This document shows positions 1 through 64,000 of a DNA stretch of 64,000 nucleotides, piece after piece. Made by a program: the position numbers and the translations under genes. Below the pieces are notes generated by a model. The model searched no databases. It saw nothing but the letters and a program-made list of their open reading frames with translations, and was not told the origin of the DNA. The DNA comes from Clostridia bacterium (GTDB taxonomy: Bacteria > Bacillota > DSM-521 > Neomoorellales > Neomoorellaceae), in NCBI GenBank assembly GCA_030445865.1, contig JASUSV010000003.1:1-64000 (forward strand). The letters are read 5' to 3'. How positions within the stretch are numbered: the first letter of the stretch is position 1; the number at the start of each line of letters is the position of its first letter.

Positions 1-51
1 CTCTTTTTCTATAAAATTTAATAATTTAAAAAGAAGGAGCGGATACAATTT

Positions 52-720
52 ATGCAGTGGCTGGGCCATGCTAGCTTTTATTTTACCAGCCCCCAGGGGG
101 TGAGGGTGGTAACCGACCCGTACGGTCCCCAGGTTATGCCGGCGGCCCGAACCGTAGAAGCCGACCTGGTAACTGTCAGCCACGAGCATTGGGACCACAA
201 TTACCTTCAGGGGGTAACGGGGCAACCGCAAATCTGGAGGGGGCTAACTCCCGACGGCGCCGAGTGGCAGCAAGTAGGGGCGGTTTTAAAGGACGTACGG
301 GGCTACATCGTGCCTACTTATCATGACGACAGCCAGGGCAGTAAAAGGGGCAAAAATGCCGTTTTCGTGCTCGAAGTAGGCGACCTGCGGATGGCCCACC
401 TGGGCGATCTGGGCCATGTACTTACGGAAGAGCAATGTCAAAAGATCGGCAGGCTCGATGTGTTAATGATTCCCGTAGGCGGCTACTTTACCATAGGCCC
501 GGGTGAAGCCTGGAAGATAGTGGAGATGCTTAAGCCGCGCCTGGTTCTTCCTATGCATTACCTGGTGGAAGGTATGCAGGGCTTTCCCATCAGCGGCGTA
601 GATAAGTTTACAGCAGGCCGCGCCAACGTTCGCCATTTGGGAGTAGATAAGATTGATTTGCGGAGCGATAATCTGCCTGAGGAGACGGAAGTCTGGGTGC
701 TGCCGCTGGCGGGCAAGTAA
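52..720 (+). CDS. MBL-fold metal-dependent hydrolase (UlaG-like)
   Basis: A 222-residue protein with a metallo-beta-lactamase fold. The metal-binding signature SHEHWDHN lies near residues 43-50, preceded by TDPYGP, and later histidines occur in HLGDLGH and LPMHY. The length and the opening WLGHASF fit the small UlaG/RomA-like subfamily of cytosolic hydrolases, whose substrates are mostly unknown. The ATG follows AAGGAGCGG about 10 nt upstream. The stop codon TAA is directly followed by the ATG of the next gene, so the two are probably cotranscribed. The family is clear, but the substrate cannot be inferred. Confidence 0.85.
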   Translation: MQWLGHASFYFTSPQGVRVVTDPYGPQVMPAARTVEADLVTVSHEHWDHNYLQGVTGQPQIWRGLTPDGAEWQQVGAVLKDVRGYIVPTYHDDSQGSKRGKNAVFVLEVGDLRMAHLGDLGHVLTEEQCQKIGRLDVLMIPVGGYFTIGPGEAWKIVEMLKPRLVLPMHYLVEGMQGFPISGVDKFTAGRANVRHLGVDKIDLRSDNLPEETEVWVLPLAGK

Positions 721-1329
721 ATGAGGCCTTATTTGACCGTAGCGCAGGAGGCCAGGATAGAACAGAAACTCAAGCGCTCACGTTTTATAGGGCAGGTAAA
801 GGAAGTAACGTCCGAGGAGGAGGCCAGGGCCTTTATTGCTCGGGTGCAGGCGGAGCACCGCCAGGCGACTCATAATTGCTATGCCTACCGGATTGGTAGC
901 GGTAAAAATGAGATAATTTATTATAGCGATGCCGGTGAACCCCATGGGACAGCCGGTCGTCCTATTTTAGGGGCCATCCTCAGCGCCGGGGTTACCGATG
1001 TAGTTGTGGTGGTCACCAGGTACTTTGGCGGCCAGAAGCTGGGCGTGAGGGGCCTGATAGAAGCTTACGGCGGCACGGCGCAGGCCGTCCTGGCGGCGGC
1101 TGGTATCAAGGAAAAAGTGCCTGTACGTACCCTCAAGCTACGCTGTTCCTACGAACAGTTGGACCGGGTCAAAGGTTTGCTGCGCCAGTATGGTGGGAAA
1201 ATTATAGCGGGCGATTATGGCGTCTCCGCAACTCTGGAAATAGAAGTTCCGTTAGAATCTTTACCGGCACTAACGGCTGCCCTGGGAGCCATAGGAATTA
1301 TTAGCGGGCAAATAGATGCTGGCCGATAG
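721..1329 (+). CDS. YigZ/IMPACT family protein
   Basis: A 202-residue protein with the UPF0029 (IMPACT N-terminal) domain in about residues 15-125, including the conserved stretches HNCYAYRIG, DAGEPHGTAGRPIL and VTRYFGGQKLGVRGL. It ends in a DUF1949-type domain with a ferredoxin-like fold. Eukaryotic IMPACT binds GCN1 and the bacterial role is uncertain, possibly translation related. It starts immediately after the upstream MBL gene. Its 3' end overlaps the convergent cell-wall hydrolase gene by 29 bp. Confidence 0.9.
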   Translation: MRPYLTVAQEARIEQKLKRSRFIGQVKEVTSEEEARAFIARVQAEHRQATHNCYAYRIGSGKNEIIYYSDAGEPHGTAGRPILGAILSAGVTDVVVVVTRYFGGQKLGVRGLIEAYGGTAQAVLAAAGIKEKVPVRTLKLRCSYEQLDRVKGLLRQYGGKIIAGDYGVSATLEIEVPLESLPALTAALGAIGIISGQIDAGR

Positions 1330-1900
1330 AAAGGTAGGGACGGCGGGACCAGATCCAGGGACTGGTAGACCTGGCGGGATTCCAGAAGTAAAGGGCGCCG
1401 TGGCTGGGATCCCAGCCATTGAAGGCGTCGATTACCGCCAGGTAGGCTGTAGTTTTAGGGTAAACATACCAGATGCGGCCGTTGGCCACGCTTTCGAAGG
1501 CCCAGGGCTCGAAGACGACTTCGCTTACAGTTTTGGGAAAGGCGGGGTGGCGGGTGCGGTTTAGGACCACGGCGGCTACGGCTACCTGGCCGGCGTAGGG
1601 TTCGTCCCCGGCCTCAGCGGCTACCAACTGGGCGAGGAGGTAGGCATCGCTATCGCGGATGCTGGCGGGGACGCGGGGTAGGTCGCGCAGGTGGCGGGGT
1701 GGGGCCGGCGTCAGGGTGGCTCCCGGCAGCAATACAAGGAGAAGGAGGACTGCCAGCAGGGGGCCGTTCCGCCGCCATTTCATGCGGCCCAGGTATTGTC
1801 GCCAGGTTTCTGCCTGCCTCCAGATTCCTGCCTCGCGGAGGCGCCTATATAACTCCTGCGACCGGCGCCGTAATTCCCGTTTGAAATCATCTACCGTCAT
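1301..1900 (-). CDS. SleB-like cell wall hydrolase
   Basis: About 199 residues. A basic N-terminus is followed by a single membrane or signal segment (GPLLAVLLLLVLLPGA). The C-terminal Hydrolase_2 domain is of the SleB/CwlJ type, with LAQLVAAEAGDEPYAGQVAVAAVVLNR-like sequence and the conserved Glu of AEA as likely catalytic residue. SleB proteins are lytic transglycosylases for spore cortex. This copy lacks an obvious peptidoglycan-binding repeat domain, so it may act on vegetative or sporangial wall instead. The ATG at 1900 is preferred over the GTG at 1915 because GGTGGAGG sits 8 nt upstream of it. It is convergent with the YigZ gene and probably cotranscribed with cinA. Confidence 0.8.
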   Translation of the reverse strand: MTVDDFKRELRRRSQELYRRLREAGIWRQAETWRQYLGRMKWRRNGPLLAVLLLLVLLPGATLTPAPPRHLRDLPRVPASIRDSDAYLLAQLVAAEAGDEPYAGQVAVAAVVLNRTRHPAFPKTVSEVVFEPWAFESVANGRIWYVYPKTTAYLAVIDAFNGWDPSHGALYFWNPARSTSPWIWSRRPYLSIGQHLFAR

Positions 1901-1957
1901 ACGCCGTGCCTCCACCCCGGCTTTTCTTACTTTAGCGTTTCCTTTTAACCTTTGTCT

Positions 1958-3202
1958 TTATGCCTTCCTGCCGGTCAAGGCCCGCCAGAGCATATCCAGC
2001 GCGCTCTGAGTGGCCCGGTATTTAATTATTTCCCGTTCGCCGTTAAGGATCTCCTGTCGCGTTGTAAGTTTTCCCCGAAAATCTACGGCCAGGTAGACCA
2101 GGCCTACCGGTTTGGCGGGGGTTCCCCCTGCTGGCCCGGCTATGCCGGTAATACCCACGCCGATATCGCTGCCGGTCGCCAGGCGCACACCCCTGGCCAT
2201 GGCTACGGCCACTTCTTCGCTTACCGCACCGAATTTTTTTAACAGGCCTGCCTCCACGCCGAGCAGTTTTTCTTTGGCCTCATTGGCATAAGCCGTTATT
2301 CCGGCCAGAAAGAAAGAGGAGCTGCCGGGGATGTTGGTCAGCCGGTGGGCCAGGAGCCCGCCGCTGCAGGATTCGGCTACGGCCAGAGTCAGGCCCTGCC
2401 CGGTCAATAAACCGGCCACTACGCCTTCAAGGGTCTCTTCATCCGTACCGAAAATATGGTTTCCGAGGCGGTTAAAAAGTTCTTTTTCCAGGGTGGATAT
2501 TAGCTCTTGGGCGGCGGCTGGTGACGGCGCTTTAGCTGTTATCCGGAGGCTTACTTCTGAAGGTCTGGCCAGGGGGGCCAGGGTGGGATTATCCCGGTGG
2601 AGGAGATCGCGTACCATTTCCTCAACGGCGGATTCGCCCAGGCCGGTGATTTTAATTACGCGCGAGAGGATGACCTGTTGGCCCGCGCCTAAGGCTTCCA
2701 GCAGGGGCAGAAGCTTTTCCTCAAGCATGGGCCGGAATTCGTGGGGCGGCCCCGGTAAAAGGGCGTAATATTTGCCATCATGGCATAAAAAAACGCCAGG
2801 AGCCGTACCGTACGGATTAGGAAGGGAGCGCCCGCCTTTGGGAATGAGGGCCTGTTTGAGATTGGCCGGGAGCAGCGGCCGCCGGCGGCTCCGGAAAAAG
2901 GCTTCGATACTGGTTCTAGCCTCGGGATCTTCTTCTAAGGGCAGTCCTAGGGCGATGGCCAGGGCTTCACGGGAAAGGTCGTCTTCGGTGGGACCCAGCC
3001 CGCCGCACACGATGATCAGGTCGGCGCGTTCCCGCGCTGTTTTAATGGCCGCCGCGATGCGCTCTAAGTTATCGCCTACCGTTACCTGGTGGTAGAGGTC
3101 AATGCCGGCGGCGGCCAATTTTTGCCCTAATAGGGCGGCGTTGGTGTTCACGATCTGCCCCAGGAGGAGTTCGGTCCCGGTGAAAATAGCTTCGGCGCGC
3201 AT
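1958..3202 (-). CDS. cinA: CinA, competence/damage-inducible protein
   Basis: About 414 residues, the usual length for full CinA. The N-terminal MoCF-like (COG1058) domain begins MRAEAIFTGTELLLGQIVNT and includes GGLGPTEDD. The C-terminal CinA/PncC domain contains AESCSGGLLAHRLTNIPGSS and GITGIAGPAGG, the nicotinamide-mononucleotide deamidase region. Its known roles are NMN deamidation and pyrophosphatase activity, with a link to competence. The start at 3202 is chosen because AAGGGGGG lies just upstream. An ATG at 3223 overlapping the preceding stop is the alternative. Confidence 0.93.
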   Translation of the reverse strand: MRAEAIFTGTELLLGQIVNTNAALLGQKLAAAGIDLYHQVTVGDNLERIAAAIKTARERADLIIVCGGLGPTEDDLSREALAIALGLPLEEDPEARTSIEAFFRSRRRPLLPANLKQALIPKGGRSLPNPYGTAPGVFLCHDGKYYALLPGPPHEFRPMLEEKLLPLLEALGAGQQVILSRVIKITGLGESAVEEMVRDLLHRDNPTLAPLARPSEVSLRITAKAPSPAAAQELISTLEKELFNRLGNHIFGTDEETLEGVVAGLLTGQGLTLAVAESCSGGLLAHRLTNIPGSSSFFLAGITAYANEAKEKLLGVEAGLLKKFGAVSEEVAVAMARGVRLATGSDIGVGITGIAGPAGGTPAKPVGLVYLAVDFRGKLTTRQEILNGEREIIKYRATQSALDMLWRALTGRKA

Positions 3203-3219
3203 GCGGCTGCCCCCCTTTA

Positions 3220-3351
3220 TCATTTATGGGTGGTCTCCGTCTGGCCGACGCCGGGATCATGGCTGCTGGCGCCGAGGTTATTGATTGCGTTGACGGCGAA
3301 GCCCAAGAGCAGCCAGGCGCATAAAAGCAGGATAAGATAAACTTTTTTCAC
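3220..3351 (-). CDS. Small single-pass membrane protein, unknown function
   Basis: A 43-residue open frame starting at GTG with GGGGGTGA four nt upstream. It opens VKKVYLILLLCAWLLLGFAV, one hydrophobic helix, followed by a short polar tail ending in TTHK. A longer in-frame version upstream lacks a better ribosome site. The gene ends just before cinA and is probably the first gene of the minus-strand unit. No family is recognised. The clear RBS and the position make it plausible as a real small protein. Confidence 0.5.
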   Translation of the reverse strand: MKKVYLILLLCAWLLLGFAVNAINNLGASSHDPGVGQTETTHK

Positions 3352-3393
3352 TTTTTCACCCCCAGCGTCCAGTATAGCAGGGCTAAATTGGGG

Positions 3394-3423
3394 TTGCAAC
3401 TTTTTTAAATAAAGGAATATAAT
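3394..3423 (+). promoter_or_regulatory. Sigma-A promoter of htrA
   Basis: TTGCAA at 3394-3399 and a perfect TATAAT at 3418-3423, separated by 18 bp. It lies 40 bp upstream of the HtrA start codon in the divergent intergenic region. This is sequence inference only. Confidence 0.7.
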
Positions 3424-3463
3424 GAAAGCCAAACAAAAACCTTAATCTGGAGGCTAGAGAAAA

Positions 3464-4654
3464 ATGTACTGGCAGGAAAGTAAAAAGCGGCCAGTAGGGT
3501 TAATTGTTATATTGGTCCTGGTAGTTTTCCTGGCCGGCATGATTACCATGGGCGCTTTAAGCGGGGGAGAAAAGGCTCCGCCGCTATATGCTACCGGGAG
3601 TAATCAAGCTGCGGGCATTACTGGAAAAGCGCCGGCATCGCCCGAGGCTCCCCCCGGCCTGGGGCCGGAAACTATTGCCGACATCGTGGATGCCGCCGGG
3701 CCGGCAGTAGTACGCATCGACACCGTCGTAGAAAACCGTGAAAACCTGCCGCCCTTTTTTAACGACCCCTTCTTCCGCTACTTCTTCGGCGACGAATTCC
3801 GCCTGCCTCCCCAAGAGCGGCGCGGCCTCGGCTCCGGTTTCATCATCAGCTCGGACGGTTATATTCTTACTAACGAGCATGTAGTCAACGGCGCTAAAGA
3901 AGTTAAAGTCACCGTAGTCGGTTTTGAGCAGCCTTTTAAGGCCAAAGTTGTAGGCGCTGATTATGACCTAGACCTGGCGGTCCTAAAAATCGAGGCCGGC
4001 AAGCCCTTGCCTTTTCTTAAACTTGGCGACGCCGATAAGTTGCGGGTCGGTGAATGGGTGATCGCCATCGGTAACCCCGGCGGTTTAGATCATACCGTCA
4101 CGGTAGGCGTCATCAGCGCTAAAGGCCGCCCAATCCAGATTGAAGACCGTCACTACGAAAATCTTTTACAGACCGACGCCTCCATTAACCCCGGCAACAG
4201 CGGCGGCCCGCTTTTAAACCTTAAAGGCGAAGTTATCGGCATCAATACTGCCGTAAACGCCGCCGCCCAGGGCATCGGTTTTGCCATCCCCAGCAGCACC
4301 GTACAGCCGGTGCTAAACGACTTAATGACCAAGGGCGAGATTACCAGGCCCTGGCTGGGTGTCTGGCTTCAGGACGTAACGCCGGAGGTGGCCGATTTCC
4401 TGGGTTTAGATAAGGCCGAGGGCGCCCTTATCTATAACATCGAACCTAATTCCCCGGCGGCCAAAGCGGGCTTAAAGCGCGGAGATGTAATCCTCAAGGT
4501 TGACGGCCAGGCCGTAAAATCGGCCAACGACCTGGTAAAACTGGTGCAGAGCAGGCAGGTAGGCCAGCAAATCAGGCTCCAATTTATACGTTTAGGTCAA
4601 AAAAGGGAAGTTAGCGTCACTTTGGCTGCCAAGCCAAACCGTGCTAGGAAGTAA
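3464..4654 (+). CDS. htrA: HtrA/DegP-family serine protease
   Basis: A 396-residue membrane-anchored quality-control protease. One N-terminal transmembrane helix spans about residues 12-31. A trypsin-like domain follows with the triad His139 (TNEHVV), Asp170 (DLDLAVLKI) and Ser246 (GNSGGPL). A single PDZ domain lies near residues 290-385 (AGLKRGDVILKVDGQ). The order matches Firmicute HtrA/YyxA, which degrades misfolded exported proteins. The active site should face outside the membrane. The gene has its own sigma-A promoter and a strong intrinsic terminator, so it appears to be monocistronic. Confidence 0.95.
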   Translation: MYWQESKKRPVGLIVILVLVVFLAGMITMGALSGGEKAPPLYATGSNQAAGITGKAPASPEAPPGLGPETIADIVDAAGPAVVRIDTVVENRENLPPFFNDPFFRYFFGDEFRLPPQERRGLGSGFIISSDGYILTNEHVVNGAKEVKVTVVGFEQPFKAKVVGADYDLDLAVLKIEAGKPLPFLKLGDADKLRVGEWVIAIGNPGGLDHTVTVGVISAKGRPIQIEDRHYENLLQTDASINPGNSGGPLLNLKGEVIGINTAVNAAAQGIGFAIPSSTVQPVLNDLMTKGEITRPWLGVWLQDVTPEVADFLGLDKAEGALIYNIEPNSPAAKAGLKRGDVILKVDGQAVKSANDLVKLVQSRQVGQQIRLQFIRLGQKREVSVTLAAKPNRARK

Positions 4655-4679
4655 GGAAACTTAAGAAGCAAATTTTTTC

Positions 4680-4707
4680 AACCTCGTCCTGAGGACGAGG
4701 TTTTTTT
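4680..4707 (+). terminator. Intrinsic terminator after htrA
   Basis: A perfect 9-bp stem, ACCTCGTCC (4681-4689) with GGACGAGGT (4693-4701), a three-base TGA loop and a following run of seven T. It lies 25 bp after the htrA stop codon. Confidence 0.92.
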
Positions 4708-4784
4708 GTGCAGGATTTTGGCTAAGGGTGACGAAATATGATAATTGGCCAAGCTCGATTTTATCAGGCGGTATAAATCTGCAT

Positions 4785-6140
4785 ATGGTAAACAAAGTCT
4801 TGCTAATCTTAACACTGGTTTTGAGTCTGGGCCTGGCTTTTTTCTTTTTCCGCCCTGCTTTCATGCCGGGTACAGGTTCGGAACCAGGCCGGAAAGATGG
4901 ATTCCGTGCCCCCCCTTATCCCGAATACCGCATTGAGGCCCGCTATGATCCTCGTTCCGGATTAATCGAGGGCAAACTAAATTTAACTTACCCCAACCCT
5001 TATACTTTTTCTTTAAAGGAACTCCAGTTTAATCTCCCGGCAAAAGCCCTGGCAACCGGCGCCGAAATTAAAATTGAGGCGGGCAATTTTCAGGGCCGCC
5101 GTGTTGAATATATTACTACCGGAGATAAACTGCTTTTCCTCCTCGACCCCCCTCTTAGACCCCAGGAGACTGCCGAGGTGAATATAGAATTTCACACCAA
5201 AGTGCCCGAAGTGGCCGCCCGCCTAGGTAGATTTCGGGGAGCAAACATGCTCGCCGGCTGGTACCCCATTTTGGCGCCGCGGACCGGAGGAACGTGGCAG
5301 GGAGTAGTTATGGATCGAGGCTTCGGAGACCCCTATTTTGCCGATGCCGCTTTTTACCGGGTTAAACTTATCTTGCCCACAGGCTATAAAGTAATTGCCG
5401 GGGGTAGGGCCGTGGATGTCCGCGCCGAAGGCCGGGATCAGGTGTGGCACTTTACCGGCGAGCAACCCCTTCGGGAATTTAGCTTTGCGGCCGGCCCCGG
5501 CTGGCGTTATATTTTCGGCCCCCCCGGCAAGGTAGAGCTGGTGCTGGCAGGGGACGAGGGGGCGGGCGTAGCTGTACAAGAGGGAATTATCTTGGCCACG
5601 GCAGCCCGGGCTCTGGACTTCTTTCAAGAAAAATTCGGCCCCTACCCCTACTCCTATTTTCACATCGCCCTGGTCCCTCTGGCCGAACTAGCCGGCATGG
5701 AATACCCCGGGCTTATATTCATCAGCACTTTGGCCGACTTTAGCCCTTCGGTTGTAGTTCATGAAGTGGCCCACCAGTGGTGGTATAACCTGGTGGGCAC
5801 CGATCAGGTTAACGAGCCGTGGATGGACGAAGGGCTGGCCGAATACTCTACCCTCTTATTTTATCGCTACCACGACCCCTCTCTCTACCGGCAGAGGCTG
5901 TCAGCAGCTGAAGGAATGGCGGCGGACCCAATGTTTATGGACCGCACCTTAAAAGACTATCCCACAGCTTTGGCCTACCGGCAAGGGGTTTACGCTGGCG
6001 GCAGGTCTTTCTGGTTGGAACTTGAGAAGAAGATTGGGGAAGAAAAGCTGTTGGCTTTTTTATCCCGGTTGCGCCGGGATTACTTGTTTCGGCGTTTACA
6101 AAAAGAGGATTTGTTGCGGGAACTTAAAAGTATCGAATAA
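4785..6140 (+). CDS. M1-family zinc metallopeptidase, membrane-anchored
   Basis: About 451 residues from this ATG. An N-terminal hydrophobic anchor (VLLILTLVLSLGLAFFFF) is followed by a beta-rich domain. The gluzincin site HEVAHQWW is at residues 326-330, and the third zinc ligand is the Glu of MDEGLAEY, 18 residues after the second His. The usual aminopeptidase-N GAMEN motif appears as AGMEYPG, so exopeptidase specificity is uncertain. The C-terminal helical domain is short. The upstream in-frame ATG at 4728 would add 19 residues ahead of the hydrophobic segment and has no better RBS. Confidence 0.85.
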   Translation: MVNKVLLILTLVLSLGLAFFFFRPAFMPGTGSEPGRKDGFRAPPYPEYRIEARYDPRSGLIEGKLNLTYPNPYTFSLKELQFNLPAKALATGAEIKIEAGNFQGRRVEYITTGDKLLFLLDPPLRPQETAEVNIEFHTKVPEVAARLGRFRGANMLAGWYPILAPRTGGTWQGVVMDRGFGDPYFADAAFYRVKLILPTGYKVIAGGRAVDVRAEGRDQVWHFTGEQPLREFSFAAGPGWRYIFGPPGKVELVLAGDEGAGVAVQEGIILATAARALDFFQEKFGPYPYSYFHIALVPLAELAGMEYPGLIFISTLADFSPSVVVHEVAHQWWYNLVGTDQVNEPWMDEGLAEYSTLLFYRYHDPSLYRQRLSAAEGMAADPMFMDRTLKDYPTALAYRQGVYAGGRSFWLELEKKIGEEKLLAFLSRLRRDYLFRRLQKEDLLRELKSIE

Positions 6141-6181
6141 CGTCTACTTATTAAGAAATATCGGGAGAGGCGCCGGGAAAA

Positions 6182-7243
6182 ATGCACGCAGCGGCCAGGG
6201 CCATCTGCGCTTATTTATCGTGGTATGTTTTTTGGCGGGTAGAACAATATCTAGCGCTGGCTTGTATACTTTTTATTGTGGTTGTTGTACCCGGTGAAAC
6301 CAGATTGGCTGCCGGAAAAGCGGAGGCCCCGGCAGACACCGGTTTTCCAGGCTTTTCGCAGGCAGAGACCGCCCCGGAACCTTCCGCGCCAGAACCCGAA
6401 GTATTGCCGGCCAAAAGGTTTACCGCCGGGGATTTTGTCGGAAGCGATCCCGGACCGGGCCACCGGCTATTGCCGGCCAGGGATTTTACCGCCGAGAGCG
6501 TTGCCGGCACGGACCCGGCACCGGGCTTCCGGGCATTACCCATCGGTCCGCCAGGTGTATTAAATCCTCCGGAATACCCGCCTGAGCCGAAAGGCAAGAA
6601 GGGGGCCGCCCTCTCCCAGAGTACCCCGTTACGATCTGGTTCGCGGGCCGGCAGGATGGTGGCCCTGACGTTTGATGACGGCCCTTTCCCCATGTGGACG
6701 GAAAAATATATGCAGGTCCTGGCCAGGGAAAAAGTAAACGCCACCTTTTTCCTGGTAGGCAGCCAGGTTAAAGAGCATCCGGAGCTGGCTTCGGCGCTTG
6801 TAAGTGCCGGGCATGAAGTCGCCAGCCATTCCTGGAGGCACGCCCGCCTGGCCAGAATGAAAAAAGAAGACGAGGTTGTCTCCGACCTCAGGGAAGCAAA
6901 TACGGCCCTCGAGAAGGCTACCGGTAAACCGGTGAAGCTCTTCCGGCCCCCCTACGGCGACTGGAATCCCGCCTTGTTGCAGCTTGCCAACGGCCTAGGG
7001 CTCAAAGTAGTCACCTGGAACGTCGACCCCCGCGACTGGACCAACCCCGAAAGGGGAAAATTGGTGGGTCATATCCTGGAAAAAACGGAGCCCGGCAGCA
7101 TCATCGTCCTGCACGAAGGGCGCCCTAACACCCTGGCGGCGCTTCCGGAGATTATCGCCGGTTTACGGCGTAAAGGATTGGAGCTAGTTACTATTTCCAG
7201 TCTTATTTCTTCCAAGGAAAACGAGGAAAATATTGCAAAATAA
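6182..7243 (+). CDS. Polysaccharide deacetylase (NodB domain) with a repeat linker
   Basis: 353 residues. An N-terminal hydrophobic segment near residues 20-38 is followed by a Pro/Ala-rich linker to about residue 155 and then a NodB homology domain. The metal and catalytic motifs are TFDDGP (about residues 163-168), SHSWRHA, RPPYGDWN, NVDPRDW and IIVLHEG. It belongs to the family that removes acetyl groups from peptidoglycan or chitin-like sugars (PdaA/PgdA type). The linker holds two imperfect copies of a unit that begins LPA(K/R) and contains FTA. The stop codon overlaps the -35 region of the following promoter. Confidence 0.88.
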   Translation: MHAAARAICAYLSWYVFWRVEQYLALACILFIVVVVPGETRLAAGKAEAPADTGFPGFSQAETAPEPSAPEPEVLPAKRFTAGDFVGSDPGPGHRLLPARDFTAESVAGTDPAPGFRALPIGPPGVLNPPEYPPEPKGKKGAALSQSTPLRSGSRAGRMVALTFDDGPFPMWTEKYMQVLAREKVNATFFLVGSQVKEHPELASALVSAGHEVASHSWRHARLARMKKEDEVVSDLREANTALEKATGKPVKLFRPPYGDWNPALLQLANGLGLKVVTWNVDPRDWTNPERGKLVGHILEKTEPGSIIVLHEGRPNTLAALPEIIAGLRRKGLELVTISSLISSKENEENIAK

Positions 7244-7262
7244 CGGGTAGTTGAGTTATAAT
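7233..7262 (+). promoter_or_regulatory. Sigma-A promoter of the MCP/chemotaxis unit
   Basis: TTGCAA (7233-7238), an 18-bp spacer and a perfect TATAAT (7257-7262). The predicted start of transcription near 7269 lies about 15 nt before the riboswitch aptamer, which fits a riboswitch-controlled leader. Confidence 0.7.
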
Positions 7263-7282
7263 TTTGTCAAAAAGTAAAGAAC

Positions 7283-7378
7283 AACCCCGAAAAAGGCAAA
7301 CCCGTCGAAAGGCGGGGGCGCAAAACTAAAGGGTCTAAAGCTGTTATTAACAGCCAGGACAGCCAGTTGCCGCGGGTG
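7283..7378 (+). ncRNA. Cyclic-di-GMP-I (GEMM-I) riboswitch
   Basis: The sequence carries the GEMM-I hallmarks in order: AAAGGCAAACC (7292 onward), a GAAA-capped stem (CGTC GAAA GGCG), GGCGCAAAAC, GGGTCTAAAG, then CAGGACAGCCAG and TTGCCG. Short complementary ends (CCCG at 7286-7289 and CGGG at 7372-7375) could close P1. GEMM-I RNAs bind c-di-GMP and commonly precede chemotaxis and motility genes, as here. The exact boundaries are estimated. Confidence 0.85.
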
Positions 7379-7382
7379 GCCG

Positions 7383-7420
7383 GGGTCTACTCAAGGGTAG
7401 GCCCTTTAAATTTACTTTTT
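7383..7420 (+). terminator. Riboswitch expression-platform terminator
   Basis: Stem GGGTCTAC (7383-7390) with GTAGGCCC (7397-7404), eight pairs including one G-T, followed by a T-rich tail (TTTAAATTTACTTTTT). The aptamer segment AGGGTCTA (7330-7337) repeats the 5' arm and could pair with TAGGCCCT (7398-7405). This would give mutually exclusive folds, with ligand binding predicted to favour termination. Confidence 0.65.
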
Positions 7421-7436
7421 AAGGAGGAGAGATGGG

Positions 7437-9218
7437 TTGCGTTTTCCCGGCATTTTTAAAGGAGGTAAAAACGGGGGAGAGTTAAAAAAAGAAGAAAAGA
7501 GGAGGGCGCCAAAAGCAATTTCATGGTGGGGGAGAAGGCGCCTCAGAACAAAGTTAATCATAGGGTTTTTAGTTATTATCGCTATTTTCGTTGGAGCAGT
7601 AATAAATATAAACCTTGAGTTACAAAAAGTTCAAAAAGCGGTACAAAAAGTAGAAGAGAGTCATAACCGTATGAGTCTCATTAACCAGCTTTCGAGTCAA
7701 GTCTGGCTGTGTTACCGCCTTGCAGTCGATTACATCGTTCAGGGTAATCCCATGACCATCGATGAATTTGAAAAAGGGTTTAGGGCTTTTCAAGATACAT
7801 ATCAACAATTGGCAAACAGTAAAATTCATGAAGATGAGAAGGTTTTCTTAGAAGGCGTCAATAAAACTATGACTATTTTCCATGAACGCTTTGTCAACGA
7901 CATAGTACCCATGAGAAAAAGTGGCCAAATTTATGACTTATTCTTACCGGTTTACCAGATGGGTTCGGCTGCCGATAGCACCCAGGGTTTGGCCCAGGAG
8001 TTGGCGCGGAAGATCGATGCCAGGCGCATGGATGATATGGAGACTTTACATAACAGCATGGATGCAGTCTTAAGGTTGCTTTATACCAGCCTGGGTATAA
8101 CTTTGCTTGTGGCGTTGATAATCTCCCTGCTCTTCAGCAGGATGGTTACCCGGCCTATAGCTCAGATGGCCGCCTATGCCGGGCAGGTTGCCGCCGGCAA
8201 TCTAAGCGGCGAGGCTTTAAAAGTCGCCTCGGACGATGAAATAGGCCGGTTGAGCATGGCATTTAATGAAATGGTAGTCGGCCTGCGCCAGTTAATCGGC
8301 CTGGTGCACGAAATGACAGGCAATGTGAGCGCTGCCAGCCAGCAACTCGCTTCTATGTCGGAAGAATTGGGCGAGACGGCCCGTCAGGTAGCGGCGACGG
8401 CCCAGGAAATGGCCCAGGGGGCCGAGCACCAGGCTCAGCAGGTGAGCGAGACGGCCATGGCCATCGAAAAACAGACAGACCGGGTTGAGAAAGTGTACAC
8501 CAATGCCGAGGAGATGGCCCGCGCCTCTGACGAGGCATCCAAACTGGCGGCCGAAGGGGCGGAGTCGGTGAGCGCTGCCGTAAAACAGATGGGCGCCATT
8601 GCGGAGCGGATGGACGTCATTGCCAGGACAGTGCAGGAGCTCGGAAACCGCTCCCAGCAGATCGGCCAGATCGTCAGCGTCATTTCCAGCATTGCCGAGC
8701 AGACAAATTTGCTGGCTTTAAACGCCGCCATCGAGGCCGCCCGCGCCGGTGAGCAGGGGCGCGGCTTTGCAGTAGTGGCGGAGGAAGTGCGTAAGCTGGC
8801 CGAGCAGTCGGCTAAAGCGACGGAGCAGATTACGGGGCTGGTTAAGGAGATCCAGCGGGAAACGGAAAGAGTAGTTGCCAGCATTAGCGAAGGTACGCGG
8901 GATGTCCGGCAGGGTACAGAAGTTGTCGGCCATATGGGACAATCTTTTGAAGCTATTGACCGCGCGGTGAAAGAGTTGACTTTGAAGATTAAACAGGTAG
9001 CCGCCCAGGCAGAGGAAATGGCTGCCGGCGCTCGGCAGATTAAGCGGACGGCAGAAAACCTGGCTGCCAGCACCGAAGAGGCAGCTGCCGGTACGGAAGA
9101 AGTGTCGGCCTCGGCCCAGCAGCAGACGGCGGCGGTAGAGCAAATAGCCGCGGCGGCGCAAAAGCTGGCCACAGCAGCGACCGGTCTGCAGCAGGCTGTG
9201 AGCCGGTTTCAGTTATGA
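7437..9218 (+). CDS. Methyl-accepting chemotaxis protein
   Basis: 593 residues from a TTG start preceded by AAGGAGGAGAG. Topology: a basic N-terminus, TM1 near residues 40-60, an extracellular four-helix-type sensor of about 150 residues, TM2 near residues 213-235, a HAMP domain ([20 protein letters not shown]), then a long methyl-accepting coiled coil. The conserved hairpin tip contains [20 protein letters not shown]. The sensor half (7560-7960) is clearly more AT-rich than the signalling half, as expected for a variable ligand domain. Ligand unknown. It sits under the c-di-GMP riboswitch and upstream of cheW-cheA-cheB. Confidence 0.95.
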
Positions 9219-9324
9219 AGAGCCGTCCTGGAAAAGCGTTGTGTTCAAGACCTTGGCAGGGTTTTTGATAGTTATATGGAACTAGAATTAAAAGATCTGC
9301 CTGGAAAGGAGGCTTTCAATAGAA

Positions 9325-9822
9325 ATGGACCGAGAAAAGCGTGGAGCCGGTGAAATCCAGCTGGTGGTATTCCAGCTGGCAGGTGAAACTTACGGTGTAG
9401 ATATAGGCAACGTCCATGAGATTATACGCATGCAGCCCATTACGGATGTACCCCGGGCGCCGGAATTCGTGGAAGGAGTAATAAATTTGCGGGGGCGGAT
9501 TATTCCCGTGATCGACCTCCATAAACGCTTCGGCCTGCCGCCTGCGGAGGAAACGGGCAGCACCCGTATTATGGTAGTAGAGGTTGCCGGCATGACGGTA
9601 GGCATGATCGTGGATTCCGTTTCCGAGGTGCTGCGCCTGCCGGCAGAAAATATTGAGCCCCCGCCGCCTATGATCAGCGGTGTTGATGTAGCTTATCTCC
9701 GGGGCGTGGGCAAGTGGGGCGAAAAGCTCATTATCCTCCTGGATCTAAACCGGGTGCTTAAAGAGAGCGAGCAGCGCCAACTCAAAGAAGGGGAGCCGCT
9801 TGCCGAGGTGGCAGGGGCATGA
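9325..9822 (+). CDS. cheW: Chemotaxis coupling protein CheW
   Basis: 165 residues, a single CheW domain that links receptors to the CheA kinase. Typical segments include LVVFQLAGETYGVDI, VINLRGRIIPVIDL and VGMIVDSVSEVL. The ATG is preceded by AAGGAGG about 10 nt upstream. Its 3' end overlaps the cheA start by 4 bp (ATGA), which indicates translational coupling. Confidence 0.96.
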   Translation: MDREKRGAGEIQLVVFQLAGETYGVDIGNVHEIIRMQPITDVPRAPEFVEGVINLRGRIIPVIDLHKRFGLPPAEETGSTRIMVVEVAGMTVGMIVDSVSEVLRLPAENIEPPPPMISGVDVAYLRGVGKWGEKLIILLDLNRVLKESEQRQLKEGEPLAEVAGA

Positions 9823-11876
9823 GCGATTTCGACGTTTCGCAGTACCTGGGCATTTTTCTTGACGAGGCCGAAGAGCAGCTTCAGCAACTCGACGAGGCTA
9901 TTATCTTGCTAGAACAGAACCGGCAAGATGGGGAACTTCTAAACAAAATATTCCGGGTGGCCCATACCCTTAAAGGCTCTTCGGCTTCCATGGGCTTTGA
10001 AAAAATGGCCACCTTGACCCACCGTATGGAAAGCGTTCTCGATGCTTTGCGGCAGCGCCGTTTAACCGTCTCACGGGAGATTATCGACCTGCTTTTGGCC
10101 TGCCTTGATACTTTACAGGCGTTGAAAAATGAGGTAGCCGGCGGCGGCGAGGGGCAGGTAGAGATAGCCCCCCTTGTTGCCCGGCTGGAGGCTATTTTAG
10201 ATGAGGGGCGGTTACCGCAAGAAACCGGGGCGGCGGCTCCCCGGGAAAAGCTGGAGCTGAACGACATAGAGCAAAATGTGATACGGGCGGCGGAGGTAAA
10301 GGGATACCGCGCTTACCAGATCGACGTTACTTTAGAGAAGGACTGTCAAATGAAGGGCGCCCGGGCCTTTCTGGTCTTTAATAATTTAAAGGATTTAGGT
10401 GAAGTAATAAAGAGCGTACCCCACACGCAGGAACTGGAGGCGGAAAAATTCGAAGACAGCTTCCAGTTGATATTTGTCAGCCGGGAAGACGCCGATACCC
10501 TGGCGAACGTAATTAAGTCCATCTCGGAAATCAAGGAAGTGGTTGTACGGCCGGTGATACTGGATGAAGATGCCGGAGGGCAGGAAGCGCCATGCGCTGC
10601 TGCCGCCCCGCTGGCTTCGCCCGCGGCTGTCAAAACGGCGAAAAAAGACGAGATCGAGCAGCGGCGCCTTGGGCAGACGGTACGCGTGGACGTGCAGCGC
10701 CTGGAGCGCCTAATGAATCTTGTAGGCGAACTGGTTATCGATCGCACGCGCCTGGCCGAAGTGGGTAACGGCCTTAAGAGCCGGTTGGGAGACGACGACC
10801 TGGTGGAGACTCTGGAAGAAGTATCCATGCACATCGGCCGCATTACTTCCGACCTGCAAGAAGAAATAATGAAGGCGCGCATGTTCCCCATCGATCAGGT
10901 TTTTAACCGCTTCCCGCGCATGGTGAGGGACCTGGCCCAGCGGGCCGGCAAGGAAATAGATTTTATCATCGAGGGCCGGGAAACGGAATTGGACCGGACG
11001 GTTATCGAGGAAATTGGAGACCCCTTGATCCACCTTTTGCGCAACGCCATCGACCACGGAATCGAGCCGCCGGAAAGAAGGCTCCAGGCGGGTAAACCCC
11101 GGCAGGGCAGGGTAATTTTAAAGGCCTTCCACCAGGAAAACCAGATCGTCATCATTGTTGAAGACGACGGTGTCGGAATGGACGTCGAAGTCATCCGCCG
11201 TAAGGCCGTAGAAAGAGGGCTGGTGGCCCAGGAAGTGGCTTCCCGCCTGAGCCCGCGCGAGGTGCTCAATTTCATTTTCTTGCCCGGCTTTTCTACCTCT
11301 GATAGGGTTACCGACGTTTCCGGTAGAGGCGTGGGTATGGATATCGTCCGCGCCCACCTGGAAAAGATTAACGGCACCATCGACATTCAGACGGCTCCCG
11401 GAAAAGGCACCCGTTTTACCATCAGGCTGCCTTTGACCCTGGCCATCAGCCGTTCTCTTCTGGTTTATCTCGCCGGACGTATTTATGCTTTCCCCCTGGC
11501 CAATGTAATGGAGATTTTAACCGTGGAGCGCAAAGACGTGCAGTTTGTGCGCGGGCAGGAAGTCACCCTGGTGCGCGGGCGCGTTCTGCCCCTGTTCCAC
11601 CTTGACGCGATTTTAAATTTGAAGCAGCGCGTTAACAGGGAAGGCCGTTACCAGGTGGTAGTTGTAGGGCTGGCCGAAAAACAGGTTGGCTTTATTGTGG
11701 ATGATCTCCTGGGCGAGCAAGAAATCGTTATAAAATCCCTGGGCGATTTTATCGGGAAAATCCCCGGCCTGGCAGGAGCCACCATTATGGGCGACGGCCG
11801 CGTAGCCTTGATTTTAGACGTACGCAGCCTGGTTGACCAGTTGGGAGTTGAGGCCGGCCGTGAACTGGCCAGTTAA
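9819..11876 (+). CDS. cheA: Chemotaxis histidine kinase CheA
   Basis: 685 residues with the full P1-P5 layout. P1 is a histidine phosphotransfer domain with His49 in VAHTLKGSS. The P2-like CheY-docking region spans about residues 150-250. P3 (dimerisation) begins near VDVQRLERLMNLVGELV. P4 is an HATPase with HLLRNAIDHGIE, EDDGVGMD and GRGVGMDIV. P5 is a CheW-like domain at the C-terminus. It autophosphorylates and passes phosphate to CheY and CheB. It overlaps cheW by 4 bp, and its 3' end overlaps cheB. Confidence 0.97.
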   Translation: MSDFDVSQYLGIFLDEAEEQLQQLDEAIILLEQNRQDGELLNKIFRVAHTLKGSSASMGFEKMATLTHRMESVLDALRQRRLTVSREIIDLLLACLDTLQALKNEVAGGGEGQVEIAPLVARLEAILDEGRLPQETGAAAPREKLELNDIEQNVIRAAEVKGYRAYQIDVTLEKDCQMKGARAFLVFNNLKDLGEVIKSVPHTQELEAEKFEDSFQLIFVSREDADTLANVIKSISEIKEVVVRPVILDEDAGGQEAPCAAAAPLASPAAVKTAKKDEIEQRRLGQTVRVDVQRLERLMNLVGELVIDRTRLAEVGNGLKSRLGDDDLVETLEEVSMHIGRITSDLQEEIMKARMFPIDQVFNRFPRMVRDLAQRAGKEIDFIIEGRETELDRTVIEEIGDPLIHLLRNAIDHGIEPPERRLQAGKPRQGRVILKAFHQENQIVIIVEDDGVGMDVEVIRRKAVERGLVAQEVASRLSPREVLNFIFLPGFSTSDRVTDVSGRGVGMDIVRAHLEKINGTIDIQTAPGKGTRFTIRLPLTLAISRSLLVYLAGRIYAFPLANVMEILTVERKDVQFVRGQEVTLVRGRVLPLFHLDAILNLKQRVNREGRYQVVVVGLAEKQVGFIVDDLLGEQEIVIKSLGDFIGKIPGLAGATIMGDGRVALILDVRSLVDQLGVEAGRELAS

Positions 11877-12912
11877 AGTCTTTGTCGTCGACGATTCGGC
11901 CTTCATGCGCCGGCTCATTACCGAGATTTTAAAAACCGATCCCGATTTGCAGGTAGTAGGTTACGCCCGTAACGGCGAGGAAGCTCTAGAAAAAATTCCC
12001 CGCCTCCGGCCCCAGGTCGTCACCTTGGATGTAGAGATGCCGGGCATGGACGGCCTGGCCACGTTGCAGGCGTTAATGGCACATCACCCTGTGCCGGTAG
12101 TCATGCTTTCCGCCCTGACTACCGCCGAAGCCGAGGCGACCATAAAGGCGCTGGAGTTGGGGGCGGTAGATTTTGTGCCCAAGCCGGCCCGGCGGGAAGA
12201 TATGAACGAACTGGCCAGAATTTTGCCGGAAAAAGTGAAGGCTGCCGCCCTGGTGCCGGTGGCACGGCTGTGTCAGGGTCAACCTTGCAGCGGATCTATC
12301 CCGGCATCTTTTATTTCTACCCGCCCTGGCCGGGTGGAAATTGTAGGAATCGGCACTTCCACAGGCGGGCCGTCGGCCCTGCAGCGTGTCCTTACCGGTC
12401 TACCCGGAAATTTGCCTGCCGGCGTGGTCATTGTGCAGCATATGCCGCCGGGGTTTACCGGGCCGTTGGCCAGGCGCTTAAACGAGTTGTCCGCCCTGGA
12501 AGTAAGGGAGGCCGGAGAAGGCGACGTCGTGCGGCCCGGCCTGGCCCTGATAGCGCCGGCCGGCAGGCAGATGCTCCTGGAGCGGCGGGCCGGCAGAGTA
12601 GAGGTGCGGCTGGCGGATGAAGGGGGTGTGCCTACGCCTTTTAAACCCTCGGTAGATGTGCTGTTTCTTTCGGTAGCCCGGGAATATGGCGCCGGCAGTT
12701 TGGGGGTCATTTTAACGGGCATGGGCAACGACGGCGTGCGGGGGCTTAAAGCCATCAAAGGCCGGGGCGGTCAGGTTCTGGCCCAGGACGAAGCCTCGAG
12801 CATCGTTTACGGCATGCCCAGAGCGGCGGTCGAGGCAGGCGTAGTTGATAAGATCGTGCCTCTTTCTCAAATGGCAAGCGAAATCGTGGCCGCCGTCGGC
12901 CGGGGTTCTTAG
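11860..12912 (+). CDS. cheB: Chemotaxis protein-glutamate methylesterase CheB
   Basis: About 350 residues. The N-terminal receiver domain has the phospho-acceptor Asp57 in TLDVEMPGMDG. The C-terminal methylesterase domain carries GTSTGGPSAL (catalytic Ser), VQHMPPGFT (His) and GMGNDGVRG (Asp). It removes methyl groups from, and deamidates, MCPs. The GTG at 11860 lies inside the end of cheA behind a GAGG-like site. An in-frame TTG at 11833 is a weaker alternative. Its counterpart CheR is far downstream, near 49 kb. Confidence 0.95.
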   Translation: MNWPVKVFVVDDSAFMRRLITEILKTDPDLQVVGYARNGEEALEKIPRLRPQVVTLDVEMPGMDGLATLQALMAHHPVPVVMLSALTTAEAEATIKALELGAVDFVPKPARREDMNELARILPEKVKAAALVPVARLCQGQPCSGSIPASFISTRPGRVEIVGIGTSTGGPSALQRVLTGLPGNLPAGVVIVQHMPPGFTGPLARRLNELSALEVREAGEGDVVRPGLALIAPAGRQMLLERRAGRVEVRLADEGGVPTPFKPSVDVLFLSVAREYGAGSLGVILTGMGNDGVRGLKAIKGRGGQVLAQDEASSIVYGMPRAAVEAGVVDKIVPLSQMASEIVAAVGRGS

Positions 12913-12929
12913 CTTTATGGGTGCGGGCG

Positions 12930-12956
12930 TTAAGTTTTCCTAACCCCTGCCGATTA
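12930..12956 (+). promoter_or_regulatory. Sigma-28 (SigD) promoter of flgM-flgN-flgK-flgL
   Basis: TTAA (12930-12933), a 15-bp spacer, then GCCGATTA (12949-12956), close to the sigma-28 consensus TAAA-N15-GCCGATAA. It lies 38 bp before the flgM start, the expected location for a late-class flagellar operon. Confidence 0.7.
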
Positions 12957-12993
12957 AGTATCTTAAGAAGGAAAACCCGGAGGTGGGCTGACT

Positions 12994-13284
12994 TTGAAGA
13001 TCGAAGGCCGGGGGCCTGTCTTCCTAGAAAAACTCCTGGCGACTTACGAATCTCAGAAAAAGCATACCCAGGCAGCCAGAAAGGAACATGGCGACGCGGT
13101 GGAGATTTCGGACCTGGCCCGCAGCGTCCCGGAATTAGCCCGCCTGGCTGTGGCGTTGCCGGAGGTCCGTGAAGATAAAGTGAGGGCTATAAAGCAGCAG
13201 CTTCAAGAAGGCACCTACCGGGTTTCCCTGGACGAATTGGTAGACGGCATATTAAAGGAGTTGCAGGCATGTCGCAGGTCTTAG
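12994..13284 (+). CDS. flgM: Anti-sigma-28 factor FlgM
   Basis: 96 residues from a TTG preceded by CGGAGGTGGG. The C-terminal half has the FlgM signature: VEISDLARSV, then ALPEVREDKVRAIKQQL and GTYRVS. This helical segment binds the flagellar sigma factor until the hook is complete and FlgM is exported. It overlaps flgN by 16 bp. Its target SigD is encoded in this window at 44.7 kb. Confidence 0.93.
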   Translation: MKIEGRGPVFLEKLLATYESQKKHTQAARKEHGDAVEISDLARSVPELARLAVALPEVREDKVRAIKQQLQEGTYRVSLDELVDGILKELQACRRS

Positions 13285-13679
13285 CCGAAGTTTTAGACGC
13301 CGAACTGGAGCTGGTGCGCGACCTGATTGCCGCCTGCCGCGAGGAACAGCAGGCCTTACGCCGGGACGATTTAAATAGGCTGATTACGGCGGTGGAAATT
13401 AAGAAGAAACTGGCGGTGGAACTGGCTGCCGTAGAAAAACGCCGTTTAGAGGCCCAGGCTGAACTTGGTGCGGGGGCCGAAATTGCCGGAAGAACCGGAA
13501 CAGGTCTGGCTGAAAAAAAAGCCGACCTGGTAAAAGCGCTGCGGGAATTGAAGGAAATAAACAGCACCAATGAGCTTTTGATCCGCCAGTCTCTGGCTTA
13601 TGCCCGCCGGATGCTGGCCTTGCTTTTGCCGGACGGGGGCCGGGAGGCGGGAGAGGTGCTTTTTAGCCGGACCGTGTAG
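13269..13679 (+). CDS. flgN: FlgN-family flagellar export chaperone
   Basis: 136 residues, predicted almost entirely helical, with heptad-like runs such as ELELVRDLIAACREEQQAL and a C-terminal SLAYARRMLALLL segment. Its position between flgM and flgK matches FlgN, the chaperone that holds the hook-filament junction proteins FlgK and FlgL. Sequence identity in this family is low, so the call rests on helical content and gene order. Confidence 0.85.
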   Translation: MSQVLAEVLDAELELVRDLIAACREEQQALRRDDLNRLITAVEIKKKLAVELAAVEKRRLEAQAELGAGAEIAGRTGTGLAEKKADLVKALRELKEINSTNELLIRQSLAYARRMLALLLPDGGREAGEVLFSRTV

Positions 13680-13703
13680 ATTTAACGAGATGGGGTGGCA
13701 TTT

Positions 13704-15209
13704 TTGCCGGGTACTTTTTTTGGTATAAATACAGCCCTGCGAGGGTTACTGACTCATCAAAAAGCACTGGAGACGACGGCGCATAACATCGCCAACGCCA
13801 ATACGCCGGGTTACACCCGCCAGCAGGTGATCATGGCGGCCACGCCGGCCTATCCCGTACCGGCCATGAGCCGTCCCGGCGGCCAGGGCTGGCAGGTGGG
13901 TACTGGCGTAGACGCTCAGGAAGTGCGACGCATACGGGATGAGTTCCTGGATAAGCAGATTTGGCATGAAAGCCATACCCTGGGGGCCTGGGAGCGGCGC
14001 CGTGACGTCCTCCAGGAGATCGAAGTGGTTTTCGCCGAGCCTTCCGATACGGGCTTGAGCACCCTCATGAGCCAGTTCTGGGCGTCCTGGCAGGAGCTTT
14101 CCAAATACGCGGAAAGCTCGCCGGTGCGTACTACGGTAGTCGAGACAGCCACTGCCCTGGCGGAAGCGTTACGCCATACCTACCAGCAATTGGAAACCAT
14201 ACGCGAAGACATCAATCAAATGATGGAAATAAAAGTAATAGAAATTAATTCCCTGGCCCGGCAAATAGCTGACTTGAACAAGCAGATAGCGGCAATTAAG
14301 GCCGCCGGGGACCAGCCTAACGACCTCATGGACCAGCGGGACAAGCTCCTGGATGAGCTGGCGAAGATCATAGATTTTAGGGTGCAAGAGCAGGGAGATG
14401 GATCGGTTCAGGTTTTTCTGGCCGATTCAAGTGGAAATTATACGATAGATTTAGTAGAGGTTAATACGAATGGAAAATTAGTTAGAAAGCTTGATGTCAA
14501 CCGGGATGGGGATAATAATACGATTATTACCTGGGTAGATAACGATTTAAGCGATGGCATTACAGTTGCAAATGATGCGGTTAATATAACTAATGGTGAA
14601 CTTTACGGTTTGCAGGTAGTCCGCGATGAACAGTTGGCGGTTTTTAAAGCTAATTTAGATACCCTGGCCAATGGGTTGCGGGATCGAGTTAATGTGATAC
14701 ACCAGGCCGGTAAGGATTTGCATGGTAACGACGGCCGGGTATTCTTTACAGGTAACAATGGAGCGGCCGATATTGACGTGAATCCCGCTATTAGAAGTGA
14801 TGTGACGTTAATCGCTGCTGCGGGTACGGCCGGAGGACCGGGCGACGGCAGCAACGCCTTGAGCATCGCCCAGTTGCAGCACGAGCTGCTACAAGAAAGC
14901 GATAGTGATAGCGATGGCTACGTTGATACCCTGGTCACCGGGAGCGGTGGTGTCACCTTCGACGATTACTATAAGAATTTTACTGCCCGCTTGGGCGTAG
15001 CTGCCCATGAGGCCGTACGTATGGTCGAAAACCAGAACGTCCTGGTCCAGCAGCTTACCAACCGGCGCGAATCTATCTCCGGGGTGTCCCTGGATGAAGA
15101 GATGGCCTACATGATCCAGTTCCAGCACGCCTACAATGCGGCTGCCAGAATGATTTCCACCTTCGACGAGATGCTGGACACCATTATCAACCGCATGGCG
15201 GCGCACTAG
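13704..15209 (+). CDS. flgK: Hook-filament junction protein FlgK (HAP1)
   Basis: About 501 residues. The N-terminal motif MPGTFFGINTALRGL leads into AHNIANANTPGYTRQ. The C-terminal motif SLDEEMAYMIQFQHAYNAAARMISTFDEML is the standard rod/hook family helix pair. The TTG at 13704 follows GGGGTGG with a 5-nt gap, and a GTG at 13695 is possible. The central part (about 14400-14620) is visibly AT-richer than both ends, suggesting a variable surface domain. Confidence 0.95.
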   Translation: MPGTFFGINTALRGLLTHQKALETTAHNIANANTPGYTRQQVIMAATPAYPVPAMSRPGGQGWQVGTGVDAQEVRRIRDEFLDKQIWHESHTLGAWERRRDVLQEIEVVFAEPSDTGLSTLMSQFWASWQELSKYAESSPVRTTVVETATALAEALRHTYQQLETIREDINQMMEIKVIEINSLARQIADLNKQIAAIKAAGDQPNDLMDQRDKLLDELAKIIDFRVQEQGDGSVQVFLADSSGNYTIDLVEVNTNGKLVRKLDVNRDGDNNTIITWVDNDLSDGITVANDAVNITNGELYGLQVVRDEQLAVFKANLDTLANGLRDRVNVIHQAGKDLHGNDGRVFFTGNNGAADIDVNPAIRSDVTLIAAAGTAGGPGDGSNALSIAQLQHELLQESDSDSDGYVDTLVTGSGGVTFDDYYKNFTARLGVAAHEAVRMVENQNVLVQQLTNRRESISGVSLDEEMAYMIQFQHAYNAAARMISTFDEMLDTIINRMAAH

Positions 15210-15270
15210 GTGCTCTGCCGAAGGCGGTTTGCCGGAATACCCGGGTTCGTTTTTAAGGAGGAGAACAATT

Positions 15271-16224
15271 TTGCGCGTTACCAACCGCATGTTAGTGGCT
15301 AACGTCCTGCAGAATATCAACCGCAACCTAGAAATCATGAGCAAAACCCAGAAGCAGATGTCGTCGGGCAAAAAGGTGAGCCGCCCTTCCGACGATCCCA
15401 TAGCAGTGGCCCGCATCCTTTCCTTTAAGACGGCTCTGGCGCTGCAGGAGCAGCACAATAAAAACATGGAGGACGCCCGCGGCTGGCTGGACGCCTCCGA
15501 AAGCGCCCTCAACATGGCTACGGCTACCCTGCAGCGGGCGCGGGAGCTGGCCGTCTACGGCGCCAATGGGACCATGTCGAAAGCCTCTATGAAGGCTCTG
15601 GCCGAGGAAGTAGACCAGCTTATTGACGAATTGGTGCATACGGCCAATACTTCTTACGGCGGCCGCTTCCTTTTTGGCGGGAGCCAGACGACCTCGGCGC
15701 CATTTAGGCGGTCCGACTCCCCGGCAAAACCTGTAGACTATAATGGGGATGAACAGAGTCTGGAATGGGAAGTAGCGCCCCAGGTAACCATGAGCGTCAA
15801 CGAAAACGGGCAGAAAGTTTTTATGGCGGTTATCGAAGCTGCTGACGGGCTGGATGTGGATACCGATAACGACGGTACACCGGATAAAAAAAGCATTTTT
15901 AAATTACTTCAGGACCTTCACGATGCTTTGCAGGGCCAGGATGCCTCCAGGATATCCGGCGAGCTTCTAGGCCAGTTCGACCAGGCCATCGATCACCTTC
16001 TGAACATCCGTGCCACCCTGGGCGCCAGGAGCAACCGCCTGGTGATGGCCCAGGAGCGACTTTTTAACGCCAAAATAAGCCTTACGGAAACCATGTCCAA
16101 GCTGGAAGACATCAACCTGGCCGAAACCGTGATGTACTATAAGACTCAGGAAAACGTCTACCAGGCGGCCCTGGCCACGGCGGCTATGGTGATCCAGCCC
16201 AGCCTTATAAATTACTTGAGGTAG
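15271..16224 (+). CDS. flgL: Hook-filament junction protein FlgL (HAP3)
   Basis: About 317 residues, flagellin-like ends. The N-terminus RVTNRMLVANVLQNINRN precedes QMSSGKKVSRPSDDP. The C-terminus has DINLAETVMYYKTQENVYQAAL. The TTG start is chosen because AAGGAGGAG lies 6 nt upstream. An earlier in-frame start would overlap the flgK tail region without an RBS. The gene caps the hook ahead of the flagellin filament. Confidence 0.94.
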   Translation: MRVTNRMLVANVLQNINRNLEIMSKTQKQMSSGKKVSRPSDDPIAVARILSFKTALALQEQHNKNMEDARGWLDASESALNMATATLQRARELAVYGANGTMSKASMKALAEEVDQLIDELVHTANTSYGGRFLFGGSQTTSAPFRRSDSPAKPVDYNGDEQSLEWEVAPQVTMSVNENGQKVFMAVIEAADGLDVDTDNDGTPDKKSIFKLLQDLHDALQGQDASRISGELLGQFDQAIDHLLNIRATLGARSNRLVMAQERLFNAKISLTETMSKLEDINLAETVMYYKTQENVYQAALATAAMVIQPSLINYLR

Positions 16225-16320
16225 GGGCGCGCCGGAAAAATATTGGGTATGGATCGGGATGACCTCTCAGGTTTAACAGCATGTCATTAAAGTAAAGTTG
16301 CGATACGAGGTGATAAAGTT

Positions 16321-16746
16321 TTGCAAGTAAATACATCCCGTTTTGGCGTACTGGAAGTAAACCCGGAAGAACTGTTAACCTTCCCCCACGGCATCCCCGC
16401 CTTTGAACACCTGCGGTCGTTTTTCTTTTGCCCCGTGCCTGAAAACCCGGCCTTTACCTGGCTCCAGGCGGTAGACGACCCCGATGTGGCCTTTCTCCTC
16501 GTTGACCCCTTCCTCTTTTTCCCCGGCTATGAGATTGAGCTTTCAGAGGCAGTCAAAAAGGAGCTAAAAATAAAAGAGCCGCAAGACGTGCTCGTTTTGG
16601 CCACGGTTACCATACCGGACGGAAACCTAAGCCGCATGACGGCCAATCTGGCGGGTCCCCTGGTTATCAACAGAGCCGCCCGCCTGGGCCTGCAACTGAT
16701 CCTCGAAGATAAAAAATATACTACCAAGCACCGCCTGATAGCCTAG
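16321..16746 (+). CDS. fliW: Flagellar assembly factor FliW
   Basis: 141 residues, the whole FliW domain: LTFPHGIPAFE near the N-terminus, then FLLVDPFLFFPGYE and ATVTIPDG. FliW binds both flagellin and CsrA. When flagellin is low, FliW leaves CsrA inhibited, and when flagellin accumulates CsrA is freed to block flagellin mRNA. The TTG start follows GAGGTGA. csrA lies 190 bp downstream, a wider gap than the overlap seen in many Bacilli. Confidence 0.94.
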   Translation: MQVNTSRFGVLEVNPEELLTFPHGIPAFEHLRSFFFCPVPENPAFTWLQAVDDPDVAFLLVDPFLFFPGYEIELSEAVKKELKIKEPQDVLVLATVTIPDGNLSRMTANLAGPLVINRAARLGLQLILEDKKYTTKHRLIA

Positions 16747-16936
16747 TATTTTTAAGGCCCTTTGCCTTAATTAATGCCCGCCTATTTTCCTTATTCCCAT
16801 GGTTGCAAAAGATTTTTATTTATGCCATGTTATATTTAGAAAACCTAAAGGTGGCTCAAGCTTTTCATTTCACCCGCAGGCTTCGGTTAATGGTAGGGAA
16901 CTTAATTTTATAAGGCAAAGGGGATAATGAAGGCAA

Positions 16937-17155
16937 GTGTTGGTATTAACCAGGCGTGTAAATGAGACCATCGTTATCGGTGCCAACATCGAAGTTACCG
17001 TGGTCGGCATCGAAGAAGATAAAGTCCGTCTAGGTATTAAGGCCCCACCTGAGATTAATATTGTACGGCGTGAACTCTTTGAGGCTGTGCGCTCCGAAAA
17101 CAGGGCTGCTGCCCAAAACCCCAGAATACCTTTAGATGGCTTAAAGCGGGGGTGA
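16937..17155 (+). CDS. csrA: Carbon storage/translational regulator CsrA
   Basis: 72 residues, standard size. It opens MLVLTRRVNETIVIG from a GTG start and contains the RNA-binding core EVTVVGIEEDKVRLGIKAP. CsrA dimers bind GGA motifs in hairpin loops and block ribosome access. It lies between fliW and flagellin, and the flagellin leader carries such motifs (18381-18413). Its stop overlaps the next reading frame. Confidence 0.95.
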   Translation: MLVLTRRVNETIVIGANIEVTVVGIEEDKVRLGIKAPPEINIVRRELFEAVRSENRAAAQNPRIPLDGLKRG

Positions 17156-17160
17156 AAATT

Positions 17161-17826
17161 TTGAGTAAAAACGGAGATGGGGCTGAAATTAAAGAAACCG
17201 CAGAACACTATATAGGGGATGGTGTTCGTGCTGTTCCGTCCGGCAGGCTAAGTTTCGAAGAATTTCTACAATGGGCAGATGAAGATACCTGGGCCGAGTG
17301 GGTGGAGGGAGAGGTAAGGGTAATGACGCCAGCTTCAGCAAGACACCAAAAGATATGCGCTTTTTTAGTTGCTATTTTAACTGAATTTACATCCCACAAG
17401 GGCCTGGGAGAAGTGTTATTTGCCCCTTTCCTCGTCCGCCTGCCGGAACCTCTAAAACGGGGACGGGAACCAGATTTGATTTTTGTAGCTAAAGAGCGGT
17501 TGTCGCTCTTAAAGCCAACTTATTTGGACGGCGCTCCCGATCTGGTTGTAGAAATCACTTCGCCGGAAAGTATTGCCCGGGACCGGGGAGAAAAATTCGT
17601 TGAGTACGAAGCTGCCGGGGTGCGGGAATACTGGCTCATTGACCCCGACCGGAAGCAGGTAGAATTTTACCGCCTGGGAGAAAATGGACGTTATTGCCTG
17701 TTTACGGCCGATGCCGGAGGCATCTACCGCTGCCACGTTATCCCCGGGCTGTGGTTGCGTGTTGACTGGCTATGGCAAGAACCGCTGCCCTCGGTACTGA
17801 AAGTTTTGAGAGAGTTAGGGATTTAA
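17161..17826 (+). CDS. Uma2-family (DUF820) putative endonuclease
   Basis: About 221 residues. The restriction-endonuclease-like fold of Uma2 is indicated by WVEGEVRVMTPASARHQKI, then EPDLIFV, APDLVVEITSPES, and KFVEYEAAGVREYWLIDP, the PD-(D/E)xK-type region. Such genes occur in many copies in cyanobacteria and thermophilic Firmicutes and their role is unknown. The TTG at 17161 has GGGGGTGA 6 nt upstream, and a GTG at 17152 overlapping the csrA stop is the alternative. It is not a flagellar gene, and with the downstream toxin relic it looks like a small insertion between csrA and flagellin. Confidence 0.85.
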   Translation: MSKNGDGAEIKETAEHYIGDGVRAVPSGRLSFEEFLQWADEDTWAEWVEGEVRVMTPASARHQKICAFLVAILTEFTSHKGLGEVLFAPFLVRLPEPLKRGREPDLIFVAKERLSLLKPTYLDGAPDLVVEITSPESIARDRGEKFVEYEAAGVREYWLIDPDRKQVEFYRLGENGRYCLFTADAGGIYRCHVIPGLWLRVDWLWQEPLPSVLKVLRELGI

Positions 17827-17848
17827 CCCCAGGAGATTGCGCATTTTA

Positions 17849-18160
17849 AGGCCAGAGGTAGGTCTATCTTTTTAAAACGATGCCCGCATCCTTACTGAAT
17901 ATCGTGAAGTTTTCTGCCGTTCAAAATCTGGTTTTAAAAAACGGAAATAAAAGCCATTCTGACCTTAATTAAAGTAGAAGACATATCTTGATAATGGCCC
18001 ACCTTTACCGGCAGGTTGCCAGATCCCACTGATGAACCCTTCCTCGAAGTTGCCCTGGCCATAGAAGGCAGCGAACTTGTTACCCGCCGATGCCGGGGTA
18101 GCGATCCTAAACCCCTCTGCGTTTATTACCCTTTGGCGAAATATAGTCAGCGAAGAGTGA
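17849..18160 (+). pseudogene. Relic of a PIN-domain toxin gene (COG1569-like)
   Basis: No intact frame, but three fragments in order resemble one PIN-family toxin. DARILTEYREVF is read from 17879. PDPTDEPFLEVALA and SELVT are read from about 18019 in another frame. GVAILNPSAFITLWRNIV lies in a third frame ending at TGA 18158-18160. The motif 'DPDDxPFLEVALA ... LVT' followed by 'SPxxFL' is typical of the family as I recall it. Frameshifts, stops and a missing N-terminal half mark it as dead. It explains most of the long gap between the Uma2 gene and flagellin. Confidence 0.6.
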
Positions 18161-18228
18161 TTTGAGCTTAGCGCAAAGCGGAGGATATAGTCCTAGGACT
18201 TAAGCCCCATTTATCTATGATGGGGAGC

Positions 18229-18255
18229 TAAATATTTCCGGCCAAATGACGATAT
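18229..18255 (+). promoter_or_regulatory. Sigma-28 promoter of flagellin
   Basis: TAAA (18229-18232), exactly 15 bp, then GACGATAT (18248-18255), a one-mismatch match to the consensus GCCGATAT. It predicts a leader of roughly 160 nt before the flagellin ATG. That is long, and consistent with post-transcriptional control. Confidence 0.75.
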
Positions 18256-18380
18256 AAGGAATTGCAGGAGTGGGAGCTTAAAGCAGGATTATTTTCGGGA
18301 GGTGGTAAATGACTGGAGCCGGGTTATGGTTCATATTAAAAATTAGAGTTTTTGTTGAGTTGCTGAACTAGCATTTTAAA

Positions 18381-18413
18381 GGCAAGGATGCCAAAACCTA
18401 AATTCAAGGAGGA
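18381..18413 (+). promoter_or_regulatory. Candidate CsrA-binding sites in the flagellin leader
   Basis: A small hairpin GGCA-AGGA-TGCC (18381-18392) presents GGA in its loop, the classic CsrA target. The flagellin ribosome site AAGGAGGA (18407-18414) carries two further GGA triplets about 20 nt downstream. This two-site arrangement resembles the Bacillus hag leader. csrA and fliW are encoded 1.3-2.1 kb upstream. Confidence 0.6.
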
Positions 18414-18421
18414 AGCAAGTA

Positions 18422-19897
18422 ATGATCGTCAACCACAACATTTCCGCGCTGAACACTTACCGCAACCTAACCAGTGTGAACAACGCCCTGCAGAAGTCCC
18501 TTGAGCGCCTGAGTTCGGGACTCCGTATTAATAGGGCGGGGGACGACGCCGCTGGTTTAGCTATCTCTGAGAAGATGCGCGGCCAGATTCTTGGCTTAAA
18601 CCAAGCCGTTCGCAACGCTCAAGACGGTATCTCGTTGATCCAAACGGCAGAGGGTGGTTTGAACGAGATCCATGCCATCCTCCAGCGGATGCGGGAACTG
18701 GCCGTCCAGGCAGCGAACGATACACTTACATCTGATGACCGGGCGAAGATCCAGGATGAGATGAACCAGTTGCGTCAGGAAATCGACCGCATCGCGAGTA
18801 CCACAGAATTCAACACAAAGAAGCTGTTGAACGGTGATATCGCCAAACTCGTGACGGACAGCGGAACAAACGCAGATTCGTTCGTTGATACCGGCTACAG
18901 AACTACAGGGAGCACAGAAGCAGGTGTTTATACCCTCACTTTCACCAAGGCCGCCACCCAGGCTAAGGTGGGGGGTACGGAAAGCGGCGCCGTTTATGCC
19001 ACCACGACCGTAGCGAATACCACCGACACTGTTAATTCCGCGGCCGTAGGTACACTTATCATCAACAACAAAACAATAACTATAGAATCCACAGATACTT
19101 TAGGTGATGTTATTACCAAGATTAATAACCTGTCGGCGTACACAGGCGTAACCGCTCAAGCCGTAGACGTCACTGACACAGCTAGCAGCGCTAAAAAAGC
19201 TATCCAGCTCACAACCCAAAGTTACGGTTCCTCTGCCACCGTTCAGGTTTCTGGCGAAAACGCTAACCAACTGAAGGCCCTGGGAATAATTACTGATGCC
19301 CAATCGGAAACCGTAGTGTCCGACGCTGGGACGGACGCTGTGGCTACCCTCATTAAGGGTTCCACCACCTATTCGGTAATTAGCGCTGCCGGCAATAAGG
19401 TTACCTTTAGTAACGGGCTGACTGTGCAGGGACTCGACGGTACCGTTGCGGACGGTCACACCGCCACAGTGACGGTGAGTGATGACCAGACGTTGAATTT
19501 CCAGATCGGTGCTAATGAAGGCCAAAGACTAAACCTCTCAATCAACAAGATGGACGCTGAGTCGCTTGGAGTAGCCGGTAGCTCTCCGACTGAGGCTCTT
19601 TCCGTAAGCACGTACGCCAGCGCTACAGCAGCAATAAGCTTGATTGATGCGGCGATTACTGATGTTTCCAACGAGAGAGCAAAATTGGGAGCTTATCAGA
19701 ACCGGCTCGAACATACTATCGCTAATCTTAGCGTAGCTTCAGAAAACATCACCGCAGCCGAGTCTCGCATCCGGGATGTAGATATGGCCAAGGAAATGAT
19801 GGCATTCACCAAGAACCAGATCATCAGCCAGGCGGCTACGGCCATGCTGGCTCAGGCCAACCAGGTGCCGTCCATTGTACTGCAGCTGCTGCGCTAA
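18422..19897 (+). CDS. fliC: Flagellin
   Basis: 491 residues. The conserved N-terminal D0/D1 region opens MIVNHNISALNTYRNL and includes SGLRINRAGDDAAGLAISEKM. The C-terminal region has NRLEHTIANL, AESRIRDVDMAKEMMAF and ends QVPSIVLQLLR. The intervening roughly 230 residues are rich in Thr, Ala, Ser and Val and form the variable outer domain. The ATG follows AAGGAGGAAGC. Single gene with its own sigma-28 promoter and terminator. The symbol hag would be used in Bacillus. Confidence 0.97.
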   Translation: MIVNHNISALNTYRNLTSVNNALQKSLERLSSGLRINRAGDDAAGLAISEKMRGQILGLNQAVRNAQDGISLIQTAEGGLNEIHAILQRMRELAVQAANDTLTSDDRAKIQDEMNQLRQEIDRIASTTEFNTKKLLNGDIAKLVTDSGTNADSFVDTGYRTTGSTEAGVYTLTFTKAATQAKVGGTESGAVYATTTVANTTDTVNSAAVGTLIINNKTITIESTDTLGDVITKINNLSAYTGVTAQAVDVTDTASSAKKAIQLTTQSYGSSATVQVSGENANQLKALGIITDAQSETVVSDAGTDAVATLIKGSTTYSVISAAGNKVTFSNGLTVQGLDGTVADGHTATVTVSDDQTLNFQIGANEGQRLNLSINKMDAESLGVAGSSPTEALSVSTYASATAAISLIDAAITDVSNERAKLGAYQNRLEHTIANLSVASENITAAESRIRDVDMAKEMMAFTKNQIISQAATAMLAQANQVPSIVLQLLR

Positions 19898-19931
19898 AAA
19901 GCACCGGTTAGGAAATTCAATCCGAAAAGCT

Positions 19932-19958
19932 GGCCCGCCATTTTGCGGCGGGCCTTAA
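19932..19958 (+). terminator. Intrinsic terminator after flagellin
   Basis: A perfect 8-bp stem GGCCCGCC (19932-19939) with GGCGGGCC (19947-19954), a 7-nt loop, then a short T/A-rich tail. It lies 35 bp beyond the stop. The following stretch 19959-20135 shows nothing I can identify. Confidence 0.8.
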
Positions 19959-20135
19959 TTATAGATTCTCACATTTTCTGAATCTCGATTTTGAGCTACA
20001 AGTTGGTGCCTATAGGTGGAAATGCGGCCCAACTCATTTGGGCATGGTCTCCGCTGGGGCGCCCGCCTTTCCCCGGCGGTAGGGCAGGGTGACAAGGATT
20101 TTACCCTTTTTGGCAACCATTTTTATAGCTCAATC

Positions 20136-20162
20136 TAAAGCCCTTTGCAGCTATGCCGATAT
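20136..20162 (+). promoter_or_regulatory. Sigma-28 promoter of flaG-fliD-fliS
   Basis: TAAA (20136-20139), exactly 15 bp, then GCCGATAT (20155-20162): a perfect consensus match. It lies 38 bp upstream of the flaG start. Confidence 0.85.
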
Positions 20163-20200
20163 AATTTACTGAAGTAGCCTGGCAAAGGAGGCGTGGTTAC

Positions 20201-20560
20201 GTGCGGATAGAAGGAGTAGACCCTGTAGTTTTAAACCAGGTGCAGGCCCAGACCAGGCAGCCGGCAGTGCAGGAGATGAAGAAGATAAGTATAACCGCCG
20301 AAGAGGAGCGGCAGGGGCAGGAGCAAAAGGGAACGCCGCAGGATAACCTGGAGCGGTCGGTCAGGCAGCTTAATTTAGCGACGGAGCTTTTTGATATAAA
20401 ATTACGTTTCAAGATCGATGATGAAAGCGGAGAGCTTTACGTGCTGGTCATAGATGTCTCAGAAGGCAAGGTCATCCGCCGTATCCCGCCCGAAAAAGTG
20501 ATAAACGTTGCCGGTCAGATGAAGTATATGGTGGGCATTTTATTGGACGAGTTCATTTAA
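20201..20560 (+). CDS. flaG: FlaG-family flagellar protein
   Basis: 119 residues from a GTG with AAAGGAGG upstream. The C-terminal FlaG domain contains LRFKIDDESGELYVLVIDVSEGKVIRRIPPEK. The N-terminal half is Gln/Glu-rich and probably disordered. FlaG influences filament length and is normally encoded next to fliD, as here (14-bp gap to the preferred fliD start). Confidence 0.9.
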   Translation: MRIEGVDPVVLNQVQAQTRQPAVQEMKKISITAEEERQGQEQKGTPQDNLERSVRQLNLATELFDIKLRFKIDDESGELYVLVIDVSEGKVIRRIPPEKVINVAGQMKYMVGILLDEFI

Positions 20561-20574
20561 AGGGTGATTTGGCT

Positions 20575-22488
20575 ATGCCGACGGTTCATTTTAGCGGCCT
20601 TGCTTCCGGGCTGGATACAGATAATATTATTAAACAGTTAATGGACATCGAGAGAATCCCCTTAACCAGGCTCCAGCAACGAAAAGAGCAGTATAACGTT
20701 AAAAAGAGCGCCTGGCATGACGTTTATACCCGTTTAAGCAATTTGCAAAGCAAGCTTGCCAGCCTGAAACTCTCGTCTACTTTTACCAGCCTTAAGGCAA
20801 TTTCCAGCAATACCGCGGTTTTAACGGCCACTGCCGGGAGCGGGGCTGTAGCTGGTAGCTATAACGTGGGCGTAATCCAACTGGCCCAGGCTCATAAAGT
20901 GGCAGGTATCCAAAGTTTAAAATACGGCACTTCTTCGCAGATTTTTACCGATACTTTTAATGACGGCAGTTACACTAACAGTATCGCGGTTCTTGATAAC
21001 CTGAGCCAGGATACTGCCAACGGGTTAATTGGGCTTGCTTCGGGAACAACGGGTAGCATCACGGCCAATGCTCTTAATGTAGATGCACCCTATGGGGGGC
21101 GGCTCCAGTTAACTGTCACCCATAAAGAGCAAATTAATACCAGCTACGTTTATGAATACCGCGTATATGATGGCAGTACCTGGTCCGAGTGGCAAACTCT
21201 AGGAACATATACTTATAATACGTCGGTACCGATTAGCTTTAAAACCTATACGCTGAACGTAGATTTAACCGGTAATGTAACCCAGGTGCAGGTCAGAGCT
21301 ACTCTCAACGGGGATTTTGCTAATAACGTAATTCCCATGATGGCCGACTGGACGGCAGAATTTACTCCTCTGGAGCCCGTAACTTCCTCCACCCAGGCCC
21401 TCGGGCTGGCCGGTTCTTTTAGTATTACCGTAGACGGCAAAACGCGTAATATCTCAATAGTCGAGAGTGACAGCCTCCAGTCAATAGCCAATTTAATTAA
21501 TACCATGCCCCCCGAAGGACAGACCGGCCCCGGAGCGGGCGATATCGTAAATGCCAGCATCGTTGATAATCGCCTGATTATCACCAGCAAAACGATAGGA
21601 GCGTCAGGAGCCATCACCTTTAGCGACCCCGATCATATCCTGGAGAGGCTGGGCCTGGTTGATGGTAGCGGGAATATCCTGAGCGAAGCCAACATCCAGA
21701 GGGCGCAGGATGCCAGGTTTACCGTCGATGGGTTAACCATTACCAGGTCTACTAATTCTATTACTGACGTTATTCCCGGGGTCACCCTGAACCTGTTGGG
21801 GATCACGAATGCGAACGCTAATGACACAATTGAGCCGGAGGAAACTATTAGTCTAGAAGTAACCAATGACACCCAGAAGGCTGTTGACGCCGTTAAGGAC
21901 TTGGTGGATCAATATAATTCGGTCATGGATTTTATCAGCATTAAAATCGGCAAAGGCGGCGACCTCCAGGGCGACCCTACTCTGGCGCGCATCCAGCAGT
22001 CTCTGTGGAAAATGGTCACCGAGAGGGTGGCCGGCTTAGCGGGAGATTACCAGACGCCGTGGAGCATTGGCCTTTCCACAGGGGCCAATGTAGGCAGCGG
22101 CACCTTAACTTTTGACCGCAGCGGTAAATTAACCCTGGATACGGCGAAACTCACGGCCGCCCTGGAAGACAACCCGGCAGCCGTAGCGGCCATTTTTACT
22201 AACGAAGGCGGCACCGGGTTGGCTGAAAGGTTGGATAGTTACCTGACTTCCCTGATTCGTTCAGGAGAAGGTATTATCCCCTCCCGGGAAAAAGGGCTAC
22301 AGAATATTATGGACGATCTCGACGACCAGATCGCCCGACTGGAGGACCGCCTAGCCAGAAAGGAAGAGCAGCTAAGGCGGCAGTTTACGGCATTGGAGCA
22401 GGCCTTAAGCGCCCTGCAATCGCAAGGGATGTGGCTCAGCACCCAGATTATGAACCTGGCAGCCATTAGCCAGGTGACCCGCAAATAA
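20575..22488 (+). CDS. fliD: Filament cap protein FliD (HAP2)
   Basis: About 637 residues. The N-terminal motif FSGLASGLDTDNIIKQLM is typical, followed by SAWHDVYTRLSNLQSKL. The C-terminal FliD_C region includes AVDAVKDLVDQYNSVMDFIS and the coiled tail ending in LAAISQVTRK. FliD caps the filament and drives flagellin assembly. The ATG at 20575 has GGGTGA 7 nt upstream, and an in-frame TTG at 20569 is less likely. Confidence 0.95.
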   Translation: MPTVHFSGLASGLDTDNIIKQLMDIERIPLTRLQQRKEQYNVKKSAWHDVYTRLSNLQSKLASLKLSSTFTSLKAISSNTAVLTATAGSGAVAGSYNVGVIQLAQAHKVAGIQSLKYGTSSQIFTDTFNDGSYTNSIAVLDNLSQDTANGLIGLASGTTGSITANALNVDAPYGGRLQLTVTHKEQINTSYVYEYRVYDGSTWSEWQTLGTYTYNTSVPISFKTYTLNVDLTGNVTQVQVRATLNGDFANNVIPMMADWTAEFTPLEPVTSSTQALGLAGSFSITVDGKTRNISIVESDSLQSIANLINTMPPEGQTGPGAGDIVNASIVDNRLIITSKTIGASGAITFSDPDHILERLGLVDGSGNILSEANIQRAQDARFTVDGLTITRSTNSITDVIPGVTLNLLGITNANANDTIEPEETISLEVTNDTQKAVDAVKDLVDQYNSVMDFISIKIGKGGDLQGDPTLARIQQSLWKMVTERVAGLAGDYQTPWSIGLSTGANVGSGTLTFDRSGKLTLDTAKLTAALEDNPAAVAAIFTNEGGTGLAERLDSYLTSLIRSGEGIIPSREKGLQNIMDDLDDQIARLEDRLARKEEQLRRQFTALEQALSALQSQGMWLSTQIMNLAAISQVTRK

Positions 22489-22540
22489 GGACGCGGTGCC
22501 CCGTGAGTAGGGCATAGCGAGTGGCTGACAAGAGAAGGGA

Positions 22541-22607
22541 TGCCGGGTTAAAGACACCAGGCAGGGCAGAAGCCAGGCATACTGGCAGCCCTGAAGCATA
22601 CCCGGCA
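22541..22607 (+). other. Three-tier hairpin between fliD and fliS
   Basis: Nested complementary arms: TGCCGGGT (22541-22548) with ACCCGGCA (22600-22607), CAGGGC (22562-22567) with GCCCTG (22588-22593), and GCCAG (22572-22576) with CTGGC (22582-22586). There is no T-run after it. It may be an mRNA processing or stability structure in the 170-bp gap, or a repeat remnant. Function unknown. Confidence 0.5.
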
Positions 22608-22659
22608 GCAACAGGGGAATCGCTTTAAAGGATACGTGGTGACCGCGGAGGTGAAGCCA

Positions 22660-23079
22660 GTGGCTACAGCCGATCCCTGTCGTGCCTACCAGGAATACCA
22701 GGTTCAAACTTTATCCCAGGAAAAACTGGTGCTCATGCTTTACGATGGGGCAATAAAGTTTTGCAGCCAGGCCCTGAAAGCGCTGGAGCAGAAGGATTAT
22801 GCCAGGACCAACAATTACCTTCTCCGGGCTCAAGATATTTTAAATGAACTTATGGTGAGCTTAAACCGTGAGGCCGGGGAAATTGCCGACAACCTCCACC
22901 GGCTTTATGATTTCATGTACCGCTGGCTTGTCGAGGCCAACGTGAAAAAGAGCGCGAAGCATATTATCGATGTGCGGGATATACTGGTCGGCCTGCGGGA
23001 TGCCTGGGAGGAGGCCACCCGGCGCTACCACAGCCACGACTACCGCACGCAGCCGGGAAGTTTGAGCTTCCGGGGTTAG
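22660..23079 (+). CDS. fliS: Flagellin-specific export chaperone FliS
   Basis: About 139 residues. The core features are CRAYQEYQVQTLSQEKLVLMLYDGAIKFC and the following four-helix pattern. FliS binds the C-terminal helix of flagellin and prevents premature polymerisation. The GTG at 22660 is chosen because CGGAGGTGA lies 5 nt upstream, and in-frame GTGs at 22636 and 22639 would add 7-8 residues. An inverted-repeat element follows 15 bp after the stop. Confidence 0.92.
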   Translation: MATADPCRAYQEYQVQTLSQEKLVLMLYDGAIKFCSQALKALEQKDYARTNNYLLRAQDILNELMVSLNREAGEIADNLHRLYDFMYRWLVEANVKKSAKHIIDVRDILVGLRDAWEEATRRYHSHDYRTQPGSLSFRG

Positions 23080-23094
23080 AAGAAGGCAAATAGG

Positions 23095-23348
23095 CGCATC
23101 CGAAAGAAGTGTGAAAATGCCGGGGATGCTGGCGTAAGGCGACTTTGGGCGAGCCCTGCGAGCCGTTGGCGAGACCGAGCCCGGAGGCAGGCGCCGAGGG
23201 CATGGAGGCCCGAGGCCGGCCATTGAGGCAGGATGCCGAATTGGCCGGGAACCCCGCCGAAGGGTGAGGGGGAGCCCATACGGATCGCTGGCGAGCCCAT
23301 TAGGAACCGGCGCCAGCACCCCGGCATAGGGAGCGGTTAGGAAGCATC
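23095..23348 (+). mobile_element. Inverted-repeat element, copy A (long form)
   Basis: Left end CGCATCCGAAAGAAG...GCCGGGG and right end CCCCGGCATAGGG...GGAAGCATC are imperfect inverted repeats. It is nearly the same as copy C (55076-55328) along its whole length. Copy B (35021-35114) matches both ends but lacks the middle 159 bp (23134-23292 here). No clear flanking duplication is visible for this copy, so it may be older. No protein is encoded. Confidence 0.75.
23134..23292 (+). ncRNA. Candidate structured RNA inserted in copy A
   Basis: A 159-bp block absent from copy B. Its core (23196-23258) folds as CCGGCCA with TGGCCGG, enclosing a GGCA/TGCC hairpin. The same core occurs at 55176-55239 and, with paired base changes, at 46331-46392. 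The conserved order GAGGGCATG, GCCGGC, GAATT, GCCGGGAA, CCGCC reminds me of HEARO/omega RNAs of IscB/IsrB elements. This is from memory and unverified. The strand is assumed. Confidence 0.5.
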
Positions 23349-23370
23349 AAAAAAAGAGGGGTCTGGCATC

Positions 23371-23808
23371 GTGCGCGATGGCAATGAGAGGCTGCCCGTG
23401 GAAGAGGTGGAAAGGACTTATATCCTCCTTACAGAAAAATTTTTAACCTTGCGGAGAATTATTCTCGCCCAAAAGGAAGCTATAGAAAAAGAGGAATTCG
23501 AGAAATTAACCGAACTTGCTAATTCGTTTAAGGAGTTGAAAACCGAGATCGAGCAGTCAACGACCGGAATAACTGATCTGGAGAAAAATATTGATGAGCG
23601 AAACTCTTTTTTAAAGAAGGCCAGAGAAAAATTGATAACAATCCGGCGAGAGTGCCATATGCTTAATGAGGATAATATAAAAAACCTAAAAGAAAAACTC
23701 AAAAATTTACACACGGCTATGGTTGAAGTGCAGCAGGCAAAAAGGTTGGCCGGGGCGTATAGACAAAAATGGTCCCCGTCCCCCAGGCTTTTAGACTGCG
23801 AGCGCTAA
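23371..23808 (+). CDS. Predicted coiled-coil flagellar chaperone-like protein
   Basis: 145 residues, GTG start, Lys/Glu-rich and helical almost throughout (VERTYILLTEKFLTLRRIIL, then ELKTEIEQSTTGITDLEKN). The size and location directly after fliS suggest a FliT- or FlgN-like export chaperone. No diagnostic motif is visible, so this rests on context. The gene is noticeably more AT-rich than its neighbours. The weak RBS (GAGGGG, 10 nt upstream) lies just beyond the inserted element, which could have altered its expression. Confidence 0.55.
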   Translation: MRDGNERLPVEEVERTYILLTEKFLTLRRIILAQKEAIEKEEFEKLTELANSFKELKTEIEQSTTGITDLEKNIDERNSFLKKAREKLITIRRECHMLNEDNIKNLKEKLKNLHTAMVEVQQAKRLAGAYRQKWSPSPRLLDCER

Positions 23809-23836
23809 GAAGCCGGCCGGAAGGTGAGGTGTTTTT

Positions 23837-24046
23837 ATGCGGTTAGATAAACAATTTGAAATTACCAAACTCTCAAGCCGGGGTCAGGTAGTAATTCCAA
23901 AAGAAATCAGGCACAAGCTTCGCTGGGAGGCCGGCGATCACATAACGGTAGAGGTGGAGGGCGATAAAGTAATTTTACGCCGACTAAATCTGGAGAGCTT
24001 AGTGGAGTCCAGTAGCAAGAGCCAGAAGGTTTTAATTAGGTATTAA
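23837..24046 (+). CDS. AbrB/MazE-type DNA-binding protein
   Basis: 69 residues. A swapped-hairpin AbrB domain near residues 8-50 has ITKLSSRGQVVIPKEIRHKL and the following DHITVEVEGDKVILRR. Proteins of this size are usually antitoxins paired with PIN or MazF toxins, or small transition-state regulators. No toxin gene adjoins it, so it is either an orphan or a regulator. A strong terminator follows. The ATG has AAGGTGAGG 6-7 nt upstream. Confidence 0.85.
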   Translation: MRLDKQFEITKLSSRGQVVIPKEIRHKLRWEAGDHITVEVEGDKVILRRLNLESLVESSSKSQKVLIRY

Positions 24047-24080
24047 GTAAAAGACCAGGAATTATAAGCCTAATTTTGCC

Positions 24081-24105
24081 AAACTGCTTCCTAGCAGTTT
24101 TTTTA
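24081..24105 (+). terminator. Intrinsic terminator after the AbrB-type gene
   Basis: Stem AAACTGC with GCAGTTT around a TTCCTA loop, followed by a run of T (TTTTTATTTT). It separates this gene from the downstream flagellar operon promoter. Confidence 0.88.
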
Positions 24106-24131
24106 TTTTAACCAAAATTTTTCTTTTAGGG

Positions 24132-24160
24132 TTGCAGGAATTTGTTGGATCATGTAGAAT
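24132..24160 (+). promoter_or_regulatory. Sigma-A promoter of the flgB flagellar operon
   Basis: TTGCAG (24132-24137), 17 bp, TAGAAT (24155-24160). The predicted transcript starts near 24167, about 34 nt before the riboswitch. This is the only good promoter-like match seen between the upstream terminator and the aptamer. Confidence 0.6.
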
Positions 24161-24200
24161 AATATTCTGGTATCAAAATAAAAATATCTTACTATTAATC

Positions 24201-24303
24201 CTTGAACGTTAAGGGCAAGCTCCCCGAAAGGGGAAGCGCGCAAAGCCATGGGTCTAAGGTCCGGACGGCGAACCGGGCTACGATTGCCAGGCTGCCGTTT
24301 AAG
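24201..24303 (+). ncRNA. Cyclic-di-GMP-I (GEMM-I) riboswitch ahead of flgB
   Basis: P1 is CTTGAAC (24201-24207) with GTTTAAG (24297-24303). Inside are GGGCAAGC, a CCCC-GAAA-GGGG stem, GCGCAAAGCCATGGGTCTAAGG, a CCGG...CCGG stem, then TACGATTGCCAG and GCTGCCG. This is a near-textbook GEMM-I aptamer, including the GAAA tetraloop and its receptor-like CTAAGG/TACG region. It controls the main flagellar operon, as the C. difficile flgB riboswitch does. Confidence 0.93.
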
Positions 24304-24309
24304 AAATGC

Positions 24310-24339
24310 TTGCCCATTCTTAGAATGGGCAATTTTCTT
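24310..24339 (+). terminator. Riboswitch-controlled terminator
   Basis: A perfect 10-bp stem TTGCCCATTC (24310-24319) with GAATGGGCAA (24323-24332), a TTA loop, then TTTTCTTA. GCTTGCCC (24308-24315) is exactly complementary to GGGCAAGC (24213-24220) inside the aptamer. Aptamer folding and antitermination are therefore mutually exclusive, and bound c-di-GMP is predicted to switch the operon off. Confidence 0.88.
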
Positions 24340-24499
24340 ACTTAGCCAAAGATAAGAATTGACATGCCAGTTTTTAGGACCATGGTCCTAAGGGAAAAAT
24401 AGGCCTTGCGCCGGATAGTTTTTTGGCTAGGGCTTGCTAAACTGGAAACTGTTGGAGAAGGATGTCGAAAGAGATGGGAAAATCGGGGAAGGGGGGAGT

Positions 24500-24907
24500 A
24501 TGTTGTTTTTCACACCCACGCTCCTGGCTTTGGAAAAAGCCCTGCAGACCGCCTCGTTGCGCCAGCGTACTTTAGCCCACAATATTGCCAACGCTAATAC
24601 CCCCGGCTTTAAACGCTCTTACGTATCCTTCGAGGAAGAGCTGCGCGCGGCCTTAAATTTAGATCCCGGCCTGCCGCTGGCGCGTACCCACCCCCGACAC
24701 CTACCTTATCCCAGGTCGCTGGCTGATGTCAGGCCCGAGGTACGGCAGGATTTATATACTGCCATGCGCCAGGACGGCAATAACGTAGATATTGACCGCG
24801 AGATGGTGGAACTGGCCATGAATAGTATTAATTATAGCGCCGCCGTGCAGCAGCTTAACCAGCGGCTGGCAATGTTGCGCTATGTTATTAACGAGGGGAG
24901 GCGTTAG
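24500..24907 (+). CDS. flgB: Proximal rod protein FlgB
   Basis: 135 residues. The rod-family N-terminal motif TLAHNIANANTPGFKRS and the C-terminal NNVDIDREMVELAMNSINYSAAVQ are characteristic. The ATG follows GGGGGGAG. First gene of the long flagellar operon, about 160 bp downstream of the riboswitch terminator. The stop is 3 bp from flgC. Confidence 0.95.
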   Translation: MLFFTPTLLALEKALQTASLRQRTLAHNIANANTPGFKRSYVSFEEELRAALNLDPGLPLARTHPRHLPYPRSLADVRPEVRQDLYTAMRQDGNNVDIDREMVELAMNSINYSAAVQQLNQRLAMLRYVINEGRR

Positions 24908-24910
24908 AAA

Positions 24911-25339
24911 ATGCACCTTCTACAGGCCATGGCCATCAGCGCTTCCGGCCTGACGGCCGAGCGGCTGCGGCTGGATATTATAGCCAACAACCTGGCTAAC
25001 ATAAGTACTACGCGCACGCCGCGGGGCGGACCTTACCGCCGTCAGGTGCCGGTTTTTGCCGAGCGGCTGCGGCAAGAACTGGGAAGGCCTGACCCGAATC
25101 GCCCGCCAGGTTACGGGGTGCAGGTAGTGGCTATTGCCGAAGATAATACCCCGCCGCGGCTGATTTATGACCCGACTCACCCCGATGCTGACGAGCGGGG
25201 CTATGTAGCCCTGCCTAATATTAACGTGGTTAACGAAATGGTAGACATGATTACGGCCACCCGGGCCTACGAGGCCAACGTGACCGCCATTAACGCGGCC
25301 AAGGCCATGGCCTTAAAAGCCCTGGAAATCGGGCGCTGA
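24911..25339 (+). CDS. flgC: Proximal rod protein FlgC
   Basis: 142 residues. It has AISASGLTAERLRLDIIANNLANI near the N-terminus and NINVVNEMVDMITATRAYEANVTAINAAK at the C-terminus, the two rod-family helices. It forms the proximal rod with FlgB and FlgF/FlgG-type proteins. The RBS GGGGAGGCG overlaps the end of flgB. Confidence 0.95.
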   Translation: MHLLQAMAISASGLTAERLRLDIIANNLANISTTRTPRGGPYRRQVPVFAERLRQELGRPDPNRPPGYGVQVVAIAEDNTPPRLIYDPTHPDADERGYVALPNINVVNEMVDMITATRAYEANVTAINAAKAMALKALEIGR

Positions 25340-25358
25340 GGTTTAAGGAGGGAACCGG

Positions 25359-25682
25359 ATGCCTCTTTCTATCCCTTCGGTTCTTTTGCCCCAGACTTTA
25401 GGGGTGACTCCGCCGCCCCGACCTCAGGGGGAGATTGTCTCCCAGGGGACGGTTGCAGCTCTCGCCTCTTTTAAAGAGGTATTGGGCAAGTACCTGGAAG
25501 AGATAAACTTCCTGCAACAGCGGGCCGATAGCCTCAGCCAGCATTACCTGGCCGGCCAGGTAGAAGATCTTCACCAGGTTATGCTGGCTGCCGAGCAGGC
25601 CAATCTGGCCCTGCAATTGGCCGTCCAGGTGAGGAATAAGATTATTGAGGCTTACCAGGAAATAGCCCGCATGCAGATTTAG
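25359..25682 (+). CDS. fliE: Flagellar hook-basal body protein FliE
   Basis: 107 residues. The C-terminal FliE signature is present: DLHQVMLAAEQANLALQLAVQVRNKIIEAYQEI followed by a terminal IARMQI. FliE joins the MS ring to the rod. The ATG is preceded by AAGGAGGGA. The first 35 residues are Pro-rich and variable, as usual. Confidence 0.94.
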   Translation: MPLSIPSVLLPQTLGVTPPPRPQGEIVSQGTVAALASFKEVLGKYLEEINFLQQRADSLSQHYLAGQVEDLHQVMLAAEQANLALQLAVQVRNKIIEAYQEIARMQI

Positions 25683-25700
25683 TCTCGGGGAAGGGTAGTT

Positions 25701-27257
25701 ATGGACTCCGGTGCCTGGTTGGGGCAGCTTAAGAATTGGTGGTCGGGCCTCCCTAGGGGCAAGAAGTCGGCCCTGTTAGTTTTGCTGTTAAGCGTTGTCT
25801 TGGCGGCGATTTTTGCCTGGCAGTCGTTTGCCCAGGCCCAATACGCCACCCTTTTTGCGGGCCTGGAGCCGCGGGACGCGGCCGCCGTGGTAGAAAAGTT
25901 AAAGGAAATGAAGGTGCCTTATCAACTGGCCGGCGAGGGCGGCACCATTCTGGTGCCCAAAGAAAAGGTTTACGAGGTCCGGCTCCAACTGGCCGGGGCC
26001 GGGATGCTCCCGGGAAGCGGACTGGGGTTTGAGCTCTTCGACCAGCGCAAGCTTGGCATGACCGACTTCGAGCGGCGGCTGAATTACCAGCGGGCCCTCC
26101 AGGAGGAATTGCGCCGCACCATAGTTGCCTTGGATGAAGTAGAGGATGCGCGCGTGCATTTGGTACTGCCCGAGCCGAGCGTTTTTTTGCAGGAGCAACT
26201 CCCCCCTTCGGCCTCCATAGCCTTAAAATTAAAACCCCTGGCCAGCCTTAAGCCCCAGCAGGTTAAAGGCATCATGCAATTGGTAGCGGGTAGTGTGGAG
26301 GGTCTGAAGCCCGAGAACATACATATTATCGACATGCATGGTAATGTTTTAAGCGAAGGCCTGGCCGAAACCGGAGAATTGGTATCCTCTAAAGTCCAGC
26401 AAACCCAGCAGGAATTGAGGCGGAGCTTTGAAAAGGACCTGGAGCAGCGCATCCAGGCCATGCTCAATAAAATTTTTGGGCCTGGCCAGGCGGTAGTTAT
26501 GGTAACGGCCGACCTGAACTTTGAACGCCAGGAGATCAGGCGCACCGAGTACGGTCGCGAAGGGGCCGTACGCAGCGAGCAGGTTATCACGGAAACCGGT
26601 ACCGGTACTCCGGGAGCGTTGGGGCCGGTGGGCGATTTAAACCGTGAAGTGCCCGGCTACGCAACTATTGCCCCTGCACAGACGAACTACAACAAATCTA
26701 ATATTACCCGCAATTATGAGCTCAATCAAACCCAGACTCATATCATTACTGCCCCAGGAGAAGTGCGGCGCATCTCGACGGCTGTGGTCGTCAACGGACC
26801 CCTGGATGCCCAGCGCGAGCAGCAGATCCGCCAGATAGTTAGCGCTTCCGTCGGTTACCAGCCGGCCCGCGGCGACCAGATTGCGGTTATGAGCATGGCC
26901 TTCGACCGCTCTTACCTTGAACGGGTGAATGCCGAGATGGCAACTGCGGAAGCCGAGCGGCAGCGCCGGGAGCAGCTGCGCCAATATATTACCTGGGGCA
27001 TCATGGGCCTATCTACCCTGCTGGTGTTGATAGTATTCCTGGTATTTTTGTTGCGCCGGCGGCGGGCCCCGGTGCCGGCGGCCGTCCCGGTTGGCCCTTT
27101 GCCTGTTGAGCAACTGGTAACCGAGCCGGTGATCAGCGAGGAGGTAAGGCGGGAGGAGGTCCAGCGCAAGGAAAAGCAGGACCGAGCGCGCGAGATCGTC
27201 CGCCAGCGGCCAGAGGAGGCGGCGCAGCTAATTAAGGCCTGGCTGTCAGAGGAGTAG
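25701..27257 (+). CDS. fliF: MS-ring protein FliF
   Basis: 518 residues. TM1 is near residues 23-42 (SALLVLLLSVVLAAIFAW), then the ring-building YscJ/FliF domain (ATLFAGLEPRDAAAVVEKL; MTDFERRLNYQRALQEEL). TM2 is near residues 432-452. The C-terminal cytoplasmic tail (REIVRQRPEEAAQLIKAWLSEE) binds FliG. Full length and intact. Confidence 0.96.
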   Translation: MDSGAWLGQLKNWWSGLPRGKKSALLVLLLSVVLAAIFAWQSFAQAQYATLFAGLEPRDAAAVVEKLKEMKVPYQLAGEGGTILVPKEKVYEVRLQLAGAGMLPGSGLGFELFDQRKLGMTDFERRLNYQRALQEELRRTIVALDEVEDARVHLVLPEPSVFLQEQLPPSASIALKLKPLASLKPQQVKGIMQLVAGSVEGLKPENIHIIDMHGNVLSEGLAETGELVSSKVQQTQQELRRSFEKDLEQRIQAMLNKIFGPGQAVVMVTADLNFERQEIRRTEYGREGAVRSEQVITETGTGTPGALGPVGDLNREVPGYATIAPAQTNYNKSNITRNYELNQTQTHIITAPGEVRRISTAVVVNGPLDAQREQQIRQIVSASVGYQPARGDQIAVMSMAFDRSYLERVNAEMATAEAERQRREQLRQYITWGIMGLSTLLVLIVFLVFLLRRRRAPVPAAVPVGPLPVEQLVTEPVISEEVRREEVQRKEKQDRAREIVRQRPEEAAQLIKAWLSEE

Positions 27258-27270
27258 AGGTGGAAAAAAT

Positions 27271-28281
27271 TTGGCCCGCCAGAAGGCGCTAACGGGTTTA
27301 GATAAAGCGGCGATTTTTCTAATTACCATGGGCCCCGAACTCTCTTCCCTTATTTTAAGGCAATTGCCGCAGGAAGATATCGAACGCATAACTTACCAGA
27401 TTGCCAATACTTCAAAGGTGGATCCGGAAGTTAAGCAAGCAGTAGTGGAAGAGTTTTTACAGTTAAGCGAGGCTCAGCAATATCTGCTCCAGGGAGGGTT
27501 GAAGTATGCCCGCGAGATATTGGAGCGGGCGGTAGGCCCGGCCAAGGCGGCGGAAATTATTAAAAAATTGATGGCTACTTCTAAGATACGACCGTTTAAT
27601 ATGATCCGTAAAGCCGATCCCAAGCAGATCGTTAATTTTATCTATAACGAGCACCCCCAGACCATTGCCCTGATCCTGGCCTATCTTGAGCCCGAGCAGG
27701 CGGCCGTAGTCCTGGGTGCCTTGCCCGGCGAGCTCCAGTCCAATGTTGCCAAGCGCATAGCTTTGATGGAGCGGGCTTCGCCCGAAACGGTGCGAGAGCT
27801 GGAAGCGATCCTGGAGCAGCGTTTGTCGTCAGTCGTGGACCAAGATTTTGCCGCCGCCGGAGGCATAAAAACTTTAGTAGACATTTTAAACCGGGTAGAT
27901 CGGGGGACGGAGAGGACGATTTTAGAGGCCTTGGAGCAGGACGATCCTGAACTGGCCGATGAAATACGTAAACGCATGTTTGTATTTGAAGACATTATTA
28001 CCCTGGACGACAACTCCATTCGGCGGGTGCTCAGGGAAGTTGATTTTAAAGACCTGGCCCTGGCCCTTAAGGGCGCTAGCGAAGATGTCGCCAACCGTAT
28101 CTACCGCAACCTCTCCAAGCGGGCCGCGGAAATGCTACGGGAAGATATCGAGTACATGGGGCCGACGCGGTTGCGGGATGTGGAACAAGCGCAGCAGAGA
28201 ATTGTCCAGATCATCCGACGCTTGGACGAGGCCGGCGAGATTATTATAGCCAGGGGTGGCGAGGATGCTATTATTATCTAA
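27271..28281 (+). CDS. fliG: Motor switch protein FliG
   Basis: 336 residues from a TTG start with AGAGGTGG upstream. It carries the FliG middle-domain EHPQTIALILAYL motif and the C-terminal torque helix region (MFVFEDIITLDDNSIRRVLREVD), whose charged residues contact MotA. It opens with GLDKAAIFLITMGPE. The 3' end overlaps fliH by 17 bp. Confidence 0.97.
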   Translation: MARQKALTGLDKAAIFLITMGPELSSLILRQLPQEDIERITYQIANTSKVDPEVKQAVVEEFLQLSEAQQYLLQGGLKYAREILERAVGPAKAAEIIKKLMATSKIRPFNMIRKADPKQIVNFIYNEHPQTIALILAYLEPEQAAVVLGALPGELQSNVAKRIALMERASPETVRELEAILEQRLSSVVDQDFAAAGGIKTLVDILNRVDRGTERTILEALEQDDPELADEIRKRMFVFEDIITLDDNSIRRVLREVDFKDLALALKGASEDVANRIYRNLSKRAAEMLREDIEYMGPTRLRDVEQAQQRIVQIIRRLDEAGEIIIARGGEDAIII

Positions 28282-28996
28282 AGTAATTAAAGAGCCGCCG
28301 GTTCCCAGGGTGGAAAAACTAATTCCTTTAAAAGATTTAAAAGTAATAGTCAAAGGGAATCCAAAAGAGAATCTAATAGAAAAAGCTACCCCAGCTTCTC
28401 CAGAACAAATAATCGCTGCCGCCCGCGAGGAAGCCGAAGCTATTCGTGCGGCTGCCCAGGCCGAATCGGAAGCCAGGCGCCAGGAAGGGTATCAGGCTGG
28501 CTGGCAGGCAGGGTACCATGAGGCCCGGGCTGCGGCCGAGGAAGAAGCAAATAAGATCCGGTCCGAAGCAGAGGCCTTACGCCGGGAGGCGGAAGAATTT
28601 TTGCGGGAAGCTAGGCACGCCCGCCAGGAGATCATCAAAAGTGCCGAGAAAGAAGCGCTGGAACTTGCTTTAAAGATAGCGGAGAAGATCCTGGGGCGCC
28701 AGGTAGAGCTTAACCCCCAAGTAACTCTAGATCTGGCTCGCCAGGCGGTGCGGGAAGTAGCCGAGGGGGAAGTTTATATCATTTATGCCTCGCCAGGGGA
28801 TGCGGAACTACTGCGCCAGAGGCGGGCGGAGCTGGAGCAGGAATTAAAGCCCGCCGCTGCCTTACAAATAGTAGCGGACCCGGCAATAAAACCCGGCGGC
28901 TGCCGTATAGAGACGGAGAACGGTTTTATAGATACCACTTTTGAACGGCAGTTGGAGGTTTTAAAAGAAGCTTTGCAGGCGGGGAGACATTTATGA
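28265..28996 (+). CDS. fliH: Flagellar export ATPase regulator FliH
   Basis: About 243 residues. The long Ala/Glu/Arg-rich coiled coil (about residues 45-130) is followed by a FliH/V-ATPase-E-like C-terminal domain (LALKIAEKILGRQVELNP; GGCRIETENGFIDTTFERQL). It holds the FliI ATPase inactive until docking. The ATG at 28265 follows AGGGGTGG by 5 nt, with a GTG at 28256 as alternative. It overlaps fliI by 4 bp. Confidence 0.92.
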   Translation: MLLLSKVIKEPPVPRVEKLIPLKDLKVIVKGNPKENLIEKATPASPEQIIAAAREEAEAIRAAAQAESEARRQEGYQAGWQAGYHEARAAAEEEANKIRSEAEALRREAEEFLREARHARQEIIKSAEKEALELALKIAEKILGRQVELNPQVTLDLARQAVREVAEGEVYIIYASPGDAELLRQRRAELEQELKPAAALQIVADPAIKPGGCRIETENGFIDTTFERQLEVLKEALQAGRHL

Positions 28997-30309
28997 GCGT
29001 AGCCGTGGATTTCAATGCTTGCTACCGAATTTTAGAAAATATTTCTTTGCGCCAGAGGGGCGGCAAAATCGTTAAAGTTACCGGCCTTACCCTGGAAGCG
29101 CGGGGCCTTAAGGCTCCCATCGGCGAGGTGTGCCTAATTTATAATAACGGCCATGCTCCGGTGGCCGCCGAAATAGTGGGTTTCCGCGAAGGCGCTACGC
29201 TCCTTATGCCTTTAGGCGAACTGGATGGTATCGCGCCGGGATGCCGGGTAGTGGCCACGGGTCGCAGCCACCGCATTCCCGTAGGCCCGGGCCTCTTGGG
29301 CAGGGTTCTTGATGGGCTGGGCCGGCCCTTGGATACCGGGTTCCTGGGAGGCGGTTACGAATATTATGCCGTTAACAACTCTCCGCCCAACCCCCTCGAG
29401 CGGCGGCGCATCAAGAAAGTGCTGGCTACCGGCATAAAAGCCATAGATGCCCTTTTGACCTGCGGCGAAGGCCAGAGGGTGGGAATTTTTTCCGGGAGCG
29501 GGGTGGGTAAAAGCACCCTTTTGGGTATGATTGCCCGCCACAGCACCGCCGACATTAACGTTATCGCCCTGATCGGCGAACGGGGCCGCGAGGTGCGCGA
29601 TTTCCTGGAAGGGGACCTGGGACCCGATGGCATGGCCCGCTCGGTGGTGGTAGTGGCTACCTCCGACCAGCCGGCGCTGGTGCGCATTAAAGGCGCCTTT
29701 GTGGCGACGGCCATTGCTGAATATTTTCGCGACCAGGGCTATTCCGTCATGCTCATGATGGATTCCCTGACGCGCTTTGCCATTGCCCAGCGCGAGGTCG
29801 GCCTGGCCATCGGCGAGCCCCCGGCTACCCGGGGTTACACCCCTTCCGTATTTGCCCTGCTTCCCCGCCTAGTGGAACGGGCCGGTACTTCGGCCCGCGG
29901 CTCTATTACCGGCCTTTATACGGTATTGGTAGAGGGGGACGATATGAACGAGCCGGTAGCCGATGCCGTGCGGGGCCTGCTGGACGGGCACATCGTTCTT
30001 TCCCGCAGCCTGGCGGCAAAAAATCATTTTCCCGCCATCGACGTATTAAACAGCATCAGCCGGTTAATGCCGGAAATAACTTCACCGGAGCACCGCCGCC
30101 TGGCGGGGCAGCTGCGCGATTTGCTGGCCGCTTACCAGGAGGCGGCCGACCTGATCGAGATCGGCGCCTACCAGCACGGCTCCAACCCGAGAGTCGATAC
30201 TGCCCTGAAATTTTACGATGCCATTCAGGATTTCTTGAAACAGGATAAAGAAGAATACTTCACCTTTGAAGAAACCCTCTCGGCTTTAGAAAAAGCCTTG
30301 AGCAATTAG
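28993..30309 (+). CDS. fliI: Flagellum-specific export ATPase FliI
   Basis: 438 residues. Related to the F1 beta subunit: Walker A GSGVGKST near residues 168-175, a Walker B-type VMLMMDSLTRFA, then GEPPATRGYTPSVFALLPRLVERAG. It drives unfolding and export of flagellar proteins together with FliH and FliJ. Full length with no missing motifs. Confidence 0.97.
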   Translation: MSVAVDFNACYRILENISLRQRGGKIVKVTGLTLEARGLKAPIGEVCLIYNNGHAPVAAEIVGFREGATLLMPLGELDGIAPGCRVVATGRSHRIPVGPGLLGRVLDGLGRPLDTGFLGGGYEYYAVNNSPPNPLERRRIKKVLATGIKAIDALLTCGEGQRVGIFSGSGVGKSTLLGMIARHSTADINVIALIGERGREVRDFLEGDLGPDGMARSVVVVATSDQPALVRIKGAFVATAIAEYFRDQGYSVMLMMDSLTRFAIAQREVGLAIGEPPATRGYTPSVFALLPRLVERAGTSARGSITGLYTVLVEGDDMNEPVADAVRGLLDGHIVLSRSLAAKNHFPAIDVLNSISRLMPEITSPEHRRLAGQLRDLLAAYQEAADLIEIGAYQHGSNPRVDTALKFYDAIQDFLKQDKEEYFTFEETLSALEKALSN

Positions 30310-30320
30310 GGGGAATTATA

Positions 30321-30758
30321 TTGCCTGCCTTTCGCTTTTCCCTGGAAAAGGTCCGCTCTTATCGCCAGGCCGTGGAAGATAAACTCAAACAGGAGCTGGC
30401 GGCAGCCTTACGGCAGCGGGCCCGCGAAGAAGCTCTGCTGGCAGAGATCGCCAGGGAGCAGTCGGCCCGACAATCTCAAAAGCATACGGGCCGGTTAAAT
30501 ATATCCGAAGCCGTCCAGGCCTCCCTTTACCTGGATTACCTCGCGGCCCGCAGACAGCTCCAAGAAGAGCGGGTTAACGCGCTGGTTGAACAGGTGGAAA
30601 AGCAAAAGGAGCGAGTGAGGGAGGCCATGCGCGAGCGCAAAGTTATGGATCGCCTGCGGCAGCGGCGACTGGAGGCTTACCGGTACCTCCAAGGGCGCGA
30701 AGAGCAGAAGGAGGTGGACGAGGTAGCCGTTTCAGGATATATCCGCAAACAGCACTAA
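30321..30758 (+). CDS. fliJ: Flagellar export protein FliJ
   Basis: 145 residues from a TTG start. It opens with FRFSLEKVRSYRQAVEDKLKQEL and is a continuous Glu/Arg/Gln-rich coiled coil, the FliJ form. It connects FliI to the FlhA gate. Identification rests on the first 15 residues plus its location after fliI. Confidence 0.9.
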   Translation: MPAFRFSLEKVRSYRQAVEDKLKQELAAALRQRAREEALLAEIAREQSARQSQKHTGRLNISEAVQASLYLDYLAARRQLQEERVNALVEQVEKQKERVREAMRERKVMDRLRQRRLEAYRYLQGREEQKEVDEVAVSGYIRKQH

Positions 30759-30794
30759 GTTTTAACTAGCCCAGAAAGGAGGTGACAGGAGCAA

Positions 30795-32129
30795 ATGGTC
30801 GCTGTACCCGTAGGACCTGCCGGGCAGGCGCCGGTAACTTTGTCTCCGGCCCGGGGAGGGGAAGGCAAGCCGGCAATAAATTTTGCCAATATTTTAAGGT
30901 TGTTTATCTCCAGGGGGGCCTCGTTTGCAAAGGGGCTGGGCCAAAGCGGCGAGTTCCAGGGCAGCATCGTGCCGGCTGATTGGCTCCCGGAAGCCCTCTT
31001 GACACAAGGGATTCTTGCCCTGGAGGTGCCGCAACCCGGGTTGCCGGCAGCCGGACTCGGTTTGAATTCGGATCCGGGAGAAAGCGCCAAAAAAGGGCAG
31101 GCCGGGCCGGAAGCTCTGCTAGCGGCCTTGCTGCTGGCCGGCTGTCTGCCGAATAGTTGGGGCACCGGCTTTACAGGTTCTGGCCCTGAGGCTAATTGGC
31201 CGGGTACAGGGCTTTCTCCAGGTCTGGCAATTGGCCTGCTGGCGCTGGCAGGCCGGGAAGGCCCGCCGGAATGGGTAGCCGCAGCTTTAGAAACTTTGAA
31301 ACTAAATGAACCGGCGCTTGGGATAGCAGAGGCCGGCGCCCGGCCGCAGCAGCAGCCGGTTATTGGGCAGTCGGCCGGAGATTTACTTCAAACCCCTCAA
31401 AGGTTGGCTGGAACCGGAATGCAGGCACAAGGCCGGCATCCTACCTTGCGGGCTTATCTAAAGAGCCCGGGCGAAAAGCAGCCGGTCTTGCCGGCGGCCG
31501 GTTCTCCTTCTACGGCTGCACCTGCATCCCAGGCTAACGGCCAGGCACTGCCGCCGGCAGGCTTGGTCCCGCTTAACCCCCCCGGGCGCCGGGAGGGTTG
31601 GAACGGTGGGGTTGGCCAGGGAGATGGTAATCCTGCCGGAGGTGGGGGGTGTCAGGCTGCGGGGGTATCCTGGGCACGCGTCTCCTCTAGAGGAGAGGCT
31701 TTGCCGGGCCTTAACTTCCCGGAAATAGCCGCGCGCATCGTGGAAAAAATGCAGCTGACCAGGAGGCAGGGGCGGAGCGAGTTGGAAATTAAGCTCAAGC
31801 CGGAAAGCCTGGGGAGCCTTCACCTCAAGCTTACCTGGCAGGACGGGCGCCTGGGAGTGCAGATGCTGGCCGAAAGCCGCCAGGCCGGCCAGGCCCTAGA
31901 GAATTCCCTGCCTGAACTGCGCCGCCTCCTCCAGCAACAGGGAGTAAATGTGGGCGAAATGGAAGTCCAGGTCGGCAGCCAGAGCGAATCCGGCGGGTAT
32001 TTTTTGCCGCCCGACTTTTCCCGGCGCTCACCTCATGAGGTTAAGGTGATGGCCCCTGGTTTTTCCCCAGCTCAACCAAATACGGTTACACAGGTTAAAA
32101 GTTACAACCACATAGATTATCTGGCGTGA
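30795..32129 (+). CDS. fliK: Flagellar hook-length control protein FliK
   Basis: 444 residues. The first 300 are low-complexity, rich in Ala, Gly, Pro and Gln, as expected for the ruler region. The conserved Flg_hook domain lies near residues 320-405 (ELEIKLKPESLGSLHLKLTW; LPELRRLLQQQGVNVGEMEVQV). It measures the hook and switches export to filament proteins. The ATG has AAAGGAGGTGAC upstream. Confidence 0.9.
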   Translation: MVAVPVGPAGQAPVTLSPARGGEGKPAINFANILRLFISRGASFAKGLGQSGEFQGSIVPADWLPEALLTQGILALEVPQPGLPAAGLGLNSDPGESAKKGQAGPEALLAALLLAGCLPNSWGTGFTGSGPEANWPGTGLSPGLAIGLLALAGREGPPEWVAAALETLKLNEPALGIAEAGARPQQQPVIGQSAGDLLQTPQRLAGTGMQAQGRHPTLRAYLKSPGEKQPVLPAAGSPSTAAPASQANGQALPPAGLVPLNPPGRREGWNGGVGQGDGNPAGGGGCQAAGVSWARVSSRGEALPGLNFPEIAARIVEKMQLTRRQGRSELEIKLKPESLGSLHLKLTWQDGRLGVQMLAESRQAGQALENSLPELRRLLQQQGVNVGEMEVQVGSQSESGGYFLPPDFSRRSPHEVKVMAPGFSPAQPNTVTQVKSYNHIDYLA

Positions 32130-32144
32130 AGAGGGGTGATACCG

Positions 32145-32627
32145 GTGACAGTGAGTGCGGTAGAGGGAAATACCGGCAGCACCTGGTCCCAGAAGACTTA
32201 TAACAATCTAAGCAAAGAGGCCTTCCTTCAACTTCTGGCAGTCCAACTCCGGCACCAGGACCCGCTGCAGCCCCTGGAAGACAGGGAATTTATCGCCCAG
32301 CTGGCTCAGATCAGCACCCTGGAGCAGATTGCCAATTTAAATGAAAGTATAAGCTTCTTTCTCCAAACCCAGCAGGAAATATTTTTCACCCAGGCACTGG
32401 GCTTTGTGGGCCTGGAAATTAAGGCGGAAGTAGATGGGGTGCCGGTTAGCGGCGTAGTAACGGGGGTCAAATTAACAGAAGGCAAACCTTATCTTCTGGT
32501 AGGGGAAGAGGCGGTCCCCATTCAGGCCCTTACCGAAGTGCGGCAACCGCCTGCAGGGGAAGCCACACCCTCAGGAGGGGCAGGGTCCTCAGCGTATGCG
32601 GTGCCTGCCGGGGGTGGGTCAAGCTGA
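32145..32627 (+). CDS. flgD: Hook assembly scaffold FlgD
   Basis: About 160 residues. The N-terminal FlgD domain is clear: LSKEAFLQLLAVQLRHQDPL, then FIAQLAQISTLEQIANLN. The second half resembles the short beta domain (FVGLEIKAEVDGVPVSGVV) and ends in a Gly/Ser-rich tail. It caps the growing hook. The GTG at 32145 is favoured by GGGGTGA 5 nt upstream, with a GTG at 32136 as alternative. Confidence 0.92.
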   Translation: MTVSAVEGNTGSTWSQKTYNNLSKEAFLQLLAVQLRHQDPLQPLEDREFIAQLAQISTLEQIANLNESISFFLQTQQEIFFTQALGFVGLEIKAEVDGVPVSGVVTGVKLTEGKPYLLVGEEAVPIQALTEVRQPPAGEATPSGGAGSSAYAVPAGGGSS

Positions 32628-32635
32628 CGCCGAAA

Positions 32636-32998
32636 GTGGGCTTTCCTGGTCAGCCAATATCGCCGGCGGGGCCGGCCGGGTCGGCAAGCAGGCCGGCAGC
32701 CAGGCAGGAAATCAAGTTCCAGGATTTTCTCCTGGAGGAGCTGGCCGGGCTAAAGGTTTCCCAGCACGCCCGGCAGCGTATGGCCGGGAGGAATATTAAT
32801 TTTACTCCCACCCAGCTGGTGCGGCTGGAAACGGCGGTTAATAAGGCGGCGGCCAAAGGGGCCAGAGAATCCCTGGTGCTGGTAGACGACGTGGCTTTAA
32901 TCGTGAGCATCCAGAACAAGACGGTCATAACGGCGGCCAAGGGCAGCGAACTTAAAGGCAACGTCTTTACGAACATTGACAGCGCCGTTCTGGCGTAG
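32636..32998 (+). CDS. Flagellar operon protein (TIGR02530-type)
   Basis: 120 residues. After a Gly/Pro/Ala-rich start, the conserved part reads IKFQDFLLEELAGLKVSQHA, then RNINFTPTQLVRLETAVNKAA and LVLVDDVALIVSIQNKTVITA. This is the small protein normally found between flgD and flgE in Clostridia and Bacilli. Function unknown. The start codon (GTG) has no good nearby RBS, so translation may be coupled to flgD, whose stop is 8 bp upstream. Confidence 0.85.
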   Translation: MGFPGQPISPAGPAGSASRPAARQEIKFQDFLLEELAGLKVSQHARQRMAGRNINFTPTQLVRLETAVNKAAAKGARESLVLVDDVALIVSIQNKTVITAAKGSELKGNVFTNIDSAVLA

Positions 32999-33050
32999 GG
33001 CCGGACCTCCCAGAGGGGGCCCGGGGCCGCGGAACGACGGAAGCGGCCCA

Positions 33051-33110
33051 CAAGCGAGCCCTTGAGCGCGAGCGCCACCACTCCGGTATGGGTATTGTTT
33101 CGGAAGCATC
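33051..33110 (+). repeat. Degenerate right-end remnant (copy D) of the inverted-repeat element
   Basis: AAGCGAGCCC, then CTCCGGTATGGG and GTTTCGGAAGCATC at its end align with the right half of copies B and C. No left end is recognisable. It occupies the gap just before the flgE ribosome site, so part of the flgE leader derives from it. Confidence 0.55.
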
Positions 33111-33137
33111 TTAAAATAAAAGGGAGGTAAGAAACCC

Positions 33138-33950
33138 ATGATGCGTTCTCTTTTTTCCGCCGTGGCGGGCCTGCGCACCCACCAGACGCGGATGGACGTG
33201 ATCGGCGACAACATCGCGAACGTCAACACGGTAGGCTTTAAACGCAGCAGTGTGACGTTTAAGGATGTATATTATCAGACCTTGCGAGGCGGTTCGGCTT
33301 CGGGCGGAGCCGGTGCTGCCGGCGGTACCAATCCCCAGCAAATCGGTTTAGGTGTATCCCTTGGCAGTATTGATGTGGTGCACACGCAGGGTGCGGCTAT
33401 GGCCACAGGCAACGGGACCGATTTAATGATCCAGGGGGACGGGTTTTTTAGACTAAAAGATGCCACCGGTGCAATCTATTATACGCGGGCAGGGGTCTTT
33501 CACTTTGATGGGTCAGGTTATCTTGTCAACCCTGACGGTCTAAAAGTTTTGAGCGATAGTGATGCCGAAATTAAGATTGATACAGACGCTAGAAGTTATA
33601 ATATTGACAAATATGGCGTTGTGCGTTTTATAAAAGCAGATGGGACGAGCGGTACTGATCAAACAATTGGCCTAAGTAAATTTCCCAATCCCTCCGGTCT
33701 TGAGAAGATCGGACAAAACCTTTACCGCTATATTTCAACAGGAGGTGCTGGTCCTGAGGTTAAAGGTAAGGCAGGAAGTGGCAGTTTTGCCAACACCACC
33801 CTCATCCCCTCAGCCCTGGAAATGTCCAACGTGGAGCTGGCGCAGGAGTTTAGCGACATGATTATCACCCAGCGCGGTTTCCAGGCCAACGCCCGGACCA
33901 TCACGGTTTCTGACGAGATGCTGCAGGAACTGGTGAACCTGAAGCGTTAA
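33138..33950 (+). CDS. flgE: Flagellar hook protein FlgE (short FlgE/FlgG family form)
   Basis: 270 residues. The N-terminus MRSLFSAVAGLRTHQTRMDVIGDNIANVNTVGFKRS-type motif and the C-terminal SNVELAQEFSDMIITQRGFQANARTI identify a hook/rod protein, and the flgD-flgE-flbD-motA order favours hook. Proteobacterial FlgE is longer (about 400), while Firmicute forms of this length are common. Codons between about 33450 and 33775 are AT-richer than the flanks. The RBS is GGGAGGTAAG. Confidence 0.9.
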   Translation: MMRSLFSAVAGLRTHQTRMDVIGDNIANVNTVGFKRSSVTFKDVYYQTLRGGSASGGAGAAGGTNPQQIGLGVSLGSIDVVHTQGAAMATGNGTDLMIQGDGFFRLKDATGAIYYTRAGVFHFDGSGYLVNPDGLKVLSDSDAEIKIDTDARSYNIDKYGVVRFIKADGTSGTDQTIGLSKFPNPSGLEKIGQNLYRYISTGGAGPEVKGKAGSGSFANTTLIPSALEMSNVELAQEFSDMIITQRGFQANARTITVSDEMLQELVNLKR

Positions 33951-33995
33951 CTTTGAGGGCAGGCAAAACTGCCTGCCCGCATCGGGGGCAAGGGC

Positions 33996-34193
33996 ATGAT
34001 TAAAGTAACCACCCTGGACAAAAGGGAAATCGCCCTCAACGCCGAGTTGATCGAGCGCATCGAGAGCGTGCCGGAAACGGTCATCACCCTTACCAGCGGT
34101 AAGAAAATCCTGGTAGCCGATACTCTCGACGAGGTTATGGAGAAGGTGATTACTTATAAACGAAAGGTGGCGCAGCAGGTATGCGGCGCTTAG
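33996..34193 (+). CDS. flbD: FlbD/SwrD-family flagellar protein
   Basis: 65 residues: MIKVTTLDKREIALNAELIE, then TVITLTSGKKILVADTLDEVMEKVI. This small protein sits between hook and stator genes in most Firmicutes. In Bacillus, SwrD raises flagellar power. The end overlaps motA by 13 bp. Confidence 0.92.
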   Translation: MIKVTTLDKREIALNAELIERIESVPETVITLTSGKKILVADTLDEVMEKVITYKRKVAQQVCGA

Positions 34194-34999
34194 ATGCCAT
34201 GACTCTGGCCGGCATTATTCTCGGCATTGGCCTGGTAGGCGGGGCGCTTATACTTGGCGGGAATCCCATGCTTTTTGTCAACATTCCCTCCCTTATGATC
34301 ACTGCAGGCGGATCCCTTGCTGCTGTTTTGATAAGCTTCGGCTTCCAGGACTTTAAAAATGTTTTCGGTGCTATTCGCCAGGCCTTCACCACCGATCTCA
34401 TGGACCCCCGGGAATTAATCGAGCTTTTTTCCGACCTGGCGCGCAAAGCCCGGCGCGAAGGCCTGCTGGCCCTGGAAGATGATGCCAACCGCCTTGACGA
34501 TCCTTTTTTTAAGAAAGGCATCCAGATGATGGTCGATGCCCTAGAACCGGAAATGATCCGGGAGATCCTGGAAACGGATATGGCTTGCATGTCCCAACGC
34601 CACCGGGTCGGGCAGGGGATTTTCCGTACCTGGGGAAACCTGGCACCTTCTTTTGGCTTGATAGGTACCCTGATCGGGCTGGTGCAGATGCTGGCCAAAC
34701 TTGACGACCCGCAGTCCCTGGGCCCCAGTATGGCAGTAGCTTTAATCACTACTTTTTACGGGGCCATCATGGCTTACATGTTTTTCCTTCCCCTTGCCGG
34801 AAAGCTGGCCCTGCGCAGCGAGCAGGAGATGCTCTTGCGCCGGATGATGCTGGAAGGCATCATTGCCATCCAGTCGGGGATTAACCCGCGCATTCTGGAA
34901 GAACGCCTGCGCTCTTTTCTGGCGCCCGGTGCCAGTAGGAAGGCAACGGAGGCGGAACGCGAGGGGCGCCCCGGCGAGCTTTTACGCGAGAGGATTTAG
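34181..34999 (+). CDS. motA: Flagellar stator protein MotA
   Basis: 272 residues, four transmembrane helices (about residues 9-28, 32-52, 152-172, 184-206) and a large cytoplasmic loop holding the charged residues that touch FliG. Typical stretches include MSQRHRVGQGIFRTWGNLAPSFGLIGTLIGLVQML split across helix 3. It forms the ion channel with MotB. The ATG overlaps flbD, and AAAGGTGG is about 9 nt upstream. A 140-bp gap containing a repeat element separates it from motB. Confidence 0.96.
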   Translation: MRRLDAMTLAGIILGIGLVGGALILGGNPMLFVNIPSLMITAGGSLAAVLISFGFQDFKNVFGAIRQAFTTDLMDPRELIELFSDLARKARREGLLALEDDANRLDDPFFKKGIQMMVDALEPEMIREILETDMACMSQRHRVGQGIFRTWGNLAPSFGLIGTLIGLVQMLAKLDDPQSLGPSMAVALITTFYGAIMAYMFFLPLAGKLALRSEQEMLLRRMMLEGIIAIQSGINPRILEERLRSFLAPGASRKATEAEREGRPGELLRERI

Positions 35000-35020
35000 G
35001 GCAAAGAGATGGATGGCAGG

Positions 35021-35114
35021 TGCTTCCGAAAGAAGTATGAAAATGCCGGGGATGCTGGCGAGCCCATCTGGAGCCGTCGCCAGCGCCCCGGCATGGGAAC
35101 GTTTCGGAAGCGTC
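35021..35114 (+). mobile_element. Inverted-repeat element, copy B (short form, with target duplication)
   Basis: 94 bp that fold back almost completely. TGCTTCCGAAA (left) pairs with TTTCGGAAGC (right), then GCCGGGG with CCCCGGC, then GCTGGCGA with TCGCCAGC. It is flanked by perfect 9-bp direct repeats GATGGCAGG at 35012-35020 and 35115-35123, the expected footprint of transposition. It is non-coding and MITE-like, and sits between motA and motB. Confidence 0.85.
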
Positions 35115-35139
35115 GATGGCAGGCTGGGGGTGAAGTATA

Positions 35140-35904
35140 TTGACCTGGCGGGAACGCAAAAAGAGAAGAGAAGAAGATGGGGCACCGACCTGGATGACTA
35201 CTTATTCAGATTTAATGACGCTGTTGCTCGTGTTTTTTGTCCTGCTTTTTTCCTTTTCCCAAATAGATATTCAAAAGTTCCGGCGGTTTATTCTCTCTTA
35301 TCAAGGGCGCGGCATCCTGGATCGAGGCACGGCTCCCCTGGCAGAGCCAGAACCTTTGCCGCGCCAGTTTCCGGAAGGGGTGAATGTAGAAAGCGGCAGC
35401 GGCCAGGCCGACCAATTGCTGGAAACCTATACCCAGGTGAGGGAATTTCTAAAGGCAAACAACATGGAAGACCAGGTAGAGGTAACGTACCAGAGGGGGG
35501 GCGTGGCCCTTGACATTAAGGAGCGTATCCTTTTCGATTCCGGCAAAGCCGACCTGAAACCGGAAGCCAAAAATCTGCTGGATAAGCTAGCCGGGCTTTT
35601 GCGGAGTTTGCCCAATGACATTCGGGTCGAGGGCCATACTGATAGCCGCCCTATACATACGGTTGAGTTTCCTACTAACTGGGAACTTTCGGCCGCCCGC
35701 GCGGCCAGGGTGGTCCGTTATTTTACCGAGGAACACGGCCTTGACCCCCGCCGTTTTATGGCCGTTGGTTACGGCGAGTTTCACCCACTGGTTCCAAATA
35801 CCTCGCCGGAAAACATGGCCTTAAACCGCCGGGTTATTTTGCTGATAACCGCCGGCAGCACGCCTGCCGGCGGAGAAAGAGAGGTATACGAGCGTGCCCG
35901 CTGA
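35140..35904 (+). CDS. motB: Flagellar stator protein MotB
   Basis: 254 residues. The N-terminal plug and single TM (TWMTTYSDLMTLLLVFFVLLF) carry the ion-binding Asp in SDLMTLL, and a C-terminal OmpA-like domain anchors to peptidoglycan (ILFDSGKADLKPEAKNLL; VEGHTDSRPI; NWELSAARAARVVRYF). The start is TTG at 35140, 6-8 nt after GGGGGTGAA. That ribosome site lies just downstream of the repeat insertion. The gene overlaps fliL by 11 bp. Confidence 0.95.
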   Translation: MTWRERKKRREEDGAPTWMTTYSDLMTLLLVFFVLLFSFSQIDIQKFRRFILSYQGRGILDRGTAPLAEPEPLPRQFPEGVNVESGSGQADQLLETYTQVREFLKANNMEDQVEVTYQRGGVALDIKERILFDSGKADLKPEAKNLLDKLAGLLRSLPNDIRVEGHTDSRPIHTVEFPTNWELSAARAARVVRYFTEEHGLDPRRFMAVGYGEFHPLVPNTSPENMALNRRVILLITAGSTPAGGEREVYERAR

Positions 35905-36346
35905 ACAGAAAGAAAAACCAAAAAGGTCCTGGTTCATCACTGTTTTGCTGGCGGCGGTTGTCCTTCTCAGCGCCGGCTACGTTTATTATTTCTTTTTCGG
36001 TCAGCCGGAAAGCCGGGCAGGAGCAGCAGGCGGTGGGGAGCAAGGCTCCCAGCCGTTATACCAGCACGCTTTAGAAAGTATAACGGTGAACCTGGCCGAT
36101 CCCGGTTTGCGCCGTTATTTGCGCACCAAGATCGTACTGGAATACGCTGATAAGCGTCTGGGGAAAGAACTGCAAGAAAAAAGTTACCGCGTCCAGGATG
36201 CAGTAATCAGCGTTTTGCGGAGCAAGAAGACGGATGAGCTGCAGGACGATAATGCTTTGCGCCGGGAACTGTTGCAGGCGGTGAATAACGTCCTTACCCA
36301 GGGAAAGGTGAGCGCCCTTTATTTCCAAGAGCTGGTAATTCAGTAG
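35894..36346 (+). CDS. fliL: Flagellar basal body-associated protein FliL
   Basis: 150 residues from a GTG. One TM (WFITVLLAAVVLLSAGYVYYFFF) is followed by the extracytoplasmic FliL domain (SITVNLADPGLRRYLRTKIVLEY; RVQDAVISVLRSKKTDEL). It surrounds and stabilises the stator. Translational overlap with motB fits the partnership. Confidence 0.93.
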   Translation: MPAEQKEKPKRSWFITVLLAAVVLLSAGYVYYFFFGQPESRAGAAGGGEQGSQPLYQHALESITVNLADPGLRRYLRTKIVLEYADKRLGKELQEKSYRVQDAVISVLRSKKTDELQDDNALRRELLQAVNNVLTQGKVSALYFQELVIQ

Positions 36347-36364
36347 AGCGGGGGTGAAGTTACT

Positions 36365-36739
36365 TTGCCGTTATCCGAAGAAGAAATCCAACAACTCCTG
36401 AAGGCCATGTCTGCAGGTGAAATTTCCCCGCGCATCCAGAAGGCAAAATTCGCCCCTCTAACGCCGGTTCCGGTACAAAAGCCGGAGGGAGGAATAGAAA
36501 GGCTGGCCGACATTCCTTTAAAGTTGCGGGCCGAACTGGGCCGGAGGAGGCTGACGGTGAGAGAGATTTTAGAGCTGGCCGAGGGATCGGTTATATCTTT
36601 AAACAAGCTGGCCGGGGATCAGGTGGAACTTTACGCCAACGGCTATCCCCTGGCGCGGGGAGAAGTTATGGTAATTAACGACACCTTTAGTATCCGTATA
36701 AATTCTTTCATTACGCAAACACAAGACGAGGGGCATTGA
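36365..36739 (+). CDS. fliN: Motor switch protein FliN with an N-terminal EIxxLL peptide
   Basis: 124 residues from a TTG start. The C-terminal SpoA/FliN domain (IPLKLRAELGRRRLTVREIL; GSVISLNKLAGDQVELYANG; ARGEVMVINDTFSIRI) is complete. The N-terminus has LSEEEIQQLL, like the CheY-P-binding peptide of FliM and FliY. It is one of two FliN-domain proteins in the window, the other being FliY at 51.6 kb. Confidence 0.92.
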   Translation: MPLSEEEIQQLLKAMSAGEISPRIQKAKFAPLTPVPVQKPEGGIERLADIPLKLRAELGRRRLTVREILELAEGSVISLNKLAGDQVELYANGYPLARGEVMVINDTFSIRINSFITQTQDEGH

Positions 36740-36749
36740 CTAAGAACCT

Positions 36750-37121
36750 ATGGACAGGGAATTTTATTTAGCCCTGCTGCGCTTAATTATTTTTCTGCCC
36801 CTGGTGCTGCTGCTAGCCTATCTGGTTGTGCGCTACGGGCTGGGGCATCGGGTGTCGCTTTTAAGGGGCCAGGGCCAACTTGAAGTTCTAGAGCGGCTGC
36901 CCCTAGGGCCGAAGCATGGTTTAGCCGTAGTGCGGGTGGCCGGACGCTATTTTCTTCTGGGGCTGGGGGAAGGCACCCCGGCTCTACTGGCTGAGATACC
37001 GGACTACCCGGCTTCAGGTATCCAGGAAAGCGAGGTTCCGGTGTACGAATTAACCGGTGGTGGCGAGGAGGCAGGCCCGGGAGGAAAATTCAGGTTTTGG
37101 AAGAAGCGGGGTTCATGTTAA
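36750..37121 (+). CDS. fliO: Flagellar export protein FliO
   Basis: 123 residues. One N-terminal TM (LALLRLIIFLPLVLLLAYLVV) and a cytoplasmic domain with QGQLEVLERLPLGPKHGLAVVRVAGRYFLLGL-type sequence mark the FliO/FliZ family. It helps FliP assemble. It overlaps fliP by 7 bp. Confidence 0.9.
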   Translation: MDREFYLALLRLIIFLPLVLLLAYLVVRYGLGHRVSLLRGQGQLEVLERLPLGPKHGLAVVRVAGRYFLLGLGEGTPALLAEIPDYPASGIQESEVPVYELTGGGEEAGPGGKFRFWKKRGSC

Positions 37122-37885
37122 AGACATCGCCGAAATGGTCAGGATTCCTTTTATTATCAATCATAGGGCTTGTGATTTTGGCAAACTCTAAGCCCGCGTG
37201 GGCCCAGCCTTTACCGTTGCCCGAGATCGATCTGTCCATTCGCCAGACGGATAGCCCCCGCCAGGTAGTTGATACGGTCCGCCTTTTATTATTGTTAACG
37301 TTCTTGTCCTTAATTCCTGCTATCTTGCTTTTAATGACTTCTTTTACCCGGATCCTGGTGGTCCTGGCCTTTGTCCGCAACGCCCTGGCCACGCAGCAGG
37401 TGCCGCCCAACCAGGTGCTTATCGGCCTGGCCTTGTTCCTGACTTTTTTCACCATGGCCCCGGTTTACAACGAGATTCGCGCCCAGGCCCTCGATCCCTA
37501 TCTCAACGGTCAGATAAGTCAGGAAGAGGCCCTGGCGAGAGGGTCGCGACCGTTGCGGGAGTTTATGTACCGGCAGACGCGGGAAAAAGATCTGGCGCTT
37601 TTTGTACGCATGTCCCGCATGCCGCAGCCCCAGACCAGGGAGGATGTGCCCATGCACGTCCTTATACCGGCGTTTGTGATTAGTGAGTTGAAGACAGCTT
37701 TTCAGATCGGCTTTTTGCTCTATTTGCCTTTCTTGATTATCGACCTGGTTATTGCTAGTATTTTAATGGCCATGGGAATGTTCATGGTACCGCCTATTAT
37801 GATTTCCCTCCCTTTTAAACTCATGCTTTTCGTCCTGGTTGACGGATGGTATTTAATCGTTAAGTCTTTGTTAGAGAGTTTTTAA
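37115..37885 (+). CDS. fliP: Flagellar export gate protein FliP
   Basis: About 256 residues. A cleavable signal-like N-terminus (about 30 residues ending in PAWA) is followed by the FliP core: MTSFTRILVVLAFVRNALAT, PPNQVLIGLALFLTFF, VLIPAFVISELKTAFQIGF, and MGMFMVPPIMISLPFKLMLF. It forms the export gate with FliQ and FliR. The ATG at 37115 is used, and a TTG at 37097 is possible. Confidence 0.96.
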   Translation: MLKTSPKWSGFLLLSIIGLVILANSKPAWAQPLPLPEIDLSIRQTDSPRQVVDTVRLLLLLTFLSLIPAILLLMTSFTRILVVLAFVRNALATQQVPPNQVLIGLALFLTFFTMAPVYNEIRAQALDPYLNGQISQEEALARGSRPLREFMYRQTREKDLALFVRMSRMPQPQTREDVPMHVLIPAFVISELKTAFQIGFLLYLPFLIIDLVIASILMAMGMFMVPPIMISLPFKLMLFVLVDGWYLIVKSLLESF

Positions 37886-37900
37886 GTGGGGGTAAAAGGT

Positions 37901-38170
37901 TTGAGTACCGAATTTGTTTTAAGTATAGCTAGGGAGGCCCTGACGACGGCGCTGCTGTTAGCGGCACCGGTTTTAGGTTTGAGCCTGGTGGTGGGGGTGG
38001 CCATAAGCATCTTCCAGGCTACCACTCAGATCCAGGAACAGACTCTAACCTTTGTACCCAAGATCCTTGCCGCTCTGGTAGGCATCCTTTTTTTCGGTGC
38101 CTGGATGTTAAACACCCTGGTTACCTATGCCGCCGGGATATTTGGCAACTTGGCTACTCTAGTACGTTAG
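37901..38170 (+). CDS. fliQ: Flagellar export gate protein FliQ
   Basis: 89 residues, the standard FliQ length when read from TTG at 37901 (TEFVLSIAREALTTALLLAA). Two TM helices flank FQATTQIQEQTLTFVPK, the family signature. GGGGGTAAAAGG lies upstream. A GTG at 37886, directly after the fliP stop, would add five residues and has no clear RBS. Confidence 0.95.
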   Translation: MSTEFVLSIAREALTTALLLAAPVLGLSLVVGVAISIFQATTQIQEQTLTFVPKILAALVGILFFGAWMLNTLVTYAAGIFGNLATLVR

Positions 38171-38183
38171 GCGGGCTTAATTA

Positions 38184-38951
38184 ATGGCAGAATTATTATC
38201 CCAGGTCCAGACTTTTTTTCTCGTTTTCATACGGGTGACGGCTTTTATGGCTACAGCGCCTTTCTTCGGGGTGCGCAGCGTACCCTTCCTGGCCAAAGCC
38301 GGTCTGGGGTTTCTGGTAGCCCTGCTGCTTTATCTGGCGGTTCCGGCCGGTACCGCAACAACGGGCAATCCCTGGCTCTTCGCCCTAGCCGCCGTCAACG
38401 AAACGCTCTTTGGGCTGGCCTTAGGTTATCTCGCCAATCTCATTTTTGTAGCCATTACTACGGCCGGGGAGTTGCTCGACTTGCATATGGGCCTCTCCAT
38501 GGCCACCCTTTTCGACCCTCAAAACGCTTTTACCACTACTTTGCTGGGCGAGTTCTTCACCATCTTCGGCCTACTCCTTTTTTTACAGGTGGACGGGCAT
38601 CATATGCTTTTGCTGGCTTTAAGTGATAGCCTGCAGCTTGTGCCCCTTGGAGGCGCCGGGTTAAGCGGGAATCCGGTGGAATTGGCGGCCAGACTGTTTG
38701 CCGGGACTTTTTTGCTTGCTTTAAGGATCGCCGCGCCGGTAATCGTCGTCCTGGTGATCAGCGATATCGCCTTGGGGCTCGTGGCCAGGACCGTTCCCCA
38801 ATTGAATGTATTTATCCTGGGTTTTCCTCTAAAAGTAGGTCTGGGCCTTTTAATTTTGCTAATCATCTTCCCTCTCCTGGCAACGGTTTTTGGGAATTTA
38901 TTTGGCCAGATGGAGCGGGATCTGATTACCGTCCTTCGGAGCTGGTCTTAA
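38184..38951 (+). CDS. fliR: Flagellar export gate protein FliR
   Basis: 255 residues, six predicted TM helices. Diagnostic segments are FFLVFIRVTAFMATAPFFGVRSVP near the start, GFLVALLLYLAV, then QVDGHHMLLLALSDS and VPQLNVFILGFPLKVGLGLL near the end. It abuts flhB (stop and GTG start adjacent). It is not fused to FlhB, unlike in some Clostridia. Confidence 0.95.
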   Translation: MAELLSQVQTFFLVFIRVTAFMATAPFFGVRSVPFLAKAGLGFLVALLLYLAVPAGTATTGNPWLFALAAVNETLFGLALGYLANLIFVAITTAGELLDLHMGLSMATLFDPQNAFTTTLLGEFFTIFGLLLFLQVDGHHMLLLALSDSLQLVPLGGAGLSGNPVELAARLFAGTFLLALRIAAPVIVVLVISDIALGLVARTVPQLNVFILGFPLKVGLGLLILLIIFPLLATVFGNLFGQMERDLITVLRSWS

Positions 38952-40040
38952 GTGACCCTGGATCTCGACCTGCAACTTTTTGCCGAAGATAGGACCGAAG
39001 AAGCTACACCACACCGGCTGCAGGAAGTGCGGCGCAAAGGGCAGGCCGCCCGCAGCAACGATCTCAGCGCCGCGGTTGTGTTGCTCTCCGCCATGCTTTT
39101 CCTTTATTTTTGGCGGGAGCGTTTTTATCAAGAGGCGGCCACACTCCTGGTGCGTGCTTTTAGGGAAGGCTGGCGGGAGCCGCTGGATGTGGTGACGTTA
39201 CCGGCCTTGCTGGCGGGGCTCTCCGGCGAAGCATTTTTTTCTTTACTGCCCTTCTTCGGCCTGGCTGCCGTTTTCGGGCTGGCAGCTAATTACGCCCAGG
39301 TGGGGTTCCTATTTTCCCTGGAGCCGATTCGGCCCCGTCTAGAAAATTTAAACCCCATGCAGGGACTGCAGCGCCTGTTTTCCCGCAGATCTCTAGTAGA
39401 TTTAGGAAAAAGCCTGGCTAAAGTGGTTCTGGTGGGAATGGTCGTGTTCCAGGTGGTCAGGGGGCGGCTTAACGATCTTTTTTTCATTCTGGATATGAGC
39501 CTGCCACAGGCTCTGGCCGTAGTGGAAAAATTACTTTTCCAGGTCGGCCTGGCGGCGATGGCGGTTTTTTTAGGAGTGGCAGTAGTAGACTATGTTTTCC
39601 AGCGCCGCGAATTTCAGCGCAATTTGCGCATGACCAAGCAGGAAGTAAAGGAAGAGCTTAAACAGACCGAGGGCGATCCCCTGGTGCGCTCGCGCCTGCG
39701 GGAGAAACAGCGCCAGCTTGCCCGGCACCGTATGATGCGCGCGGTGCCTGAGGCGACGGTAGTGGTCACGAACCCCACCCATATTGCGGTAGCCCTGCGC
39801 TACCGGGAGCAGGAGGATGGGGCGCCGCGGGTGGTGGCCAAAGGCGCCGGCTCGGTAGCCGCGCGTATTGTGCAAATAGCCCGGGAGAACGATGTCCCCA
39901 TCGTCCAAAACCCGCCCGTGGCGCAGGCGCTCTTTCGCCAGGTAGAGATAGGGCAGGAGATCCCGGTTGAACTCTATCAGGCCGTAGCTCAGATCCTGGC
40001 ATTTGTCTACCGCCTGCAAGGTAAGAGGAATCTGGCATAA
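38952..40040 (+). CDS. flhB: Flagellar export substrate-switch protein FlhB
   Basis: 362 residues. The opening DLQLFAEDRTEEATPHRLQEVRRKGQ-type motif is followed by four TM helices and a cytoplasmic domain with the self-cleaving NPTH at residues 274-277 (VVVTNPTHIAVALRY). Cleavage after Asn switches export from hook to filament. GTG start directly after the fliR stop. Confidence 0.96.
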   Translation: MTLDLDLQLFAEDRTEEATPHRLQEVRRKGQAARSNDLSAAVVLLSAMLFLYFWRERFYQEAATLLVRAFREGWREPLDVVTLPALLAGLSGEAFFSLLPFFGLAAVFGLAANYAQVGFLFSLEPIRPRLENLNPMQGLQRLFSRRSLVDLGKSLAKVVLVGMVVFQVVRGRLNDLFFILDMSLPQALAVVEKLLFQVGLAAMAVFLGVAVVDYVFQRREFQRNLRMTKQEVKEELKQTEGDPLVRSRLREKQRQLARHRMMRAVPEATVVVTNPTHIAVALRYREQEDGAPRVVAKGAGSVAARIVQIARENDVPIVQNPPVAQALFRQVEIGQEIPVELYQAVAQILAFVYRLQGKRNLA

Positions 40041-40056
40041 AGGTCGGTGAAATATT

Positions 40057-42132
40057 TTGGCCGTATCCGGCAGGAGAAATCTAAGAGAAAGCCTGGCTCA
40101 TTTAGCCGGTTATAACGACCTTATAGTGCCCGTGGCGGTTTTAATGGTCGTGCTGCTAATCGTTATCCCGGTAAAACCGGTGGTAATGGATTTTCTACTT
40201 ATCGTCAGCCTTAGCGTAAGTATACTTCTGTTGCTGACCACCATGTTTGTGGACCGGGCGCTTGATTTTTATATCTTCCCATCCCTGTTGCTGGTAGTGA
40301 CCCTTTTCCGGCTGAGCCTGAACATCGCTTCCACCCGTTTAATTTTAAGCCAGGCCAATGCCGGCCACGTGATCCAGGCTTTCGGCGGTTTTGTCGTGGG
40401 CGGCAATTATATTGTCGGTATGGTAATCTTTCTTATTATTACAGTGGTGCAGTTCGTGGTCATTACCAGCGGGGCACAGCGGGTGGCGGAAGTGGCCGCG
40501 CGCTTTACCCTGGATGCCATGCCGGGCAAACAGATGAGTATAGACGCCGATTTAAATGCCGGTATTATCACCGAAGAAGAAGCCAGGGCCAAAAGGCGGG
40601 AACTGCAGCGGGAAGCCGATTTTTACGGAGCTATGGATGGGGCCAGCAAGTTCGTGCGCGGGGACGCCATCGCCGGGCTGGTAATTACGGCCATTAACCT
40701 AATCGGCGGCCTGGCTATCGGGCTCTGGCAGCTGCGCCTGCCTTTGGATGCTGCCCTGCAGACTTATACCCGTCTGACCATCGGCGACGGCCTGGTAAGC
40801 CAGGTTCCGGCCCTGCTCGTCTCCACCGCTACCGGCATTCTGGTAACTCGTTCGGGCGCGGTGGAAAACTTCGGCCAGGCGGTGAGCCGGCAGTTGACCA
40901 GCTTCCCGCGCCTTATCGGGTTAGTGGCGGGCATTTTGTTTGTCCTGGGCCTGGTTCCCGGCCTGCCCCATCTGCCCTTCTTTATCCTGGCGGGCGGAGT
41001 GGGATATGCCGCCTATGTCCTGGGAAAAGAGAAGCAGTTGTCCCGGCAGCGGGCCCAGGAGGTATCCCGGGTTAAAGCGCGCCAGCATTACCAGCCGGAA
41101 GACGTCTTAAGTCTTTTCCAAGTAGACCCGCTGGAAATAGAGATCGGCTATGGCTTGATCCCCCTAGCTGATGAAAGTCAAGGGGGCGACCTTTTGGACC
41201 GGCTGGCGGCCGTTAGGCGCCAGTGCGCTACCGAGTTGGGGATTTACGTCCGCCCCATTCGCATACGGGACAATTTGCGCCTGCCGCCGAATGCCTACGT
41301 TTTTAAACTGCGCGGCATCGAGGCGGCTCGCGGCGAACTTCTGCCGGGCCATTTCCTGGCCATGGATCCGGGGCGTGGTACCGAACCCAAAGGTATACCC
41401 ACGCGCGAGCCCACTTTTGGCCTGCCAGCCTGGTGGGTGGCGCCGGCCGACCGCCAGGAAACGGAACTGGCCGGCTTTACTGTGGTTGACTGCGGTACGG
41501 TTCTGGTAACCCACCTGACGGAGTTTATTAAATCCCACGCTTCCGAGCTTCTGGGGCGGCAGGAGGTAAAAGAGCTCTTGGATAAAGTAAAGGAGCAAAG
41601 CGCGGCCGTGGTTGAAGAGTTAACCCAGCAACAAGTGAGCTTAGGCGAGGTGCAGAAAGTTTTGCAAAATCTCCTGCGGGAGAGAATACCTATTCGCGAC
41701 CTGGTAACTATTCTGGAAGCCCTTGCCGATGGAGTCAGGAACAGCCGGGATACTGACTATCTTACAGAAATGGCCCGGCAAGCCCTGCACCGGACTATCA
41801 GCCACCAGTACGCGCCGGAAGGGAAGCTCATGGCGATAACTTTGCACCCCAAGCTGGAGCAGGATTTGCAGGAAGCCCTCCAACCCACGCCGCAGGGGAA
41901 CTATCCGGTGCTGGCGCCGGAAGTGTTGCGTCAGTTATTAAATCGCCTCGGCCAGGCGGTAGAAAAAGTTGCTGTAGGCGGGATACAGCCGGTAGTCCTC
42001 TGTTCTTCGCGCTCCCGCCTGCCTTTCCGGCGCCTGATCGAGCGCTCTTTCCCAAACCTGCCCGTCCTTGCCTATAATGAACTCGAGCCCGATCTGGAGG
42101 TCCACGCTTTGGAGGTTGTGGGCTTAGAATGA
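40057..42132 (+). CDS. flhA: Flagellar export gate protein FlhA
   Basis: 691 residues from a TTG start. The N-terminal half has about eight TM helices with the FHIPEP signature region (TLFRLSLNIASTRLIL; GKQMSIDADLNAG; FYGAMDGASKFVRGDAIAGL). The cytoplasmic C-terminal domain docks export chaperones (ILEALADGVRNSRDTDYLTE). It overlaps flhF by 4 bp. Confidence 0.97.
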   Translation: MAVSGRRNLRESLAHLAGYNDLIVPVAVLMVVLLIVIPVKPVVMDFLLIVSLSVSILLLLTTMFVDRALDFYIFPSLLLVVTLFRLSLNIASTRLILSQANAGHVIQAFGGFVVGGNYIVGMVIFLIITVVQFVVITSGAQRVAEVAARFTLDAMPGKQMSIDADLNAGIITEEEARAKRRELQREADFYGAMDGASKFVRGDAIAGLVITAINLIGGLAIGLWQLRLPLDAALQTYTRLTIGDGLVSQVPALLVSTATGILVTRSGAVENFGQAVSRQLTSFPRLIGLVAGILFVLGLVPGLPHLPFFILAGGVGYAAYVLGKEKQLSRQRAQEVSRVKARQHYQPEDVLSLFQVDPLEIEIGYGLIPLADESQGGDLLDRLAAVRRQCATELGIYVRPIRIRDNLRLPPNAYVFKLRGIEAARGELLPGHFLAMDPGRGTEPKGIPTREPTFGLPAWWVAPADRQETELAGFTVVDCGTVLVTHLTEFIKSHASELLGRQEVKELLDKVKEQSAAVVEELTQQQVSLGEVQKVLQNLLRERIPIRDLVTILEALADGVRNSRDTDYLTEMARQALHRTISHQYAPEGKLMAITLHPKLEQDLQEALQPTPQGNYPVLAPEVLRQLLNRLGQAVEKVAVGGIQPVVLCSSRSRLPFRRLIERSFPNLPVLAYNELEPDLEVHALEVVGLE

Positions 42133-43187
42133 GGATCAAGCGCTATCTCGTAAATAATATGCAGGAGGCTTATCTGGCCATCAGGCGCGACCTGGGACCG
42201 GAAGCCGTAATTGTCTCCAGCCGCCAGGTGCGCCAGCCGGGGTGGAGGGGTTTTTTCCTTCCCCGGCGGCTGGAGGTTACGGCGGCCGTCGACACTGTCG
42301 GCCAGAAAGAGACGCCGGCGGAAGAGGGGCTGCGGCGGGAACTGGCCGAGATCAAGGCCGTCTTGAAGCAGCTTTCTCTTCCGGCGGTAAATAACAGTAA
42401 AGATGCCTTGCAGGCCTGGCGCTCCCAGTTGCTCGGGCAGGAGCTGCTGCCCGAGCTGGTGGATAAGCTTCTTGAAGGCCTGGAAAACGCCTCTTCTGAA
42501 GTGCTGGGCCAGGTAATTAAGGCCCGTCTGGCCGGCGTAGTTACGCCTGCCCCTAGTTCTTTTCCCGAAAGGAAAACGACCCTCGCCTTTATCGGGCCGA
42601 CGGGGGTGGGTAAGACGACGACCCTGGCCAAGCTTGCTGCCCGGTTCAGCCTGTTTGGGCGGCGGCGCGCAGGTATTTTAACCCTGGACACTTACCGTAT
42701 CGGAGCCGTGGACCAGCTCAAAATTTACGCCGAGATCATGGGGCTGCCCCTGGAGGTAGCCATGACCCCGCGCGATGTCAAACAGGCGCTGGAAAAGCTG
42801 GCCGGGTGCGAGGTGCTGCTGGTAGACACCGCCGGCCGCCCTTCCGGCAACGTATCTCAATTGGCCGAAACTAAAGGATTTTTAGATCTTATCCAGCCGG
42901 AAATAACCTTCCTGGTTTTAAGCTGTACTACCAGGTGGAGGGATGTGCGTAAAGTTCTGGAAGACTTTCGCAGGATTGGGTATAACCAGTTAATTTTTAC
43001 CAAAATAGATGAAACTACCTGCCCGGGCCTTATCCTTAGCGCGGCCTATACTACCGGCCTGCCGGTTGCCTATGTAACCAACGGGCAGAATGTTCCTGAT
43101 GATTTGATGGAGACGGACCCCTACCAACTTGCCGATCTAATCTGGAAAGCGGTGGATGCGGATGGATCAGGCGGCCAGGCTTCGTGA
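42129..43187 (+). CDS. flhF: SRP-type GTPase FlhF
   Basis: 352 residues. The N-terminal B domain opens MRIKRYLVNNMQEAYLAIRRDLGPEAVI-like. The NG GTPase domain has GPTGVGKTTTLAKLAARF, DTYRIGAVDQLKIYAEIMG, DTAGR and TKIDET. FlhF determines where and how many flagella form. It overlaps flhG. Confidence 0.96.
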   Translation: MRIKRYLVNNMQEAYLAIRRDLGPEAVIVSSRQVRQPGWRGFFLPRRLEVTAAVDTVGQKETPAEEGLRRELAEIKAVLKQLSLPAVNNSKDALQAWRSQLLGQELLPELVDKLLEGLENASSEVLGQVIKARLAGVVTPAPSSFPERKTTLAFIGPTGVGKTTTLAKLAARFSLFGRRRAGILTLDTYRIGAVDQLKIYAEIMGLPLEVAMTPRDVKQALEKLAGCEVLLVDTAGRPSGNVSQLAETKGFLDLIQPEITFLVLSCTTRWRDVRKVLEDFRRIGYNQLIFTKIDETTCPGLILSAAYTTGLPVAYVTNGQNVPDDLMETDPYQLADLIWKAVDADGSGGQAS

Positions 43188-44019
43188 ACTGGTGCGGGAA
43201 AAAGAATCGGGGGCAAGGGTTTTGGCCGTAGTCAGCGGTAAGGGTGGGGTAGGCAAAACCAACCTTACCGTAAACCTGGGCCTAGTGCTGGCCAAATGGG
43301 GATATAAAGTGCTAATTTTTGATGCCGACCTGGGCCTGGGCAATGTAGATATTTTACTGGGCCTGGTGCCCCGCTGGGACCTGAGGCAGGTTATAAACGG
43401 CGAAAAAAGCCTGGCCGAAATTATTATCCGGGGACCGGCAGGGCTACAGTTGATACCCGGTGCCTCGGGCCTCCAAGAACTGGCCGACCTGGATAGCTTC
43501 CGGCAGGAAAAACTTTTGCAGGAGCTGGAAAGCTTGGCCACCCGCCAGGATTTCGTCTTGCTGGATGCGGGCGCGGGTATTTCCCGCAAGATTTTAAGTT
43601 TTGCCCTGGCTGCCGGCGAAGTGCTGGTGGTCACCACGCCCGAACCGACGGCCTTAACCGATGCTTACGGGTTAATCAAGATCCTGGCGCGCCTGGGGAC
43701 AAAAAATTACCTGATCGTTAACCGGGTAGCCAGCGAAACCGAAGGGCGGGAAGCGGCCCAGCGGTTGCAGCAGGCCGTCCGGCGTTTTTTGCACCTGGAT
43801 TTGCCCCTCCTGGGGTTTATAGCCGAAGACCGGGCGGTAGGGCAGGCGGTGCACAGGCAGCAGCCCTTTGTCCTGTCGGCATCCGGCGTCAAGGCGGCTC
43901 TGGACGTGGAGGCCATAGCCAGGAAACTACTTGGCAGGGCAGCCTCGGAAAGTAAAGCGGGTTCCGATTTTTTCCAAAAGCTTGGCCGTTTATTCGGGCG
44001 CCGGAAAGGAGATTTCTGA
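43162..44019 (+). CDS. flhG: MinD-like ATPase FlhG (YlxH)
   Basis: About 285 residues. The deviant Walker A motif SGKGGVGKTN lies near residues 25-34, after an N-terminal DQAARLRELV helix resembling the FlhF-activating region. It also has DADLGLGNVDILLGL and VTTPEPTALTDAYGLIK. It partners FlhF in flagellar number control. The ATG at 43162 is favoured by GGTGG 6 nt upstream, with an ATG at 43156 possible. Confidence 0.95.
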   Translation: MDQAARLRELVREKESGARVLAVVSGKGGVGKTNLTVNLGLVLAKWGYKVLIFDADLGLGNVDILLGLVPRWDLRQVINGEKSLAEIIIRGPAGLQLIPGASGLQELADLDSFRQEKLLQELESLATRQDFVLLDAGAGISRKILSFALAAGEVLVVTTPEPTALTDAYGLIKILARLGTKNYLIVNRVASETEGREAAQRLQQAVRRFLHLDLPLLGFIAEDRAVGQAVHRQQPFVLSASGVKAALDVEAIARKLLGRAASESKAGSDFFQKLGRLFGRRKGDF

Positions 44020-44685
44020 TTGGCTAAAGATTTTCCGCTCCGGATCAATCAACAGGTTCATATCCAGGCGGAAGGCAGAAAAGAAAGCCTGCGCTCTCTT
44101 GTCCAGGATGTGGGCGAAGAGGTTTTTACTGTTATGGCCGGCTCGGGCGAGGAGGAGATCTTCCACCGCGGCGATGAGGTAAGAGTAGTATTTTATACCG
44201 GAGAAGCGCGTTACGAATTTACCACTCAGGTTTTGGGTAGGGTGCTGGAACCGGTCCCTGTATATGTTTTGGCCCGGCCGGTAGAAATAAAGCGGGTACA
44301 GGCAAGGGAATTCGTGCGGGTCAAGGCGGCCCTGGAAGTTCGCTACCAGGTTTTGACCGAGGGAGACCTGGCGCGACTTAAAGCCCTCCGGCCCAGGAAA
44401 AAGGCCGTGTCTATTGATATAAGCGGCGGCGGTATGCAACTGGTCCTCAGGGAAGAGCTAAAAGAAGGGGATCTGCTCCTTCTTGCCCTGGAAATACCTC
44501 AGCAGGAAAGTTTTGTCAGATTAACCTTGTTGGGACGTGTTAAGCGGGTGGTTTTGCAAGAACAGAAGGGCTACCGGCATTATGTTGCCGGCGTAGCTTT
44601 CGAAGACATCTCCGAGCGCGAGCGGGATGTGATAATCGGCTATGTCTTCCGGCGCCTGCTGGAGGAAATGCGCAAAGAGAGGTAG
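44020..44685 (+). CDS. YcgR-type PilZ c-di-GMP effector
   Basis: 221 residues from a TTG. The N-terminal YcgR domain (INQQVHIQAEGRKESLRSLV) is followed by a PilZ domain with the c-di-GMP motif RxxxR (REFVRVKA) and D-x-S-x3-G (DISGGGMQL). Family members (YcgR, DgrA/YpfA) bind c-di-GMP and brake the motor through MotA or FliG. Encoded within the operon that is itself under a c-di-GMP riboswitch. Confidence 0.92.
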   Translation: MAKDFPLRINQQVHIQAEGRKESLRSLVQDVGEEVFTVMAGSGEEEIFHRGDEVRVVFYTGEARYEFTTQVLGRVLEPVPVYVLARPVEIKRVQAREFVRVKAALEVRYQVLTEGDLARLKALRPRKKAVSIDISGGGMQLVLREELKEGDLLLLALEIPQQESFVRLTLLGRVKRVVLQEQKGYRHYVAGVAFEDISERERDVIIGYVFRRLLEEMRKER

Positions 44686-44691
44686 CCTGCT

Positions 44692-45417
44692 ATGGCGGTT
44701 AATGAATTGAACGGGTCTAATGCCCAGGAACTCGTTCTGCAATATCTACCCCTGGTGCGCTACATAGTGAGCCGGCTGGTGGTTAACCCTCCTCCTTACC
44801 TGGACCAAGAGGACCTCTTGAGCTACGGCATCATCGGCCTGCTGGAAGCCCTGCAGCGCTATGAACCGGGCCGGGGGGTGAAATTCAGCAGTTTTGCCGC
44901 CCAGCGCATACGCGGGGCGGTCCTGGATGCTTTACGCCAGGCTTACTGGGCGCCGCGTACGCTGATCAGTGAACTGCGGCGTGTAAGCAATATTTACCGT
45001 CACCTGGAGCAGGTATACGGCGAAGAGGTACCGGACGAAGCGGTGGCCAGCGCGGCGGGATTAAAAGTCTCGGAATTACAGGAGCTTTTGAGCCGCGGCA
45101 GCCAGATGGCCGTGCTTTCCCTGGAAGAATTCCTCTCCGACGCCGGTGAAGAAGGTGCGCGGCGCTTAGATTTCTTGGCCGACAGGAACAGCCCCAACCC
45201 GGAACAGCAGTATGAAGAAAAAGAGTTTCGCGCCGATCTCAAGAAGGCTTTGGCCAGGCTACCTGAACGCGACCGCCTCGTCCTCACCCTTTATTATTAC
45301 GAAGGGCTTACCCTGAAAGAGATCGGGCGAGTGCTTAATATTACCGAATCCCGGGTTTGCCAGCTCCATGGCCGCGCCCTTTTGCGGCTGCGCCGCTATC
45401 TTATGGAGGGAGAATAA
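44692..45417 (+). CDS. sigD: Flagellar RNA polymerase sigma factor SigD/FliA (sigma-28)
   Basis: 241 residues. Region 2 has VLQYLPLVRYIVSRL and GIIGLLEALQRYEPGRGVKFSSFAAQRIRGAVLD-type sequence. Region 3 and region 4 (LPERDRLVLTLYYYEGLTLKEIG; ITESRVCQLHGRAL) complete a group-3 sigma factor. It should read the three TAAA-N15-GCCGATAT promoters found upstream of flgM, flagellin and flaG, and it is restrained by FlgM. Confidence 0.96.
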   Translation: MAVNELNGSNAQELVLQYLPLVRYIVSRLVVNPPPYLDQEDLLSYGIIGLLEALQRYEPGRGVKFSSFAAQRIRGAVLDALRQAYWAPRTLISELRRVSNIYRHLEQVYGEEVPDEAVASAAGLKVSELQELLSRGSQMAVLSLEEFLSDAGEEGARRLDFLADRNSPNPEQQYEEKEFRADLKKALARLPERDRLVLTLYYYEGLTLKEIGRVLNITESRVCQLHGRALLRLRRYLMEGE

Positions 45418-45819
45418 ATGGCGTATTTATTCCTTTTTCTGGGCTTCCTGTTGATTGTCTTTTTTATGCCGGAAGCTTTAAGACAATTAAGCAGCCAGGA
45501 AAAAGAAGTGTCTTTAAATCAGCTGGAAGCCAGGATAGCGAACCTGGAAGATACCTTGGAAGAGGCCCTGACCCGGATGGAAAGGAAGGCCATCTTCCAG
45601 CCCGAACTTAAATCCCCGGCACCGACGGTACCGGAGAGGAGTTTTGCCGAACACCTGGCTCAGGCTCAAGTCGATCCTTACGCAGAAATCCGCCGGGCTT
45701 ACGCTGCCGGCGAAGACATCGCGGCTCTTGCCAGCCGTTACGGTAAAGGAAAGGGGGAGATAGAATTAATCCTGAATTTACGCCGTTTTCCAGCTTTAAA
45801 CGACGGTATGCACCGCTAG
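45418..45819 (+). CDS. SwrB-like / DUF6115-type membrane protein
   Basis: 133 residues. One N-terminal TM (AYLFLFLGFLLIVFFMP), a coiled segment (LNQLEARIANLEDTLEEAL), then a C-terminal helix-turn-helix-like tail (EIRRAYAAGEDIAALASRYGKGKGEIELIL). The location directly after sigD and the overall plan match SwrB of Bacillus, which promotes flagellar basal body maturation. Sequence similarity is limited to the tail. Starts right after the sigD stop. Confidence 0.75.
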   Translation: MAYLFLFLGFLLIVFFMPEALRQLSSQEKEVSLNQLEARIANLEDTLEEALTRMERKAIFQPELKSPAPTVPERSFAEHLAQAQVDPYAEIRRAYAAGEDIAALASRYGKGKGEIELILNLRRFPALNDGMHR

Positions 45820-45833
45820 GGTGCGGTATAGGT

Positions 45834-46223
45834 TTGGGACTTTTTCTTGCGGGCCTTATTCTCCTGGCTTTCCCCCATCGAGAGCCCTCGCGGGAGGAAA
45901 TTATTGCTAAAGCGCGGGCCTATGGCATGGTCTTCCGGGAAGAGGTGGTCAATTTCGCGCCACCTCCCGGTAAGAATAGTTCTCCACCGGGCGGGGAAGT
46001 AAAAGAGCCGGCGCCGGTTAGTGAGGAAGAAGTGCTGGTGACCATACCGCCGGGTGCCGGCCTGGAGGAGATAGCAGCCTTGCTGGAAGAAAAAAAGGTA
46101 ATCAAAAGGGAAGTGTTTGAAGCTGCCGCCCGCAGGGCAGGCCTGGATCTTAAGCTCAAAGCCGGCTCCTACTACCTCCCTCCGGGAAAAGTAGAAGAAA
46201 TCCTGCGCCGTTTAACGGAGTGA
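45834..46223 (+). CDS. Small MltG/YceG-N-terminal-like membrane protein
   Basis: 129 residues from a TTG. A short hydrophobic start (GLFLAGLILLAF) precedes a Pro-rich linker. The C-terminal part, VTIPPGAGLEEIAALLEEKKVI followed by AGLDLKLKAGSYYLPPG, resembles the LysM-like module at the front of the endolytic transglycosylase MltG. The catalytic domain is absent, so it is unlikely to cut peptidoglycan itself. Weak RBS. Probably the last gene of the operon. A hairpin (CCCCAG/CTGGGG) follows at 46234-46250. Confidence 0.65.
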   Translation: MGLFLAGLILLAFPHREPSREEIIAKARAYGMVFREEVVNFAPPPGKNSSPPGGEVKEPAPVSEEEVLVTIPPGAGLEEIAALLEEKKVIKREVFEAAARRAGLDLKLKAGSYYLPPGKVEEILRRLTE

Positions 46224-46255
46224 GTTGGGTTATCCCCAGTTTTCGCTGGGGGAGG

Positions 46256-46460
46256 CTGCTTTGGCTTGAAAGCGAGGTTCTTTCCCCGAGCGGTAGCCAA
46301 ACTTAACGAGGCCGAAAGCGCAAGCCGCCCGAGGGCATGAGACCTTCGGCCGGCAACTGAGACAGGAGGTCGAATTTGCCGGGAAGTCCGCCTTAAGCTT
46401 TAAGGCCGAGCGCTAGTTTGGCCCGCGAGGAGAATCCTTTGCAAGCGTAAGCCAAAGCAG
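46256..46460 (+). ncRNA. Candidate structured RNA element, copy E
   Basis: 205 bp closed by a perfect 12-bp inverted repeat, CTGCTTTGGCTT (46256-46267) with AAGCCAAAGCAG (46449-46460). A second stem pairs GCCAAACT (46296-46303) with AGTTTGGC (46415-46422). The core 46331-46392 matches the insert of copies A and C. CCGGCAA/TTGCCGG here replaces CCGGCCA/TGGCCGG there, and GAC/GTC replaces GGC/GCC, so pairing is kept. No protein is encoded. It fills most of the gap between the operon end and the rod genes. Strand assumed. Confidence 0.65.
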
Positions 46461-46608
46461 GCTGAAAAGTGGAGATACGCCAGCGGAGTGAGAGGTTGAT
46501 TTATTTCCCGTTCTGCGCTAAGGGAAAGGGCCGGAGGCGGGGGGATATATTGCTTCGCGAATTATAAAAAAACCGGAAATAGGAAGAGTAGCAAGGGGGG
46601 AATTAATT

Positions 46609-47373
46609 ATGTTGCGGGGTTTGCATCTGGCGGCTACGGGTATGCTAGTCCAGCAGTTACGTCAGGAGGTTATAAGCAACAATCTGGCCAACCTGAATAC
46701 CGGCGGCTATAAAGAGGACGTTACGGCCCTGCGCTCTTTTCCAGAAGTATTAATGGAGCGCTTGGAGGGACAGGCCGCGCGTATGCCCATCGGTATTACT
46801 CACTATGGCGTTGCCTTAGACGAGGTGGTGACCCGCTTTGATCCCGGACCGTTGGTTGAGACGGGACACCCAACCCACCTGGCCCTGGTGGATAGTAGAG
46901 GTGGGCCGGCTGCCTTTTTTGCCGTACAGGTGGGCGAGGAGGTACGCTATACCCGCAACGGCGAGTTTCACGTTAACGACCAGGGGTTCCTGGTGACCGC
47001 GGAGGGCTATCCCGTCTTAGGCCAAGGAGGGCCGTTGCAGGTAGGCCAGGGGGAATTTCAGGTCGATGCCGCCGGCACCATATGGCGGGACGGCGAGGAA
47101 CTCGACCGCCTGCAGATAGTGAGTTTTGCCGACCAGAGGCGGCTCATCAAAACCGGGGCCAACCTTTTTGCCGCCCCGCCCGAAGCTGGCGCCCAGGAGG
47201 CTGGCGGTGTTAGAATCAGGCAGGGTTGGGTGGAAAAAGCCAACGTCAACCTCGTCCGCGAAATGACGGACATGCTGGCGGCGATGAGGGCTTACGAGGC
47301 CAGTCAGAAAATGATCCAGGCCCAGGACGAAGCCCTGGGCAAAGCGGTCAACGAAGTTGGTTCTTTAAGGTAG
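46609..47373 (+). CDS. flhO: Rod protein FlhO (FlgF/FlgG-type)
   Basis: 254 residues. The N-terminus has GLHLAATGMLVQQLRQEVISNNLANLNTGGYK-like sequence, a central beta region with VRYTRNGEFHVNDQGFLVT, and a C-terminus VEKANVNLVREMTDMLAAMRAYEASQKM. One of two paralogous distal-rod genes found as a pair in Firmicutes (flhO-flhP). The name flgF would be used elsewhere. Confidence 0.9.
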   Translation: MLRGLHLAATGMLVQQLRQEVISNNLANLNTGGYKEDVTALRSFPEVLMERLEGQAARMPIGITHYGVALDEVVTRFDPGPLVETGHPTHLALVDSRGGPAAFFAVQVGEEVRYTRNGEFHVNDQGFLVTAEGYPVLGQGGPLQVGQGEFQVDAAGTIWRDGEELDRLQIVSFADQRRLIKTGANLFAAPPEAGAQEAGGVRIRQGWVEKANVNLVREMTDMLAAMRAYEASQKMIQAQDEALGKAVNEVGSLR

Positions 47374-47385
47374 GAGGGTAATAAT

Positions 47386-48168
47386 ATGCTTAAAGCGCTT
47401 TGGAGCGGGGCTGCGGGCATGACGGCCCAGATGGCCCTTCTCGACAGCCTGGCTAACGACCTGGCCAACGTCAATACCCCGGCTTATAAGAAAAGTGAGG
47501 TCAACTTCGCCGACTTGGCTTACCGGCCGGTAGAAGAACGCGGTTTGCCGGTCAACCGGCAAACTCCAGGCCAGCTCCCTATGGTAGGCTCGGGAGCAAG
47601 GGTAAACGAAATGGCCAAAATTTTTACCCAGGGGCCTTTGGTGGAAACGGGCAACCCGTGGCACCTGGCCATCGAAGGCCGCGGTTTTTTGGCCGTAGAG
47701 ATGCCGGATGGCGGCCTTGCCTTTACCCGTGACGGGTCCTTTCACCGCGATGCCGGGGGCAGCCTGGTCACGGCTACCGGGCATAAAGTAGTGCTCCCTT
47801 TCAGCCTGCCGGAGGAATATGCGGAGGTTAAGATAAAACCTACTGGAGAAGTAAGCGTAATCCATGTGGACGGCACCCAGGAAGAACTGGGGCGTCTGGA
47901 AATTTATCTTGTACCCAATCCCGCCGGCATGGAATACCTGGGAGATAATCTCTATCGCCCCACAGCCGCCAGCGGCGAAGCTACTGCCGGATTACCCGGG
48001 GAGGAGGGGGCCGGTCTTTTGCGCCAGGGTTTCCTGGAGGCAGCCAATGTGGACCTGGCCGAAACCATGACCAAAATGATCCTTGCTCAACGGGCTTATG
48101 AAATAAGCTCTAGAGCCATCAGGTCGGCCGACGAAATGTGGAGCTTGGCCAACAACCTGCGGCGCTAA
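47386..48168 (+). CDS. flgG: Rod protein FlhP/FlgG
   Basis: 260 residues. It has LWSGAAGMTAQMALLDSLANDLANVNTPAYKK at the N-terminus (split across the motif), LAFTRDGSFHRDAGGSLVTATGHKV centrally, and EAANVDLAETMTKMILAQRAYEISSRAI at the end. It follows flhO by 12 bp with GGAGGGTAA as RBS and is the likely distal rod subunit. Confidence 0.92.
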   Translation: MLKALWSGAAGMTAQMALLDSLANDLANVNTPAYKKSEVNFADLAYRPVEERGLPVNRQTPGQLPMVGSGARVNEMAKIFTQGPLVETGNPWHLAIEGRGFLAVEMPDGGLAFTRDGSFHRDAGGSLVTATGHKVVLPFSLPEEYAEVKIKPTGEVSVIHVDGTQEELGRLEIYLVPNPAGMEYLGDNLYRPTAASGEATAGLPGEEGAGLLRQGFLEAANVDLAETMTKMILAQRAYEISSRAIRSADEMWSLANNLRR

Positions 48169-48253
48169 AACCTGCCGTATTGTATTATGCCGATTCTGGT
48201 GCTAAAATATGTAAATTAATTTGAAACCGGAGCGACTGAGAAAGGAAGAGAAA

Positions 48254-48769
48254 ATGGAGGCCCTTTTGCGGCCAGAAGAGCGGCCAGAAGAAATTAAAGT
48301 CGGTATTGCCGATTGGAAAACAGCCTTAAGCCCGGCGCGTTTGATTACTTTGGGACTGGGTTCCTGTGTAGGCATCGCCCTTTACGATGGCGTCAATAAA
48401 ATCGGTGGACTGGCCCATATTATGCTTCCCGAAAGCAGTCAGTTCCGGGAGGTGGATAACCGGGCCAAGTTTGCCGATCTGGCCATACCCGATCTCCTGA
48501 AAAGCATGCTACGCCTCGGGGCCAGGCGGGCTTACATTACGGCCAAGCTGGCAGGCGGGGCGCAGATGTTCTCTTCTGCCGACAAGCGCCTGACGATTTT
48601 AAACATAGGGGAGCGCAATACCCAGGCAGCACAAAGGGTTTTGGCTTCTCTGGGCATCCCCATCCTGGCAGCGGAAACAGGCGGAAATTACGGGCGTACA
48701 ATGATCCTGGATACTTCCAGCGGCGAAGTTTTGATCCGGACGATCGGGCGTCCTTTGAAAATTATTTAG
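48254..48769 (+). CDS. cheD: Chemoreceptor glutamine deamidase CheD
   Basis: About 171 residues. The active-site motif LGLGSCVGIALYD (Cys) is followed by GGLAHIMLP (His) and a conserved GGAQMF...IGERN block. It deamidates receptors and partners CheC. The ATG at 48254 follows AAAGGAAGAG, and a TTG at 48221 would add 11 charged residues. It lies just ahead of cheR and cheC. Confidence 0.95.
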   Translation: MEALLRPEERPEEIKVGIADWKTALSPARLITLGLGSCVGIALYDGVNKIGGLAHIMLPESSQFREVDNRAKFADLAIPDLLKSMLRLGARRAYITAKLAGGAQMFSSADKRLTILNIGERNTQAAQRVLASLGIPILAAETGGNYGRTMILDTSSGEVLIRTIGRPLKII

Positions 48770-48778
48770 GAGCAATCG

Positions 48779-49555
48779 ATGCTTATGGATTTTTCTGAAT
48801 TCAAAACCAGAATTTACCAGCATTTTGGCCTAAATCTGGCCGGTTATAAAGAGCCCCAGCTTATCAGGCGTATAGGTAGCCTTATGGGATTGTTGAAAAT
48901 TCCCGATTACGAAGCCTACTTCCGGCTTTTAAAGAGCGATCCGGCGCAGTGGAAGAAGTTCGTTGATAAAATTACCATTAACGTCTCGGAGTTTTTCCGC
49001 AACCCTGAGATTTTTGCCCGGTTGGAAAAAGAAATACTTCCCCAGCTTCTGGCCCGCTATCACCGCCTCAAGATCTGGAGCGCAGCCTGTGCCAATGGGC
49101 CGGAGCCTTATTCCCTGGCCATTATTCTCGCCGAACAGAGTCCCGGCCTTAAGCATATAATCGACGCTACCGATATAGATGATGCGGCCCTGGAGGAGGC
49201 CAAAAAAGGATTTTACGACCGCCGGGTTCTGCAAAACGTGTCCGCTGCTAGACTGGAGCGCTACTTTATCCCCGAGGGGCCGGGGTACCGCCTGAAAAAT
49301 GAGATTATAAGGAGGGTAAATTTCCGCCACCATGATCTGCTGACGGATGAATTTGACCGCAATTATCATTTGATCGTCTGCCGCAATGTGACTATTTATT
49401 TTACGCCCGAAACCCAGAACAAACTTTACCGCCAGTTTTATCAGTCCTTAGCACCTGGAGGAGTGCTTTTTATCGGTGCAACCGAGAACATTTTTTCCTA
49501 CCGGGAGATTGGCTTTCAGAAGATAGGTCCCTGGTTTTACCAAAAGGAAGAGTAG
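48779..49555 (+). CDS. cheR: Chemotaxis protein methyltransferase CheR
   Basis: 258 residues. An N-terminal helical domain (FGLNLAGYKEPQLIRRIG) is followed by a SAM-dependent methyltransferase domain (KIWSAACANGPEPYSLAIIL; DATDIDDAALEEA; YHLIVCRNVTIYF; GGVLFIGATEN). It adds methyl groups to MCPs, opposing CheB at 11.9 kb. The RBS is TTAGGAG. The canonical CSTGEE motif of the family reads ACANGPE here. Confidence 0.95.
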   Translation: MLMDFSEFKTRIYQHFGLNLAGYKEPQLIRRIGSLMGLLKIPDYEAYFRLLKSDPAQWKKFVDKITINVSEFFRNPEIFARLEKEILPQLLARYHRLKIWSAACANGPEPYSLAIILAEQSPGLKHIIDATDIDDAALEEAKKGFYDRRVLQNVSAARLERYFIPEGPGYRLKNEIIRRVNFRHHDLLTDEFDRNYHLIVCRNVTIYFTPETQNKLYRQFYQSLAPGGVLFIGATENIFSYREIGFQKIGPWFYQKEE

Positions 49556-49567
49556 GAGGAAGAGGAC

Positions 49568-50185
49568 TTGGCTTCATGGGAGAGCTTAAACGCCCTGCAG
49601 CTGGATGCTTTAAAAGAGATCGGGAACATCGGGGCGGGTAACGCGGCCACATCTCTGGCCAATATGTTGGGCCGGCGCGTTCAGATGACGGTGCCCCGGG
49701 CGGGCATTCTGCCCCTAAAAGAGATAGTTTCCCTGGTAGGTGAAGAAGAGGAGGCTGTTGCCTGCGTGGAACTTATCGTTTCCGGCCAGGCTCCCAGCAA
49801 AATTTTCTTTTTGCTGGCGGAAGAAAGCGCCCTGCTCTTAATCGATTTAATGATGGGCAGGCAGGCAGGAAGCACGCGCACCTTAGACGAGATGGGGGTT
49901 TCGGTGCTTTTAGAAGTAGGCAATATCCTGGCCGGCTCTTTTTTAAATGCTTTTGCCGAGTTCAGCAGGCTCACTTTCATCCCTTCGGTACCCGCCTTTG
50001 CCTGTGATATGCTGGGCGCGGTTTTGACCTCCGCTTTTCTGGAGAGCGGCTATTTTTCCGATAGGGCCCTGGTAATCGAAACCCAGTTTTACGATGAAAC
50101 GGTTAAAATAAGCAGTCACTTTTTCTTGGTGCCAGAAGAACAGGCCCTGGGGACGATTCTCAAGTCCCTCGGGCTGGAAATTTAA
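49568..50185 (+). CDS. cheC: CheY-P phosphatase CheC
   Basis: 205 residues from a TTG. Two CheC active-site helices with the D/S-x3-E-x2-N pattern are present: DALKEIGN near residue 14 and SVLLEVGN near residue 117. Both sites are intact. It dephosphorylates CheY-P and binds CheD, which is encoded 0.8 kb upstream. Confidence 0.94.
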   Translation: MASWESLNALQLDALKEIGNIGAGNAATSLANMLGRRVQMTVPRAGILPLKEIVSLVGEEEEAVACVELIVSGQAPSKIFFLLAEESALLLIDLMMGRQAGSTRTLDEMGVSVLLEVGNILAGSFLNAFAEFSRLTFIPSVPAFACDMLGAVLTSAFLESGYFSDRALVIETQFYDETVKISSHFFLVPEEQALGTILKSLGLEI

Positions 50186-50208
50186 TATACGGAGGGATGG
50201 CGATAATT

Positions 50209-50571
50209 ATGGGCAAAAGAGTACTAATTGTAGATGATGCGGCTTTTATGCGCATGATGATTAAGGACATTCTGGTTAAAAATGGCTATGAAGTTGCCGG
50301 CGAGGCCGAAAATGGCTTGCGCGCCGTTCAACTTTACCAGGAACTAAGACCCGATGTGGTGACCATGGACATTACTATGCCGGAGATGGACGGCATCGCG
50401 GCGGTTAAAGCCATTAAAAAGATAGACCCGTCTGCCCGCATCATTATGTGCAGCGCCATGGGCCAGCAGCTTATGGTTATGGAAGCCATACAGGCCGGAG
50501 CCAGAGACTTTGTTGTTAAACCTTTTCAGCAGGAAAGAGTGCTCCAGGCGCTGGAGAAAGCCCTGGCCTGA
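50209..50571 (+). CDS. cheY: Chemotaxis response regulator CheY
   Basis: 120 residues, a stand-alone receiver. Acidic pocket VDDAAF, phospho-acceptor Asp54 in TMDITMPEMDG, conserved CSAMGQQ and Lys in VVKPF. The ATG at 50209 gives the usual CheY length but places GGAGGG 12 nt upstream. An in-frame ATG at 50197 is nearly on top of that site. The last base is shared with the alternative fliM start. Confidence 0.95.
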   Translation: MGKRVLIVDDAAFMRMMIKDILVKNGYEVAGEAENGLRAVQLYQELRPDVVTMDITMPEMDGIAAVKAIKKIDPSARIIMCSAMGQQLMVMEAIQAGARDFVVKPFQQERVLQALEKALA

Positions 50572-50585
50572 TGGGAGGGGTTGGA

Positions 50586-51572
50586 GTGGCTGAAGTTTTA
50601 AGCCAGGCGGAGATCGATTCCTTATTGCAGGCTCTTACTACCGGCGTAGTTAAGGCAGAAGAGTTGCAAAAGGAAGCGGCGCAGCCCAAAGCAAAACGTT
50701 ACGATTTCCGCCGGCCGAACAAATTTTCTAAGGAACACCTTCGTACTCTCTACATGATCCACGAAAATTACGGCCGCCTGGTGGCCAATTTTCTTTCCGC
50801 CTATTTAAGGGCCAACGTGCAGATAAAAATCAATTCTGTGGAGCAGATGACTTACGAGGATTTTATCGTGTCGTTGCCCACTCCAACTTTAATGACGGTC
50901 TTTTCCATGGAACCCTTAAAAGGTTCTGCGGTGCTGGAGACCAACCTGGCTTTCGTTTTTCCCATTATAGATCTGCTTTTCGGCGGTTCGGGCGAAATGC
51001 CGGCCAAAGTAAGGGAGTTAACCGAAATCGAGCTCCACGTTTTGCGCCGCTTGAGTAGCCGTATCTTAGAGCAACTTATTTATGTATGGTCCGACGTTTA
51101 CCCCGTCAAGCCCAAAGTGGAATCTGTGGAGACCAATCCCCAGTTTGCCCAGGTGATTTCGCCTAATGAGACGGCGGCCATTATTACCCTGGCCAGCAAT
51201 ATTAACGGACACGAGGGTTTGATGAACCTGTGCCTGCCTTTTATGCTTTTGGAGCCGGTTATCTCTCGGCTGTCGGCCAGCCAGTGGTTTGCCGCCTTAA
51301 GGGAAGGCGAGGCCAGGCCCGATTACCGGGATAAGGTTGCCGCAATCTTAAACAATATCCCTGTAAAATTAATCGCCTATTGCGGCCGCACCCGGCTGAC
51401 GGTAAGAGAGTTCATCCATTTACAGGAAGGGGACGTTATCGCCCTGGACAATTCCATCGGCGACGACCTGGAATTACACGTCGATGGCTACTTGAAATTT
51501 AAAGTCCAGCCGGGGCTGGTAGGTAAAAAAATTGCGGTTCAGGTGACGGAGGTATTGCAAAATGGCAGATAA
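50586..51572 (+). CDS. fliM: Motor switch protein FliM
   Basis: About 328 residues. The N-terminal CheY-P-binding peptide is LSQAEIDSLLQAL, followed by the CheC-like middle domain (PNKFSKEHLRTLYMIHENYGRL) and a C-terminal SpoA domain (LTVREFIHLQEGDVIALDNSIGD). The GTG at 50586 has GGGAGGGG 5 nt upstream, with an ATG at 50571 as alternative. It overlaps fliY by 11 bp. Confidence 0.96.
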   Translation: MAEVLSQAEIDSLLQALTTGVVKAEELQKEAAQPKAKRYDFRRPNKFSKEHLRTLYMIHENYGRLVANFLSAYLRANVQIKINSVEQMTYEDFIVSLPTPTLMTVFSMEPLKGSAVLETNLAFVFPIIDLLFGGSGEMPAKVRELTEIELHVLRRLSSRILEQLIYVWSDVYPVKPKVESVETNPQFAQVISPNETAAIITLASNINGHEGLMNLCLPFMLLEPVISRLSASQWFAALREGEARPDYRDKVAAILNNIPVKLIAYCGRTRLTVREFIHLQEGDVIALDNSIGDDLELHVDGYLKFKVQPGLVGKKIAVQVTEVLQNGR

Positions 51573-52629
51573 TTTTCTTTCCCAGGAGGAGATAGACGCC
51601 CTTTTGAAAGGAACTTTTAGAGGCGAGGTGGCGGACAAAGACCTTACCGAGACGGAGAAAGATGTCTTAGGCGAAATCGGCAATATTTCTATGGGGAGCG
51701 CGGCCACAACCCTCTCTCAGATTTTAAATAAAAGAGTAACTATTACTACACCTTCTGTCAGGGTAACGACACCTAAGGAGTTATTTGAAAGTTTTGAAGT
51801 ACCTTATCTAGCGGTAGAAGTTACGTTTACCGAGGGTTTAGAAGGAGTCAATCTCCTGATCATAAAGGTCAGCGATGCCTCGGTAATTGCCGACCTGATG
51901 ATGGGCGGCAGCGGCCTGGCTAAAAGCGAAGTGCTTACCGAAATACAGATCAGCGCCGTGGCGGAAGCCATGAACCAGATGATCGGTTCGGCAGCCACTT
52001 CCATGTCTACCATATTTCAGCGCAGCGTTAAAATCTCGCCACCTACCGTTACGCCGGTAGATCTTACGGGCGAAAGCCTGCCTTCGCCCTGGCCGACGGA
52101 CAGCAAAATCGCCGTCGTATCTTTTAAGATGGAAATAGAGGGCCTGGTAAACAGCGAAATTATGCAGGTTATGCCCCTGGAAATTGCTAAATTAGAAGCC
52201 GATCTGCTATTAAATCCTTCTCAAACCGGCATTTCGGAAATACCCCCGGCCGGAGATCCCGCTGGAGCGCCGCAGGATTTCGGGGCCGGCGAGGTAGCAA
52301 TACCTCCGGCTCAGCCCGATGGCAACGGGGAAAACCGCCGGCCGCCTGCTGTGGTTGGGGCCAGTGCCCGCAATCTGGACCTAATTTTGGATGTACCTTT
52401 GGATATTTCGGTGGTGCTTGGGGAAACCGACAAGCCTATCCGCGATATTTTAGAATTGGCGCCAGGCGCCATTGTCGAGCTAGAAAGAAACGCCGACGAG
52501 CCGGTTGAAATTTTAGTTAACGGCACTTTAATTGCCCGCGGCGAAGTAGTTATAGTTAATGAAAACTTCGGTGTCCGCATTACCGATATCCTCGATCCCT
52601 ACGAACGGGTTAATCAGTTGAGGAAATAG
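51562..52629 (+). CDS. fliY: Motor switch phosphatase FliY
   Basis: 355 residues in three parts. An EIDALL CheY-docking peptide lies near residue 10. A CheC-like domain holds two active-site helices (DVLGEIGN; SAVAEAMN). After a Pro/Gly linker comes a C-terminal FliN domain (LDVPLDISVVLGETDKPIRDIL; GTLIARGEVVIVNENFGVRI). It is both a structural switch component and a CheY-P phosphatase. A separate FliN at 36.4 kb suggests a mixed C-ring. Confidence 0.96.
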   Translation: MADNFLSQEEIDALLKGTFRGEVADKDLTETEKDVLGEIGNISMGSAATTLSQILNKRVTITTPSVRVTTPKELFESFEVPYLAVEVTFTEGLEGVNLLIIKVSDASVIADLMMGGSGLAKSEVLTEIQISAVAEAMNQMIGSAATSMSTIFQRSVKISPPTVTPVDLTGESLPSPWPTDSKIAVVSFKMEIEGLVNSEIMQVMPLEIAKLEADLLLNPSQTGISEIPPAGDPAGAPQDFGAGEVAIPPAQPDGNGENRRPPAVVGASARNLDLILDVPLDISVVLGETDKPIRDILELAPGAIVELERNADEPVEILVNGTLIARGEVVIVNENFGVRITDILDPYERVNQLRK

Positions 52630-52652
52630 GAGGCTACACCGATTAAATTTAA

Positions 52653-52678
52653 GGCCGGAAAGTTTAAACTTTCCGGCC
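52653..52678. terminator. 26-bp palindrome between convergent genes
   Basis: GGCCGGAAAGTTT followed by its exact reverse complement AAACTTTCCGGCC. It lies between the ends of fliY (+) and the SASP gene (-), as expected for a shared terminator. The T-run is weak on the plus side and AT-rich on the minus side. Confidence 0.6.
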
Positions 52679-52687
52679 GGTGTGCAG

Positions 52688-52864
52688 CTAGCGGTTATTC
52701 ACCAGGCTGCGTTCTGCCCTTTCAATGGCCAGCCGTACCAGGTTACCGCATTGCCGGGAAGGTACGCTGCCCCAGCCCTCGGTAGCCACAGTATCGGCGA
52801 CACCCAGCTCTTTGGCCAATTCCCATTTGAGAGCATCAGACATGATCCCACGTCTGCGCGCCAT
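52688..52864 (-). CDS. Alpha/beta-type small acid-soluble spore protein
   Basis: 58 residues: MARRRGIMSDALKWELAKEL, then GVADTVATEGWGSV and a second helix with CGNLVRLAIERAE. This is the SASP family that coats and protects DNA in dormant spores. The ELAKELG region is the usual site of cleavage by the germination protease. The ATG is preceded by AAGGAGGTT. A member of the SspF-like short class. It indicates a spore-forming host. Presumably transcribed by forespore sigma-G, although no promoter was assigned. Confidence 0.93.
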   Translation of the reverse strand: MARRRGIMSDALKWELAKELGVADTVATEGWGSVPSRQCGNLVRLAIERAERSLVNNR

Positions 52865-53023
52865 GGCCCAACCTCCTTAAATTTTTTGCTGCACACCTTA
52901 TTTTATTTTTTACCTTGTTTAAGGGCCTCATGCTGGCTTTTTTATGGTTGGGCTGCGCATAACCTGGTGGCTCGCTTAAAAATTAAAAATTGGCCGCGTT
53001 TATAGGGCCCGGTCGCCTGCTTT

Positions 53024-53512
53024 TTAGTGGATTTTGACGTCATCGGCTCCGTGATTTTGTAAAATTTTTTGGGCTTCGTCGGCCTTCCGTTCGTTGGCGC
53101 GGACGGAAACCATAATTTTTCCCTGGCGCACTTCGTTTTCGTAGCGCCGTCCTTCGGCTTCCGGGATGCCCCAGTCAAGGAGACCGCCGGCGATCCCGCC
53201 GGTGGCTGCCCCCGAAAGAAGGCCGGCGATGGGGCCGGCAGCGATAAGAGGCCCTAGACCCGGTAATACGAGAGCTCCGGCGCCGGCGGCCAGCCCGGCT
53301 AAACCTCCGAGTACGCTCCCGGTGGTAATGCCGTCGCCTATACCTCCGGTATCAATACCCATGTTTAGGCCCCCTTCGGCGGTGCCCTCCTGGCGGCCCT
53401 TATTGCGGGCGAGAAGGGAAATTTCTCGGTCAAAGCCTGCCCGGCGCAGGTCGCTGACGGCTTCTTTAGCTACCTGTTCGGACCTGAAAATCCCCACTAC
53501 TGTTCTGGTCAC
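53024..53512 (-). CDS. General stress protein 17M-like membrane-associated protein
   Basis: 162 residues from a GTG with AAGGAGG upstream. The N-terminal YflT-like domain (VVGIFRSEQVAKEAVSDLRR) is followed by a long Gly/Ala-rich hydrophobic stretch (about residues 60-115, with GAGALVLPGLGPLIAAGP) resembling a glycine zipper. It ends in a charged fold with RYENEVRQGKIMVSVRAN. Function unknown. Such proteins are stress-induced in Bacillus. Divergent from the flavoprotein gene, across a perfect 18-bp palindrome. Confidence 0.75.
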   Translation of the reverse strand: MTRTVVGIFRSEQVAKEAVSDLRRAGFDREISLLARNKGRQEGTAEGGLNMGIDTGGIGDGITTGSVLGGLAGLAAGAGALVLPGLGPLIAAGPIAGLLSGAATGGIAGGLLDWGIPEAEGRRYENEVRQGKIMVSVRANERKADEAQKILQNHGADDVKIH

Positions 53513-53572
53513 TCCACTAACCTCCTTAATTTGTTTAAACCACGCTCTTATTATTGCCGAATTCGCGTTTTA

Positions 53573-53590
53573 AAATGCAATATTGCATTT
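53573..53590. promoter_or_regulatory. 18-bp perfect palindrome, possible operator
   Basis: AAATGCAAT followed by its exact complement ATTGCATTT. It lies in the 200-bp divergent region between the stress-protein gene and the flavoprotein gene. The length and symmetry fit a dimeric repressor site. No regulator is identified. Confidence 0.45.
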
Positions 53591-53712
53591 CCCTTGCCGG
53601 CGGACATAATTAATTATGGAGCCAAAAGTTTTCAGCACCCGCCCAAACTCCAGAATTAAAGGCCTGGGCTCGAGGCTGCAGCTAATAGCTAAGATAAAAA
53701 GGGGTTATTTGC

Positions 53713-54843
53713 ATGCGCTGGGACGTAATTGTGGTCGGAGGCGGCCCCGCCGGAGCGACGGTGGCGCGAAATCTAGCTACCCGGGGCATTCGTTGCCTTT
53801 TGCTGGAAAAGAAAAAAATGCCGCGCTATAAGCCTTGCGGCGGGGGTTTGACAGTTAAAACGATGAAAGAGCTTGAAGAGTTGCCGGCGGATTTAGTGCA
53901 GGATCAAACACAAAAAATTATTTTTTGTCATCGCGGAAAACAGCCTTTTGAACTGACTTTTCCGGAGCCGGTTCTCACCATGGTTATGCGTAATGATCTG
54001 GATGATTTTCTTTTTAAAAAGGCCGCCCAGGCCGGAGCAGAAGTAAAAGACGGTCTGGCGGTTGAGGCAGTTAGCGAAAATTGTGACGGGGTAGAAGTTA
54101 GGGCAGGAGGAGAGATTTATCAGGGCCGATTTTTAGTCGGCGCTGACGGCGCCCGGAGCGTAGTAGCCAGGCAGCTCGGTCTGAACCCCGTCCGTTCCCA
54201 GGGGATAACGCTGGAATGCGAGTTTCCTGTTGGGGAAGAGGTTCTCGCCCGTTACCGCCGCAGCGTATTACTGAGTTACGGTGGCATTCCCGGCGGCTAC
54301 GCCTGGGTCTTTCCGAAGAAAAAACACCTTTCGGTAGGAATAGGCTCTTTTAACCACCGCTTACGCAAATTAAAGACTTACTTGGAGAACTTTTTAAAGG
54401 ATCTGGGCCTGCCCCTCCCTCCTCCCGGTACCTGCCGGGCGGCCCTCCTGCCTACGGCTACCGGCGCCAGGTCGATTTTGCATAGCCAGCGGGCTTTAGT
54501 TACCGGCGATGCCGCCGGCCTGGCGGACCCCTTTACCGGGGAAGGCATTTATTATGCCCTGCGTAGCGCCAGGCTGGCTACCCAGGTGCTGGAACAGGCC
54601 TTAGCGGGTGAAGTTACCCTCGAAGCTTACAGCTTACGGATAGCCGGGGAGCTTTTGCCGGAATTAAGGCGGGCCGCCCAGATCGCCCGGGTGGTTTACC
54701 GGTTGACGCCTGTTGTCCATCGCCTGGTCCTGGCCAACCAGCAGGTGGCCGGCTGCCTGCTGGCGGTGCTCTGCGGCCGCTCCACTTACAGCGAACTATG
54801 GCAATACCTCAGGGGGAAGTACAGCCTTTTTAGGGGGGCTTAA
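53713..54843 (+). CDS. Geranylgeranyl-reductase-family FAD oxidoreductase
   Basis: 376 residues. The N-terminal dinucleotide-binding motif VVGGGPAGATVARNLA is followed by KPCGGGLT, then VGADGARSVVARQLG and TGDAAGLADPFTGEGIYYALRSA, the family pattern. Members reduce isoprenoid double bonds (menaquinone, archaeal lipids) or related substrates. The substrate here is unknown. The gene is single, with ATG at 53713. No obvious partner ferredoxin is adjacent, but an Hdr-Flx operon lies 1.7 kb away. Confidence 0.88.
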   Translation: MRWDVIVVGGGPAGATVARNLATRGIRCLLLEKKKMPRYKPCGGGLTVKTMKELEELPADLVQDQTQKIIFCHRGKQPFELTFPEPVLTMVMRNDLDDFLFKKAAQAGAEVKDGLAVEAVSENCDGVEVRAGGEIYQGRFLVGADGARSVVARQLGLNPVRSQGITLECEFPVGEEVLARYRRSVLLSYGGIPGGYAWVFPKKKHLSVGIGSFNHRLRKLKTYLENFLKDLGLPLPPPGTCRAALLPTATGARSILHSQRALVTGDAAGLADPFTGEGIYYALRSARLATQVLEQALAGEVTLEAYSLRIAGELLPELRRAAQIARVVYRLTPVVHRLVLANQQVAGCLLAVLCGRSTYSELWQYLRGKYSLFRGA

Positions 54844-55075
54844 AAAAGCCGGCCGTGAGTTGCTTGTCGGTGGGACGCCTTGCTCCATGTGTCGTGAAAA
54901 CGCGTTTCGGCTAAGAGGTGGTGGATACGGGCTGAGGGCGAGCGATTTGAGGTGGGAAGATACTTGTGCAGAACCAAAGGCTTTGCGGCGGTAAACGGGA
55001 TGGAGCAACGGCGGCCTCTTTAGAAACGATCAGTCGCGGTTTCCGGGGATTTGTCGGATTAAGCTTACCTATTGG
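54844..55075. other. Unassigned intergenic stretch
   Basis: About 230 bp with no supported gene, promoter or terminator between the flavoprotein stop and repeat copy C. A plus-strand frame running from inside the flavoprotein gene to about 54994 (ending CAEPKALRR) vaguely recalls degenerate insertion-sequence ends but cannot be assigned. Confidence 0.4.
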
Positions 55076-55328
55076 TGCTTCCGAAAGAAGTATGAAAATG
55101 CCGGGGATGCTGGCGTAAGGCGACTTTGGGCGAGCCCTGCGAGCCGTTGGCGAAACCGAGCCCGGAGGCGGGGCCGAGGACAGAGAGGCCTGCGGCCGGC
55201 CACTGAGGCAAGGATGCCGAATTGGCCGGGAACCCCGCCGGAGGGCGAGGGGGAGCCATACGGATCGCTGGCAAGCCCATCTGGAGCCGTCGCCAGCGCC
55301 CCGGCACGGAGAATGTTTCGGAAGCATC
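55076..55328 (+). mobile_element. Inverted-repeat element, copy C (long form)
   Basis: 253 bp. Left end TGCTTCCGAAAGAAG, right end TGTTTCGGAAGCATC. Flanks ACCTATTGG (55067-55075) and ACCTATTTT (55329-55337) share 7 of 9 bases at the same offset as the perfect 9-bp duplication of copy B. It carries the 158-bp block 55115-55272 found in copy A. It is inserted at the stop codon of the minus-strand transporter gene. Confidence 0.78.
55115..55272 (+). ncRNA. Candidate structured RNA inserted in copy C
   Basis: A near-duplicate of 23134-23292. The core 55176-55239 keeps CCGGCCA with TGGCCGG and the GGCA/TGCC hairpin. Small differences from copy A lie mostly outside the stems. Absent from copy B, where GCTGGC joins directly to GAGCCCAT. 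Strand assumed. Confidence 0.5.
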
Positions 55329-56256
55329 ACCTATTTTCCGGCAAGATCCAGGTGGTGACCCCGGCCAGAGCGCCTACCAGGGGCAGGGCGGCGAGGGAAG
55401 TAGCCACGTTAAAGAAAGTGTGAAAATGGGCTATCTGCCTGGCCATCGAAGGGGAGAGCCAGGATAAAAAAGAGCTTATGATGCCCAAGAAAGGAAGGAA
55501 AATGAAGGCCCCGAAGATGTTAAGTAAAAAATGAGCCAGGGCCGTCTGCTGAGCGGCTCGGGAAGCAAAAACGGCGGCTGCAAGGGCGGTTATGCAGGTA
55601 CCGATATTGGCCCCCAGCACCACGGTCAGGGCTGCAGGCAAGGGCAACAGCCCCTGGGCAGCCAATATCATAGTCAGGCTGGTTACAGCGCTGCTGGAAT
55701 GCAGTAGGGCGGTTACGATTACGCCCGCCAGGAGTCCCTGCCAGGGGGAGGCTGCGGCAGCCGCCAGGGGGCCTAATAAGGCGGGCGCTTCCCTCCAGGG
55801 TTGCAGGGCCTGGGTCAGCAAAGATAGGCTGAGAAAGATCATCCCGGTGCCAAGAAGGGTTAAACCCAGGGGACGGCTGCGTGCCGGTATAAGGAGCAAG
55901 AGGGAAACAAGCAGCATGGGTAGGGCCAATTCCTCCAGGTCGAAGGCCAGAATTTGTACCGTAACGCAGGTTCCGATGTTGGCGCCGAGGATGAGACCCA
56001 GGCTTTGCCGGAAGGAAATTAGGCCGGCATCAACAAGCCCAACGGTAAAGACGGTTGCGGCGGTGCTGGACTGTACCAGAGCCGTGGCCAGCGTACCCCA
56101 GCAGAGACCTCGCCAGGGAGTAGAGGCTGCCCGGCGCAAGATTTGCTCGAAGCGGTGCCGGGCCATGCCTGCCAGACCTTGCCGTAAAAACTGCATACCC
56201 ATCAAAAGCAGGCCTACACCCAAACTCAACTGCAGTAAAGCTATAGACAAGGCCAT
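55327..56256 (-). CDS. Na+/phosphate cotransporter II-family membrane protein
   Basis: 309 residues with two inverted copies of the Na/Pi cotransporter repeat, marked by VQSSTAATVFTVGL (with GANIGTCVTVQI) and LHSSSAVTSLTMIL (with GANIGTCITALA). About eight TM helices. It lacks the C-terminal PhoU-like domain of longer relatives. Likely imports phosphate or a similar anion with Na+. The stop TGA is formed across the junction with repeat copy C. Reading through the left flank instead gives TAA at the same codon, so the protein end seems unchanged by the insertion. Confidence 0.87.
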   Translation of the reverse strand: MALSIALLQLSLGVGLLLMGMQFLRQGLAGMARHRFEQILRRAASTPWRGLCWGTLATALVQSSTAATVFTVGLVDAGLISFRQSLGLILGANIGTCVTVQILAFDLEELALPMLLVSLLLLIPARSRPLGLTLLGTGMIFLSLSLLTQALQPWREAPALLGPLAAAAASPWQGLLAGVIVTALLHSSSAVTSLTMILAAQGLLPLPAALTVVLGANIGTCITALAAAVFASRAAQQTALAHFLLNIFGAFIFLPFLGIISSFLSWLSPSMARQIAHFHTFFNVATSLAALPLVGALAGVTTWILPENR

Positions 56257-56311
56257 TTCCTCCCTTTTGAGTTACCCCGGTGCGCGGGGGATAGCCCAGC
56301 CTTCCTGGGGC

Positions 56312-56340
56312 TTGTTTAGGTTTTGCCAGGGTGCTATACT
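56312..56340 (+). promoter_or_regulatory. Candidate sigma-A promoter of the hdr-flx operon
   Basis: TTGTTT (56312-56317), 17 bp, TATACT (56335-56340). Predicted transcription start near 56347, giving a leader of about 160 nt before hdrC. The only good match seen in the region. Confidence 0.5.
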
Positions 56341-56357
56341 TAAAAACGTAGAGCACG

Positions 56358-56390
56358 CCCTCTAGTACATACGGTAGAGGGTAATTTTTT
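56358..56390 (+). terminator. Leader hairpin with T-run (possible attenuator)
   Basis: CCCTCTA (56358-56364) pairs perfectly with TAGAGGG (56375-56381) across a 10-nt loop, followed by TAATTTTTT. It lies only about 10 nt after the predicted start of the hdr-flx transcript, and no plus-strand gene ends nearby, so it looks like a premature terminator or leader RNA. Confidence 0.5.
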
Positions 56391-56504
56391 ATGCTTTTTT
56401 CCGTTTATTGATGTTTATAAAGAGGATTTTTCCTCACGAAAAAGAATTAGTAATAAAATACACCATTTGAATTTACCATATTTTGTTAAAAAGAGGGGGA
56501 GATC

Positions 56505-57086
56505 ATGAAAGAGCGGCTGGAGCTGGCTGCGACCCTCAACCGGGACCGGGAGTTGCTGGACCGGGTGCAACGGGCCAGCGGCGTAAGTGTCAAGGATTGT
56601 TACCAGTGCGGTAAATGCTCGGCCGGCTGCCCGGCGGCCTTTGCCATGGACTATACGCCGCGCCAGGTTATCCGCCTGTTGCAGTTGGGTATGGTTGGCG
56701 AAGCCCTTAAAAGCCATACCATATGGGTCTGTGCTCATTGCCAGACGTGTTACACGCGTTGCCCTAAAGAAGTAGACTTGCCCAGGCTTATGGAAGCCTT
56801 GCGCCAAGAAGCCAAGAAGGCGGGCTTTATTGCCGAGAAGAATATTGATATCTTTGATCGGGCTTTCTTAAGCTCTGTGGAGCGCTATGGTCGCGTGCAT
56901 GAGATGGGTATGATGATACAGTTTAATCTGCAATCGCTACAACCTTTTAAAGACGCTCTCTTGGCTCCGCCGATGCTTTTAAACCGCAAACTGAATATCC
57001 TGCCGGAGAAGATTAAAGACGGCGGTGCCGTTAAGCGTATTTTTGCTAAAGTAAGGGCCGGGAATCAGGGAGGTGACGAGCATTGA
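56505..57086 (+). CDS. hdrC: Heterodisulfide reductase subunit C (HdrC)
   Basis: 193 residues. Two [4Fe-4S] ferredoxin motifs: CYQCGKCSAGCP from Cys32 and CAHCQTCYTRCP from Cys76. Soluble HdrC type, passing electrons between HdrA and HdrB. The C-terminal half has FDRAFLSSVERYGRVHEMG, common in bacterial HdrC. AAGAGGGGGAG precedes the ATG. It overlaps hdrB by 4 bp. Confidence 0.95.
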   Translation: MKERLELAATLNRDRELLDRVQRASGVSVKDCYQCGKCSAGCPAAFAMDYTPRQVIRLLQLGMVGEALKSHTIWVCAHCQTCYTRCPKEVDLPRLMEALRQEAKKAGFIAEKNIDIFDRAFLSSVERYGRVHEMGMMIQFNLQSLQPFKDALLAPPMLLNRKLNILPEKIKDGGAVKRIFAKVRAGNQGGDEH

Positions 57087-57982
57087 GGTATGCCTACTAT
57101 CCGGGTTGCTCCCTTCACGCCACCGCCATCGAATATAATCTCTCCGCTAAAGCTGTGGCCAAGCACCTGGGCCTAGATCTCTGGGAGATCCCCGAGTGGA
57201 ATTGCTGCGGTGCCTCCGCCGCTCACAATACAGACCACCTGCTGGCCCTGGCCCTGCCCGCCCGCAACCTGGCCCTGGCGGAAAAGGAAGGCCTGGACGT
57301 GGCCGTGCCCTGCGCCGCCTGTTTTAACCGCCTGCGGGCTGCGGAAGCGGCTGCCAGGGAATCCGAGAAAATGCGGGTCAGGCTGGCCGAAATAATCGAA
57401 ATGGATTACCGTGCCAGCAACCGGGCGCGCGCCTTTCTGGATATTATGGTCAACGAGGTTGGCCTGCAGGCAATTGAAACTATGGTGGTTAAGCCTTTGA
57501 CGGGCCTCAAAGTCGCCGCCTATTATGGCTGCCTGCTGGTGCGGCCGCCGAAGATTACAGCTTTTGACGACCCCGAAGATCCCCAAACGCTAGATAAGCT
57601 AATTACGTCCCTGGGCGGGACTGCGGTGCCCTGGGCATGTAAAACCGAGTGCTGCAGCGCCAGCCTCAGCCTGCCGCGGACGGATATGGGTTTAAAGATG
57701 GTCTACGAGATTTTGCGTCACGCCAAAGAAGCCGGGGCCGATTGCCTGGTGACGGCGTGCCCCCTGTGCATGTCCAACCTGGATATGCGCCAGGCTGGTG
57801 TAGAAGCCCGTTATAACGTTAAGCTGGGACTGCCCGTCTTTTACTTTACCGAACTCATGGGAATAGCTTTCGGTTACGCGCCGAAAGATCTCGGGGTACC
57901 CCGCCATTTTGTCAACCCCATACCTCTGCTGGAAGCCAGGGAGATTTTAAGGCATCCGGCCACAAGGAGGGAGCAAGGATGA
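57083..57982 (+). CDS. hdrB: Heterodisulfide reductase subunit B (HdrB)
   Basis: 299 residues. It has two CCG-type cysteine motifs that hold noncubane [4Fe-4S] clusters. The first is YPGCSL with CC at 41-42 and CAAC at 77-80. The second is CC at 190-191 (KTECCSAS) with CPLC at 226-229. It is the site of disulfide reduction in methanogens. In this organism the natural acceptor is unknown. TTG start overlapping hdrC, with a 4-bp overlap to hdrA. Confidence 0.95.
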   Translation: MRYAYYPGCSLHATAIEYNLSAKAVAKHLGLDLWEIPEWNCCGASAAHNTDHLLALALPARNLALAEKEGLDVAVPCAACFNRLRAAEAAARESEKMRVRLAEIIEMDYRASNRARAFLDIMVNEVGLQAIETMVVKPLTGLKVAAYYGCLLVRPPKITAFDDPEDPQTLDKLITSLGGTAVPWACKTECCSASLSLPRTDMGLKMVYEILRHAKEAGADCLVTACPLCMSNLDMRQAGVEARYNVKLGLPVFYFTELMGIAFGYAPKDLGVPRHFVNPIPLLEAREILRHPATRREQG

Positions 57983-59961
57983 AGCGCATCGGTGTCTTTA
58001 TATGTCACTGCGGCACCAACATCGCCTCGGCAGTAGACGTTAAGAAAGTGGCTGCTGTGGCTGCAACCTGGGCGGGTGTGGTTTTTGCCACCGATTACCA
58101 ATATATGTGTTCCGACCCGGGCCAGGAACTGATCCGCAAAGCCATCAAGGAGCACCGACTTAACCGGGTAGTGGTGGCCTCCTGCACGCCGCGCCTGCAT
58201 GAGCCTACTTTCCGCAAGACGGTAGAAAGTGTCGGCTTAAATCCCTATCTTTTTGAGATGGCCAATATCCGCGAACAGTGCGCCTGGGTGCACGCCAAAG
58301 ACAAGGAGGGGGCTACCGCCAAGGCCATCGACCTGGTGCGCATGGCGGTAGCCAAGGCCGAGCGTAATTTTGCTTTGTCGGCCGCCAAGATCCCGGTTAC
58401 CAAGAGGGCTTTGATTATCGGGGCCGGCATTGCCGGTATGCAGGCAGCTCTGGACATCGCCGACAGCGGCTATGAGGTAGTGCTCTTGGACCGGGAGCCG
58501 ACCATTGGGGGGAACATGGTAAAGCTTGACAAGACCTTTCCCACCCTGGATTGTTCGGCTTGAATAAGCACGCCTAAAATGGTTGCTGCGGCGCAGCATC
58601 CTCAAATTAAGCTCATGACCTATGCCGAAGTGGAAAACGTGGCCGGTTATGTAGGCAACTTTGAGGTTACCATCCGTAAGAAAGCGCGCTCGGTAGATGC
58701 CAGCAAATGCACCGGCTGCGGCACCTGCTGGGAGAAGTGCCCGACCAAAGTGGACAGCGAATTTGATCTTGGCCTGGGCAAGCGCAAGGCCATCTACCTG
58801 CCTTTCCCCCAGGCGGTGCCGGCCGTACCGGTTATCGACCGCGAGCACTGCCGCCAATTTACCAGGGGCAAGTGCGGGGTCTGCCAAAAAGTCTGCCCGG
58901 CCGGCGCCATAGATTACAATCAGCAGGACGAAATTGTAACCGAAAAGTTCGGCGCCATCGTGGTGGCTACCGGTTACGAACTCTTTAAGTGGGAAGAGGT
59001 TTACGGCGAATACGGCTACGGCAAGTATCCCGACGTAATTACAGGTATGCACTTCGAGCGAATGAATAGCGCTTCGGGGCCTACCGGTGGCAAGATTATC
59101 CGTCCTTCCGATGGCAAGGAGCCCAAAACAGTGGTCTTTGTCAAGTGCGTCGGTTCGCGCGACGAGGCCAAGGGCAAGTCTTACTGCTCCCGGGCCTGCT
59201 GCATGTATACTGCCAAGCACGCCCACCAGGTGTTGGAAAAGATTCCCGGATCAAAAGCCTTCGTCTTCTACATGGACGTGCGTACACCGGGGAAGGCTTA
59301 CGACGAATTTTACGAGCGCACGGTGCACGAAGGAGCCATTTACGTCCGCGGCCGGGTAAGCAAGATCTTCCCCGAAGGCGAAAAATTAATCGTCCGGGGC
59401 GAGGACACCCTGCTGGGCCGCCAGGTGGAAGTGGCGGCTGACCTGGTGGTGCTGGCTACGGCCATGGTGCCCAGCCGCGGCTGGGAGAAAGTGGCCAGGA
59501 TGGTTAACCTGGCTACGGATAAGGACGGCTTTTTCCAGGAGGCCCATCCCAAACTGAGGCCCGTGGAAACCTTTACCGCCGGCGTGTACCTGGCCGGTGC
59601 CTGCCAGGGGCCTAAAGATATTCCGGATACGGTGGCCCAGGCCAGCGCGGCGGCGGCCAAAGTTTGCAACCTTTTTAGCCGCGATGAAATGACCACCGAC
59701 CCCATGACGGCCCAGGTGGACGAGAGCCTGTGTTCTGGCTGCGCCATGTGCCAGCCCATCTGCCCGTACAAGGCCATTGAGATGAAGACCATTACCGAGC
59801 GGGTGGCCGGTAAACAGGTCAGCCGGCAGGTGGCTGCGGTCAACAGCGGCCTCTGCCAGGGCTGTGGCGCCTGTACGGTGGCCTGCCGGGCGAGCGCCCT
59901 GAACCTGAAAGGCTTTACCAACGAACAGATCTTAGCGGAGGTGGATGCCGTATGTCTGTAG
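57979..59961 (+). CDS. hdrA: Heterodisulfide reductase subunit A (HdrA), predicted selenoprotein
   Basis: 660 residues when TGA at 58561-58563 is read as selenocysteine (Sec195). The bifurcating FAD sits in a thioredoxin-reductase-like fold ([20 protein letters not shown]). TFPTLDCSA-Sec-ISTPKMV aligns with the usual [15 protein letters not shown], so Sec replaces a conserved cluster cysteine. Four cysteine clusters follow: from Cys244 ([12 protein letters not shown]), then [11 protein letters not shown], Cys585 ([12 protein letters not shown]) and Cys626 ([11 protein letters not shown]). The frame is continuous across the TGA, and a hairpin at 58581-58601 fits a bacterial SECIS. Without Sec the product would end at 194 residues. 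It overlaps flxD by 10 bp. Confidence 0.93.
58581..58601 (+). promoter_or_regulatory. SECIS-like hairpin of hdrA
   Basis: GG-T-TGCTGC pairs with GCAGCA-T-CC (one T/T mismatch) around a GGC loop. The stem starts 17 nt after TGA 58561-58563 and the loop carries G, as bacterial SECIS elements require. It lies within the hdrA coding region. Confidence 0.75.
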
Positions 59962-60389
59962 CGGTGCAAGATACTACCTGGGAGCCCAAAATTGTGGCCT
60001 TTTGCTGCCACTGGTGCGCCTACGCCGGCGCCGACCTGGCCGGTTTGAACCGTCTGGCTTACCCGAGCAACGTGCGCATCATCCGCGTTCCCTGCTCCGG
60101 CCGGGTAAACCCCCAGTTCGTCCTGCGGGCCTTCCAGCGCGGTGCTGACGCCGTCCTGGTAGCCGGCTGACACCCGGGCGACTGCCACTATGGTAGTGGC
60201 AATTACTATACCCGCCGCCGTTTTCTTTTGATGCAGAGGGTATTGCAGTTTACCGGAATCGAGCCTGAGCGTTTCCAGGTGCGCTGGGTATCCGGCTCCG
60301 AGGGGCCCCGCTTTGCCCAGATTATAAGCGAGCTTACGGAGGCGGTGCGCGCTCTGGGGCCCAACAGGAAGTTGAGGGATTACGCATGA
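59952..60389 (+). CDS. flxD: MvhD/FlxD iron-sulfur subunit, predicted selenoprotein
   Basis: 145 residues when TGA at 60168-60170 is read as selenocysteine (Sec73). It opens with [20 protein letters not shown]. The segment VLVAG-Sec-HPGDCHY aligns with GCHPGDCHY of MvhD, a [2Fe-2S] ligand region. After the TGA the frame continues for 72 codons with family-like sequence ([34 protein letters not shown]). MvhD-type subunits bridge HdrA to an electron donor module, here the downstream Flx proteins. It ends in a 4-bp overlap with the next gene. A conventional reading would call only 72 residues. Confidence 0.93.
60183..60201 (+). promoter_or_regulatory. SECIS-like hairpin of flxD
   Basis: A perfect 8-bp stem TGCCACTA (60183-60190) with TAGTGGCA (60194-60201) and a TGG loop. 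The stem begins 12 nt after TGA 60168-60170. Size, spacing and a G in the loop match bacterial SECIS elements. Confidence 0.82.
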
Positions 60390-61285
60390 ATACGCTGACG
60401 GAAAAAATGCGGGCTTTAGCCCGGGAGCTTTTAGAAAAAGGAGAAGTAAAGTATATCATCGGCTGGGAGAAAGGCAGCCTCTGGTACCAGTCGCCGCCGG
60501 TTTTTATCGACCGCCCAGAGGATGCCGGGCGCCTGATCTGGGATGAGTTCTGCGTCAATAACCTGGCCAAATACCTGCTCGACGACAAATACCTTGAAGG
60601 CAGGGTCGGCCTCTTTGTCAAAGGCTGCGACGCGCGAGGCATAAACCGCCTGCTGCAGGATAGGCAGGTGGAACGGGACAAGTTTTACCTCATGGGTATC
60701 GTTTGCCCGGGCGTGAAAGATCCTCGCCAGGCAGCGGGGTTAAGTATAGAACAGCGCGAGGAGGTTCCGCTGGCAGCCAAATGCCTTTACTGCGCTCATC
60801 CTGAACCGGTAGTTTATGATGTCCTTTTAAACGAAGCGGGAGAGGCATATCGGCCCAAGAGGCCGGCAGGCGAGCGCTTTGAAGATGTGGCCGCGCTGGA
60901 GGCCATGTCACCCGACGAGCGCTATGAGTTCTGGGCCAGGCAGTACCAGCGCTGCATCCGCTGCTACGCCTGCCGCAACGTCTGCCCGGCCTGCAACTGC
61001 CGCGAGTGCATCTTCGACCGCAGCCAGTCCGGCTGGGTGGGCAAGCGCATGGCCGGCAGCGAAAACGCCTTTTACGGTTTGACCCGGGCCTGGCACGTGG
61101 CGGGCCGCTGCATCGAATGTGGAGAGTGCGAGCGGGTCTGCCCCATGGGTATCCCCATTATGACTTTAAATAAAAAAATTATCAAGGAACTGAACGAGCT
61201 CTTCGGCGAGTACGAGGCCGGTGTGAGCCTGGAGGCAGAACCGCCGCTGGGTCGTTACCGGACCGATGACCCCGATTTTAGCTAG
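60386..61285 (+). CDS. flxC: Flx complex iron-sulfur subunit FlxC
   Basis: 299 residues. The N-terminal half resembles F420-hydrogenase-beta-like proteins (FVKGCDARGINRLLQDRQV). The C-terminal half has two [4Fe-4S] motifs, CIRCYACRNVCPACNC and CIECGECERVCPMG. The gene order hdrCBA-flxD-C-B-A mirrors the flxABCD-hdrABC cluster described in sulfate reducers, and names are assigned by that order. It overlaps flxD by 4 bp. Confidence 0.8.
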   Translation: MNTLTEKMRALARELLEKGEVKYIIGWEKGSLWYQSPPVFIDRPEDAGRLIWDEFCVNNLAKYLLDDKYLEGRVGLFVKGCDARGINRLLQDRQVERDKFYLMGIVCPGVKDPRQAAGLSIEQREEVPLAAKCLYCAHPEPVVYDVLLNEAGEAYRPKRPAGERFEDVAALEAMSPDERYEFWARQYQRCIRCYACRNVCPACNCRECIFDRSQSGWVGKRMAGSENAFYGLTRAWHVAGRCIECGECERVCPMGIPIMTLNKKIIKELNELFGEYEAGVSLEAEPPLGRYRTDDPDFS

Positions 61286-61301
61286 GGCGGGAGGTGGTAC
61301 G

Positions 61302-62306
61302 GTGTTAAAGATAGCCAAAGAAAAAATGCCCGAGCTTTTGAACGCCTGGGCGAAGATAGGTAAGCTTTATGTACCGCAAGACCAGGACGGCGTATCTAAC
61401 TTCCTGCCCTGGGACGGGAAGGGAAAATTAACCCTGGGGCAAGGCAATAGCGTCCTGCCGCCGAAAGACCTCTTTTTCCCGCGCACCGAGACCATGTACC
61501 GTTACCAGCGTAGCGGTGGTGCCCTTTCATTAGAAGAGGTAGTTGAAAATGAGAAACAAATACTGGTAGGGATCCGGTCCTGCGATGCCAGGAGTATTGC
61601 CCTGTTAGACGATGTTTTTTTGACCAAAGGTTACGTGGATGAGTTTTACCGCCGGCGCCGGGAAAATACGCTTATCGTGGCACTGGCCTGCAATGTGGCC
61701 CAGGATACCTGTTTTTGTACTTCTTTCGGTATCGACCCCGGCCGGGCCGAAGGAGTGGATATACAGGTTTGGGAAGTGGACGGCAGCTATATTTTAGAGG
61801 CCGGCACCGAAAAGGGAAGGGAACTTTTAGGACAGGCCCCGGCCCTGCTGATGGAGGCGGGTGAAGGCGGCCTGCCGGAAGCACCGGCATGTAATCTAAA
61901 GGTAGATTTGGCGGGGGTAACCGAAAAGCTACAGCAAATGTTCGAGCACCCCTTCTGGGCTCAAATTTGCCGGAAGTGCCTGGGTTGCGGCCTCTGTACC
62001 TATCTCTGCCCTACCTGTCACTGTTTTGACATCCAGAGCGAGAACCGGGGGGATTCTGGCATAAAATTCCGCTGCTGGGATTCCTGCATGTTTTCCGAGT
62101 ATACCCGTATGGCCGGCGGTCACAATCCTAGGCCGTCGAAGAAGGAGCGGGTGCGCAACCGCTTTCTGCATAAACTCCAGTATTTCCCGGAACGCTACGG
62201 CAAGTTCGGTTGCGTGGGCTGCGGCCGGTGTTTGAGTTACTGCCCGGTGAATATGGACATCACGCGCATTATCGGCGGCATCAAGGAGGTGGACCTCAAT
62301 GGTTGA
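61302..62306 (+). CDS. flxB: Flx complex iron-sulfur subunit FlxB
   Basis: About 334 residues from a GTG with GGGAGGTGG 4 nt upstream. An ATG at 61266 inside flxC is less likely. The N-terminal domain resembles the beta subunits of sulfhydrogenase and anaerobic sulfite reductase (VGIRSCDARSIALLDDVFL; CFCTSFGIDP). Two C-terminal [4Fe-4S] motifs are CRKCLGCGLCTYLCP and CVGCGRCLSYCP. It probably relays electrons between FlxA flavin and FlxC/FlxD. It overlaps flxA by 8 bp. Confidence 0.82.
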   Translation: MLKIAKEKMPELLNAWAKIGKLYVPQDQDGVSNFLPWDGKGKLTLGQGNSVLPPKDLFFPRTETMYRYQRSGGALSLEEVVENEKQILVGIRSCDARSIALLDDVFLTKGYVDEFYRRRRENTLIVALACNVAQDTCFCTSFGIDPGRAEGVDIQVWEVDGSYILEAGTEKGRELLGQAPALLMEAGEGGLPEAPACNLKVDLAGVTEKLQQMFEHPFWAQICRKCLGCGLCTYLCPTCHCFDIQSENRGDSGIKFRCWDSCMFSEYTRMAGGHNPRPSKKERVRNRFLHKLQYFPERYGKFGCVGCGRCLSYCPVNMDITRIIGGIKEVDLNG

Positions 62307-63132
62307 AGCGGTGGCCAGAGCTAACCCCCTGGTGCCCGAACTGGGGAAGATAATTAAGATCGTTGACGAGACGCCGGATGTGAAGACTTTTCATATAACT
62401 ACCGAAAAAGGTAAGCCCTTCACCCCCCTGCCGGGGCAGTTGGCCATGCTCTCAATTTTAGATGTGGGGGAGGCCATGTTTTCCATTACCTCCCAGGGTC
62501 CGGAGCACCTGGAGCTGGCCATTAAAAAAGTAGGCATGCTCACTGAAGCCCTGCACGAAGCCGAGGTTGGGCAGACAGTCGGCATCAGAGGGCCTTACGG
62601 TAACGGGTTCCCTTTGGAAATGCTTGTTGGGAAAGATTTGCTTTTTATCGGCGGCGGCATCGGCCTGGCGCCGGTGCGGTCCCTCATTAATTACTGTGCC
62701 GAGCATCGGGAGCAGTTTGGCCATATGTGGATTATTTACGGGGCGCGTTCCCCGGCCGACCTCTGCTTCAAAGAAGACCTCTTCCAGAACTGGCCCCGGG
62801 TACCCAATTGCCGCGTTGATGTAACTGTAGATAAAGGCGATGAAAATTGGACGGGTCCAGAAGGATTTGTGCCGGCTTTCGTCGAAAAGTTAAATCCATC
62901 ACCTAAAGGAAAGATCGCCGTTACCTGCGGGCCACCGATCATGATTAAATTTGTATTGCAGTCGCTGGAAAAGCTGGGTTTCCAGGATGATCAAATTATC
63001 ACCACGCTGGAGATGCGCATGAAGTGCGGTATCGGCAAGTGCGGTCGCTGCAACCTGGGCAGCCGTTACGTCTGCCTGGACGGCCCTGTCTTTACCTTGG
63101 CGCAGTTGAAGCAGTTGCCCAATGAGTACTGA
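62299..63132 (+). CDS. flxA: FAD/NAD(P)-binding oxidoreductase FlxA
   Basis: 277 residues of the ferredoxin-NADP reductase / DHODB type. An FAD domain (PGQLAMLSILDVGEAMFSIT) is followed by an NAD(P) domain (LLFIGGGIGLAPVRSLINY; VTCGPPIMIKFV). A C-terminal [2Fe-2S] site uses Cys243, Cys248, Cys251 and Cys259 (CGIGKCGRC). It is the likely NAD(P)H entry point of the complex. AAGGAGGTGG precedes the ATG. Confidence 0.9.
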   Translation: MVEAVARANPLVPELGKIIKIVDETPDVKTFHITTEKGKPFTPLPGQLAMLSILDVGEAMFSITSQGPEHLELAIKKVGMLTEALHEAEVGQTVGIRGPYGNGFPLEMLVGKDLLFIGGGIGLAPVRSLINYCAEHREQFGHMWIIYGARSPADLCFKEDLFQNWPRVPNCRVDVTVDKGDENWTGPEGFVPAFVEKLNPSPKGKIAVTCGPPIMIKFVLQSLEKLGFQDDQIITTLEMRMKCGIGKCGRCNLGSRYVCLDGPVFTLAQLKQLPNEY

Positions 63133-63889
63133 TATTACTCTGGATTTTCACGTCCACGGTTTGGGTCACGGGGAACCGCCTCACACTCCAGCAAGGCTCG
63201 AACCTTTTATACGCCAGGCGGCAAAGAAGGGGTTGCGGGAAATTGGGCTGGCCGAGCACGAATGGTACAAAGAAGCGCTGAAATTTGAGACTTTTACCGA
63301 ACTAAGGCAGATGTTCCCCGGGTTAGAGATAAGGGTCGGGCTGGAAATAGACTTCCGCCGCGGTCGCCAGGATCTGGGTTCCCTGGTTGCCTGCCCCTGG
63401 GATTATCTCATAGGCTCGGTGCATGAAATAGACGGCTGGAGCTACGACGAGCCTGGCGAGGAGGACGGCTTCGCCGCCTGGGATATCGATGAACTCTACC
63501 GGCGTTATTTTCAACTGGTGGCCGAAGTTGCCGCCAGTGGTTATTTCCAGATCGTCGGGCACCTGGACCTAATTAAGCTTTACGGCCACCGCAGCCGTCG
63601 GCCGGTGGTGGAACTGGCCGAAGGAGCCTTGAGGGCTATTGCCCGGGCCGGTATGGCCGTGGAAATTAACGCCGCCGGGCTTTTTCGCCCGGTGAAAGAG
63701 TTGTATCCGGCTCCGGAGCTTTTGTCCCGTTGTTTTGCCCTGAATATTCCCGTTACCTTTGGTTCCGACGCCCACGAGCCCGATCAGGTGGGGCGCGGCC
63801 GCGCTGAAGCTTTGGAACTCTTGCGCCGGGTGGGGTATACCAGGCTGGTTGGATTTAAACAACAGGAGATGTATACAAGAAATCTTTAA
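63122..63889 (+). CDS. PHP-domain phosphoesterase (histidinol-phosphatase-like)
   Basis: 255 residues. Metal ligands of the PHP domain are visible in DFHVHGLGHG, GLAEHEWY, GLEIDF, GSVHEIDGW, GHLDLIK and FGSDAHEPDQ. Closest in plan to HisJ-type histidinol phosphatase, but no histidine genes adjoin it. The ATG lies within the last codons of flxA (11-bp overlap), so it is probably cotranscribed. Substrate unknown. The remaining 111 bp to the window end show no feature I can support. Confidence 0.88.
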   Translation: MSTDITLDFHVHGLGHGEPPHTPARLEPFIRQAAKKGLREIGLAEHEWYKEALKFETFTELRQMFPGLEIRVGLEIDFRRGRQDLGSLVACPWDYLIGSVHEIDGWSYDEPGEEDGFAAWDIDELYRRYFQLVAEVAASGYFQIVGHLDLIKLYGHRSRRPVVELAEGALRAIARAGMAVEINAAGLFRPVKELYPAPELLSRCFALNIPVTFGSDAHEPDQVGRGRAEALELLRRVGYTRLVGFKQQEMYTRNL

Positions 63890-64000
63890 ATTTTAAATGC
63901 GGTTAAGGGGAGTAGCGCCGGTTTAACCGGTTGCCAGGTCGCCAGCACGGCTTTTTTAGCCCGGCCTGGGCAGTATAAATGCGAGACCTTCACCGCCCGA

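Follow-up and report, generated by a model that had tools for sequence, protein, structure and literature searches.

The window examined here is a 64,000-nucleotide stretch of DNA from a member of the Neomoorellaceae (Clostridia bacterium, GCA_030445865.1, contig JASUSV010000003.1, positions 1 to 64,000). It carries three copies of a structured RNA core, termed elements A, C, and E, together with genes for the global regulator CsrA and its protein antagonist FliW. Coordinates refer to the window, and strands are given where they apply:

16321-16746 (+), fliW, encoding a protein antagonist of CsrA in Gram-positives
16937-17155 (+), csrA, encoding the presumed partner protein (the only csrA found in this genome; GTG start assumed)
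17152-17826 (+), a Uma2-family (putative endonuclease) gene directly after csrA
7286-7375 and 24204-24299 (+), two c-di-GMP-I riboswitch aptamers, one of them a GGC variant
23093-23348 (+), element A, with ends GGCGCATCCGAAA...GGAAGCATC (second end type), core at 23163-23282, and two intact GGA hairpins (23198-23211 and 23227-23237)
35020-35114 (+), a core-less short version of the A/C element, with a perfect 8-bp duplication GATGGCAG (35012-35019 and 35115-35122)
46216-46224, left copy of the 9-bp target-site duplication CGGAGTGAG, containing the stop codon of the YceG-like ORF 45834-46223
46225-46483 (+), element E, an IS4-type miniature element carrying the RNA, with boundaries set by terminal repeats and target duplication
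46225-46243 (+), left end of element E, TTGGGTTATCCCCAGTTTT, matching the ends of full IS4 elements in relatives
46300-46418 (+), conserved RNA core of element E
46333-46346 (+), hairpin 1 of element E, with a degenerate loop (AUGAGA, no GGA)
46361-46371 (+), hairpin 2 of element E, GACAGGAGGUC, a CsrA-type loop with GGA at 46365-46367
46465-46483 (-), right end of element E, reading inward CTGGCGTATCTCCACTTTT
46484-46492, right copy of the target-site duplication CGGAGTGAG
52653-52678, a perfect 26-bp palindrome between ORFs 51562-52629 and 52682-53005, perhaps a terminator
55074-55328 (+), element C, with the second end type, a 7-8 bp target duplication ACCTATT at 55067-55073 and 55329-55335, core at 55144-55263, and an intact GGA hairpin at 55207-55218

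The original prediction described a recurrent RNA core of roughly 62 bp with compensatory base changes, and this observation is confirmed. The three copies share a core of ~62-120 nt. In element E, CCGGCAA (46350-46356) pairs with TTGCCGG (46376-46382), whereas A and C have CCGGCC and GGCCGG; likewise, GAC/GTC (46361-46363 and 46369-46371) in E corresponds to GGC/GCC. However, the element is larger than first described. Moreover, E does not simply lack the outer ends of A and C, as had been stated, but has different transposon ends and its own outer arms.

A covariance model, termed R1, was built from 26 diverse cores. It matches the cores of E, A, and C with 90 (90.4), 101, and 113 bits, respectively, and the next best match in the window is noise at 12 bits. 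In the draft genome (2.08 Mb in 90 contigs), R1 finds 61 cores, in addition to core-less versions of the elements. Many of these copies sit at contig ends, so the repeat breaks the assembly and the count is a lower bound. Covariation among the 26 cores is strong: 11 of 17 base pairs show changes on both sides, and the covariation score of 0.371 exceeds that of shuffled alignments (0.143 +/- 0.014, with 0 of 500 as high) and of slid structures (at most 0.096). The compensations described in the original prediction hold generally.

Folded copies are long rods of short G+C-rich helices separated by tandem G.A pairs (GAGCGAGCG-type repeats on both arms), and they are closed by variable outer stems that themselves compensate between copies. 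The tandem G.A pairs appear as CUGA/GAAU and CCGA/CGAG loops in folds and in the alignment. The rod ends in two small hairpins. Among 89 distinct cores, hairpin 2 keeps GGA in 82 and hairpin 1 keeps it in 60, whereas the stem of hairpin 2 varies among GAC/GTC, GGC/GCC, GCC/GGC, and TGC/GCA. Hairpins of the AN(N)GGAN type with at least three stem pairs occur in 84 of the 89 cores, with two in 51 and one in 33; the corresponding frequency is 6.3% in shuffled cores and 0 of 89 on the reverse strand. In this genome, 40 of 43 readable copies keep at least one such hairpin, and 21 carry ACA(R)GGA(U/G)GU, which is close to the CsrA SELEX consensus RUACARGGAUGU. Element A has both hairpins, whereas C and E keep only hairpin 2. 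A third of copies have lost the loop of hairpin 1, as is expected for decaying cargo as well as for relaxed function.

The original prediction likened the core and its long closing stems to HEARO/omega RNAs of the IscB/IsrB family. Its interpretation is only partly supported: a recurrent, dispersed RNA under structural selection, with covariation and no protein, is borne out, but a HEARO identity is not supported. The Rfam HEARO model (RF02033) yielded no hit to element E even at E<=10, nor to 20 loci holding relatives. The target duplications of 8 or 9 bp are unlike the insertion mode of IS605/IscB elements, the ends are DDE-type with an IS4 partner in relatives, and no guide-like variable segment was seen. 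With only a resemblance of long closing stems and a compact core in its favor, we reject the reading as very unlikely. A trans-acting family remains plausible, but as a CsrA-binding RNA rather than a guide RNA. No riboswitch or other Rfam family matches the element at its curated threshold.

The only Rfam family that matches relatives across the appropriate interval is TwoAYGGAY (RF01731; Weinberg et al. 2010, PMC2864571). Six distant relatives (loci designated by L numbers) match this model over the same interval and strand as R1: L203 with 48.3 bits, above the gathering score of 43, and L189 (40.6), L194 (35.6), L175 (30.1), L152 (29.9), and L187 (28.4) below it. However, the RF01731 model itself finds none of the copies in this genome, and gives no hit to element E at E<=10. 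By the Rfam threshold, therefore, the window copies are not members of RF01731, but belong to a wider, divergent group that joins it through intermediate relatives. The cores resemble TwoAYGGAY RNAs in overall layout, with a tandem G.A stem and two terminal hairpins with A-Y-GGA-Y-like loops, although, as noted, two AN(N)GGAN hairpins are present in 51 of 89 cores and one in 33. They differ in their looser loops (AAGGAU, AGGAG), in their long extra arms, and in being carried by transposons in tens of copies, which we did not find described in the papers searched.

TwoAYGGAY belongs to Rfam clan CL00106, and a scan of E. coli csrB shows that CsrB (RF00018) has the same clan. Gardner and Eldai predicted in 2014 that TwoAYGGAY binds CsrA and noted its tandem G.A pairs (PMC4333381). 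The CsrA SELEX consensus RUACARGGAUGU and the ANGGAN hexaloop rule (PMC7652899) fit loops such as GGACAGGAUGUCC, and the cores present ANGGAN-type loops on short stems, in multiples, as expected from these criteria. As in CsrB/RsmZ-type CsrA-sequestering sRNAs, GGA lies in multiple hairpin loops and CsrA titration is presumed. In contrast to those sRNAs, the elements have one or two sites each, are dispersed through the genome rather than encoded by one dedicated gene, have no demonstrated promoter, and reside in FliW-encoding Gram-positive hosts.

R1 hits 68 of 399 sampled genomes of the phylum, in 49 of 268 genera, often in nine or more copies. An exact-pattern scan names Moorella stamsii, M. 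mulderi, M. sulfitireducens, Desulfofundulus, and Desulfovirgula among the carriers; in Moorella, the core sits in elements with other arms. In one low-G+C genus, a single high-scoring copy is present per genome, in related surroundings (L186, L188, L189, and L201, in sampled genomes G139, G104, G244, and G374), and this may be an immobile, domesticated version. A csrA gene is present in 64 of the 68 RNA-positive genomes, compared with 284 of 399 overall (Fisher p=6e-7, not corrected for kinship). Within one genus (g4), one genome has both the RNA and csrA, and one has neither. The four RNA-positive genomes that show no csrA (G021, G156, G324, and G365) are all in 140 or more contigs.

The RNA is carried by two kinds of miniature transposon with unrelated ends. 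E-type copies begin with CTGRNNTATCCCC, end with GGGGATANGCCAG, and are flanked by 9-bp duplications; element E is inserted at the stop codon of ORF 45834-46223. A/C-type copies have the ends GGTGCWTCCGAAA and TTTCGGAAGCATC and 8-bp duplications. Matching flanks far exceed chance: among A/C-type copies, 18 of 25 match at 6 or more of 8 positions, against 2.8% by chance, and among the IS4 type, 20 of about 32 real copies (a hand count) match at 7 or more of 9, against 0.75%. In two relatives, genomes G005 and G018, an IS4-family transposase gene (NF033591, 213 bits) lies inside an element whose first 18-19 bases closely match the E-type ends (CTG..TATCCCC) and which, in G005, has a 9-bp duplication CCTGCCGGC. 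No such IS4 was found in this genome. An ISL3 transposase was considered as the mobilizer of A and C, but no PF01610 was found in this genome, and none of the ISL3 loci in relatives carries GRTGCTTCCGAAA ends. A scan of the retrieved loci for A/C-type ends 700-3500 bp apart likewise yielded no autonomous element.

Core-less versions of both types also have perfect duplications (E type at loci L014, L016, and L088; A/C type at window 35020-35114), and the short E forms share one deletion junction, so they transposed without the core. The RNA is therefore cargo, not a transposition signal. Element E differs from other IS4-family miniature elements in carrying a phylum-wide conserved structured RNA. 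BOX elements of Streptococcus pneumoniae, which are modular bacterial MITEs, are likewise short repeats with stable stem-loops and an optional internal module. They differ in host and sequence, and here the module is an identifiable RNA class shared by two unrelated transposon types.

A rival explanation is that the elements are selfish palindromic miniature transposons, whose fold and GGA loops persist only because copies are recent relatives or because the fold helps the element survive (for example, by insulating transcription), without any involvement of CsrA. The high copy number, the transposon ends and duplications, the degeneracy of many copies, and the absence of a mobility benefit from the core are consistent with this view. 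However, the loop GGA is conserved while stems change across dozens of genera, and strictly on one strand. In addition, the same core occurs under two unrelated end types and in Moorella elements with different arms, and it is associated with csrA and related to the CsrB clan. We therefore consider this explanation unlikely.

The folded strand is co-directional with both neighboring genes in 47 copies and opposed to both in 18 (p=4e-4), and the upstream gene is on the same strand in 64 of 88 (p=2e-5). Median distances are 46 nt after the upstream ORF and 38 nt before the next. These values rely on a simple ORF caller, with spurious ORFs inside the G+C-rich elements excluded, and they fit an RNA made by read-through transcription. 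Selection might instead act on folded single-stranded DNA, such as a transposition or replication intermediate, because tandem G.A pairs are also stable in DNA and because single-stranded DNA also allows strand-specific features. However, G.T exceeds A.C in paired columns (55 against 28), the orientation is biased toward transcription, transposed versions lack the core, and DDE transposases act on double-stranded ends. This alternative appears very doubtful.

The explanation that we favor, and regard as more likely than not, is that the core is a divergent branch of the TwoAYGGAY kind of RNA whose ANGGAN hairpins would each be a CsrA-binding site, such that one RNA could hold both faces of a CsrA dimer. 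Copies would probably be made as parts of mRNAs, would together titrate CsrA as a distributed sponge of embedded decoys, and could individually place the carrying transcript under CsrA control. Our analysis demonstrates the copies, their covariation, the strand-specific conservation of GGA hairpins, the transposon ends with target duplications, the transposition of core-less versions, the IS4 partner in relatives, the orientation bias, and the co-occurrence with csrA. By contrast, CsrA binding, transcription, and titration or cis-regulation are inferences in the absence of binding or expression data, and element E itself has lost the GGA of hairpin 1. A narrower and overlapping possibility is that the elements are mainly cis-acting CsrA sites affecting stability, translation of the downstream gene, or termination, with no relevant global titration. 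Their positions and orientation support this view, as do several Moorella copies that end just before a ribosome-binding site and ATG. Nevertheless, the GGA hairpins lie 80 or more nt from the next start codon, unlike classic CsrA repression over the Shine-Dalgarno, and about sixty copies make some titration hard to avoid if they are expressed. A mainly cis-acting role seems less likely than the favored explanation.

A broader and more tentative possibility is that transposons have turned a CsrA-binding RNA into mobile cargo, building a sponge of about sixty units that sets CsrA activity and rewires its regulon in FliW-encoding Gram-positive bacteria, where CsrB-type sRNA antagonists have not been established. 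If correct, this would show a bacterial regulator's binding sites being spread by transposons, and would give Gram-positive CsrA systems RNA antagonists besides the protein FliW. TwoAYGGAY has been an RNA of unknown function with one untested CsrA prediction. The present family supplies many diverse copies for comparison, a phylum-wide association with csrA, and a concrete set of hosts (Moorella and relatives) in which binding can be tested. The individual parts are of known kinds, but literature on Moorella MITEs and repeats, on CsrA with MITEs, and on transposon-derived CsrA sponges contained nothing on this element in the papers searched, and the combination of mobility, multiple copies, csrA linkage, phylum-wide distribution, and absence from Rfam matches appears to be new.

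Hairpin 1 exists in a few alternative blocks (GGGCAUGGAGGCCCGAGG, GGACAGAGAGGCCUGCGG, GGACAGGAUGUCCGAGG, and GGGCAUGAGACCUUCGG) in many copies in this genome, for example at window 55176-55196. These blocks reassort with alternative hairpin-2 and stem blocks between copies, suggesting gene conversion between elements. In Moorella, the right flanks of many copies (L134-L162) end in a shared GUGACAAAGUUAUUUUCGGAGG-like stretch just before an ATG, so the element or its target site may supply the ribosome-binding site.
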